The notes beneath the pieces are model-generated. The model saw nothing but the letters and a program-made list of their open reading frames with translations, had not been told where the DNA came from and ran no database searches. DNA of 38,061 bases from Methanomicrobiaceae archaeon. GTDB lineage: Archaea > Halobacteriota > Methanomicrobia > Methanomicrobiales > Methanomicrobiaceae. Of the stretch, positions 1 to 38,061 are shown one piece after another. The translations under genes were made by a program, and so were the position numbers. Location: positions 145,909-183,969 of the forward strand of contig JARVGI010000003.1 in NCBI GenBank assembly GCA_029762625.1. The letters run 5' to 3'. Position 1 is the first letter of the stretch. The number at the start of each line of letters is the position of its first letter.

Positions 1-384
1 GAGCATACCGACCAGTTTCTGTGTCTCCTCCTTGACCCGTGCGAGCATCACATCGTAGGGAACGCCCCTGACGACATGGTCGGCATCGAGATCGAAGATG
101 AGGTCGGCACCGGTCCACTTCTTGTCGTTCATGGTGGGGGCGGCAGGATAGGCGTAGTAGGCGGTGGAATAGTAGGCATGGGCGGGAACCATCGAGCGGA
201 TATAGTCGGTGAGCTCCTGGCGTGACGAAAACGACATGTGCCGGCGCATATGGACCTCGGCCGAGGGTTCGAAGAAGATAAACCCCCATTCGCGCTGCGC
301 GAGCGCAGGGGGGATCCTGCGGCTGCTGGTGCGGTAGTACGAGGAAAACCGCTGTTTGATGTATGCCAGCGTCGCGGCGTTCAT
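1..384 (-). CDS. priS: DNA primase small subunit PriS (3' end beyond window)
   Basis: Catalytic subunit of the archaeal/eukaryotic-type primase, which makes RNA primers for replication together with PriL. I read 128 codons from an ATG at 384-382 to the window edge, with no stop. The visible part has the family marks: HMRRHMSF at about residues 45-52 and the catalytic stretch GADLIFDLDADH at about 92-103, where D98 and D100 are the metal-binding aspartates. Family members are about 350-400 residues, so roughly two thirds is missing. The start overlaps the stop of the upstream elp3 gene by four bases (ATGA), so the two are translationally coupled in one reverse-strand operon. The identification is firm because the aspartate motif and its surroundings are diagnostic; the C-terminal zinc region cannot be checked. 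Confidence 0.93.
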   Translation of the reverse strand, partial: MNAATLAYIKQRFSSYYRTSSRRIPPALAQREWGFIFFEPSAEVHMRRHMSFSSRQELTDYIRSMVPAHAYYSTAYYAYPAAPTMNDKKWTGADLIFDLDADHVVRGVPYDVMLARVKEETQKLVGML

Positions 385-1955
385 GTCAGCCTCTTCACCA
401 TATATGGTCCTGTGCGCTCATAGCCATGCCTGCGGTAATACGGGCGGACCCCGATGCCGCTCATCACCGCCATCGCCGAAAACCCTTCGCCAGAGGCCAT
501 CTCCTCCGCCGCGGCGAGCAGCTGGTTGCCGTACCGCCGGTGCTGCCACTCGCGGGTGCCGGGCGTCCTCCCGAGCGAGACGAGACTGCCGTAGACGTGC
601 AGTTCCCGCAGGAGGGCGGCACCGTCGAGTTCCTGCCTCCATGGCGATCCGGGGAACCGCATCCGGGCAAAGCCGATGAGAGCATTGTCGTCTCCCGCAG
701 AGATAAAGTGCTCAGTTCCGCCACAGCACTCGTAGGCCGTCACCCGGATCGAGGGCTCGTCGGTGAGCCCGGCCCTGCCCACCTCCCTGCACCGGATACA
801 CCGGCATTGCGTTCCCCATGCTGCGAGGCGCTCCTGCGCCAGCTGCCGGAAGTTGCTGTGCCGGGATCCCGCCACGATGAGTTTTGCCGGGATGTCGCGC
901 TGGACGCGCTGGAGGCGGACGTATGCGGGAAGAAGGCTTTTGGCATAGGCGATGAGATCGATGAGTTCGTCCTCGTCGTAACAGGAATACCCGCCCCGTT
1001 CCCAGAGCTCCTCGATCTCCGATCCCGGGGTCACCAGGGTGGGGTAGATCTTGAGAAAGTCCGGTTTGAACCGGGGGTCGGCAAAGAGGGTTGCAAAGAG
1101 CCTGCGGTCGTCTTCGATGCTCGATGCGGGGAGGTTAGGCATAACGTGGAAGCCGACTTTCAGCCCGGCGTCGCGCAAAAGCTGGTTTGCCGTGGCGCTC
1201 TCCTCCACGGTGTGTCCCCGCCGGTTGTACGCAAGGATGCGGTCGTCGACATGCTGCACCCCCACCTCCACCTTGGTCACGCCGAGGGAGAGCATGCGGT
1301 CGATATGCTCGCGCCGGCACCAATCCGGGCGCGTCTCGAACGTGACCGCGATGCAGCGCACGGCCGCCCGTTCGTTTGCCGCACAGAGCTCTTCGAAGGA
1401 GGGGTCGTCGCTCCCCTGCTCCTGCCCGAACTCGTTCATCGCCTGGATGCACGCGCGCATGAATGCATCCTGGTAGGCGGGATCGCGGGCAGTCATGGTC
1501 CCGCCCATGACGATCAGCTCCACCTTGTCGATATCGTGGCCGAGTTCGGTGAACTGCCGCAGGCGCACCCGCACCTGCGCATAGGGGTCGTAGGCGTTCT
1601 GGCGCCCCCGGAGCGCAGCCGGTTCCTCCCCCGTATAACTCTGGGGTGAGTTGAAGGGGTGGTCCGGCCCGCCGGGGCAGGGGAGGCACCTGCCGTGCGG
1701 GCAGGGGTGGGGCGAGGTCATCACCGCCACCGGCGCCACTCCCGAGAGTGTCCGGGTCGGTTTCACCTGCAGGATGCGCCGCAGCTGTTCGCGCTCCGCA
1801 TCGGTCGCCGCGGCGAGGATCGCGGAGTTTTTCGGGATGGAAGCAAGGCCGTGGCTGCGGGAAACGGCGATCTTGATCCGCTGGATATCCCCTGCGGAAA
1901 TGTCGTCTGAGGTAAGATGGGAGATAATCTCCCTCAAAATTGAGTGGTTTTCCAT
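381..1955 (-). CDS. elp3: Elp3-type tRNA U34 carboxymethyltransferase (radical SAM + GNAT)
   Basis: Radical-SAM/acetyltransferase enzyme that puts a carboxymethyl group on wobble uridine (cm5U34) of tRNAs using acetyl-CoA and SAM; archaea have Elp3 without the other Elongator subunits. The 524-residue length is normal. The N-terminal region leads into a CX4CX2C cluster (C85, C90, C93) that binds the 4Fe-4S. The middle carries the radical-SAM barrel (VELIVMGGTMTARDP, TKVEVGVQH). The C-terminal 70 residues form the GNAT part with QHRRYGNQLL as the acetyl-CoA loop and a YYRRHGYERTGPYMVK tail. It lies three bases after the UPF0058 gene and overlaps priS by four, so the three form an operon. No anomalies seen. 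Confidence 0.96.
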   Translation of the reverse strand: MENHSILREIISHLTSDDISAGDIQRIKIAVSRSHGLASIPKNSAILAAATDAEREQLRRILQVKPTRTLSGVAPVAVMTSPHPCPHGRCLPCPGGPDHPFNSPQSYTGEEPAALRGRQNAYDPYAQVRVRLRQFTELGHDIDKVELIVMGGTMTARDPAYQDAFMRACIQAMNEFGQEQGSDDPSFEELCAANERAAVRCIAVTFETRPDWCRREHIDRMLSLGVTKVEVGVQHVDDRILAYNRRGHTVEESATANQLLRDAGLKVGFHVMPNLPASSIEDDRRLFATLFADPRFKPDFLKIYPTLVTPGSEIEELWERGGYSCYDEDELIDLIAYAKSLLPAYVRLQRVQRDIPAKLIVAGSRHSNFRQLAQERLAAWGTQCRCIRCREVGRAGLTDEPSIRVTAYECCGGTEHFISAGDDNALIGFARMRFPGSPWRQELDGAALLRELHVYGSLVSLGRTPGTREWQHRRYGNQLLAAAEEMASGEGFSAMAVMSGIGVRPYYRRHGYERTGPYMVKRLT

Positions 1956-1958
1956 GGG

Positions 1959-2216
1959 TTACTGTTCAACAGCGACCTTTTCTTTTGTAGAGTATTCCAC
2001 CATCGGAGGCTGCTGCTGCCTCAGGTGCTGGACAATTTCCTCACCCAGGGTAAGGATTGCCTTCTTGTGACAGATTTTGTTTTTATGAATGTGCACCGGC
2101 GAAATGCCGAGCGCATCGTAATTCCCGGTTGCGATCTCGTCCCCTCTCGATTTCTCGTAGAATTTTTTTACATGAACCAGAAGCATATGTAAATGGAGCA
2201 ACTCTTCTTTCTGCAC
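1959..2216 (-). CDS. UPF0058 family small protein
   Basis: Conserved archaeal protein of unknown function; the core MQKEELLHLHMLLVHVKKFY and the following charged segment with HIHKNKICHKKAI match the UPF0058 family as I know it. I start it at the GTG at 2216-2214 (85 residues) because GGTGA sits four bases upstream and family members start just before KEEL; a TTG six codons further upstream (2234) is possible but gives an atypical N-terminus. The histidines and single cysteine could bind metal, but that is inference. It is the first gene of the elp3-priS operon, three bases before elp3. An AT-rich element at 2257-2268 could be its promoter and is shared with the divergent ADP-ribosylglycohydrolase gene. 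Confidence 0.85.
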   Translation of the reverse strand: MQKEELLHLHMLLVHVKKFYEKSRGDEIATGNYDALGISPVHIHKNKICHKKAILTLGEEIVQHLRQQQPPMVEYSTKEKVAVEQ

Positions 2217-2256
2217 GTTCTCACCAATCCTCAAAAAATACTACATTTCCCAGACA

Positions 2257-2268
2257 GATATAATTTAT
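2257..2268. promoter_or_regulatory. Shared AT-rich TATA region between divergent genes
   Basis: The stretch AGATATAATTTA works as a TATA-like element in both directions. On the minus strand it lies about 25 bases before a likely start site at about 2238, giving UPF0058 a short leader with GGTGA. On the plus strand a start site near 2288 is expected for the ADP-ribosylglycohydrolase gene. Assigned by pattern and spacing only. Confidence 0.5.
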
Positions 2269-2282
2269 TGGTGATCTTTATA

Positions 2283-3155
2283 TTGAACTTCGTTCATGCA
2301 GCGGGAGTGATTATCGGACTTGCGATTGGCGACGCATTGGGCGCGCCCCTCGAGGGGCTCCCGGTACCCCCTCGCCCGGTCCGATCTTTTACGGGGGGAG
2401 GCATCCACGGCATCAGGGCGGGCCATTTTACCGATGACACCCTCCAGGCGCTGGCAATTGCAGAATCGCTCGTATTGTGCGCAGGTTTCTCCGCGGATGA
2501 TATCCTCCGTCGGTTCGTAGGGGATTTTGAACGCTCTCCCCACTTCTATGGCCCCACATCCTCTGCAGTCTTTACCCTGATCCGGAAAGGGGCGTCTCCC
2601 CGGGAGGCGGCACAGCAGGTCTACGACGCGCTGGGCGGCGGGCGAAGCAACGGCAGCGTGATGCGGGGCGCACCGATCGGGGTCTACTACCCCCCGCGAA
2701 CGGTGCGGGAGGTGAGCATCGCGTGCGCCCGCCTGACCCACCTCCACCCGGTCGCCGCCGAATGCTCGGCGTTCGTCAACCGGATGGTGAGCGGCCTCTG
2801 CCGCGGGGAGGAGCGGTCACGCGCCCATGCATCTGCCCTGCGCGCCTGCAAGGGTGATGAGGTGGGTGAGGTGCTCGCGGATCCGCATCGGTTTTCTCTC
2901 TCCCCGTCACTCGACGCACTGGAAGCGACGCACTGCGCGGTCTCGGTCTTTCTGGCTTCGTCGTCATTTGAAGATGCGGTGGTCGGCGCGGTCAATCTCG
3001 GGGGCGATGCGGATACGATCGGGGCAATTTGCGGAGCGCTGGCAGGCGCCGAGTACGGCATTGGGGGCATCCCGTCCCGGTGGCTGACCGGTCTTCACCG
3101 CGCTGATGCGCTCCTCGACCTCTCGTGGAGGCTGTTTCTGGGGGTGCTCCGCTGA
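2283..3155 (+). CDS. ADP-ribosylglycohydrolase family protein (DraG/ARH3-like)
   Basis: Predicted hydrolase that removes ADP-ribose from proteins or small molecules, using two Mg ions. The all-helical family signature is complete: GLAIGDALGAPLEG at the N-terminus, HFTDDTLQALA (metal-binding D-D-T), NGSVMRGAPIGVYY in the middle, and GGDADTIGAICGALAGA near the C-terminus, where the D-A-D-T residues complete the binuclear site. Length (about 290 residues) fits. The start is uncertain: the open frame reaches 2193 but that overlaps the UPF0058 start; TTG 2283 or GTG 2307 are more likely, and the TATA element near 2260 favours 2307. It is a single-gene unit divergent from the elp3 operon. The modified target cannot be told from sequence; no nitrogenase genes are nearby. 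Confidence 0.9.
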   Translation: MNFVHAAGVIIGLAIGDALGAPLEGLPVPPRPVRSFTGGGIHGIRAGHFTDDTLQALAIAESLVLCAGFSADDILRRFVGDFERSPHFYGPTSSAVFTLIRKGASPREAAQQVYDALGGGRSNGSVMRGAPIGVYYPPRTVREVSIACARLTHLHPVAAECSAFVNRMVSGLCRGEERSRAHASALRACKGDEVGEVLADPHRFSLSPSLDALEATHCAVSVFLASSSFEDAVVGAVNLGGDADTIGAICGALAGAEYGIGGIPSRWLTGLHRADALLDLSWRLFLGVLR

Positions 3156-3158
3156 CGC

Positions 3159-3608
3159 TCACGTCGGGCGCAGCTCAACCAGTTTCAGGGCTTTTCCCCG
3201 CTCGCATTCGACGGGAGGGTTGCCGAGGACCTCCCCGACGAGGTAGTACTCACCCGGCACCGCCCCTTCGGGACTGCAGAGATCGTAGCCCTTGCATGAT
3301 TCCTCGCCACACCCGTGTTCGAAGAGGATCCGTGAATTGACGATGGCCTTTTCGGCGGGAATAAGTGCCAGTATGGGAGACTCGATCACCTCCACCGCAC
3401 AGGCCCCTCCCGCGTGGACCCTGCATTCATGGCGCGTGGTGTTGCGCACGCTGACGATCCGGTACCGCTTTTTTGGCTGGAGGTTGTTGCACACCCTGTT
3501 CACCTTGCAGCCTTTGCAATCGGGCAGCGCGCCCTCGTACACGAACTCCAGGTCCGGGCGGGCGAGGTGCCTCCCGATCAGCGTGACCTTTATCTTTGTT
3601 TCGCTCAT
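3159..3608 (-). CDS. UPF0179 family cysteine-rich protein
   Basis: Conserved archaeal protein of unknown function. The 149 residues hold nine cysteines (31, 34, 40, 62, 70, 100, 105, 111, 135); the first group is CKGCKVNRVC and a later group GCGEESCKGYDLC. The spacing suggests metal or Fe-S binding, but the ligand is not known to me. It starts six bases after the egsA stop, so it is almost surely cotranscribed with and coupled to egsA. It converges with the ADP-ribosylglycohydrolase gene with only three bases between stops. The family assignment is confident from the opening KIKVTLIGRHLA and the cysteine pattern; the function is open. Confidence 0.88.
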   Translation of the reverse strand: MSETKIKVTLIGRHLARPDLEFVYEGALPDCKGCKVNRVCNNLQPKKRYRIVSVRNTTRHECRVHAGGACAVEVIESPILALIPAEKAIVNSRILFEHGCGEESCKGYDLCSPEGAVPGEYYLVGEVLGNPPVECERGKALKLVELRPT

Positions 3609-3614
3609 TGCTAG

Positions 3615-4694
3615 CTACTCTTTATAGAGCATTTTTATTAAGTCTCTGGCCTTGTCCGGCGAAAGCCCCATGTCGAGGATGGTAAATCGTTCAGGGCGGA
3701 TGTTTTTCGCCTCTAAAAGTGCCTGTACGGCGATTTCATCGTCGATACCCAGTTCCTTCGGAGTCACGGGAGCACCGATTTTCTGCAGCGATGCCCTGAT
3801 ACCCCGCCAGTCTCCGCCGTGGAGGTACATGGTGATGATGGTGCCGATGCCGCACTGTTCCCCGTGCAGCCCCTTTCCCGGGGCCAGGCGGTCGAGGGCG
3901 TGGCTGAACTTGTGCTCTCCGCCGCTCGCCGGCCGCGAGGATCCGGCGATGCTCATGGCCACCCCCGAAGAGACGAGCGCTTTGGTCACCATCCAGGCAC
4001 TTTCCTCGGTATTGGGTTTGAGCAGATCGGCATTCTTTACCAGGATCTCCGCCGTCATGCGCGAGAGTGACGCCGCGTATTCGGAAAACGCCTCTCCCCG
4101 CAGGCGCTGGGAGAGTTCCCAGTCGAGGACGGCGGTGTAGTTCGAGATGATATCGGCGCACCCGGACGCGAGCAGGCGGGGCGGGGCGGAAGCGATGATG
4201 CCGGTATCGGCGATGATGGCCATGGGAGGGTGTGCCTCGAGGGACGTGCTGCCCCCCTCCATCGGGACCGAGGCGCGTGCGGAGCCGATCCCGTCATGCG
4301 AGGCGGCGGTGGGCACGCTGATGAACGGACGGTCGAGGTTGAAGGATGCGATCTTTGCGGTGTCGATCACCATCCCGCCGCCGACCCCGACGAGAAAATC
4401 AGCCTCTCCTGCGGCCTCCTCGATGCGCCGGATGGTTTCGACGGAGATGGAATCGATGACTGCCGTCTCCACCGTTCTGGATTCGGCGAGCATGTCCGCG
4501 GCTCTCCTCCCGGCAACCTCCATGGTGCGGGGTCCGGCGATCACGTACGCGGACCTCCCCAGTTTCAGGTCTTCACAGACGGCGGGCAGCTGGACAAGGG
4601 CATCGTGGCCTATGACCACGTCACGCGGCAGCTGCATCCACTTCGATTTGTCAAAAACCTGTTTTTTAAGTACTTTTATACCGTCCGCGCTCAT
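3615..4694 (-). CDS. egsA: sn-glycerol-1-phosphate dehydrogenase
   Basis: NAD(P)H-dependent, Zn-dependent enzyme that reduces dihydroxyacetone phosphate to sn-glycerol-1-phosphate, the first step giving archaeal lipids their stereochemistry. Visible family marks: the nucleotide-binding GVGGGMVIDTAKIASF, the ASHDGIGSARASVP loop with the Zn-binding Asp, and two Zn-binding histidines in GGEHKFSHALD and GLHGEQCGIGT. Length of about 359 residues is normal. I prefer the ATG at 4694 because the minus-strand TATA ATATAAAT is centred about 26 bases before it, which fits a leaderless mRNA; an in-frame ATG at 4703 would add three residues. It is followed by UPF0179 in the same operon and diverges tightly from the DUF63 gene. 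Confidence 0.95.
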   Translation of the reverse strand: MSADGIKVLKKQVFDKSKWMQLPRDVVIGHDALVQLPAVCEDLKLGRSAYVIAGPRTMEVAGRRAADMLAESRTVETAVIDSISVETIRRIEEAAGEADFLVGVGGGMVIDTAKIASFNLDRPFISVPTAASHDGIGSARASVPMEGGSTSLEAHPPMAIIADTGIIASAPPRLLASGCADIISNYTAVLDWELSQRLRGEAFSEYAASLSRMTAEILVKNADLLKPNTEESAWMVTKALVSSGVAMSIAGSSRPASGGEHKFSHALDRLAPGKGLHGEQCGIGTIITMYLHGGDWRGIRASLQKIGAPVTPKELGIDDEIAVQALLEAKNIRPERFTILDMGLSPDKARDLIKMLYKE

Positions 4695-4730
4695 TACTAT
4701 CATAAATGATTGGGGAATTTATATCTAAAT
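4673..4730. promoter_or_regulatory. Interlocked divergent promoters of egsA and the DUF63 operon
   Basis: The plus-strand TATA (CTTTTATA, 4673-4680) is centred about 27 bases before the DUF63 ATG at 4706, and lies inside the egsA coding sequence. The minus-strand TATA (about 4717-4727) is centred about 26 bases before the egsA ATG at 4694 and lies inside the DUF63 coding sequence. Both mRNAs would be leaderless or nearly so. Assigned from base pattern and spacing only. Confidence 0.65.
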
Positions 4731-5572
4731 ATTACATCGATCCCATCATTCAGGGCCAGCCCTATACGCTTGTCGACACCCTGACCTATGCCGCGCTCCT
4801 CATCATCGCCGTCTTTTTCGTCTACCTGTGGCTCAGGCGCACTGGAATTACGATCGACCACGACTTTGCCCTCGCCCTCATACCTTTTATGGTGCTGGGG
4901 GGACTGCTGCGCGTGGTCGAGGATACGGGCATGATACCCTCCCCCTACCATGTGCTCATGGTCACCCCGATCATATTTTTTGTGATCTTCGCCTATGCGG
5001 TTGCCTCCCTCGTCATCGCCCGGTATCTGGAGGCCCGCGGGGTTATCCTGCAGTACTCCCGGGGGTTTGCGGCGGCGGGCATCGGGGCGTGTGTGCTCGT
5101 CGGGTTCATCCTCCTGCTCTTCGGTCTCGGCATCATCCCGGTCGCGGGCTATGCCCCCACCATCGATATCGGAGTGCTGGTCATCATTCTCGCCATGGCG
5201 TTCTCGACGAGCCTCCTGGTCTGGGCGGCGCTCCGCTACCTTGCAGGGTGGGCGTATGTATCGGACATCCTCTACAAACTCCTCATATTCGGGCATTTGC
5301 TCGATGCCAGCGCCACGAGTTTCGGCATCGACCTCCATCCCGTCCCCTACGTCGAGCAGCATGTGGTGGGAGGGGCTCTTATCGAGGCAACGGGGACAGC
5401 ATTTTCCATGTTCCCCCTGAAACTGGCGGTGATCATCCCGGCGATCTACGTACTTGAGCTCTACCGGAAAGAGGGCAACCCCGAACTCTGGCACCTGATC
5501 CTCCTTGCCATGATCATGGTGGGAATGGCGCCGGGCATTCGAGGTATGGTGAGAATGGTGCTGCATGTCTGA
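4706..5572 (+). CDS. DUF63 family integral membrane protein
   Basis: Archaeal multi-pass membrane protein of unknown function. The 288 residues show about eight hydrophobic segments, including TLTYAALLIIAVFFVYLWL, IPFMVLGGLLRVVEDTG and ASATSFGIDLHP, which match the DUF63 family (the R-V-x-E-D-x-G and D-A-x-x-T patterns are conserved polar residues within the membrane). The start at 4706 fits a leaderless transcript from the TATA at 4673-4680. It is first in a three-gene operon; its end overlaps the SpoIIM-like gene by eight bases. The pairing of DUF63 with a SpoIIM-like protein and ProS looks like housekeeping, but no reaction can be proposed. Confidence 0.9.
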   Translation: MIGEFISKYYIDPIIQGQPYTLVDTLTYAALLIIAVFFVYLWLRRTGITIDHDFALALIPFMVLGGLLRVVEDTGMIPSPYHVLMVTPIIFFVIFAYAVASLVIARYLEARGVILQYSRGFAAAGIGACVLVGFILLLFGLGIIPVAGYAPTIDIGVLVIILAMAFSTSLLVWAALRYLAGWAYVSDILYKLLIFGHLLDASATSFGIDLHPVPYVEQHVVGGALIEATGTAFSMFPLKLAVIIPAIYVLELYRKEGNPELWHLILLAMIMVGMAPGIRGMVRMVLHV

Positions 5573-6131
5573 GCCGCGGCTTCTCCCTGCAGTAATCGCC
5601 TCGCTGGCCATCTTCTGCCTGTGCATCGGCATCGGTGCCCTCGCTGTCTGGCAGGATCCCGCACTGGGCGAGCAGGTGCTGGGGGTGCTCAACGAGGAGC
5701 TCTTCGCGGATATCCTCGACGACAGTCCGGCGCTTATCAGCCTGAAACTCTTCCTCAATAATCTCGGGGCATGCATCATCCTCTTTCTGGGGGGTGCATC
5801 CGCCGGACTGCTGACCGTGGTTATTCTGTGTGCCAATGGCGTGATTATCGGCGTGGTCACGGAACTGGTCCGGCAGGAGCAGGGGCTGCTCTATGTGGCG
5901 GTGGCTCTTATCCCTCATGGTATCTTTGAAATCCCCGCGTTTATCACGGCAAGCGCCCTCGGGCTCATGCTCGGCCAGGCGCTGCTCCTTGAGCTGCAGG
6001 GCGGGGGTGATGCCGCAGGAAGGGCCGGTGAATTCGGATCCGCATTCTTACGCGTGGTTGTTCCTCTATTGGCAATTGCAGCGGTTGTAGAGGCTTTTAT
6101 TACGCCCGCAATCATACCATTAGTAGCTTGA
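5565..6131 (+). CDS. SpoIIM/DUF95-like membrane protein
   Basis: Membrane protein of the stage II sporulation protein M family, widespread in archaea that do not sporulate; its role there is unknown. The 188 residues contain about five transmembrane segments. The typical family core is FLNNLGACIILFLGG, then a segment ending GVIIGVV, then the conserved IPHGIFEIPAFITASALG, where the P-H-G-x-x-E-x-P pattern is the family signature. It overlaps the DUF63 gene by eight bases and is followed 12 bases later by proS, so it is the middle gene of an operon. The signature makes the family call solid. Confidence 0.9.
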   Translation: MSEPRLLPAVIASLAIFCLCIGIGALAVWQDPALGEQVLGVLNEELFADILDDSPALISLKLFLNNLGACIILFLGGASAGLLTVVILCANGVIIGVVTELVRQEQGLLYVAVALIPHGIFEIPAFITASALGLMLGQALLLELQGGGDAAGRAGEFGSAFLRVVVPLLAIAAVVEAFITPAIIPLVA

Positions 6132-6143
6132 GGTGTCAGTTCG

Positions 6144-7580
6144 ATGGAGGATGAGGGCGGTTCACTTCCCGGGAAATCGGATTTCAGTGCATGGTATAAC
6201 GATATTCTCTGGCGAGCGGAGATCATGGACGTGCGCTACCCGGTCAAGGGGATCTATGTATGGTATCCGCACGGGTTTGCCCTGCGAAGGCATGTCTATC
6301 AGCGTCTTCGTGACCTGCTCGATGAGGCGGATCACCAGGAGACCCTCTTTCCCCTCCTCATCCCGAAGCACGAGTTCATGAAGGAGGCGGAGCACATCAA
6401 GGGGTTCGAGGAGGAGGTCTACTGGGTCACTCACGGCGGCACCTCGGAGCTCGACGTCCCCCTCGCCCTCCGCCCCACGAGCGAGACGGCGATCTACCCC
6501 ATGTACGCGCTCTGGATCCGCTCGCATGCGGATCTCCCGCTCAAACTCTACCAGGTGGTCAATACCTTCCGCTACGAGACCAAGCATACCCGCCCCCTGA
6601 TCCGGCTGCGCGAGATCACCTCGTTTAAGGAGGCGCACACCGTGCACGCCACGTGGGAGGATGCCGAACGGCAGGTAGAGGAGGCGGTCGCCCTCTACCG
6701 GAGCTTCTACGAGCAGCTCTGCGTCCCGATCATCATCTCGCGGCGGCCCGACTGGGACAAGTTCCCCGGGGCGGACTATACCATCGCCGCCGACGCCGTC
6801 ATGCCCGACGGGCGCACCCTGCAGATCGGCACCGTCCACCACCTCGGGGACCATTTCTCGAAGACCTTCGACATCACGTACGAGGACGCATCCGGTGAGC
6901 AGCAGTGCGCTCACCAGACCTGCTACGGCATCTCGGAGCGGTCCATCGCCGCGGTGGTGAGCGTGCACGGCGACGATCGCGGGCTGGTGCTCCCGCCGTC
7001 TGTCGCTCCCGTGCAGATCGTCATCGTCCCCATCATCGTCGGTAAACGGGAGGACGAGGTGCTGGCGCATGCGGCGGCACTCGAGCAGGAGCTCGGTGCC
7101 GCCGGGTACCGGACGAAGGTCGATTCGCGCGCGCTCCGCCCCGGGGCGAAGTACTACTACTGGGAGATGCGGGGCGTTCCCCTGCGGCTCGAGGTGGGCC
7201 CGCGCGATATTGATGCAGGCACCGTGATGGCCGTCAACCGACTGGGCGACAAATCCGCCGTGGACCGGGCGGCGATCGTCGAGGAGGTGGCGGCACAGCT
7301 GGAGCAGTTCAGGGACCGCCTGCGCGCCCGCGCCGAGGCGGAGCTGGCGCACAAGATCACCCTTGCGTCCTCGATGGAGGAGATTCCCGGGTCGGTGCGT
7401 GAGGGGGTCGCCATCGTCAACTGGTGCGGTAGCGAGGACTGTGCCGGACAGATCGAAAAAGCGACCGGTGCAGCCCTGCTGGGCAGCGAAGTCCGATCGC
7501 AGTATGTCGACCCGGACGGGGGCCCGTGCGTCGCATGCCGAAAAGCAGGCCGGCCAGCCCTCGTGGGCAGGAGCTACTGA
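6144..7580 (+). CDS. proS: Prolyl-tRNA synthetase (archaeal/eukaryotic type)
   Basis: Class II aminoacyl-tRNA synthetase that charges tRNA-Pro in the cytoplasm. The 478-residue protein lacks the bacterial editing insertion and has the archaeal order: N-terminal catalytic part with [13 protein letters not shown], motif 2 [28 protein letters not shown], then the anticodon-binding part ([14 protein letters not shown]) and a C-terminal Zn-binding domain with cysteines in [13 protein letters not shown] and [13 protein letters not shown] ribosome site GAGGTG lies eight bases before the ATG. It is the last gene of the DUF63-SpoIIM operon. Its 3' end overlaps the convergent zinc-ribbon gene by seven bases. 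Confidence 0.97.
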
Positions 7581-8035
7581 CCGCAGGACGTACAGAAATA
7601 GGCGAACTGGAAATCGTTGAGCCTGAAATTCCCGTAAATTTTCTTTTTCCCGCCACGCAGAAATACTCTGCCGCACTGGTGGCAGGTTTTCAGGCGAAGG
7701 CGGTCGGTCGTGGTCATGGGAATGTCTAACATGATCTCGAACGGTTCATCCTCCTCGCTTCCGGAATTGAGCTGCTCTTCATACCGGCTCACGAGCTGCA
7801 TGATCTGCAGCGGGTTTGCGCCGAGTCTCTCCAGCCGCCTGTAGAGGAAATACTGGAATACCAGCCAGGAGAGATCCGACCTCTCGAGGAGATCGTCAAA
7901 GAGTTCGGCCTGCTCCTCGTCTCCCTCAAGTGACCGGCCACAAAGAGGGCAGCAGCCACCGACCAGTTCATCGAGGAAGACCTCCTCTTTACAGTACGGG
8001 CAGGTTGTATGGGGGGAATGGATACGCGATGTCAT
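7574..8035 (-). CDS. Hypothetical protein with two zinc ribbons
   Basis: I do not recognise a named family. The 153 residues have an N-terminal CPYCKEEVF / CCPLCG pair and a C-terminal [10 protein letters not shown] / YFCTSCGQ pair, each a CxxC-CxxC zinc-ribbon pattern, separated by an acidic helical stretch (roughly residues 42-100) with [17 protein letters not shown]. Such proteins often bind nucleic acid or a protein partner, but that is inference. The chain stops right after the second ribbon, overlapping the convergent proS end by seven bases. It lies 41 bases after pdaD on the same strand and may be cotranscribed with it. No clear ribosome site is seen before the ATG at 8035. Confidence 0.8.
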
Positions 8036-8076
8036 GATGGCTGATGTGGGTGGGGGGATTCCGGTACCTTCTCACG

Positions 8077-8580
8077 TTACTCCATCAAAAAGATAGCTGC
8101 AGCGAGCACGGTGGTCCATTCACCTTCATCGCCGACCACGGCGGTTTCGGTGACATTGAGCGTCTTCCGGGGAATTTTGTCGGTGATGCTGTTGTACATA
8201 TCATACGCCAGTTTTTCCGCATATTTACCTGCCTGTTCTTTGCTCTGGCCAAAGGAATGGTGTTCCGCAAAGTAGCCCCATTGCGTTTCCATTTCTTCGG
8301 GGATGGCTACCCCTATTGATGTGGAAATACGCCTGTGAGGCTCGTTTGAGGAGAGCCGGGACATGACAGTGAAAATCACACTCCCTGCTTCCATCTGCCG
8401 AAGGCCCTCCTCCTTCGGGAGGATCCGGCACCTGGGTGGCAGAATCGAGCTCACCGTGACAAGATTATAGCATTCAATGGACGCATCTCTCAATGCCATT
8501 TCGAAGGAGGCGAGGCGTTCGGGATCTCTTCCCGTTCCGCAGGTAAAGAAAACTTTTTTCGGCACAAAAAATCCTGTCAT
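8077..8580 (-). CDS. pdaD: Pyruvoyl-dependent arginine decarboxylase
   Basis: Converts arginine to agmatine, which archaea need for polyamines and for agmatidine in tRNA-Ile. The proenzyme cuts itself at a Ser-Ser bond to make a beta chain and an alpha chain with an N-terminal pyruvoyl group. The site is visible as VSSILPP at residues 43-49 (S44-S45 from my start). The rest matches the family: GTGRDPERLASFEMAL, GSVIFTVMSRLSSNEP, and the C-terminal EWTTVLAAAIFL. I start at the ATG at 8580 (167 residues), since GGGAG lies nine bases before it; an ATG at 8589 sits directly on that ribosome site. A TATA element at 8634-8647 fits a leader of about 34 bases. Confidence 0.95.
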   Translation of the reverse strand: MTGFFVPKKVFFTCGTGRDPERLASFEMALRDASIECYNLVTVSSILPPRCRILPKEEGLRQMEAGSVIFTVMSRLSSNEPHRRISTSIGVAIPEEMETQWGYFAEHHSFGQSKEQAGKYAEKLAYDMYNSITDKIPRKTLNVTETAVVGDEGEWTTVLAAAIFLME

Positions 8581-8633
8581 CGTCACCATCTCCCGGTTGT
8601 TCGTGTGCCTCTACGTTGGATGCATCCACTAAT

Positions 8634-8647
8634 AAATTTATATGTTG
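8634..8647 (-). promoter_or_regulatory. TATA element of pdaD
   Basis: CATATAAATTTATT on the minus strand, centred about 26 bases before an expected start site near 8614. It is followed by a leader with GGGAG ahead of the pdaD ATG. The phased AT-rich motif at 8654-8750 lies immediately upstream. Confidence 0.6.
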
Positions 8648-8653
8648 TTACAC

Positions 8654-8750
8654 GCGTTTTAAATCGTTTTTATCCAATTCTGGCTGTTTTATTCAATTCT
8701 AGTTCAAATTTGCTCGTTTTAAACCATCTAAATTCACATTTGCCGTTTTT
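8654..8750. repeat. Helically phased CGTTTT motif array upstream of pdaD
   Basis: A CGTTTT (one copy TGTTTT) motif has its G at 8656, 8666, 8686, 8716 and 8745, so steps are 10, 20, 30 and 29 bases, close to whole turns of B-DNA. On the other strand the units read as degenerate repeats such as GGTTTAAAACGAGCAAATTT and GGTTAAAAACGGCAAATG. This AT-rich block stands out against GC-rich surroundings. It holds no gene. It may be a bent-DNA or protein-binding array upstream of pdaD; the role is inferred. Confidence 0.6.
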
Positions 8751-8991
8751 AACCGGTCAAAATCAAAAATTATCCTCGGAACGGAGAGGCAATGTGTGTG
8801 CTCACTCTCCCGAATCGACCTGCAGAACTGTCGTTGCCGCGATCCTGGCAGCAGTGCCGTACATCATGTGGGGGTGCAAACCCCCCCGCGCGTCCGCGCA
8901 TGTCCCTGCCCGGACACCCTCGCCCCCGTGCCCGTCTGCATCTCTTCCCACGGCAGGCCACTGCTGAGGGAGAATATCCTCCGTGCGCAGG
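8751..8991. other. Non-coding stretch between pdaD control region and DOMON gene
   Basis: No open frame here has a start signal, codon pattern or recognisable product. The one clear structure is a hairpin at 8870-8885: GGGGGT, the GNRA-type loop GCAA, then ACCCCC. More GC-rich self-complementary sequence follows. It could be a terminator-like or small RNA structure, but there is no T-run. Confidence 0.4.
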
Positions 8992-9005
8992 AAATTATTT
9001 TTATT
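8992..9005 (+). promoter_or_regulatory. TATA element of the DOMON lipoprotein gene
   Basis: AAATTATTTTTATT is centred about 27 bases before 9026, so the mRNA would begin within a few bases of the ATG at 9029, that is, leaderless. Pattern and spacing only. Confidence 0.6.
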
Positions 9006-9028
9006 CTGTGTGGCGCATATGCACTCCC

Positions 9029-9676
9029 ATGCACCTCATTCCCGTCCTGTGCATCCTGTGCCTGTGCGTTGCGGGGGCGGCATGCACCGGGCAGCAACTG
9101 CAGGAAGTAGATCCTGCGCCTGCGGCGACCACTCCTCCTTCCCCTGATGGAGATGCGGATCCTGCCGCATCGCCGTCGCCTGCGTGGGTTGCGGATGGCG
9201 TGATTTCTGACGGAGAGTATGCACACAGCCTGCTGGTGAGCCCGGGCTATATGGTGCACTGGAATACTGATGCGGATCTGCTCACCATGGGGCTGGAGGC
9301 GCAGGCGGAGGGCTGGGTGGCGGTCGGGTTCGAGCCCACCACCCGGATGAACGAGGCCGACATCGTGCAGGGATGGGTTGAGGACGGCGAGGCGACCGTT
9401 CAGGACCAGTTTTCCCTCGGGCCGACGGGCCCGCATCCCCCCGACACCGACCTCGGGGGCACCGATGATCTCCTGGAGCGTGTCGGGAGCGAGCAGAATG
9501 GCACCACGGTCATCGAATTTTCCCGGCGGCTCGACACCGGCGATGCGCCGTACGACAAAGTCTTCACTCCCGGCCAGACCGTCAGTATCATCTGGGCCCT
9601 CTCTTCCAGTGACGATCCGACGCCGATGCACGATGCAGGCTGGGGAAGTGCGGAGATCACACTCGCTGCGGCGTGA
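9029..9676 (+). CDS. DOMON-domain lipoprotein
   Basis: Exported protein with one DOMON domain, a beta-sandwich that binds haem or sugars in other proteins. The first 20 residues are a signal sequence ending in a lipobox-like CVAGAAC, so it is probably lipid-anchored to the outer face of the membrane. A Pro/Ala/Ser-rich linker follows, then the DOMON domain at about residues 55-210, with the pattern DGVISDGEY, WVAVGFEPTTRMNEADIV, and the late WALSSSDDPTPMHDAGWG. Histidine and methionine residues here could be haem ligands, but no c-type haem motif (CxxCH) is present. The start at 9029 is set by the TATA at 8992-9005. It stands alone and converges on the ferritin gene. The ligand is unknown. 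Confidence 0.8.
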   Translation: MHLIPVLCILCLCVAGAACTGQQLQEVDPAPAATTPPSPDGDADPAASPSPAWVADGVISDGEYAHSLLVSPGYMVHWNTDADLLTMGLEAQAEGWVAVGFEPTTRMNEADIVQGWVEDGEATVQDQFSLGPTGPHPPDTDLGGTDDLLERVGSEQNGTTVIEFSRRLDTGDAPYDKVFTPGQTVSIIWALSSSDDPTPMHDAGWGSAEITLAAA

Positions 9677-9716
9677 TCCCCTTCCGGGTGGTGCATCCGT
9701 GGAGATTCGGGTCATC

Positions 9717-9726
9717 AAAAAAGGGA
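9717..9726 (-). terminator. T-run terminator of ferritin gene
   Basis: Six A on the plus strand (9717-9722) give CCCTTTTTTGA in the minus-strand transcript, 15 bases after the ferritin stop. Archaeal transcription ends at such U-tracts without needing a hairpin. Confidence 0.5.
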
Positions 9727-9736
9727 AGATATGGCG

Positions 9737-10261
9737 TCACGCTGATTTCTCTGCCGCAGGAGGGGTGTAGACCCGGGCCTGCAGCTCCTTATCAAGCATG
9801 TAGAGCATCCCGCTTCCGCCGCCTTCCTCGATCATCCTGAGTTTGTCTAAAATCTCCGTGGCGTTTTCCTCCTCCTCAACCTGTTCGTCGACGAACCACT
9901 GCAGCATATTGTAGGTGGCGTGGTCCTTTTCCTCGATGGCGAGGTCGACGAGGTCGTTGATCTTTGAGGTCACGAGCTGCTCATGCTCGAGCTGGTGTTC
10001 AAAGCCTTTGCGCGGGGATTCCCAGTCGCTCTGCGGGGCATGCACCTGCTGGAGGATGACGCGGCCGCCGCGTGCGATGACATAGTCAAGGAATTTCAGT
10101 GCATGGGCCTGTTCTTCCTGGAACTGCACCCGCTCCCAGTTGGCAAAGCCGCGCAGGCCGATGGATTCGTACCAGGCACTCATGGAGAGATAGAGGTACG
10201 CGGAGTAGAGCTCCCACTTGATCTGCTCATTGATTGCTTCTTCGATCCTCTGATGCAACAT
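9737..10261 (-). CDS. Ferritin
   Basis: Non-haem iron-storage protein that oxidises Fe(II) and stores the mineral inside a 24-subunit shell. The 174 residues have the four-helix bundle of the FtnA type. Ferroxidase residues are visible: E and Y in EAINEQIKWELYSAYLYLSM, the E-x-x-H pair in QFQEEQAHALKFLDY, and later glutamates in LQWFVDEQVEEE. I start at the second ATG (10261), giving MLHQRIEEAINEQI like other ferritins; an ATG at 10270 would add three residues. The C-terminal tail is short and acidic-to-neutral. It is a single-gene unit with its own promoter and a palindrome (10283-10297), which hints at metal- or redox-dependent control. Confidence 0.95.
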   Translation of the reverse strand: MLHQRIEEAINEQIKWELYSAYLYLSMSAWYESIGLRGFANWERVQFQEEQAHALKFLDYVIARGGRVILQQVHAPQSDWESPRKGFEHQLEHEQLVTSKINDLVDLAIEEKDHATYNMLQWFVDEQVEEEENATEILDKLRMIEEGGGSGMLYMLDKELQARVYTPPAAEKSA

Positions 10262-10282
10262 GGATATCATTCCATTGGACTA

Positions 10283-10297
10283 TCTCCCTGTGGGAGA
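10283..10297. promoter_or_regulatory. Palindrome at the ferritin promoter
   Basis: TCTCCC and GGGAGA are perfect inverted arms around TGT. The site lies between the minus-strand TATA (about 10302-10311, CTTTTATTAT) and the ferritin start, covering the expected transcription start near 10280. A repressor bound there would block initiation. The regulator is unknown; GGGAGA could alternatively serve in the leader. Confidence 0.5.
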
Positions 10298-10333
10298 GAA
10301 GCATAATAAAAGTATTCTGGATAGATCCCCTGC

Positions 10334-11677
10334 CTAGAGAAACATGCTCCTGATATCCCAGCCACCGGTGGGATACACCCATTCTGTCGCCTTGAATACC
10401 TCGACCGGGAGATGTGCATTCATCGCCAGGGCGAAGAGATTGATCTGCTCCTCGGCACCATACCCGAGCATGTGGGCACCCAGCAGAAAGCCGTCCTCGT
10501 CGACCAGGATTTTATAGCCCGAGGTGGAGAGGCCGACACGCCGTGACGCGTACCACGACGAGGTATCCTCGAAGTGGCGGACATAGCGAAGATTCTGTGA
10601 CTGCGCCTCCTCCTCGGTCATGCCGACCATGGCCAGAGGAGGGTAGGTGAACACGACGCCCGGGAAGAGCGAGTAGTCCGGTCTTGTCGATGTGCCATTG
10701 AGGAGGTTGCGGACCACGGTCTCGCCGTCCGCGGTCGCCACCGGGGTGAGCTGCGGACCGGAGGAGTTGGCGTCGCCCGCCACATATACGTCGGGATTGG
10801 TGGTGCTCTGGAGGTATTCGTTGACTTCGATGCGTCCGCGGCTCACCGTGATGCCGGCAGCCTCCACATCGAGGCCTTCGACGGAGGAGACCCTCCCCGC
10901 GCCGTGGAGCACCATATCTGTGACATACTCTTCTGCTCCTTCCTCACCCCCGATCACCGCCAGTTCATCGCCTGCTTTGCGGATCTCCTTCACCGGCGTG
11001 TTCATGACAATCCTGATACCTGCTTTGCGGGACGCTTCCGCTAGCATCTCGACCAGGTCGTCGTCAAAGGGCCGGAGAAGGCGATCGCTCCGGTTGAGAA
11101 TGGTCACCTCAACGCCTGCGCGAGCGGCGATATGGGCAAATTCAAATGAGACGAATCCTCCTCCCACGCATACCATCCGTGACGGGAGCGCCTCTGCAGA
11201 GAGGAACTGTTCGCTGGTGGTCAGGTACTCTTCGCCGGGGATGTCCAGTGGTCGTGGATGTGCTCCGGACGCGATGACAATCTTCGTTCCCCTCACCTCT
11301 TCCTCGCCGATACGGAGGGTGGTCGGGCCGGTAAACCTTGCATGCCCCCGGAAAATCCGTATACCTGCCTCATTCATCGCCTGTTCTATCTGCTCCGGCC
11401 TCGGTTCGGTAAAGGTGCGTTTAAACGCGATAAGATCGCTCCAGTCGATGGCCGGGACATCTGCAATCCCCTGTCCTTCCAGCCCTTGTGCCCGGGCGAC
11501 GATTTCAGCGGCCCCGGCGAGCACCTTCTTTGCATCGCATCCCCGCAGGGGGCAGGTCCCGCCGATGGGACGTTCGTCTGCGACGGCTACCGACCGCCCT
11601 GCATCGGCACACTCAAAGGCCACCGTTCTCCCTGCAGCCCCGGTGCCGATGATCACGACATCAAATTCCGTGGTCAT
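10334..11677 (-). CDS. Pyridine nucleotide-disulfide oxidoreductase (glutathione reductase/mercuric reductase family), atypical
   Basis: FAD- and NAD(P)H-binding flavoprotein of 447 residues. Domain order is normal: FAD-binding VVIIGTGAAGRTVAFE at residues 8-23, the redox-active disulfide GGTCPLRGC (C42 and C47), NAD(P)-binding VCVGGGFVSFEFAHIA, second FAD motif NPDVYVAGDANSSG, then the dimerisation domain. The C-terminus reads ATEWVYPTGGWDIRSMFL, where lipoamide dehydrogenases and glutathione reductases have the catalytic H-P-T-x-x-E; the His and Glu are not there. So it should not be called a true lipoamide dehydrogenase. It starts 24 bases after the 2-oxoacid oxidoreductase beta gene with ribosome site GGGAGA and is probably cotranscribed. 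The electron acceptor (a thiol, disulfide or metal) is unknown. Confidence 0.85.
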   Translation of the reverse strand: MTTEFDVVIIGTGAAGRTVAFECADAGRSVAVADERPIGGTCPLRGCDAKKVLAGAAEIVARAQGLEGQGIADVPAIDWSDLIAFKRTFTEPRPEQIEQAMNEAGIRIFRGHARFTGPTTLRIGEEEVRGTKIVIASGAHPRPLDIPGEEYLTTSEQFLSAEALPSRMVCVGGGFVSFEFAHIAARAGVEVTILNRSDRLLRPFDDDLVEMLAEASRKAGIRIVMNTPVKEIRKAGDELAVIGGEEGAEEYVTDMVLHGAGRVSSVEGLDVEAAGITVSRGRIEVNEYLQSTTNPDVYVAGDANSSGPQLTPVATADGETVVRNLLNGTSTRPDYSLFPGVVFTYPPLAMVGMTEEEAQSQNLRYVRHFEDTSSWYASRRVGLSTSGYKILVDEDGFLLGAHMLGYGAEEQINLFALAMNAHLPVEVFKATEWVYPTGGWDIRSMFL

Positions 11678-11701
11678 GGTCTTCTCCCTGAATTCCTGTC
11701 G

Positions 11702-12550
11702 CTACCCCCGCGTGTCCAGCAGTGCCGCGATAGCCTCTTTTCGCTCCTCATCGCTCTGCTTCCCATTGCCGAATTCCTCATCGAAGGTGGGTGCAGTGGT
11801 CCGGTAGAAGGTGCCGAGGGCGATTGCCGCGTCACTGGAGTAGTCCCATTCCCGCATCTTCGTGCATGCGGCATCGAAGTCTCCCGGGTCGTGATCCTCC
11901 ATTTCATAGGCCCGGGCATTGTATGGTTTGGTCATGTTGTAGTATGTCGCACAGATCTGGAGCACGTCGACAAAGGAGAAGCCGCGGTGATCGATTGCCT
12001 CCCGGAGCGTTGCGCGGAGGTGATCGAGCTTGCGGGTGTAGGTGCGGGCGATGTATGTCGCCCCGCTCACCAGCGCCAGTTCCAGCGGGTTGAAGGGCTT
12101 CTCAAGGGTACCCCCGGGGGTCGACCGCCCGTGGAAATTCAGTGGTGAAGTGGGGGTGTACTGCCCGGTGGTCAGCCCGTACACCCTGTTGTCGTGTACG
12201 ATCAGGGTGATATCCATGTTGCGCTTTGCGGCGAAGATCAAGTGGGTGAGCCCTTCGGCATAGGCATCGCCGTCGCCTGCGCAACAGATGACGGAAAGAT
12301 CCGGATTGGCGAGCTTGATCCCGGTGGCAACGGGGATGGTCCTCCCGTGGATGGCGTAGAAACTGTTGATATTCAGGTAATCCGCCATTTTTCCGTGACA
12401 GCCGATCCCGGTGACCAGCACCACCTCGTCCAGTGACCTGCCCTCCTCCTCCATTTCGGCGAGCACGTCCTTGAGCATGTGCTGGATGGCGAAGTTGCCG
12501 CACCCCGGGCACCAGGTGTTCTTGGCTTCCGTGATAAGCCGGCGGCTCAT
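11702..12550 (-). CDS. 2-oxoacid:ferredoxin oxidoreductase, beta subunit
   Basis: Thiamine-diphosphate-binding subunit that decarboxylates a 2-oxoacid and passes electrons to ferredoxin. Visible: WCPGCGNFA at residues 13-21 (first Fe-S cysteines C14 and C17), the ThDP motif GDGDAYAEGL followed by DITLIVHDNRVYGLTTGQ, and the later QICATYYN with a further cluster cysteine. At 282 residues it is like the beta subunit of two-subunit KorAB-type or Sulfolobus-type enzymes rather than four-subunit pyruvate enzymes. It overlaps the alpha gene by four bases. The exact substrate (2-oxoglutarate, pyruvate or branched-chain oxoacid) cannot be read safely; the Y-G-x-T-T-G-Q-x-T-P-T-S loop is common in 2-oxoglutarate-like enzymes. 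Confidence 0.9.
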   Translation of the reverse strand: MSRRLITEAKNTWCPGCGNFAIQHMLKDVLAEMEEEGRSLDEVVLVTGIGCHGKMADYLNINSFYAIHGRTIPVATGIKLANPDLSVICCAGDGDAYAEGLTHLIFAAKRNMDITLIVHDNRVYGLTTGQYTPTSPLNFHGRSTPGGTLEKPFNPLELALVSGATYIARTYTRKLDHLRATLREAIDHRGFSFVDVLQICATYYNMTKPYNARAYEMEDHDPGDFDAACTKMREWDYSSDAAIALGTFYRTTAPTFDEEFGNGKQSDEERKEAIAALLDTRG

Positions 12551-14199
12551 TCGATCACCTCCTCCACCTCTTCGCGCAAGTCTTCGAGGCTGAACGGACG
12601 CCCATCGTAGCGGAGGATGGCGTCATCGACGCAGCACCCGAACCCTTCCACCAGGCGGGTCAGCTGGCCGGTCAGGTTGGTCTCCACCGCAACGAGGGTG
12701 GTGACATTCTCGAGGGCCTCATTGAACGCCTGCACCGGAAACGGGGAGAGGACAAGCGGCTGGATCACCCGCAACCCTGCTTCTTCGGCGATCTCGGTGC
12801 AGACGCCGATGTTCGATCCCCAGCAGAGCAGTGCCGTTTCTGCGGACCCATCCCCGGCGATGGCCACCGGTGAGAGACCTTCGATCGCTTCGAGCATGGA
12901 CTCCTCTTTTCGCATACGTTTTTCGTTCAGCCAGGCGACGAGTTCGGCGTCTTCGGTGGTGGTGCCGTGCTCGTCGTGATGGTAACTGTTCACCTTGATC
13001 ACCTCACCCGCAAGGGGGACGGCGGCGAGGGGCGAGACCCCTGTTTCGGTGTCCGCATACCGGTGATAGGGGGACTCCCCCTCCCATCGGGGTTCCTTCT
13101 CCCGTCCCACCGGTGCGGGAATATCCCGGTCAAATGAGTAGATCCCCTCGGCGAGGGTCTTGTCCACCAGGATAAAGGAGGGCGCCTGGTACTTCCAGGA
13201 GAGGTTGAGCGCCCGCGCCGACCATTCATAGGCCTGCTCGGCATTCCCCGGGGAGATGACAAACCGCGGGAACTCCCCCTGGCCTGCATTGAGGATGAAG
13301 TGCAGATCGCCCTGGGCGGTATAGGTGGGGGTGCCCGTGCTGGGTCCTCCCCGCTGTCCCATCACGATTGCAATCGGCTCCTCGGTCATCCCCGCCATGG
13401 AGAGCCCCTCCGACATCAGGCAGAATCCGCCGCCGGAGGTTCCCACAGCCGTTCGTGCCCCGGCGTAGGCGCATCCCAGGGCCATGAGCATCACGGCGAT
13501 CTCGTTTTCGGGGTGTATCACCTTGATCGCGAAGTCCTCTGCAGCTTCGGCAAGGAAATGGAGTATCCCCGAGGAGGGCGTCATCGGGTAGGCCACATAG
13601 GCATCGAGCCCGGCATCGAGCAGCCCGAGGCCGATTGCCTCGTTCCCCGAAAGAATCGGATGCGCAGGGCCTTCCTGGGGCGGGATGGGGGTTCGCTCTT
13701 CCACCGCATCGTACCCGCGGCGCGCGATGCGCAGGTTCGTCTCGATCTTTTTCGGGATCTCGAGGGTGAGCACCTCTTCCATGGTATTCCAGGGAATGCC
13801 TGCCGCCCTGCCGAATGCCCCGATGAGGCAGGTATTTACCATGACAGAACTCCCTCCCTCCTCCTCGACGATGTCGTCGATGGGAATTCCCATGCCCTCG
13901 GCCTCCACTTTGCTGGCGTTGAACAGCACCGCCGTCTCCTCCCCACACCGCCATCGATGGGTGTCGACGGTGTTCTGGTCGAGCGCAAGGAGAAAATCGA
14001 TCGCGTTGCGGTGGGTGCCTACCCTGTGTGTGGATGATCTGACAATGGCAAAATTATGTCCGCCCCTAATCAGGGACGGGTAATCGTAGTACATGTACTG
14101 GAAATAGCCCCGGTGGGAGAGGATCCTGGCGATCACGGATCCCGCTTTGTTGATGCCCTCTCCTGCCTTCCCCCCGATCAATATCGAATAATCGTTCAT
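12547..14199 (-). CDS. 2-oxoacid:ferredoxin oxidoreductase, fused gamma-alpha subunit
   Basis: Catalytic partner of the beta subunit. The gamma domain comes first (about residues 1-185; SILIGGKAGEGINKAG opens it), followed by the alpha domain with the ThDP-binding YPMTPSSGILHFLAE at about 209-223 and the TSGGGFCLMSEGLSMAG region. The C-terminal domain II holds the usual WGSNIGVCTEIAEEAGLRV. The 550-residue length is as expected for a fused gamma-alpha chain. No separate delta (ferredoxin-like) subunit is found here, so an external ferredoxin must take the electrons. It leads a three-gene operon with beta and the disulfide-oxidoreductase-like gene. The promoter with an inverted repeat flanking TATA is at 14234-14254. 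Confidence 0.92.
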   Translation of the reverse strand: MNDYSILIGGKAGEGINKAGSVIARILSHRGYFQYMYYDYPSLIRGGHNFAIVRSSTHRVGTHRNAIDFLLALDQNTVDTHRWRCGEETAVLFNASKVEAEGMGIPIDDIVEEEGGSSVMVNTCLIGAFGRAAGIPWNTMEEVLTLEIPKKIETNLRIARRGYDAVEERTPIPPQEGPAHPILSGNEAIGLGLLDAGLDAYVAYPMTPSSGILHFLAEAAEDFAIKVIHPENEIAVMLMALGCAYAGARTAVGTSGGGFCLMSEGLSMAGMTEEPIAIVMGQRGGPSTGTPTYTAQGDLHFILNAGQGEFPRFVISPGNAEQAYEWSARALNLSWKYQAPSFILVDKTLAEGIYSFDRDIPAPVGREKEPRWEGESPYHRYADTETGVSPLAAVPLAGEVIKVNSYHHDEHGTTTEDAELVAWLNEKRMRKEESMLEAIEGLSPVAIAGDGSAETALLCWGSNIGVCTEIAEEAGLRVIQPLVLSPFPVQAFNEALENVTTLVAVETNLTGQLTRLVEGFGCCVDDAILRYDGRPFSLEDLREEVEEVIE

Positions 14200-14233
14200 T
14201 GGATACCGCTTCCTGACACTCCGTTCATTCTGA

Positions 14234-14254
14234 CGATACTATAAAAGTGTATCG
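14234..14254 (-). promoter_or_regulatory. Inverted repeat flanking the TATA box of the 2-oxoacid oxidoreductase operon
   Basis: CGATAC (14234-14239) and GTATCG (14249-14254) are perfect inverted arms with the minus-strand TATA ACTTTTATA (14248-14240) between them. The expected start is near 14218, leaving a leader of about 19 bases. A protein dimer on these arms would compete with TBP, so this looks like a repressor operator. Inferred from sequence only. Confidence 0.6.
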
Positions 14255-14300
14255 AACGCAGCGGCGGCAGGAGCGGGCGCATTTCGTGGTGTGGAGGCAG

Positions 14301-14306
14301 AAAAAA
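14301..14306 (-). terminator. T-run terminator after the small membrane protein gene
   Basis: Six A on plus give CCCTATTTTTTCTGCC in the minus transcript, about 26 bases after the stop at 14332. Simple U-tract terminator of archaeal type. Confidence 0.5.
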
Positions 14307-14331
14307 TAGGGTGCCGGAGGGTTTCTGTACT

Positions 14332-15084
14332 TCAGGGCCCCTGCACCACCGGCGTGGCGGTCTCGTCGAAGGGGTTGGTCCGCATTGCCAGCGAGAAGAG
14401 GTAGGGATAGTTACGCTTCATGTACGCCATGTACTCGAGCCACTGGTGGACGAGGAGGCCGTAGACGCGGTTGACGTCGCCGGCGAGGTGTTCGAGATCG
14501 CTCGCCGGCAGCTGTGCGAGGTCGGTGCGGCGTTCGAGCTCCTCGGTGAGGTGGAAGGTCGCCCTCAGCACTTCGGTGAATGATTCGTGCTCGAGCATGA
14601 CGGGGTTTTCCAGCATCCGCAGGAGGAAGTCCCTCTTCTTTTTCAGAAAGTCCCGGAGCTTGACAAGATCGATTGCCTGGATATCAACGGTGTAATGGTA
14701 GTTCCTGAGTTTCGCATCCACCTCTGCGAATTCGGCGGCATCCCAGTCATTGTTCACCACGAGGTCGCCTTTGATCGCATCGATGCCCGGGTCGTTGTCG
14801 GAGAAGCGGGTGAGCAGCGTGGTTCCCACCTCCGAGAAGAAGGTGCCGATAACCACACTCAGTTTCTCCAGTTTCTCCCGGCGTGCGCGGACGGAGAGCA
14901 GCGAGTTGAGCACGATGGTGACCAGGAGGACGTTGATGGGGAGGAATCCGAGTGAGTTGAAGATGTAGTTTATGGTGACCACAGGGTTCTGGAGCACCGC
15001 CAGCTTCACCGAATAGACCGCGATCGAGATGAGAACGAGAAGGATGCCCAATTTGATCTCCCATTTGATGGGTTTTTGCGCCAT
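14332..15084 (-). CDS. Hypothetical membrane protein with two N-terminal transmembrane helices
   Basis: I do not recognise a named family. The 250 residues open with a short basic stretch and two membrane helices, LGILLVLISIAVYSVKLAV (about 12-30) and LGFLPINVLLVTIVLNSLL (about 45-63). The remaining 185 residues are soluble and mostly helical, rich in charged residues, with heptad-like stretches (KLRDFLKKKRDFLLRMLEN). By the positive-inside rule the soluble part is probably cytoplasmic. It has its own promoter: a minus-strand TATA (CATATTTATACAT, about 15110-15121) placed to give a leaderless mRNA. It follows the 2-oxoacid oxidoreductase operon's promoter region and is a single-gene unit. It may be a sensor or scaffold; no function is claimed. 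Confidence 0.8.
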   Translation of the reverse strand: MAQKPIKWEIKLGILLVLISIAVYSVKLAVLQNPVVTINYIFNSLGFLPINVLLVTIVLNSLLSVRARREKLEKLSVVIGTFFSEVGTTLLTRFSDNDPGIDAIKGDLVVNNDWDAAEFAEVDAKLRNYHYTVDIQAIDLVKLRDFLKKKRDFLLRMLENPVMLEHESFTEVLRATFHLTEELERRTDLAQLPASDLEHLAGDVNRVYGLLVHQWLEYMAYMKRNYPYLFSLAMRTNPFDETATPVVQGP

Positions 15085-15109
15085 GATAAGCAGTGATCAC
15101 ATGGGATGT

Positions 15110-15121
15110 ATAAATATGCAG
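15110..15121 (-). promoter_or_regulatory. TATA element of the small membrane protein gene
   Basis: Minus-strand CATATTTATACA, centred about 26-30 bases before the ATG at 15084; predicts a leaderless transcript. Confidence 0.55.
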
Positions 15122-15210
15122 TCATTCTCTTCAGGGCCGTGGCCAGGATGCCAGGGCAGGGGATTGCGTGCCCGCACATGGCCTGCAGTGGCCGTCCGCA
15201 GGACACAACC

Positions 15211-15219
15211 CTCATATAG
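15211..15219 (+). promoter_or_regulatory. TATA element of the lipoprotein gene at 15241
   Basis: TCATATAGG is centred about 26 bases before the ATG at 15241, which would begin the mRNA (leaderless). The sequence is otherwise GC-rich, so the element stands out. Confidence 0.55.
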
Positions 15220-15240
15220 GTTGCATTCAGATTTCTGGCT

Positions 15241-15708
15241 ATGCAGTACAAACTCCTTGGACTGGTTCTCATCGCCGCAGTGATCATCGTTTTTTCCTGC
15301 GCATGCACGGAAGAGGCGACGGAGGTGCAGACCCCTGTCCCCACCACGGCAACCCCCCAGCCGACCACGGCAGCACCCACCCCTACGGAAGTCTCCCTTG
15401 AGCCCGGACCCACGGAAGCGCCCCCTTCAGCGAAATCGGTCACCGTGGATGTATCTCGCGATCCCATCGACCGGACCATCACCGTTGTCTTCCGCGGGGG
15501 GAAGGGACAGTATGCGGTACAGAACATCGATGTGCGGTTCACGCTCTCCACCGGTGAGGTTATCGAGGAGCAGCTCGGCTCCCGCGTGAACGACGAGGTG
15601 CAAGTGGTCGGATCCACAGGTACCGACCGTGTCGAGGTGACCGTCCTCTACAACGACGGGACATCCTATAAGATCCTCGACAACACCTACGAGTTCAAAT
15701 CGCGCTGA
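15241..15708 (+). CDS. Hypothetical lipoprotein with Thr/Pro-rich linker
   Basis: Exported protein of 155 residues, not assigned to a family. A signal sequence (LLGLVLIAAVIIVFSCAC) ends in cysteines that can serve as a lipobox; a low-complexity Thr/Pro/Ala linker (about 25-62) spaces it from the membrane and is a likely glycosylation zone. The rest (about 65-155) is predicted beta-rich, with SVTVDVSRDPIDRTITVVF and VEVTVLYNDGTSYKILDNTY, like a small Ig-type sandwich. Similar short lipoproteins are common in Methanomicrobiales genomes. It has its own TATA and a terminator at 15719-15742, so it is a single-gene unit divergent from the small membrane protein. Confidence 0.8.
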   Translation: MQYKLLGLVLIAAVIIVFSCACTEEATEVQTPVPTTATPQPTTAAPTPTEVSLEPGPTEAPPSAKSVTVDVSRDPIDRTITVVFRGGKGQYAVQNIDVRFTLSTGEVIEEQLGSRVNDEVQVVGSTGTDRVEVTVLYNDGTSYKILDNTYEFKSR

Positions 15709-15718
15709 AACTGAACAC

Positions 15719-15742
15719 CGGGATTCCCGACCCCCTTTTTTT
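15719..15742 (+). terminator. Hairpin plus T-run terminator
   Basis: CGGG-ATT-CCCG followed by C5 and T7 (15736-15742), just after the lipoprotein stop. The stem is short; the T-run is the main signal. Confidence 0.55.
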
Positions 15743-15999
15743 GCGGGTGCCGGGTATCGGTATCTGCGACCTCCCCCGTTGGACGCGGATTGCCGATCAT
15801 CTGTCGCATGAGCACCCGCGGATCCGGTGCATCCGCTGAAATCGGCGCCGGCAGGAGGCCCTCGTCCTTTCTCCGGCACGAGAGATGGGAAAACACCTTT
15901 TTTCAGGACTGGATTTCCGCCATGACCTCATGCCGCATCCTGCGTGCTCGATTCCCCTCGAAGAGGCGAGGCTGCCGGCGTTGCCCGGACTGTTCCATT
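15743..15999. other. Intergenic stretch without a recognisable gene
   Basis: Between the terminator and the stop of the membrane glycosyltransferase-like gene. Open frames here are short and continue as shadows of the neighbouring gene; I see no start signals or repeats that support a gene. Confidence 0.4.
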
Positions 16000-17034
16000 T
16001 CATCTTTCACAATGACCGGCAGCAGTCGACGGCTCTTTGCGGTCTGCAAACGCGCCGCACGCGAGCAGCGAGAGGAACGGAAGCACGAGTATCCAGTAAT
16101 GCAGGTACTGGCGTATAAAGATGGTCAGGAAGAATACCGCGGAGAAGAGGGCGATGGCCTGTTCCTGTCTCGTTTTGAGCCCGCGTTGAGCGATGTTCGC
16201 CACGGCGAACACCCCCACGGGCAGCACGAACATCACGGAGAGCAGCAGGTTTGCGGCAAAGGAGAGCAGGTTGGTCGGCTGGTAGGCGGGGAGATCGGCA
16301 ACGCCGCCGGAGAGGTAGAGGGGGGCGATGCCGAAGGTCCAGAGGAGCGCTGCCTCGAGCGCTTCGGGCCCGTAGATCGCAAAGAGGAGGAGGAAGGGGA
16401 TGGCGGCCATTGCGGCGAATGTGGCAAAAAAAGGCCATACTGCTTTGGCGTCCCGCTTTCCCATAAGGTAGATGAGCGGGATCACCCCCAGCACCGCGTA
16501 CTGCTTGAATCCCATGGCGAGCCCGGCAAGCAGGCCTGCAGCGGCCCCTTGGCCGTCCCGTGCGGCAATGTACGCGCCCAGAAGAAAGAAGACGCAGAAC
16601 TGTTCACTGAACAGGAAATATCCTTCCACAAAGACCGCAGCGACCAGGTAGATCAGCCCCGCGGTCACGCCGGAGATCCACCCGTACACCTCCCTGCCGA
16701 TGAAAAAGAGGAGGGTGGCCGCACCAATGTTCAGGCCGGTCATCAGGGGGACATCGAGCGTCCCCGCCGGGGCGAGCGCATCCATGGCCGCCACCGTGAA
16801 AAAGAGCAGTGGAGGCTTCGGGTCACTATAGGCGATGTAGGGGGTGAGTCCCGCGAGGATCGCCTCTGCCATGGCATGGAACCGCTGGGCATCGTAGCTG
16901 ATCCATTCGCACCCCGTGCCCCCGAGGAGGGCCATGGTCATGCCGATACACCCTGCAACCAGGGTGTAGCACCCGATCACGACGGCCGGGTGACGCAGCG
17001 TATCCCTGTTCAGGGCGATCGGGCGGCCTTCCAC
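16000..17034 (-). CDS. GT-C-like polytopic membrane protein (possible glycosyltransferase)
   Basis: Integral membrane protein of 344 residues with about nine hydrophobic helices. The first loop carries YDAQRFHAMAEAILAGLTPY and the motif SDPKPPLLFF, a pattern seen in GT-C glycosyltransferases of the ArnT/PMT and DUF2029 groups, where a loop aspartate is catalytic and DxxPP follows. If so it would use a polyprenyl-phosphate sugar at the outer membrane face for S-layer or lipid glycosylation; this is inference. It is shorter than ArnT/PMT enzymes (500+) and lacks a soluble C-terminal domain. The start is GTG 17034 with GGGGTG eight bases before it, inside the end of arfC (25-base overlap), so it is translationally linked to arfC. 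Confidence 0.75.
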   Translation of the reverse strand: MEGRPIALNRDTLRHPAVVIGCYTLVAGCIGMTMALLGGTGCEWISYDAQRFHAMAEAILAGLTPYIAYSDPKPPLLFFTVAAMDALAPAGTLDVPLMTGLNIGAATLLFFIGREVYGWISGVTAGLIYLVAAVFVEGYFLFSEQFCVFFLLGAYIAARDGQGAAAGLLAGLAMGFKQYAVLGVIPLIYLMGKRDAKAVWPFFATFAAMAAIPFLLLFAIYGPEALEAALLWTFGIAPLYLSGGVADLPAYQPTNLLSFAANLLLSVMFVLPVGVFAVANIAQRGLKTRQEQAIALFSAVFFLTIFIRQYLHYWILVLPFLSLLACGAFADRKEPSTAAGHCER

Positions 17035-17693
17035 CGCAGGAGCACCCCCTCGTCCAGTGGTTCGGCCGAAACCAGGGAGAGGCGGGAGAAATCCTCCTCT
17101 GCGACGAACCCTGCGCCGTCCGCCGGCGTGGGGGCGTCGGCACCTCCGATGACCATGTTGCCCACGAAGGTGCAGAATTCGTCCACGAGATCTTCGGCGA
17201 AGAGGGAGCCGATCAGGGTCCCCCCCCCCTCGACCATCACGCTGCGGATGCCCTTTGCATGGAGGCGCTCCATGAGCGCTACGAGATCGACCTCTCCATT
17301 CCCGGTCAGGATGATATCGGCGACGAACTCCAGTTCGTTCACCTTTTCCTCCGGCGCCCTCGACGACACGGCGATAATCCGCTTTCCCCGCCCTTTGTGG
17401 AGGATCTCGGCATTGGGGGGGATGCGGGCGGCACTGTCGACCACGATCCGGACGGGATTTTCTTCCTCTCCTCTGGCCCGCCGCTTTTCCCTGAGTTCAT
17501 CTGATTTGACGGTCAGTGACGGGTTGTCCGCGAGCACGGTGCCGATCCCCACCATGATGGCATCGCTCTCGGCCTTGATCCGGTCGACCCGCAGAAAATC
17601 ATTCTTTCCGGAAATTTTGACCTGTCGCCGCTCTTTGGTGGAGAGCTTTCCATCGGCACTCATGGCGCAGTTCACGAGGACAAACGGCCGCAT
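17010..17693 (-). CDS. arfC: 2,5-diamino-6-ribosylamino-4(3H)-pyrimidinone 5'-phosphate reductase
   Basis: Reductase of the archaeal riboflavin/F420 pathway that turns the ribosylamino group into ribitylamino, using NAD(P)H. The RibD C-terminal (dihydrofolate-reductase-like) fold is complete: VLVNCAMSADGKLS at the N-terminus, DAIMVGIGTVLADNPSLTV, VRIVVDSAARIPPNAEIL, SVMVEGGGTLIGSLF (nucleotide binding) and the C-terminal GADAPTPADG. Length of 227 residues is right for the single-domain archaeal form. I start at the ATG at 17693; a TTG three codons upstream is less likely. Methanogens depend on F420 and FAD, so this is a housekeeping gene. It overlaps the following membrane-protein gene by 25 bases, an unusual overlap for functionally unrelated genes. 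Confidence 0.93.
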   Translation of the reverse strand: MRPFVLVNCAMSADGKLSTKERRQVKISGKNDFLRVDRIKAESDAIMVGIGTVLADNPSLTVKSDELREKRRARGEEENPVRIVVDSAARIPPNAEILHKGRGKRIIAVSSRAPEEKVNELEFVADIILTGNGEVDLVALMERLHAKGIRSVMVEGGGTLIGSLFAEDLVDEFCTFVGNMVIGGADAPTPADGAGFVAEEDFSRLSLVSAEPLDEGVLLRWKAARSP

Positions 17694-17937
17694 AGAATAC
17701 AACTGGGCCCCCTGCGTTCATCAATGTTGTGAGATCCGGCCGCAGTGGATTGTGCGTGTGTCCGTGGGAGGGTGCGGTGACCTTCATGTACGGGACCCGG
17801 GGGGGAGCCTCCCGGGTATTCGGAGAATAATGTGCGGTGATGAATATCACAGGTGTCGGACGCCGGACAGACAGATCGCATCCCGGGAATCCTGTGGTTC
17901 GTTGAAACAGGGGAGATTTCGCTGCAAAACCAAAATG

Positions 17938-17950
17938 CTTTATATAATTG
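17938..17950 (+). promoter_or_regulatory. TATA element of the histidine kinase operon
   Basis: CTTTATATAATTG is centred about 30 bases before the ATG at 17975, giving an mRNA starting within a few bases of the start codon. The 240 bases before it (17694-17937) contain no recognisable gene. Confidence 0.6.
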
Positions 17951-17974
17951 ACGGAACACTGTTAATCAATATAT

Positions 17975-19807
17975 ATGCCTTCTGAGGGGTTCTTCTCCTT
18001 TCACGGAGACGAAGGGGGTCTGAGTGAACAGGATTTCACCCGCATATGGGTGATCGCCTCGTTTGTGCTCATCTCTGTTCTGGTTACCATATATGCATTT
18101 TCCGTGCCCCCCAGTGATATCTACGCTCCCATGATGTTTCTTTTTCCCCAGCTCTACTATATCCCTATCGTCCTCGTTTCTATCTGGTACCCGCGGTACG
18201 GGCTCCAGTGCACGGTCCTGCTGGTAGCGGCGTTCCTGGCGATTACCGCCTACTACACCCATCTTGGGTCTGCGTTCGATCCCTTCATCTCGGGAGTCAA
18301 CGCAGCCATGTACCTCTGGGTCGTGGCGGCCACCACCCTTATGGCCAGAGAAGGCGGGCTGCTCAACATCAAGTACTGGAACCTCTTTCGCAATGCCGAC
18401 GCGGGCATGTTCGTCTGCGACCTGAAAAGCGGGGAAATCCTTGACGTAAATCCCAAACTTGCCGGAATGCTGGAATATTCTGTGGAGGATCTCAAAGGAA
18501 TGCATGCCCAGAACCTCTGGGAGAAGGGCGAGGAAGGGTTCGCACTTCTCGGGGAGTGCCGGGATGGCGTTCTGGTTGCTGAGCGAAAGACGAGGTTTGT
18601 TTCGAAATCCGGCACCGTGGTAACGACCCAGATCACCTGTAAAAAGAACGCCGAGGAACCCGTCATCGAATGCACGGTCATCGATATCAGCGACCAGGAG
18701 AAGGAGATGGCAACGCTGGAAGCATCGAAGGACCGCCTGCAGAACCTTGTCAATTCCTCCCAGGATCTCATTTTCATGCAGGATCCGGAGGGGCGCTTCG
18801 TGCAGTTCCACTGGGCAAAGGCGGAGGAGTTTGCTCTTGATGCGTCGACCATGATCGGCAAGACCGCCTTCGACCTCTTCCCTGCCGCCGTGGCAGAAGA
18901 GCTGGCATTGTACGCCGGTGGTGTGATGCAGGGCGGCAGTACCGTGACGACCACCTTCAAGGCGACATTAGGGGGGACGGATCATCTTTTTTCCCTCATC
19001 CTGGGGCCGGTGTACGATGCGGACGGTAGCACACTCGGGGTCGTCGGCACCATGCGCGACGTCACCGGCATGACCCTTGAGGAGAGAAACCTCATCCAGA
19101 TGGAGCGGGAACTGGACCGGTGGCGCAATTTCATCAACACCGCCGCGCACGAGCTCCGGACCCCGCTCCAGCCCATCCTGGGATACCTGCACATGATCCT
19201 CGAGGACCCGTCGAGTTTTGCCCTTGACAGCGAAACCACCAAACTGCTCAATCTCTGCCTGGAAAATGTGGAGCGGGAGCGGCGGGTCGTTGACCGCATG
19301 CTCGAGCTGGGGATCATGGATTCCTGCAAGGTGCACCTGCACCTCTCCGAGATCGATCTCCGGCAGCTCATCGTTACCGTGATCCGTATCGGTGGCTACG
19401 ACACAAAGGCCGAGATCCACCTGCCTCTCCCTCCTGACGTGAGCATAACCGGTGACCGGGACCGCCTCTTCCACGTGATGGATGGGCTCATCGCCAACGC
19501 CATCCAGTACAACAGGGATCCGAAGAAGGTCTGGATCACCTATGAGGAGAACGGGGAGAACCACTATATACGGGTGCGCGACAACGGTATCGGTATCGCC
19601 ACCGGGGCGCTCAGGTCGATCTTCGAGCCCTTTTACCTTGCCGACATGGATAACCTGAGCCGGCAGTATGGACGCATGGGGCTCGGCCTTTCCATCGCCC
19701 AGCGGTATATGGAGATGCATGGAGGCAGGATCACCGTATCCAGCGAAGTGGGTGTCGGGTCGGTGTTTACCATCCGCATCCCCAAGGAGGTGCCGCATGA
19801 AGCCTAG
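17975..19807 (+). CDS. Membrane PAS-domain sensor histidine kinase
   Basis: Two-component sensor kinase of 610 residues. About four membrane helices fill residues 25-125 (for example IASFVLISVLVTIYAFSV and VLLVAAFLAITAYY), with little extracellular loop, so the signal may be in the membrane or inside the cell. Two PAS domains follow (about 135-245, opening YWNLFRNADAGMFVCDLKSG, and 255-375, opening LQNLVNSSQDLIFMQDPEG). HisKA has the phospho-acceptor H392 in NTAAHELRTPLQP. The ATPase domain shows the N box DGLIANAIQYN, VRDNGIGI and RMGLGLSIAQRYME. It overlaps the receiver gene by 11 bases, which defines its partner. The stimulus is unknown; nearby targets may be the surface-protein genes downstream. 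Confidence 0.94.
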   Translation: MPSEGFFSFHGDEGGLSEQDFTRIWVIASFVLISVLVTIYAFSVPPSDIYAPMMFLFPQLYYIPIVLVSIWYPRYGLQCTVLLVAAFLAITAYYTHLGSAFDPFISGVNAAMYLWVVAATTLMAREGGLLNIKYWNLFRNADAGMFVCDLKSGEILDVNPKLAGMLEYSVEDLKGMHAQNLWEKGEEGFALLGECRDGVLVAERKTRFVSKSGTVVTTQITCKKNAEEPVIECTVIDISDQEKEMATLEASKDRLQNLVNSSQDLIFMQDPEGRFVQFHWAKAEEFALDASTMIGKTAFDLFPAAVAEELALYAGGVMQGGSTVTTTFKATLGGTDHLFSLILGPVYDADGSTLGVVGTMRDVTGMTLEERNLIQMERELDRWRNFINTAAHELRTPLQPILGYLHMILEDPSSFALDSETTKLLNLCLENVERERRVVDRMLELGIMDSCKVHLHLSEIDLRQLIVTVIRIGGYDTKAEIHLPLPPDVSITGDRDRLFHVMDGLIANAIQYNRDPKKVWITYEENGENHYIRVRDNGIGIATGALRSIFEPFYLADMDNLSRQYGRMGLGLSIAQRYMEMHGGRITVSSEVGVGSVFTIRIPKEVPHEA

Positions 19808-20186
19808 GATCCTGCTGATCGACGACGATATACCCACTCTCGAGGTCATGAAGTACGTGCTGCCCAGGCTGGGGTGGGATCCGATCGTGGTCAGCAGCGG
19901 TCAGGAAGCGCTCGAAGTGCTCGAGCATGAGCGGCCTGTGGTCATCCTTCTTGACATCATGATGTCGCCGATGAACGGCTGGGAGTTCCTCGACTGCATG
20001 AAGGGCAAACGGGACCTGGAGGGCATCCCGGTCATCCTCTTCACCGCCAAGCACATCTGGCCCGAAGAGTACCACCGGTATGCCGACCGCGTGGAGTGCG
20101 TGCTGGAAAAGCCGGTCCTCCCCGCGGAGCTGAAAAAGGCGCTGGAAAAATATAGCCGGGTAGCCGAAGCGAATGCCAATGCCTGA
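19797..20186 (+). CDS. Stand-alone response regulator receiver protein
   Basis: A single REC domain of 129 residues, without a DNA-binding output domain. The acidic pocket is LLIDDD at residues 5-10, the phosphorylated Asp is D53 in VVILLDIMMSP, the Thr/Ser switch is in LFTAKH, and the conserved Lys is in LEKPVLP. It begins inside the end of the kinase gene (11-base overlap), so the two are coupled. Stand-alone receivers in methanogens work through protein contacts or phosphorelay rather than direct promoter binding; which partner is used cannot be told. T-rich runs at 20198-20202 and 20212-20215 after the stop are probable terminators. Confidence 0.94.
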   Translation: MKPRILLIDDDIPTLEVMKYVLPRLGWDPIVVSSGQEALEVLEHERPVVILLDIMMSPMNGWEFLDCMKGKRDLEGIPVILFTAKHIWPEEYHRYADRVECVLEKPVLPAELKKALEKYSRVAEANANA

Positions 20187-20253
20187 TAGGTCGTCCCTTT
20201 TTCTCTCGCTCTTTTGCTCACTGGTCCACGCGCTCCCTGCATCCGGGATACTG

Positions 20254-20262
20254 CTATATAGG
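20254..20262 (+). promoter_or_regulatory. TATA element of the propeller dehydrogenase gene
   Basis: CTATATAGG centred about 26 bases before an expected start near 20283, nine bases before the ATG at 20292. Confidence 0.55.
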
Positions 20263-20291
20263 GCGGCATCCCACCACGCCCTGGTGCGGCC

Positions 20292-21427
<1,136 letters not shown>

Positions 21428-21428
<1 letters not shown>

Positions 21429-21448
21429 TCAAGGTAAGTTACCTTGAT
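21428..21448. promoter_or_regulatory. Perfect 21-bp palindrome upstream of the surface-protein cluster
   Basis: ATCAAGGTAA and TTACCTTGAT are perfect 10-base arms with a single central G. It lies about 50-68 bases before the expected start site of the 21589 gene (TATA at about 21465-21475). The one-base centre suits a dimeric DNA-binding protein better than a full hairpin, though an 8-bp stem with a 5-base loop could also end the upstream transcript. Confidence 0.6.
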
Positions 21449-21464
21449 CAAGATATCAGCCAAT

Positions 21465-21502
21465 ACTTTTTATTGACTTTCCCACCAGTATTCTGCAATA
21501 CT
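21465..21502 (+). promoter_or_regulatory. TATA element and second inverted repeat before the W-domain/PEGA gene
   Basis: TACTTTTTATT (about 21465-21475) is the TATA candidate; the start would be near 21496. AGTATT (21487-21492) and AATACT (21497-21502) form a 6-base inverted repeat around CTGC exactly at that start, a possible second operator. Confidence 0.45.
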
Positions 21503-21588
21503 CAATCAGGTATACAGATGACGGGAGCGGATACCGGAGGGAGGCCGTTGCCCTGAACGTGTGCCGGATTGACACTACAGGTGGGCAT

Positions 21589-24500
21589 GTGTCACAAAAT
21601 TGCAGGATTATTCTCGCCGGTCTTCTCCTTGTATTGGTCGCCGCCCCGGGGGCACTGGCGGGCACCACCGAGGTGACCCTCACCCGGCTGGCATTCGACG
21701 GGGAGACCGTCCTCGAGCAGAGAACGGTCGACTATGCCTGGATGGAGGCCAAACTCCCCGTCATGGGAGACGGGGTGACCCACTACTACCACCAGGGCCC
21801 GGTGTTCGTGGACGATCCCGACCCTGCGGTGGAAGAGCAGCTGCGCTGGAACCCCGAAGAGGACCAGAACGTCCTCGAGAAGGACTACGGCGCGGTGAAG
21901 GGAACGAACGCAAAAGACCTCTGCGATCTCGTCGGCGGCATGGACGAGGGCGACGAGGTGAAGTTCATCGCCGCCGACGGCTGGTCCAAGTGGTTCGCCT
22001 ACCAGAACGTCTACGAGTACTCGTCCCGGGAGGGCCCGATTGTGCTCACCTGGTGGCGCCCCGACCAGGGCTACGTCTCCGAGGGCTACGCGATGGGGAT
22101 GCGAATGGTCTGGTTCGCCGACGACTCAACCAATCCCTTCGGCGTCCACGCTTTTGGGGTCTGGGACTGGCATGAAGCCGCCGATGAGGAGTACTGGTAC
22201 TACTACTACGGCTCCCCCAGCGAAGCCTATCCCACCACCACCGGGCTCTCGGGAATGTATATCTCCGAGATCATCATCTACAGCGATGATGCGCCTACGG
22301 GGAGCATCGCCGTCTCCTCCTCGCCCGGTGGGGCCCGCGTGCTTATCGACGGCGACGATTCCGGCTCTACCACCAACTGCACCGTCCCCGATCTGGAGAC
22401 GGGGATGTACTCGGTCTCGGTGGAGAAGGAGGGATACGAGATCCCGGAGGAGAGGAATGTCGAAGTGGAGCTCAATGTGGCTTTCGAGGTCCATTTCGAT
22501 CTTGTACCTCTCAAAGGAAGCCTCACCGTCGCCTCCGAGCCCACCGGCGCTGCAATCTCTCTCGACGGCGTGGATACGGGCATGGAGACCGAGGCTACTC
22601 TGGAGGATATCCCGGCCGGAGAGCACACCATTGTCCTGCACAAGGAAGGATACGAGGACGCCCGGGAATCGGTGATGGTGGTGGGGGAGCAGGACACGGA
22701 AGTCTTTATCGAGCTCATCCCCGTGGCCGGGGATGCGGGAGATGCCGGGGGCGGTGATGGCGGGAGCAGTTCGGGATTCACCGGCAAATCACTCTCCCAA
22801 TCACTGAGCGCAAGCCTGAACGGAACCATTTCCGTCGTCAGGAGTGCCGAAGATGCCGTGATTATGGAGGAGGGGGACGCTGCCGCATACACCCTTCCGG
22901 TATCGATCCACGCCGGTACCACGCCCGCGCTGGGACGGCTGTACCTTTATGCCACGGAGGGGAAAGGCTCCTCGGGAAAGGGCCTCAAACCCTCCTTTTC
23001 CGTTTGCTTCAACGGCAAAGAGGTCCACCCCGTTCGATCGTACTCTGATATCATGGGCAGCATGTATACCGGCAGCATCGCATCCACATCCTGCTACGAT
23101 GTCACCTCGATGCTCGCAGAATCGGGTGATTACACCGTGGATGTGGTCTGCACGGGCCCGGAAGGTATCGAATGCCTCGTCTACGGCGCGGCGCTGGTGG
23201 GTGTTTTCGAGGGTGCATCGCAGCCGTCCATCACCTACTGGATCGATGAGGGTTGCGACGTGATCCTCTCCGATCCCGCTGAAGGCACCATGCCGGAGGA
23301 ATGCATCTCCACCGCGCCCTTCACGGGTGTTATCGTCCCCTCGGCTATCGCCAACGCCACGCTCACCGTCGTCAGCACGGGCCCGGGCTATGAGGAGGAT
23401 GATTCACATACGTTTGCCATGAACGGCTGGGAATGGGCAAACCCCCTCGCCGGTTCGGGGGAGGGCATCGGCATCTTCGCGCGGGATGTCAAACCGCACC
23501 TTCTCCCGTCCGGCAATGCGGCATTCGTGCAGAGCACCGATCCTTCGGGGGCGCTCCTCGAACACCGGGCGGCAATCCTTGTGGCGGAGCATGCATCCGG
23601 TCCGGACACAACCGTGGAGGGCAATTCCGGCATCGCGCCTGCGGCAACACCTCCGGCCGCCGGGAGCACCGGATCGCCGGAAGGGGCCGGATCTGTCTAC
23701 GCGCTTGCGGATGCGCGGTGTGCGATGAACTCTACGCATCTTCGTCTATGCGCGGGGAACATCACCCTGTTCATTCCCCGGGATGCCCGGATTGTCGATG
23801 CGAGAGGACACGCGGTGGAGCAGTGCACGATAGAGCATTCCGCTCCGGGACGCGACGGCTCATACCTCTTGTTTGCGATCGGACCCAACGACGCAGGTTC
23901 CGACACTCCCATGATTCTGGCCGCATCCCCGCCAGATGGATCAGGCGCTCCTTCGGGACGCCCTCCCCTCGCATTTGCCGCTCACAACGCGTCCACTGGC
24001 GAGTGGGACCTGCTCCCCACCTTCACCGATCCAGAATCTGGCTTGCTGTATTGCCGGATTTCAGGATTCGGGAATTTTTCTCTTCGCGCGCAGGTGCCGC
24101 CGGAGAGTGTGGCACCTGATTCCCCCACGCTCATCCAGTCGTTCGTTGCCTTCTTGAAAGGTATCCTGCAGCTGCTGTTCGGCGAAACCCACGCCGCCGA
24201 TCCGCAGGCGGCACCCCCGTTCCATCTTCCAGTGGAGGGGAGCGTCTGCACCCTGTCGCAGATCGCCCCGGACCGTGTGGAGGGCGCCCCTGCGGCGCCT
24301 GAAGGCCCCTTCGATCTCACCATCCGGTCGGTTCCCGCCGGCGCCCTGATCGAGCTCAACGGCACCTATACGGGCCGGACGACACCCTCCACCTTCGCGT
24401 CGTTCCCCGAAGGATCGCATGATCTCAGGCTTGTGCTCGACGGGTTCACCACCTTTGAGCAGCAATTCCAGCTCACCGGCGACCTTGTGCTGTGCACGGA

Positions 24501-25482
24501 ACTGTATCCTTCCGGGCGCGCAGCGCTGGAGAAACTGAAATTCGGGACGCCGGGCGATTGGCCGGATCTGATCGAGACCGGCGGGGTCTCTGTCGTCTCC
24601 GAACCTGCGCGCGCCGCCATCTACATCGATGGACGGGACAGCGGGTTCGTGACCCCCCATGTGGTGGCGGGACTGCGGGAAGGGGTCCATACCATCAGGG
24701 TGAAAAAGGAGGGGACATCCTTTGCATCTGATTCCATGGCCGTCTGGGTGTATCCCGGGTGCCTCTCTGCGTGCTCGCTCAATGCCGCCGAATTGAGGCT
24801 GGAAAAGGATATCACCGTGGTTTCGGATGATTTCGAGGGAGATCCCTTTACGGTCGACGGGGCCTACCGGCAGTACACCATCCCGAAAGCCCATACCATT
24901 ACCAGCAGCTCCCCCGTAGTGAATGTCCTGGACGGGGACCGGTTCCTTTCGTTCAGTTGCCTCGGGGTCCGTGACGGGTCCGAGATCCGGGTCAAAGGCG
25001 GCGAAACGCAGTTCGCCGGGGTGATGGTGGAGTCGAATCCGGCGGGCGCCGAGATATTCATCGACGGGTTCAGGACAGGGATCTGCACGCCCTCCCTCAT
25101 CGATAATGTCTCCGAGGGCTACCATCACATTGCGGTTTCCCGGCCAGGCTTCCTCCCTGCGGGAAAGAAGATCCACGTGATCGACGATCGTTTGAGGGAT
25201 TGCGACGCAAACGTCCGCTTTTCCCTTACGCCCTATCCCTATGGCTCCCTGAATATCACCAGCAGCCCGCCGGGTGCGAAAATCTACCTCTATGACCGGT
25301 ACACGGGGCTGACCACGCCTCATACGTTCACCTATATGGGGATCGGGAGGTACAGGGTCAGGGTTCTGGGCGACGTTGCGAGTGCCGAGCGCGACGATGT
25401 GGTGGTGCATCCCTATGCGGTCCGTCACTGTCATTTCGACCTTGCTGCCGGCCGACGGGACCGTTTTCCGCGCCCTGTGTAA
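21589..25482 (+). CDS. Large secreted W-domain protein with DUF3344-like and six PEGA domains
   Basis: Exported surface protein of 1297 residues. I start at GTG 21589, after AGGTG, which gives a clean signal peptide ending in ALAG; the frame extends to GTG 21559. Order: W domain (about 25-232, with WMEAKLP, GDGVTHYYHQGP, LCDLVGGMDEGD and WDWHE), PEGA 1 (237-309), PEGA 2 (310-377), a Gly/Ser linker, a DUF3344-like segment (404-690, with SCYDVTSMLAESGDYTVDVV), a region with ITLFIPRDARIVDARG, then PEGA 3-6 at about 909-975, 999-1060, 1144-1205 and 1219-1290. PEGA repeats are small beta sandwiches common in archaeal surface proteins. No C-terminal membrane helix is present, so anchoring is unclear. 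It is first in the cluster of W-domain genes; its function is unknown. Confidence 0.85.
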   Translation: MSQNCRIILAGLLLVLVAAPGALAGTTEVTLTRLAFDGETVLEQRTVDYAWMEAKLPVMGDGVTHYYHQGPVFVDDPDPAVEEQLRWNPEEDQNVLEKDYGAVKGTNAKDLCDLVGGMDEGDEVKFIAADGWSKWFAYQNVYEYSSREGPIVLTWWRPDQGYVSEGYAMGMRMVWFADDSTNPFGVHAFGVWDWHEAADEEYWYYYYGSPSEAYPTTTGLSGMYISEIIIYSDDAPTGSIAVSSSPGGARVLIDGDDSGSTTNCTVPDLETGMYSVSVEKEGYEIPEERNVEVELNVAFEVHFDLVPLKGSLTVASEPTGAAISLDGVDTGMETEATLEDIPAGEHTIVLHKEGYEDARESVMVVGEQDTEVFIELIPVAGDAGDAGGGDGGSSSGFTGKSLSQSLSASLNGTISVVRSAEDAVIMEEGDAAAYTLPVSIHAGTTPALGRLYLYATEGKGSSGKGLKPSFSVCFNGKEVHPVRSYSDIMGSMYTGSIASTSCYDVTSMLAESGDYTVDVVCTGPEGIECLVYGAALVGVFEGASQPSITYWIDEGCDVILSDPAEGTMPEECISTAPFTGVIVPSAIANATLTVVSTGPGYEEDDSHTFAMNGWEWANPLAGSGEGIGIFARDVKPHLLPSGNAAFVQSTDPSGALLEHRAAILVAEHASGPDTTVEGNSGIAPAATPPAAGSTGSPEGAGSVYALADARCAMNSTHLRLCAGNITLFIPRDARIVDARGHAVEQCTIEHSAPGRDGSYLLFAIGPNDAGSDTPMILAASPPDGSGAPSGRPPLAFAAHNASTGEWDLLPTFTDPESGLLYCRISGFGNFSLRAQVPPESVAPDSPTLIQSFVAFLKGILQLLFGETHAADPQAAPPFHLPVEGSVCTLSQIAPDRVEGAPAAPEGPFDLTIRSVPAGALIELNGTYTGRTTPSTFASFPEGSHDLRLVLDGFTTFEQQFQLTGDLVLCTELYPSGRAALEKLKFGTPGDWPDLIETGGVSVVSEPARAAIYIDGRDSGFVTPHVVAGLREGVHTIRVKKEGTSFASDSMAVWVYPGCLSACSLNAAELRLEKDITVVSDDFEGDPFTVDGAYRQYTIPKAHTITSSSPVVNVLDGDRFLSFSCLGVRDGSEIRVKGGETQFAGVMVESNPAGAEIFIDGFRTGICTPSLIDNVSEGYHHIAVSRPGFLPAGKKIHVIDDRLRDCDANVRFSLTPYPYGSLNITSSPPGAKIYLYDRYTGLTTPHTFTYMGIGRYRVRVLGDVASAERDDVVVHPYAVRHCHFDLAAGRRDRFPRPV

Positions 25483-25507
25483 GGGAAAGATATGTACAAT
25501 TGAAAAA

Positions 25508-25524
25508 AGGAAACTATTTTTCCT
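25508..25524. repeat. Short inverted repeat between two W-domain genes
   Basis: AGGAAA and TTTCCT around CTATT, 25 bases after the stop at 25482. It might be a weak terminator or part of the next promoter; A- and T-rich bases flank it. Confidence 0.35.
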
Positions 25525-25610
25525 CGTGCTCCGACTGATGGTTACCACCGCCCCGTCATCTCCCGGTACGGGGCGTGTGGTTCTGCTGACGATTTGATCT
25601 GGTGTGCGCG

Positions 25611-26450
25611 ATGATGTCCGCTCTGTTAAAAGTATGCTGCCTGTTCCTGATCCTCGCTGCGTTTGCATCGTCCCCTGCGATGGGGGCCACCGGTGAAGTG
25701 CGCGTGGTGAAATACGCGTCGGATGCGTCAACGATTCTGGCCGAGACCACGGTCGATGTTGCCTGGATGGAAGCGAACCTCCCCGTGCTGGGCGACGGGG
25801 CGACCCACTACTACTTCCAGGGTCCGGTCTTTGAGGACGCGTGGGACGATCTGCACCCGGGCGAGCCCTACGATCCATGGAACCCGGATGAGGATGTCAA
25901 TTGCGTGCCCAACAAGGATCTCGGTGCGGTGAAAGGCACGAATGTCGCCGATCTCTGCACGCTCGTGGGCGGGATGGACGAGGGGGACATTGTCGTCATA
26001 CGCTCCGAGGATGGGTTCTCCAAGCGCTTTCCCTATGAAAACGTCTACGATCCCGATCCCCGGCAGGGCCCGATGGGGCTGACCTGGTACACCACCGGAT
26101 CGGAGGAGAGCGGGCAGTACAGCGGCTATGCCCCCGATGAGTACCTGACCGGCATGCGGCTCGTGATGTTTGCAGACGGTTCCACCAACCCCTATGGGGC
26201 GCACGTGTTCGGCGTGTGGGACATGCACGAGTGCGTTGCAGAGGAGTACTGGCATTACTACTACCAGAGCCAGACCGACCGCTACCCCTCGACAGGCGGC
26301 TTTACGGTCAAATATGTGAGCGAGGTCGCCATCATCGAGGGGGAGGCGGCTGATGAGGCATCGTCGCCGGCCTCGCCCGGGCCGGGTGTCGTGGCCGTTA
26401 TCGTTGCGGCCGGTGCGGGAACCTGGCTTGCATGGGCCCGGCGGGACTAA
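25611..26450 (+). CDS. W-domain surface protein with C-terminal membrane anchor
   Basis: Exported protein of 279 residues. Signal peptide to about residue 25 (LFLILAAFASSPAMGA), then a single W domain covering nearly the whole chain: WMEANLP, GDGATHYYFQGP, GAVKGTNVADLCTLVGG, ENVYDPDPRQGP, MRLVMFADGSTNP, WDMHECVAEEYWHYYY and the closing FTVKYVSEVAI. The tail is a linker, then PGPGVVAVIVAAGAGTWLAW and basic residues, resembling a PGF-CTERM-type archaeosortase tail without the exact PGF. ATG 25611 is chosen because GGTG lies six bases before it; GTG 25602 and ATG 25614 are alternatives. It follows the PEGA gene by about 130 bases. It is the simplest member of the family, so it defines the domain limits. 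Function unknown. Confidence 0.83.
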   Translation: MMSALLKVCCLFLILAAFASSPAMGATGEVRVVKYASDASTILAETTVDVAWMEANLPVLGDGATHYYFQGPVFEDAWDDLHPGEPYDPWNPDEDVNCVPNKDLGAVKGTNVADLCTLVGGMDEGDIVVIRSEDGFSKRFPYENVYDPDPRQGPMGLTWYTTGSEESGQYSGYAPDEYLTGMRLVMFADGSTNPYGAHVFGVWDMHECVAEEYWHYYYQSQTDRYPSTGGFTVKYVSEVAIIEGEAADEASSPASPGPGVVAVIVAAGAGTWLAWARRD

Positions 26451-26517
26451 CCGCCCCCCTCGTTTCCGCGGACGGCAATCCGCCCGAAGTTAATGAACTA
26501 TCATGTCCTTACAGGGA

Positions 26518-26532
26518 ATTAACAATATTTAT
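26518..26532 (+). promoter_or_regulatory. TATA region of the W-domain/WtpA operon
   Basis: ATTAACAATATTTAT resembles the promoter box TTAAACAAAGTATTTAT found before the 37864 gene. The TATA is centred near 26528, giving a start near 26554 and a 55-base leader with GAGGT. GTTAAT (26489-26494 region) and ATTAAC (26518 region) form widely spaced inverted arms upstream. Confidence 0.5.
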
Positions 26533-26608
26533 CATATGCGCAGAAGCACCACACATCGAACGGGTATCCGGGAATGGTGCCTGCAACTATCATCGTTGAG
26601 GTATGTCA

Positions 26609-27445
26609 ATGCGTATTACAATTATCAAATGTACCTTTTTTCTTCTCCTTCTTTCCTGTTGTGCGGTCGCGGTGCAGGCCGCCCCCACAAGCGACGTGTA
26701 CGTGGTGAAGTTTGCAGAGGATGGCGAGACTATTCTGGACGAGATCACCGTCGATTATGCGTGGATGGAGGCCAATCTCCCCGTGCACGGCGACGGGGTG
26801 ACCCACTATTACCACCAGGGGCCTGTCTTCGTGGATGACCCCGAAGGGCGCTGGGACGTGAACGAAACGACCAACTTCAAGGACCATGGCGCAGTCAAGG
26901 GGACCGATATCAGGGACCTCTGCGACCTGGTGGGCGGCATGGAGCCCGGCGACGAGGTGATGGTGCATGCCGGGGACGGCTACCATGTCCAGTTCGCCTA
27001 CGAGAACGTCTACGATCCCGACCCGCGGCAGGGCCCAATCGTGCTGACCTGGTGCAACGGCGAGGACGCGGAGATAGGAGAGCGGCAGGGCGTGGGCTAT
27101 CCACCCGAGTTCTACGCGGGGATGCGCCTCGTATTCTTCGCGGACAATTCCACCAATGCGGAGGGCCTGCACGTCTTCGGCAACAATGACATGCGGGAGA
27201 CCATGCCCGAGGCCGCGGTGCATTTCTACGAGATCTACCCCTCCACCAACGGCTATACCGTCAAGTGGGTGGACGAGATCCGGGTGTACGCCGGCGGGTA
27301 CGGGGGTGCCACCGATGTACCGGTGAAGTCGCTTTCCGCGGAGGAGACGGACGCCCCGTCGACCCCCCTCTCTTCGTTCACGGTCCTCGTTGCACTGGGA
27401 TGCGCAGCGGGGGCTGTCGCCCTGTTGCGGGGGAGAGGCCGGTGA
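26609..27445 (+). CDS. W-domain surface protein, first gene of the WtpA operon
   Basis: Exported protein of 278 residues, a paralogue of the 25611 protein. Signal peptide of about 22 residues (FFLLLLSCCAVAVQA), W domain with WMEANLP, GDGVTHYYHQGP, DLCDLVGGMEPGD, ENVYDPDPRQGP, MRLVFFADNSTN, NDMRETMP and YTVKWVDEIRVY. The WDMHE histidine is replaced by arginine (DMRE). The tail is TPLSSFTVLVALGCAAGAVALL plus RGRGR, a C-terminal anchor. I start at ATG 26609, six bases after GAGGT; ATG 26603 is possible. The stop overlaps the next gene's GTG start (GTGA), so it is coupled to the sulfite-oxidase-fold lipoprotein and WtpA genes. Its linkage to an oxyanion-binding protein is the best contextual clue for the family. 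Confidence 0.83.
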   Translation: MRITIIKCTFFLLLLSCCAVAVQAAPTSDVYVVKFAEDGETILDEITVDYAWMEANLPVHGDGVTHYYHQGPVFVDDPEGRWDVNETTNFKDHGAVKGTDIRDLCDLVGGMEPGDEVMVHAGDGYHVQFAYENVYDPDPRQGPIVLTWCNGEDAEIGERQGVGYPPEFYAGMRLVFFADNSTNAEGLHVFGNNDMRETMPEAAVHFYEIYPSTNGYTVKWVDEIRVYAGGYGGATDVPVKSLSAEETDAPSTPLSSFTVLVALGCAAGAVALLRGRGR

Positions 27446-28035
27446 TTACCTGGCGGCGTTGCTGCATTCCGGCGCTTTCCGTGTTCTTCGTCTGCACCCT
27501 CTGCCTGCTGTGCGGGTGCGTGTCGGAACCCGCGGACGAGCGCGCAGATCCCATCCGGGGCGATCTCACCGTTGCCGAGATGATCAACGGCACCGAGACG
27601 CAGAGCGTGGTGCTGTCCTACGACGAGGTGCTGGCTATGCCGGCCTATACCGCCCACGGCTATGCGGTCTCCACGGTGGGGATCAAGTTCGGGCCCTACG
27701 TGTGCACCGGTGTTGCCCTCCCCGATCTTCTCGAGGTGGTGGGCGGCGCGGAGGAGGGCGACCAGGTCTATGTCTCCGCTCCCGACGGCTACCTCTGGGT
27801 CTTCGACTACGACCAGCTGCACGGGGAGAGTTTCATCACCCTCGATGAGAATCTCCGGGAGATCCCCTCCCCGCCGCTCACGGTCATTTTGATGTACGAG
27901 CAGGACGGCGCACCCCTCTCCTACAACGACGGCGCGCCCTTCCGGGTCGCCATCACCTCCGCAGAGGAGGGCGTGATCACCGAGGGGAGCTCGTGGGTGA
28001 AGTGGGTGGACCGGATCGAGGTGCACCGCCAGTGA
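27442..28035 (+). CDS. Lipoprotein with sulfite-oxidase-like (molybdopterin-binding) fold
   Basis: Exported lipoprotein of 197 residues; the signal ends in LLCGC. The rest fits a compact version of the oxidoreductase molybdopterin-binding fold: a strand-rich start (TQSVVLSYDEVLAMP), then YVCTGVALPDLLEVVGG, EEGDQVYVSAPDGYLWVFDY, PPLTVILMYEQDGAPLSYNDGAPFRV, and WVKWVDRIEV, the typical ending. The cysteine that ligates Mo in sulfite oxidase is not at its usual place (before the GVxLxDLL stretch I see VSTVGIKFG), so it probably does not hold a catalytic Mo centre; it may be a cofactor-free relative. GTG start overlaps the W-domain gene and its stop overlaps wtpA's GTG. A role in W/Mo handling is inferred from the neighbours. 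Confidence 0.75.
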   Translation: MITWRRCCIPALSVFFVCTLCLLCGCVSEPADERADPIRGDLTVAEMINGTETQSVVLSYDEVLAMPAYTAHGYAVSTVGIKFGPYVCTGVALPDLLEVVGGAEEGDQVYVSAPDGYLWVFDYDQLHGESFITLDENLREIPSPPLTVILMYEQDGAPLSYNDGAPFRVAITSAEEGVITEGSSWVKWVDRIEVHRQ

Positions 28036-29033
28036 CCGGACGACTGGTCCCGGCGGCCCTCGCCTGCCTCTGCCTGCTGCTCTCGGCGGGGTGCCTGGAC
28101 GGTTCGGCGCAGGAGCGGATCACCCTGAAGGTGATCCCGGCGGGGAGCCTGCTCGGTCCTTTCGCAACCATCGAGGAGGATTTCGAGGCTCTGCACCCGG
28201 AGGTGGATGTGCAGATCGAGGGGCACGGGAGCATCCAGGCGGTGCGCCAGGTGACCGACCTGCACCGGGCGGTGGACGTAGTGGCGGTGGCGGACGAGTC
28301 CCTCATCCCTGACATGATGTACCGCCCCATGGAGGGAAGCGACGTCTTCTACGCCGATGAGTATGCCCGGATCGGCACCAACGAGGTGGTGATCGCCTAC
28401 ACCGGCGAGAGCCTCTACGCCGATGAGATCGATGCCGCGAACTGGTACGCAGTGCTGGCCCGCCCGGACGTGCGGGTCGGGTTTTCCAACCCCATGCTGG
28501 ACGCCTGCGGGTACCGGACCTTTATGGTGGTGGTGCTCGCCGAAGACTACTACGATCAGGAGGGGCTCTTCGATGCCCTCATCGGCGATCATCTGCAGTC
28601 GCCGGTGACCGTGACCGCCGACAACGGCGTCACGAGGGTGGCGCTGCCCGAGTTCCTCAAGCCCGCCACCGACAAACTCGCCATCCGCGACGGCAGCATC
28701 TACCTCCTCTCCCTCCTCGAGGCGGGGGGCATCGATTACGCCTTCGAGTACAAAAGCGTCGCCATCGAACACGGGCTTTCATGGGTGGATCTTCCGCCCG
28801 AGGTGGATCTCGGATCGGGGGAGCTGGCCGATGCGTATGCCGCGGTCGAGGTGAAACTCTCCTTCGCCCGCTTCTCCTCCATCGGCGACGAGCGGCAGGG
28901 CCGGCCCATCGTCTACGCCATCACGGTGCCCAACAACGCCCCCCACCCGGCGATGGCGGAGGAGTTCGTGGCCTTCGTGGAAGAGCGGTTTGCGGAGGGA
29001 CGGTACGGATGGCCCGAGCCCATGGCGCACTGA
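28032..29033 (+). CDS. wtpA: Tungstate/molybdate-binding lipoprotein (WtpA family)
   Basis: Substrate-binding protein for tungstate and molybdate uptake, 333 residues, anchored by a lipobox (LSAGC at residues 18-22). Family marks: ITLKVIPAGSLLGPF, VDVQIEGHGSIQAVRQVTDL, VDVVAVADESLIPDMM, EVVIAYTGESLYADEI, NWYAVLARPDVRVGFSNP, DACGYRTFMVVVLAEDYY and YAFEYKSVAIEHGLSWVDLP, all of which match WtpA proteins. Start is GTG 28032, overlapping the preceding stop (GTGA). In most genomes wtpA leads to the permease and ATPase genes wtpB and wtpC; none follows here, so it is an orphan binding protein unless the transporter is elsewhere. Methanogens need W or Mo for formylmethanofuran dehydrogenase. The neighbouring sulfite-oxidase-fold and W-domain genes are cotranscribed, which is unusual. 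Confidence 0.92.
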   Translation: MTGRLVPAALACLCLLLSAGCLDGSAQERITLKVIPAGSLLGPFATIEEDFEALHPEVDVQIEGHGSIQAVRQVTDLHRAVDVVAVADESLIPDMMYRPMEGSDVFYADEYARIGTNEVVIAYTGESLYADEIDAANWYAVLARPDVRVGFSNPMLDACGYRTFMVVVLAEDYYDQEGLFDALIGDHLQSPVTVTADNGVTRVALPEFLKPATDKLAIRDGSIYLLSLLEAGGIDYAFEYKSVAIEHGLSWVDLPPEVDLGSGELADAYAAVEVKLSFARFSSIGDERQGRPIVYAITVPNNAPHPAMAEEFVAFVEERFAEGRYGWPEPMAH

Positions 29034-29096
29034 GCCCCTGCCCGCCGATGCGCTGCCGGGGGGGCCCGGGGCGATGGATGGCGGCGGGGTGGGCTG

Positions 29097-30767
29097 ATGC
29101 GCCATTCGATCGCATACGTGGGAGTGTGCTGCATCCTCCTCCTTCTCCTCGTCCCTCCGGCCTGCGCCGACCGGGCGCCCGCGGGAGGATCGGGGTGGGT
29201 GCTGACCCTCGTCGGCAACCGGACCGTCTCCCTGTCCCAGGAGGAGTTCACCCGGGCAGAGGAGGCATCCGGCGTCCCGTATACGGACGGTGAGGGAGAT
29301 GTCTATCGCGGCCTGCCCCTGACCCGCCTCATCGGCCTCGTCGATGACGGAAATGATGCGTCCTATAACACCACACTCGCAGAGGCGGGATACTCGGTCA
29401 CCGTGCGAGCGACCGACTGGCACGACCGGATCATTTCCAGCACCGATATCACCCCGGACGGCTTTCTGGTCGCCAGTACCCGCAACGGAGCGCCGCTCCC
29501 GGCGCAGCAGGGCGATATCAAGATAGCCCCGCTTCTCCTCGTCGGGCCGGACGTTTCCGCAGCGAGGGAGATCGGCAACATCATGGACATCACCCTGTCG
29601 GGGCCGGCGATCACCGGTCTTCCCGCCGGCCCCTCCTGCACCGTCACCATCCTCCGGCGCGAGAGCGACGGCGGACGCATCCTGAACGCCACCACGGTCT
29701 CCTGCTCCTGGATGGAGGAGCATTGTGCGGTCCACGGGGATACGGAGGCGCCCTACCGGTTCCAGGGGCCGACTTTCGACACCGGTGATCGCTGGAATCC
29801 CGCCGAGACCAAAAACCTCGCCAAGGTCGAGGAGGTCGTGCAGGGAACGACGCTCCGTGACCTCTGCGACCTCGTCGGCGGGATGCGGGAGGGTGACGAA
29901 CTCCGCATGACGGCGACCGATGGCTATGTGGTCGAACTGATGTACGACACGATCTACGCCCCGAAGCCCGCACAGGGAACGGCCATTCTCGCATGGTGGA
30001 CCGAGAAGCAGGGCCATACCCCGACCTATACCGGGGGTCCTGCCCTGTTCTTCCTTGCCGATGACCACACCTTCGGCAACCAGGACATGAGGGAGTGCAT
30101 CGACGAGCGGTACTGGCGGTTTTACTGGTGCCAGGGAACGGAGTATCCGTCCGCGGCGGGCCTCGCCATAAGAAATGTCGATACCCTGGAGATCTATCCC
30201 CGCCGGTTCATGGAATGGGAGCTTGTGCTGGAAGGCCATCTCTCCTCGACCATCAGCAAAAGGGAGTTTGAACAGGGCGTGAGCTGCGGCGAGCGCGCCC
30301 GCGGCCACGCCGTTGCCTATACGGATACGGACGGGCGGGTCTGGACCGGGATGCCCCTCTACATGCTTGCCGGCTGGGTCGATGACGACTGCCAGCATGA
30401 TGAAAACCTCGTCGGCAACCGGGCGTACAACACGACCCTCGCACGGGACAATGCCTATACCGTGGTGGTTGCCGGCAATGCGAGCGAGTCCGCGGCGTTC
30501 GATGCCCGCGACATCATGAAGAGCCACGGGTACATCATGGCATATGCCGTCGACGGGGCCGCCTTTGCGCCCGGCGACGGCAACTGGCCCCTGACGCTCG
30601 TCGGCAGCGATGTCCCTGCCGATGACCGGGTACGCGGGGTCAGGACCATCACGCTTGTCTTTGCGGGACCGGGCGACGGCGTTCCTGCATCACCGTGCTC
30701 CTGGCTCTGGGCCGTTGCGGCGCTCGCCGCAGCACTCCTCTTCGAACGAAGAGCCCGATCCCGGTGA
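29097..30767 (+). CDS. Three-domain surface protein: sulfite-oxidase-like, W domain, sulfite-oxidase-like
   Basis: Exported membrane-anchored protein of 556 residues with A-W-A order. Signal peptide to about residue 24. First A domain about 32-165 (WVLTLVGNRTVSLSQEEF, YNTTLAEAGYSVTV, IAPLLLVGPDV), W domain about 180-360 (LCDLVGGMREGDELRM, GNQDMRECIDERYWRFYW) and second A domain about 365-520 (WELVLEGHLSSTISKREF, VWTGMPLYMLAGWVDDD, WPLTLVGSDV). A hydrophobic tail (WLWAVAALAAALLFERR) anchors it. The A domains look like the oxidoreductase molybdopterin-binding fold in miniature; no cysteine is at the Mo position. In this W domain the GDGVTHYY motif is degenerate (GDTEAPYRFQGP), so its site may be changed. 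It follows wtpA by 63 bases with its own GGGGTG ribosome site and is likely in the same unit. Confidence 0.8.
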   Translation: MRHSIAYVGVCCILLLLLVPPACADRAPAGGSGWVLTLVGNRTVSLSQEEFTRAEEASGVPYTDGEGDVYRGLPLTRLIGLVDDGNDASYNTTLAEAGYSVTVRATDWHDRIISSTDITPDGFLVASTRNGAPLPAQQGDIKIAPLLLVGPDVSAAREIGNIMDITLSGPAITGLPAGPSCTVTILRRESDGGRILNATTVSCSWMEEHCAVHGDTEAPYRFQGPTFDTGDRWNPAETKNLAKVEEVVQGTTLRDLCDLVGGMREGDELRMTATDGYVVELMYDTIYAPKPAQGTAILAWWTEKQGHTPTYTGGPALFFLADDHTFGNQDMRECIDERYWRFYWCQGTEYPSAAGLAIRNVDTLEIYPRRFMEWELVLEGHLSSTISKREFEQGVSCGERARGHAVAYTDTDGRVWTGMPLYMLAGWVDDDCQHDENLVGNRAYNTTLARDNAYTVVVAGNASESAAFDARDIMKSHGYIMAYAVDGAAFAPGDGNWPLTLVGSDVPADDRVRGVRTITLVFAGPGDGVPASPCSWLWAVAALAAALLFERRARSR

Positions 30768-31147
30768 GAGCGAACACGGCTCGCCACGGGTTTGGCCCGC
30801 CCGCATGCGCCACAGCCGAGGCGGCATCGCTCCCCGCCGCAACGTTCCGGCCCCTCCCCGCCACCGTACAGGGCGGACACGCCCCCTCCTTTTGTATATC
30901 CCATTCGGCATCGCAGATGCCGAGGAGCGCAGGGCCCCTCCGCCTGCCCGGTTTGCCCGGAGCCCCGCCGGTTGGCGGACCGGGAAATCGCGTGCAGATC
31001 CCCTCAACACCACGTTCACCTCCATTCTGCCCGACAATACCGGCGGATGGAAGCCGGCCGGCCCCACCCCCACACGCACGGGCTATCCGGCAGGGTTAGT
31101 ATGCCGGATTATCGACGGCCTATCTGTTTTTTATAGGGCATTTGTTG
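30768..31147. other. GC-rich intergenic stretch
   Basis: No gene supported. A perfect hairpin CGGCATC-GCA-GATGCCG lies at 30906-30922 after a pyrimidine-rich run with TATATCCC. The stretch ends in AT-rich sequence (CTGTTTTTTATAG, about 31124-31136) that leads into the next promoter and has a counterpart before 37482. Confidence 0.4.
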
Positions 31148-31192
31148 AGGTTCAATTAATAAACTGACGTTGTTAAACACAGGACTTATTAC
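31148..31192 (+). promoter_or_regulatory. Promoter of the 1757-residue protein gene, conserved with 37482
   Basis: A 16-base box AGGTTCAATTAATAAA (31148-31163) and TTGTTAAACA (31170-31179) recur at 37482-37497 and 37504-37513 with identical spacing. Together they form an imperfect palindrome (TTAATAA / TTGTTAA). TATA candidate ACTTATTA at 31184-31191; start expected near 31214. Confidence 0.7.
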
Positions 31193-31213
31193 GCCCTTTT
31201 CTGAGTGCACTAG

Positions 31214-31508
31214 TATATCAGTTTGAGCCCGTGCGGCATTTCTCGGGAGCATATGCCATACCGGGAATGCCATATGCAGGACTGATCGTTGCCGAAAGGT
31301 GGCCTGAAGTGGGTGATGCCATGAGGAATGTGAAAACGAACGCAGAATCGGCGTGGGTGTCGCTGCCGCGTATCATGCGGTCGGCCGTGTCTCCGGGTGC
31401 ATGCGCTGAGCGGGCAGGCGACGGAAGCCGATCTTCCTTCCTGCGGCGATGGAGGACCGCAGGCATTCCTCAGGGGGCGCTCTTTTCGGCGAATGTGAGG
31501 TGATTGAA
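31214..31508 (+). ncRNA. Long conserved 5' leader (candidate cis-regulatory RNA), copy 1
   Basis: About 295 untranslated bases between promoter and the start codon TTG 31509. Blocks shared with the leader at 37548-37863: TATCAGTTTGA (31216), CGTGCGG (31230), ATATGCAGGACTGATC (31272-31287; 15 of 16 bases), and CGCTCTTTTCGGCGAA (31478-31493). The first two are the same distance from the promoter box in both copies. A 7-bp hairpin at 31440-31463 (CCTGCGG / CCGCAGG) presents a CGATGGAGGA loop; GCATATG / CATATGC at 31249-31277 forms another. Short open frames in it are not conserved in copy 2, so it is not coding. Function inferred. Confidence 0.6.
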
Positions 31509-34500
31509 TTGACGAACAGGCTAACCATTGCGCTGGTATTTGTGCTGTGCATCGTGCTTTTCGCAGCGCCGGCAGCGGCATATACCACAGAATTGACCGT
31601 AACGAAATACGACCCCTACGGTGCCGTGATCGACACCCGGACCATCACCTGGGAGGAGATGAGGGACACGCTGCCCGTCTATGGCGACGGTGTCACGCAT
31701 TACTACATGCACGGGCCCACCTTCGATGATTCCAGTTTCGATGCCCTGTGGGACCCCATCGAGGAGGTGAACATTGACACCCGCGACTATGGTGCCGCCA
31801 TGGGAACCGACGTCAAGGACCTGTGTGATCTCGTCGGCGGGGCGGAACCCGGCGATACCGTCCAGATCAAGGCTGCCGATAACTTCAACAAATGGTTCGA
31901 CTACGAGGACGTTTACCACCCCGAGCCCGAGCAGGGCACGATGGTGATCACCTGGTACACTGCCGATACTGCAGATGGTGATGATGGCTCTGTCGGAGAC
32001 GGCCACTACAGTAACGGTATGCGGCTCCTGTTCTTTGCCGATACGAGCACGAACCCGTGGGGCTGGAATGTATACGGGAACTGGGACATGCACGAGACCC
32101 TGCCCGCCTCTCGCTGGCACTACTACTATGGGGGAGGGTTCTGGCCGTCCAGCAGCGGGCTCTCGGTCAAATACGTCGCCCAGATCAACATCTACCAGCC
32201 CAATCTCATCTCCTGCGACGCCTCAGGAAACCCCGTGGACAGTTTTGCGCCCGGCGAGACGGTCTACGTGAAGGGGATGGGACTGGATGCGGAAACCAGC
32301 TACACCCTCTGGATACAGGGCGAGCCGGTGCTGCTCACTCCGCTGGACAAACTCGAACGCCCGGTTATCGGCGGTACATATGTCCTCAGCACGGCGAACA
32401 ACCCGTCCGGTGCCCAGGAGACGGTAGCCACGGACGCCAGCGGTGATTTCGCCCCGGTCGCGATCTGGACTGCGGCGGAGACGCTGGGTAAATACGATAT
32501 CGTGGCCGATAACCTGGCCCGGGGAACGGTGGGAACCTATGGTTCCTACGATGAAATCGATAATCCCGGCTGGGAGGGCTTCGAGGTGGCGGTTCCAACC
32601 GTGCCGCCCGTGGCTGGCTTCAGTGCCGGCGCCACGTCCGGGGTCGCGCCCCTCACCGTGAGTTTCACCGACGCATCGACCGGCACCGCTCCGCTCGTCT
32701 ATGCGTGGGACTTCGAGGATGACGGTACGGTTGATTCCACCGAGCGGAACCCGGTCCATGCATACACGGATGCCGGCACCTATACCGTGAACCTGACCGT
32801 GACGAATGCGTACGGCAGCGACACGGAGACGAAAACCGATTATGTCACGGTGTACGCAATGCTGCCGGTGCACAACCTGAACACCGGCGCTCGCTACCTG
32901 ACCATCCAGGAGGCCGTCGATGCCGCCTCCGCTGGAGACGTGCTTGAGGTCGGTGACGGCTCCTACACCGAGAACGTGCTCGTCGACAAAGCCCTCACCA
33001 TCAGGAGCGAGAACGGCACCGCAGCGGTGACGGTGACCGCCGCATCGCCCGCGCTGCCGGTCTTCGACATCGATGCCGACGGTGTCACCATCGAGGGCTT
33101 CACGGTCCGGGGACCGACCGACACGCACGTCGCCGGGATCGAGATCGTCGGGTACGATAACTGCCGGGTCACCGCAAACGACTGCGCGGGCTGCTACAAC
33201 GGCATCCACATCGGCGGTGACGGGACGGGCAACATCGTGACGGACAATTACTGCCACGAGAACACCCGGCGCGGGATCAGCGTCCGGGACACCGCATACG
33301 GGAACTCCATCACCGGAAACACCGTCGAGAACAATGCCGATGCCGGTATCTGCATCAAGGATATGACGCACGACAACGTGCTCTGGCTGAACGACGTTAT
33401 CAATAACCGCGTCGAGATCCTGACCGCAAACACGGCGCACTCCCCTGAACCCCTCACCTACTCCTACCAGGGCGGCGTCCACACCGGCCATCTCGGCAAC
33501 TACTACTATGACTACAGCGGCACCGATGCCGATGGGGACGGCGTGGGCACCCCGTCCTACAGTTACGGGACCTACGGCGATGATTACCCGCTGATGGCCC
33601 CCTGCTCGAACTACGCCGAGACCGTCCTTTTCTTCTGGGGCCCGTACCTCACCGGGACGACCACCACCGCGACGGTCGTGAATGTCAAAACACCCGAGGC
33701 TGCGACGGTGACCGTCGAGTATGCCGATGACGCCTACTACACCGCACACGGCGGGTACGAGCACAGCGCCACCGGCGAGGCGGGGGCAGAACTGCACCAT
33801 ATCGAACTCACCGGGCTCTCCCCCGGCACTCTCTACCACTACCGGGTGGTGAGAAGCGGCGCGGCAACAGCAGACCTGCACGTCCGGACGCTGCCGGAGA
33901 GCGGCACGTTCAGCTTCGTCGCCTACGGGGATTCACAGGACCAGCTCCCGCAGTTCTCGCAGGATGAGCGCCATAAGCTCGTTGCGGACCGGATCGCAGG
34001 CGAGGAGGACGTCGCATTTCTGCTGCACAGCGGCGACCTGGTGAACGACGCGACGCTGACCACCGACTGGGACCGCTTCTTCTCCGCCGGCGGGGCAATG
34101 CTCGCCAACGTGACGATCTTCCCGGCGATGGGCAACCACGAGAAGAACGCCACCCTCTACTACGATATCTTCGGCGTGCCGGAGTACTATTCGTTTGATG
34201 CCGGTAATGCGCACTTCACGCTGCTGGACAGCAACGACTGGGCCTGGCCGAAGATGGACGAGCAAACGGCCTGGCTTGAAGCCGACCTCGCCACGCCCGC
34301 CGACTGGAACTTCGTGACCTTCCACCACCCGCCCTACACCTCGGAGGAATCGCACTGGGGCGGCTATACAAATATCCGCGAGGAGTGGGAGGACATATTC
34401 ATCGCAAACGGTGTGGATGTGGTCACGAACGGCGAGGTGCATGTCTATGAGCGCTACGAGGTAAACGGCATCACCTACATGGTGCTCGGTATCGGCGGCG

Positions 34501-36782
34501 GACCGTCCTATCCGATCGCCGAGGAGAAGATCGAGGGCTACCAGAACAGCCTGGAGAACACGCTGGGCTACGCCAAGGTGACCATCGACCCGCAGGCGGG
34601 GACCGCCACCGTGGAGATCAAACCGGTCGCCGAGATCGCGACCGACGGCAGCGGGGTCGCGTACATCTATCCCGAGGGAAGCGTCTATGAGACGTTCGTG
34701 CTCGAACTGCCGACAGGGCCGAGGATCTGGTACGTCGACGACGACGGCGGCGCGGACTTTGCCACCATCCAGGCGGCGGTGGATGCCGCAAAGGCCGGTG
34801 ACATGGTGGTCGTAAAAGACGGTCACTATATCGAGAATGTCGATATATCGAAGAGAATTACACTCGAATCAGAACACGGGGCGGCGTCGACCATCATCGA
34901 GACCGCAAACCCCATGAGCGTCGATTCCGTGATCGAGGTGACCGCTGATTTCGTGAACATCACCGGGTTCACCCTGACGATGGCGGATGTCGGCGGATCG
35001 GGCATCTACCTCATCGATGCGGATAACTGCACCATCACCGATACGGTGAGCGAGACGAACGGATGGGGCATACGCCTGAAAAATGCAACGCATAATGTCA
35101 TCCGGAACACCACCAATATCGACTGTTACCGGGGCATTGCGCTCTACGAGGGTTCGAACGAGAACCTCATCGAGGGCAACGAAGTGAGCTGGAATGCGGA
35201 CTACGGCATCTGGCTCGAAGGATCCCATGCCAACACTATCGTCCGGAACAATGCATCGGGTGCGGAAGGAGGCGGGGCATTCAACCTCCGTGCATCGCAC
35301 GACAACATCATCGCCGAGAACGTGCTCGACTGCTACGATCCGGAAGGCCCCCACGGGCTCACCCTCGAGTGGGGATCGACCAACAACCGCATCTACCTGA
35401 ACAATTTCAAGAACACCATCCTGCCCGCCAACGGGGATGCGACCGGCAACCTCTGGGTATCCCCGGAGCCGGTGGACTATACCTGCGGGTCTGCCGCCTT
35501 CAGCAGTCTCCTCGGCAATTACTGGGATCGCTATACCGGTGCGGACCTCGATGGCAACGGTATCGGGGACACCCCCTATATCGTCCCGGACGGCCTCGGC
35601 ACCGACTCCTATCCGCTGATGGGCGAGTGGCAGGACGGCGAGATCCTGTACTCCGCCCCGCCGGCCCCGACCGTGGACTTCAGCGCGAACGTGACCTCGG
35701 GCGATGCCCCGCTCACCGTGCAGTTCACCGACCAGTCCCTCGGTGAAGATATGGTCGACTGGGCCTGGGACTTCGATAGCGACGGCACGGTGGATGCCAC
35801 CGCACGCAATCCGATCTGCACCTACAACACCCCCGGCACTTACACGGTCTCCCTCACGGTCACCAATGCCGGCGGCAGCAGTGATGATGAGGTGAAGGTC
35901 GACTTCATCACGGTGAATGTTCCCCCGGTCCCCCCGACTGCCGCCTTCACCGCGGATGTGACCTCCGGCGACGCTCCTCTCACCGTCCGGTTCACCGATG
36001 CATCAACCGGTGACGCTCCCCTCAGCTGGTCCTGGGATTTCGACAATGACGGTATCATCGACAGCACCGAGCAGAACCCCACATTCACCTACGCCACCGC
36101 GGGCACCTATACGGTCTCCCTCACCGTCACGAATATTGCAGGCAGTGATTCCGAGGTGAAGGAAGGCTACATCATCGTCACCGCACCTCCCGTGCTGACG
36201 GCGATCACGGTATCGCCCGATGCCGCCACGCTCCTGGCAGGTGAATCGCAGCAGTTCAGCGCGACCGCCTACGATCAGTATGGCACTGAAATGACCGGGC
36301 TCACCTTCAGCTGGTCGAGTTCGGATGCGTCGGTCGGCACGATTACCGCGGACGGGTCCTTCACGGCGGTGCAGGCCGGCACCACCACCGTCACCGCGAC
36401 GAGCGGCACCGTTTCTGGCTCTGCTGAGGTCAGCGTGATGGAATCCGGAGCTGCAACCCCGCTTGATAGGGCCATAGATCTCGAGATGTACGTGGGCGGG
36501 CTCGATCTGCCTGCCGGTATCACGAATGCCCTGCTGGCAAAACTCGACGGCGTCGTCGATGGTCTCAGGGCCATGGAGGATGCGGAATCCGGCCCTGGTG
36601 AGAACAAGCCCGGCAACGCTGCGAACCACGGTGCACCCGGTCTGAAACCGATCCAGAACAGGCTCACCGCATTCACCAACCAGGTCGAGGCGCTCCAGGG
36701 GAAGAAGATCCCGGCAGAGACCGCCGACGAGCTGCTCCGGATGGCAGAAGATCTTCTTGCCCTGCTTGCCGATTCCGGGTAA
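31509..36782 (+). CDS. Giant multidomain surface protein: W domain, PKD, NosD-type helices, metallophosphatase, Big
   Basis: Secreted protein of 1757 residues. Start TTG 31509, six bases after GAGGTGA, gives the signal MTNRLTIALVFVLCIVLF..., parallel to the 37864 gene. Order: W domain (27-226, with WEEMRDTLPVYGDGVTHYY and WDMHETLPASRWHYYY), a beta domain (230-360), PKD 1 (365-450), right-handed parallel beta-helix of NosD type (455-695), a fibronectin-like segment (705-795), calcineurin-like phosphoesterase (800-1031, with YGDSQD, LLHSGDLVND, MGNHE, FHHPPYTS, NGEVHVYER), second beta-helix (1073-1365), PKD 2 and 3 (1385-1558), a Big-type domain (1563-1645) and a helical C-terminus (1651-1757). 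The phosphatase motif normally GHxH reads GEVH, so one metal ligand is changed. It has no C-terminal anchor. The domains suggest a cell-surface or matrix protein. Confidence 0.88.
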   Translation: MTNRLTIALVFVLCIVLFAAPAAAYTTELTVTKYDPYGAVIDTRTITWEEMRDTLPVYGDGVTHYYMHGPTFDDSSFDALWDPIEEVNIDTRDYGAAMGTDVKDLCDLVGGAEPGDTVQIKAADNFNKWFDYEDVYHPEPEQGTMVITWYTADTADGDDGSVGDGHYSNGMRLLFFADTSTNPWGWNVYGNWDMHETLPASRWHYYYGGGFWPSSSGLSVKYVAQINIYQPNLISCDASGNPVDSFAPGETVYVKGMGLDAETSYTLWIQGEPVLLTPLDKLERPVIGGTYVLSTANNPSGAQETVATDASGDFAPVAIWTAAETLGKYDIVADNLARGTVGTYGSYDEIDNPGWEGFEVAVPTVPPVAGFSAGATSGVAPLTVSFTDASTGTAPLVYAWDFEDDGTVDSTERNPVHAYTDAGTYTVNLTVTNAYGSDTETKTDYVTVYAMLPVHNLNTGARYLTIQEAVDAASAGDVLEVGDGSYTENVLVDKALTIRSENGTAAVTVTAASPALPVFDIDADGVTIEGFTVRGPTDTHVAGIEIVGYDNCRVTANDCAGCYNGIHIGGDGTGNIVTDNYCHENTRRGISVRDTAYGNSITGNTVENNADAGICIKDMTHDNVLWLNDVINNRVEILTANTAHSPEPLTYSYQGGVHTGHLGNYYYDYSGTDADGDGVGTPSYSYGTYGDDYPLMAPCSNYAETVLFFWGPYLTGTTTTATVVNVKTPEAATVTVEYADDAYYTAHGGYEHSATGEAGAELHHIELTGLSPGTLYHYRVVRSGAATADLHVRTLPESGTFSFVAYGDSQDQLPQFSQDERHKLVADRIAGEEDVAFLLHSGDLVNDATLTTDWDRFFSAGGAMLANVTIFPAMGNHEKNATLYYDIFGVPEYYSFDAGNAHFTLLDSNDWAWPKMDEQTAWLEADLATPADWNFVTFHHPPYTSEESHWGGYTNIREEWEDIFIANGVDVVTNGEVHVYERYEVNGITYMVLGIGGGPSYPIAEEKIEGYQNSLENTLGYAKVTIDPQAGTATVEIKPVAEIATDGSGVAYIYPEGSVYETFVLELPTGPRIWYVDDDGGADFATIQAAVDAAKAGDMVVVKDGHYIENVDISKRITLESEHGAASTIIETANPMSVDSVIEVTADFVNITGFTLTMADVGGSGIYLIDADNCTITDTVSETNGWGIRLKNATHNVIRNTTNIDCYRGIALYEGSNENLIEGNEVSWNADYGIWLEGSHANTIVRNNASGAEGGGAFNLRASHDNIIAENVLDCYDPEGPHGLTLEWGSTNNRIYLNNFKNTILPANGDATGNLWVSPEPVDYTCGSAAFSSLLGNYWDRYTGADLDGNGIGDTPYIVPDGLGTDSYPLMGEWQDGEILYSAPPAPTVDFSANVTSGDAPLTVQFTDQSLGEDMVDWAWDFDSDGTVDATARNPICTYNTPGTYTVSLTVTNAGGSSDDEVKVDFITVNVPPVPPTAAFTADVTSGDAPLTVRFTDASTGDAPLSWSWDFDNDGIIDSTEQNPTFTYATAGTYTVSLTVTNIAGSDSEVKEGYIIVTAPPVLTAITVSPDAATLLAGESQQFSATAYDQYGTEMTGLTFSWSSSDASVGTITADGSFTAVQAGTTTVTATSGTVSGSAEVSVMESGAATPLDRAIDLEMYVGGLDLPAGITNALLAKLDGVVDGLRAMEDAESGPGENKPGNAANHGAPGLKPIQNRLTAFTNQVEALQGKKIPAETADELLRMAEDLLALLADSG

Positions 36783-36796
36783 CCCACCTCTTTTTT
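36783..36796 (+). terminator. T-run terminator after the giant gene
   Basis: CCTCTTTTTTAAC, six T at about 36789-36794, seven bases after the stop at 36782. Archaeal U-tract terminator; no strong stem precedes it. Confidence 0.5.
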
Positions 36797-37461
36797 AACA
36801 GAATGTGCAATGCGATTTCGGCTCTGGACTGCACCCATTCACGCTGCAGCGGCATTGGAGGGATGATGACAATGTGCCGCAGTGCAGGCGTGCCCGATCG
36901 TCTGTGCCTCTTCAGTGATTCTTGGCCGCGTCGAACTCCCGAGTTCCCGACGCTCGCCCTGCCGGCAGCAATGCTGGTCGGCATCATGGACATCGCGTTC
37001 GACCTGCGGCGGAACGGAGTCCAGGGTCGGGAGACACCCGGCTGGCAGTGAGCACGATTCCGGGCAGCGTCCCGGAAGATGCACCTGGCGGAAAAATCCG
37101 CAGAATCGCTCTTTTTTATTCTCTGGATCCGGTACGTGGGCTCCGCTGCATCCTGCGGAAAGCGGGGTGCTTGTGCCGGTAGTGCTGTGCTTTCGGCCCA
37201 CCTGCATCATGAAGGCCCCTTCAGGATTCAATACCGTCTCTGGAATATGCCATGCATGGGGAGCGCAGGGGTCGGCGTCTGCGGGTCTGCTGGATTGGGG
37301 GGTGCGCTCGTGGAATTTCAAATATCATGAATATTTTGGGAAAATGCAATTTCGAGCAATATTAGCCCATTTTTGCGTCGTGCAAATGTCGATCGGATGC
37401 TCCCGGGGCGCAGGCGTTATCCTGCAGGATTACCTTCTGAGATAACCAATGGTCTGCACAT
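36797..37461. other. Intergenic stretch with hairpins, no recognisable gene
   Basis: Open frames are short and lack starts or family marks. Structures seen: TTCCGGG-CAGCGT-CCCGGAA (37058-37077) followed ten bases later by GCGGA-AAAA-TCCGC (37088-37101) and six T at about 37112, which could be a terminator or the end of a small RNA; and the 12-base palindrome ATCCTGCAGGAT (37419-37430). Confidence 0.4.
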
Positions 37462-37481
37462 ATTTTATAAGCTACAGATTC

Positions 37482-37525
37482 AGGTTCAATTAATAAAACG
37501 AATTTGTTAAACAAAGTATTTATAT
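37482..37525 (+). promoter_or_regulatory. Promoter of the last W-domain gene, conserved with 31148
   Basis: AGGTTCAATTAATAAA (37482-37497) and TTGTTAAACA (37504-37513) are identical to, and spaced like, the boxes at 31148-31179. TTAATAAA and TTTGTTAA form a near-palindrome around ACGAA. TATA GTATTTATAT at 37516-37525; start near 37547. Confidence 0.7.
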
Positions 37526-37547
37526 CCCCCTCAGATGAGGGCACTAT

Positions 37548-37863
37548 TGTATCAGTTTGAATTCGTGCGGATGTCTCCGTCCTGGTTCCATGCCTCATAC
37601 GGCATGTGATATGCAGAACTGATCTTGCTGAACGAGAGTGAAAAAGGTGGTCTCATGAGATCGTCGGGAACCGACGTAAAAACGGCAGCATTTTGGCTCC
37701 ATGTCACAGCGGAGGCCCCACCTGCAGGTGCACATGCATTCTGCCGTGCGGGCCTGCGCATTCATTGCACCAAAGGAGTCGACGCTGCCTGCCGGGGCGA
37801 CGGAGGAGCGCCCGTTCCTCTCATGAGACGCTCTTTTTCGGCGAACCACAGGTGATTGTAGCA
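37548..37863 (+). ncRNA. Long conserved 5' leader (candidate cis-regulatory RNA), copy 2
   Basis: About 316 untranslated bases. Shared blocks: TATCAGTTTGA (37550), CGTGCGG (37564), ATATGCAGAACTGATC (37609-37624), CGCTCTTTTTCGGCGAA (37829-37845), then GGTGAT and the ATG at 37864. Hairpins: CATGCC-TCATAC-GGCATG (37589-37606), CGTCGG-GAA-CCGACG (37662-37676) and GGGCG-ACGGAGGAG-CGCCC (37795-37813), whose loop keeps the GGAGGA of copy 1 while the stem sequence differs. No conserved open frame. Function inferred. Confidence 0.6.
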
Positions 37864-38061
37864 ATGAACAGGTTTACCTTTGCAATGGTAATGATGCTGT
37901 GCATCGTGCTCTTCGCTGCCCCCGCAGCGGCGGCGACGACCGAGGTGCACGTGGTAAAGTACGCCAATGACGGGACCACCGTCCTTGCCGAAACAACCGT
38001 CGACTATACCTGGATGGAGGCGAACCTCCCGGTCTACGGCGACGGGGTAACGCACTACTAC
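37864..38061 (+). CDS. W-domain surface protein, N-terminal part (cut by window end)
   Basis: Sixty-six codons from ATG 37864 to the window edge with no stop. The protein opens with a signal peptide MNRFTFAMVMMLCIVLFAAP ending near AAA, very like that of the 31509 gene, then TTEVHVVKYANDG, WMEANLPVYGDGVTHYY, the start of a W domain. GGTGAT is seven bases before the start. It is the sixth W-domain copy in the window and shares promoter and leader with the 31509 gene. Its full domain content cannot be seen; it may be another multidomain protein. Confidence 0.85.
   Translation, partial: MNRFTFAMVMMLCIVLFAAPAAAATTEVHVVKYANDGTTVLAETTVDYTWMEANLPVYGDGVTHYY

Follow-up and report, generated by a model that had tools for sequence, protein, structure and literature searches.

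A conserved three-gene surface module that probably belongs to a divergent Wtp-type tungstate/molybdate importer in Methanomicrobiales

The 38,061-nucleotide stretch of methanogen DNA analysed here (the window) encodes a predicted tungstate/molybdate-binding lipoprotein of the WtpA family (WtpA2), preceded by two genes for exported proteins of the sulfite oxidase (SUOX) fold, a W-domain protein (W1) and a compact lipoprotein (SOlip; Table 1). The genes wtpB and wtpC are absent beside this trio, which raises the question of what the binding protein serves, and why it is coupled to such partners. W1, SOlip and WtpA2 are arranged head to tail, and at both junctions a GTG start overlaps the preceding TGA stop by 4 bp; the linkage by GTGA overlaps noted in the first-pass annotation is thus confirmed, as are the open frames. 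Translation of W1 can begin at either of two positions, 26603 or the ATG at 26609, the latter being the start chosen in that annotation. SOlip and WtpA2 have lipoboxes (LLCGC and LLSAGC, respectively), and W1 combines a signal peptide with a hydrophobic C-terminus that ends in a basic tail, so that all three proteins are expected to be anchored outside the cell. Recognizable sequence motifs are GDGxTHYYHQGPVF in W1, and GHGSIQ, RDGS and FEYKSVA in WtpA2.

Table 1. Features of the trio and its surroundings, in window coordinates.
Feature	Position	Strand	Assignment	Basis
Large surface protein	21559..25482	+	W-domain/PEGA/DUF3344 protein	ORF; domain matches
W0	25602..26450	+	W-domain paralogue upstream of W1	ORF; W-domain match
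W1	26603..27445	+	secreted SUOX/PruR-fold W-domain protein	ORF; signal peptide; C-terminal membrane anchor
W1–SOlip overlap	27442..27445	+	start/stop overlap, GTGA	read from sequence
SOlip	27442..28035	+	compact SUOX-fold lipoprotein	PF00174 match; model; Cys counts
SOlip–WtpA2 overlap	28032..28035	+	start/stop overlap, GTGA	read from sequence
WtpA2	28032..29033	+	putative tungstate/molybdate-binding lipoprotein, divergent WtpA clade	TIGR03730; tree; ligand columns
SUOX-W-SUOX	29097..30767	+	three-domain surface protein	PF00174 N-terminal, below cut-off; W-domain match G000:C22:175515-176141
Large surface protein	31449..36782	+	W-domain/PKD/NosD/metallophosphatase protein	ORF; domain matches

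The gene for the SUOX-W-SUOX protein starts 63 bp downstream of WtpA2 and probably belongs to the same transcription unit; the N-terminal PF00174 match of its product, at 18.8 bits, lies below the cut-off of 24. No riboswitch or known RNA was found in the window, and a comparison of 9- and 10-mers between the trio region and the tup, wtp and mod promoters of the host returned only 9-mers at chance level, and no shared operator. A perfect 19-bp palindrome, TCAAGGTAAGTTACCTTGA, is present upstream of the W-domain/PEGA gene (window 21429-21447). It was considered as a regulon marker and rejected, being the single exact copy in the genome.

The absence of wtpB and wtpC applies only to the locus. 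On contig C4 the host carries a second, ordinary wtpA with wtpB and wtpC behind it, so that WtpA2 lacks partner genes at its own locus but not in the genome; the host has standard tungsten/molybdenum uptake, and the WtpA of the window is an additional copy. The host cluster (L009:3582-11425) contains, in a row, tupABC, an amino-acid-kinase-like (AAK) gene, whose product we take to resemble molybdenum-storage proteins, wtpABC, and a ModA-type gene. SUOX-fold partners were not seen at the host's own tup and mod genes. A WtpA without WtpBC, the starting point of the first-pass annotation, is consequently not supported as the defining feature of the system, and the same follows from relatives in which wtpBC directly follows the trio.

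The gene order was inspected in 40 loci from across Methanomicrobiales. Every one of them has W1 immediately before SOlip, and essentially all have WtpA2 immediately after it, with one clear exception (G099); in one genome a further W gene is inserted between SOlip and WtpA2. By an automatic check of listed coordinates, a WtpA lies within 400 bp of SOlip in at least 64 of 72 genomes, and several of the remaining eight are accounted for, for instance by the end of a contig or by the additional W gene. With this arrangement in almost every genome examined that carries SOlip, the order of the trio is far beyond chance.

The trio is also linked to wtpBC, tupABC, modABC and the AAK gene. Nine of the 40 trios run directly into wtpB and wtpC on the same strand; in two more loci these genes are located just upstream, and in others nearby on the opposite strand. 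Operons of the Methanolinea type have the order tupA, W, W1, SOlip, WtpA2, wtpB, wtpC, and W proteins. WtpB was found in all 44 genomes checked. Four Methanoculleus-type genomes (G004, G010, G022 and G100) show a reciprocal situation: WtpA2 of the trio is the sole WtpA found, and wtpBC occurs without wtpA in the tungsten/molybdenum cluster, either next to tupABC and the AAK gene or at most a few kb away from them. Of all the genomic evidence, these reciprocal orphans speak most strongly for a function of WtpA2 together with WtpBC, if need be in trans. The idea that the trio could be the sole tungsten/molybdenum importer of a cell was discarded; no near-complete genome of this kind was found, TupB is present also in G005 and G162, and G187, which has no TupA, TupB or ModA matches, is only 82% complete. 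In Methanoregulaceae, TupA and WtpA additionally occur as fused tandem lipoproteins of about 650 residues (frames of 638–673 residues; e.g., L057:4018-5967), and in L057 and L133 such a fusion is directly upstream of the trio operon.

SOlip is carried by 72 of the 199 Methanomicrobiales genomes, representing 21 of 38 genera, nearly always as a single copy, and is absent from two genomes of the host's own genus. The check for co-occurrence across Methanomicrobiales thus shows the trio in dozens of genomes, and an occurrence confined to a single genome is excluded. Among 84,980 species genomes scanned, 55 loci were found, all in Methanomicrobiales or unplaced Euryarchaeota except for one metagenome-assembled genome labelled Clostridiaceae. 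Carriers of the trio in culture include Methanocalculus chunghsingensis, Methanogenium marinum and Methanocorpusculum parvum. The W1, SOlip and WtpA2 of that contig (L145) are close to the Methanoculleus copies, and it is probably a mis-binned methanogen contig. A phylum-wide profile search located the W1–SOlip pair in two further families of the phylum, where WtpA2 again follows, in some loci with wtpB/wtpC (L193, L195 and L198), a ModA/ModB cluster (L197) or an AAK gene (L194) nearby. No relatives of SOlip were found on plasmids.

Against TIGR03730, which has a cut-off of 242.75, WtpA2 reaches 328.9 bits; its relatives in the PDB are 3cfz, 3k6u and 2onk. In a quick tree of 77 proteins, 40 WtpA2 sequences form one clade (SH-aLRT 100) that is separate from ordinary WtpA and from the WtpA proteins in the PDB. 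The ligand columns were compared in the numbering of AfModA from A. fulgidus, which we take to differ by 28 from that of the 2onk chain. Pyrococcus furiosus WtpA has two carboxylate ligands, of which one Asp is essential for tungsten selectivity (PMC10221389). WtpA2 retains Asp153 (75/77), Tyr236 (76/77) and Ser70 (76/77), but at position 218, where the solved WtpA proteins use a Glu as carboxylate ligand, all 76 WtpA2 sequences with a residue in the column have Ser, and Ile235, which adjoins Tyr236, has given way to Glu or Asp in 76 of 77. Both changes are also present in 32 of 32 ordinary WtpA sequences sampled from Methanomicrobiales and so do not set WtpA2 apart from these; they would represent a change of the site throughout the order rather than a loss of function in WtpA2. 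Order-wide, in ordinary WtpA and WtpA2 together, Glu218 is exchanged for Ser or Ala in combination with Ile235 to Glu. It is plausible, judging from these columns, that Glu235 replaces Glu218 as the second carboxylate ligand of octahedral tungstate. The His in GHGSIQ is confined to WtpA2 and could indicate a different ligand. In WtpA2 numbering (start at 28032), the residues of interest are Asp157, Glu239 and His65.

The fold of the two partners is supported to different degrees. SOlip matches PF00174 with 38.1 bits (cut-off 24), and its model (pLDDT 92; Foldseek E 1e-5) matches YedY with a tungsten cofactor (1xdy), PruR (7kom), SoxC (2xts) and sulfite oxidase, the last of which is also matched by the SOlip profile against PDB sequences (2.9e-7). 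W1 has no family match in Pfam or NCBIfam, and its AlphaFold model is weaker (pLDDT 72; E 3e-4), with sulfite oxidase (3hbg) and PruR (7kom) as best matches; when profiles are compared, W1 matches SOlip with a probability of 97.6%. The proposal that two proteins of the trio share the molybdopterin-binding fold is in agreement with these models and with the profile match. Among 41 SOlip sequences, the lipobox Cys is the only conserved Cys, and SOlip can therefore not hold molybdenum in the manner of SUOX enzymes, which makes molybdoenzyme chemistry unlikely. Away from the trio, most W-domain genes lie among those of large surface proteins, without transporters, and W-domains were hence rejected as an indicator of ABC importers in general. 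In G069 (L200:2551-6092), the gene for a W-domain protein overlaps by 4 bp that of a binding protein of the SBP_bac_5 (Opp/Nik) type, behind which lie the genes for its ABC permease and ATPase, and a second importer type is thus coupled to a W-domain protein.

Taken together, there is a strong genomic case that the trio is linked to transport, and we consider it reasonably probable that its products form the outer portion of an ABC importer for tungstate/molybdate, a divergent member of the Wtp type with cofactor-free SUOX/PruR-fold surface partners. Alternative roles for these partners can be envisaged. An extracellular tungsten- or molybdenum-dependent oxidoreductase, supplied with metal by WtpA2, would agree with the SUOX fold and the PF00174 match, but the Mo-ligating Cys is missing from all SOlip rows and no redox partner gene was noticed in the loci, which leaves this role extremely improbable. 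Alternatively, the importer could be the same, with SUOX-fold partners that bind a pterin, be it tungstopterin or molybdopterin set free from enzymes or a simple pterin, either to scavenge tungsten or molybdenum from an extracellular cofactor or as a signal, and with WtpA2 taking the freed oxyanion. Structure matches to PruR (7kom, 7kp2, and 7rkb with neopterin) and to SUOX-family enzymes with molybdenum or tungsten cofactors point in this direction, as does the operon linkage of the SUOX-fold genes to WtpA2 and WtpBC, and PruR, with Trp160 and Tyr104 as pocket residues, also lacks the Mo Cys and yet binds pterins (PMC13259868). Similarity of fold alone, at 12–20% identity, does not establish a ligand, however, and no pterin-uptake or DcpA-type partner gene was seen in the loci; we regard pterin binding as unlikely. 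The specific case of cofactor-metal scavenging, in which SOlip and W1 would bind tungstopterin or molybdopterin from outside the cell, or a complex of pterin and metal, and pass the oxyanion to WtpA2 and WtpBC, is quite doubtful.

A re-purposed WtpA2, in a module that imports a ligand or oxyanion other than tungstate/molybdate, could explain the long separate clade, the loss of Glu218 and the specific His in the ligand loop, as well as the retention of ordinary WtpA in many genomes. This appears rather improbable when set against the conservation of the remaining ligand residues, the wtpBC partners, the reciprocal orphans, whose wtpBC neighbours tupABC and the AAK gene, and the presence of tupA in the operon of several genomes. 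Nor does a role without transport seem likely, whereby the trio would be a tungsten/molybdenum sensor or a surface-adhesion device and WtpA2 the receptor for the surrounding large W-domain proteins. The window locus and most trio loci have no wtpBC, and large W/PKD/NosD proteins are clustered at the locus, but in the loci examined no kinase, cyclase or regulator is coupled to the trio, wtpBC is inside the trio cluster in many genomes, and four genomes have wtpBC without wtpA elsewhere; such a device is very improbable. Of the surface system for tungsten/molybdenum capture, sensing or reaction that was originally proposed, what stands is a conserved three-gene unit tied to tungsten/molybdenum uptake, and the extracellular reaction is unlikely.

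As a putative Wtp-type uptake system, the trio has counterparts among known proteins, but is not identical to any of them. With WtpABC (P. furiosus WtpA; A. fulgidus ModA/WtpA, 2onk) it shares a passing TIGR03730 score, Asp153 and Tyr236, and the wtpB–wtpC genes that follow many trios, and it differs in the separate clade, the Ser at position 218 with Glu235, the GHGSIQ loop, the two SUOX-fold surface genes that precede WtpA2, and the frequent location of BC elsewhere in the genome. SOlip resembles PruR, a compact, exported (periplasmic) SUOX-fold protein of about 170 residues without Mo Cys (PMC13259868), with a TM-score of ~0.67 on the PruR length; unlike PruR, it is archaeal and lipid-anchored, has low sequence identity, and in the loci examined has W1 and WtpA2 as operon partners rather than DcpA/DTB regulators. 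YedY/MsrP, SoxC, SorT and sulfite oxidase share the fold and a C-terminal KWVxxIE signature with SOlip, which lacks the Mo Cys and the dimerisation domain, and is about half as long. TupABC and ModABC presumably act on the same substrates, and tupA is part of the trio operon in some genomes, but WtpA2 belongs to a different binding-protein family.

For the favoured Wtp-type system we envisage WtpA2 as a membrane-anchored binding lipoprotein that would take tungstate or molybdate outside the cell and dock on WtpBC. In the window genome, the oxyanion would be delivered in trans to WtpBC encoded on another contig, and in many relatives to WtpBC from the same operon; from the comparison of genomes, both the ligand, tungstate/molybdate, and the use of WtpBC in trans are our inference. 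Lipid-anchored SOlip and C-terminally anchored W1 would form a surface complex that probably adjoins WtpA2 at the outside of the membrane. There they probably capture or concentrate the ligand, be it the oxyanion or pterin-bound tungsten/molybdenum, and pass it on to WtpA2, or else they control the gating of the transporter.

No published description of the trio was found in the open-access papers searched. The divergent binding-protein clade and the dedicated SUOX-fold partners on a Wtp-type importer probably amount to an unrecognised accessory module. An orphan WtpA can accordingly be explained by wtpBC encoded elsewhere in the genome, which is of relevance for gene-by-gene annotation of transporters. 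Hydrogenotrophic methanogens need tungsten or molybdenum for formylmethanofuran dehydrogenase. If true, cofactor-metal scavenging would be a route to these metals in methanogens. The module would assign a definite role to some of the W-domain surface proteins, a group so far uncharacterised, and, with its SUOX/PruR fold that lacks a cofactor and is joined to an importer of metal oxyanions, it may offer a testable system for the capture of scarce tungsten and molybdenum by archaea.
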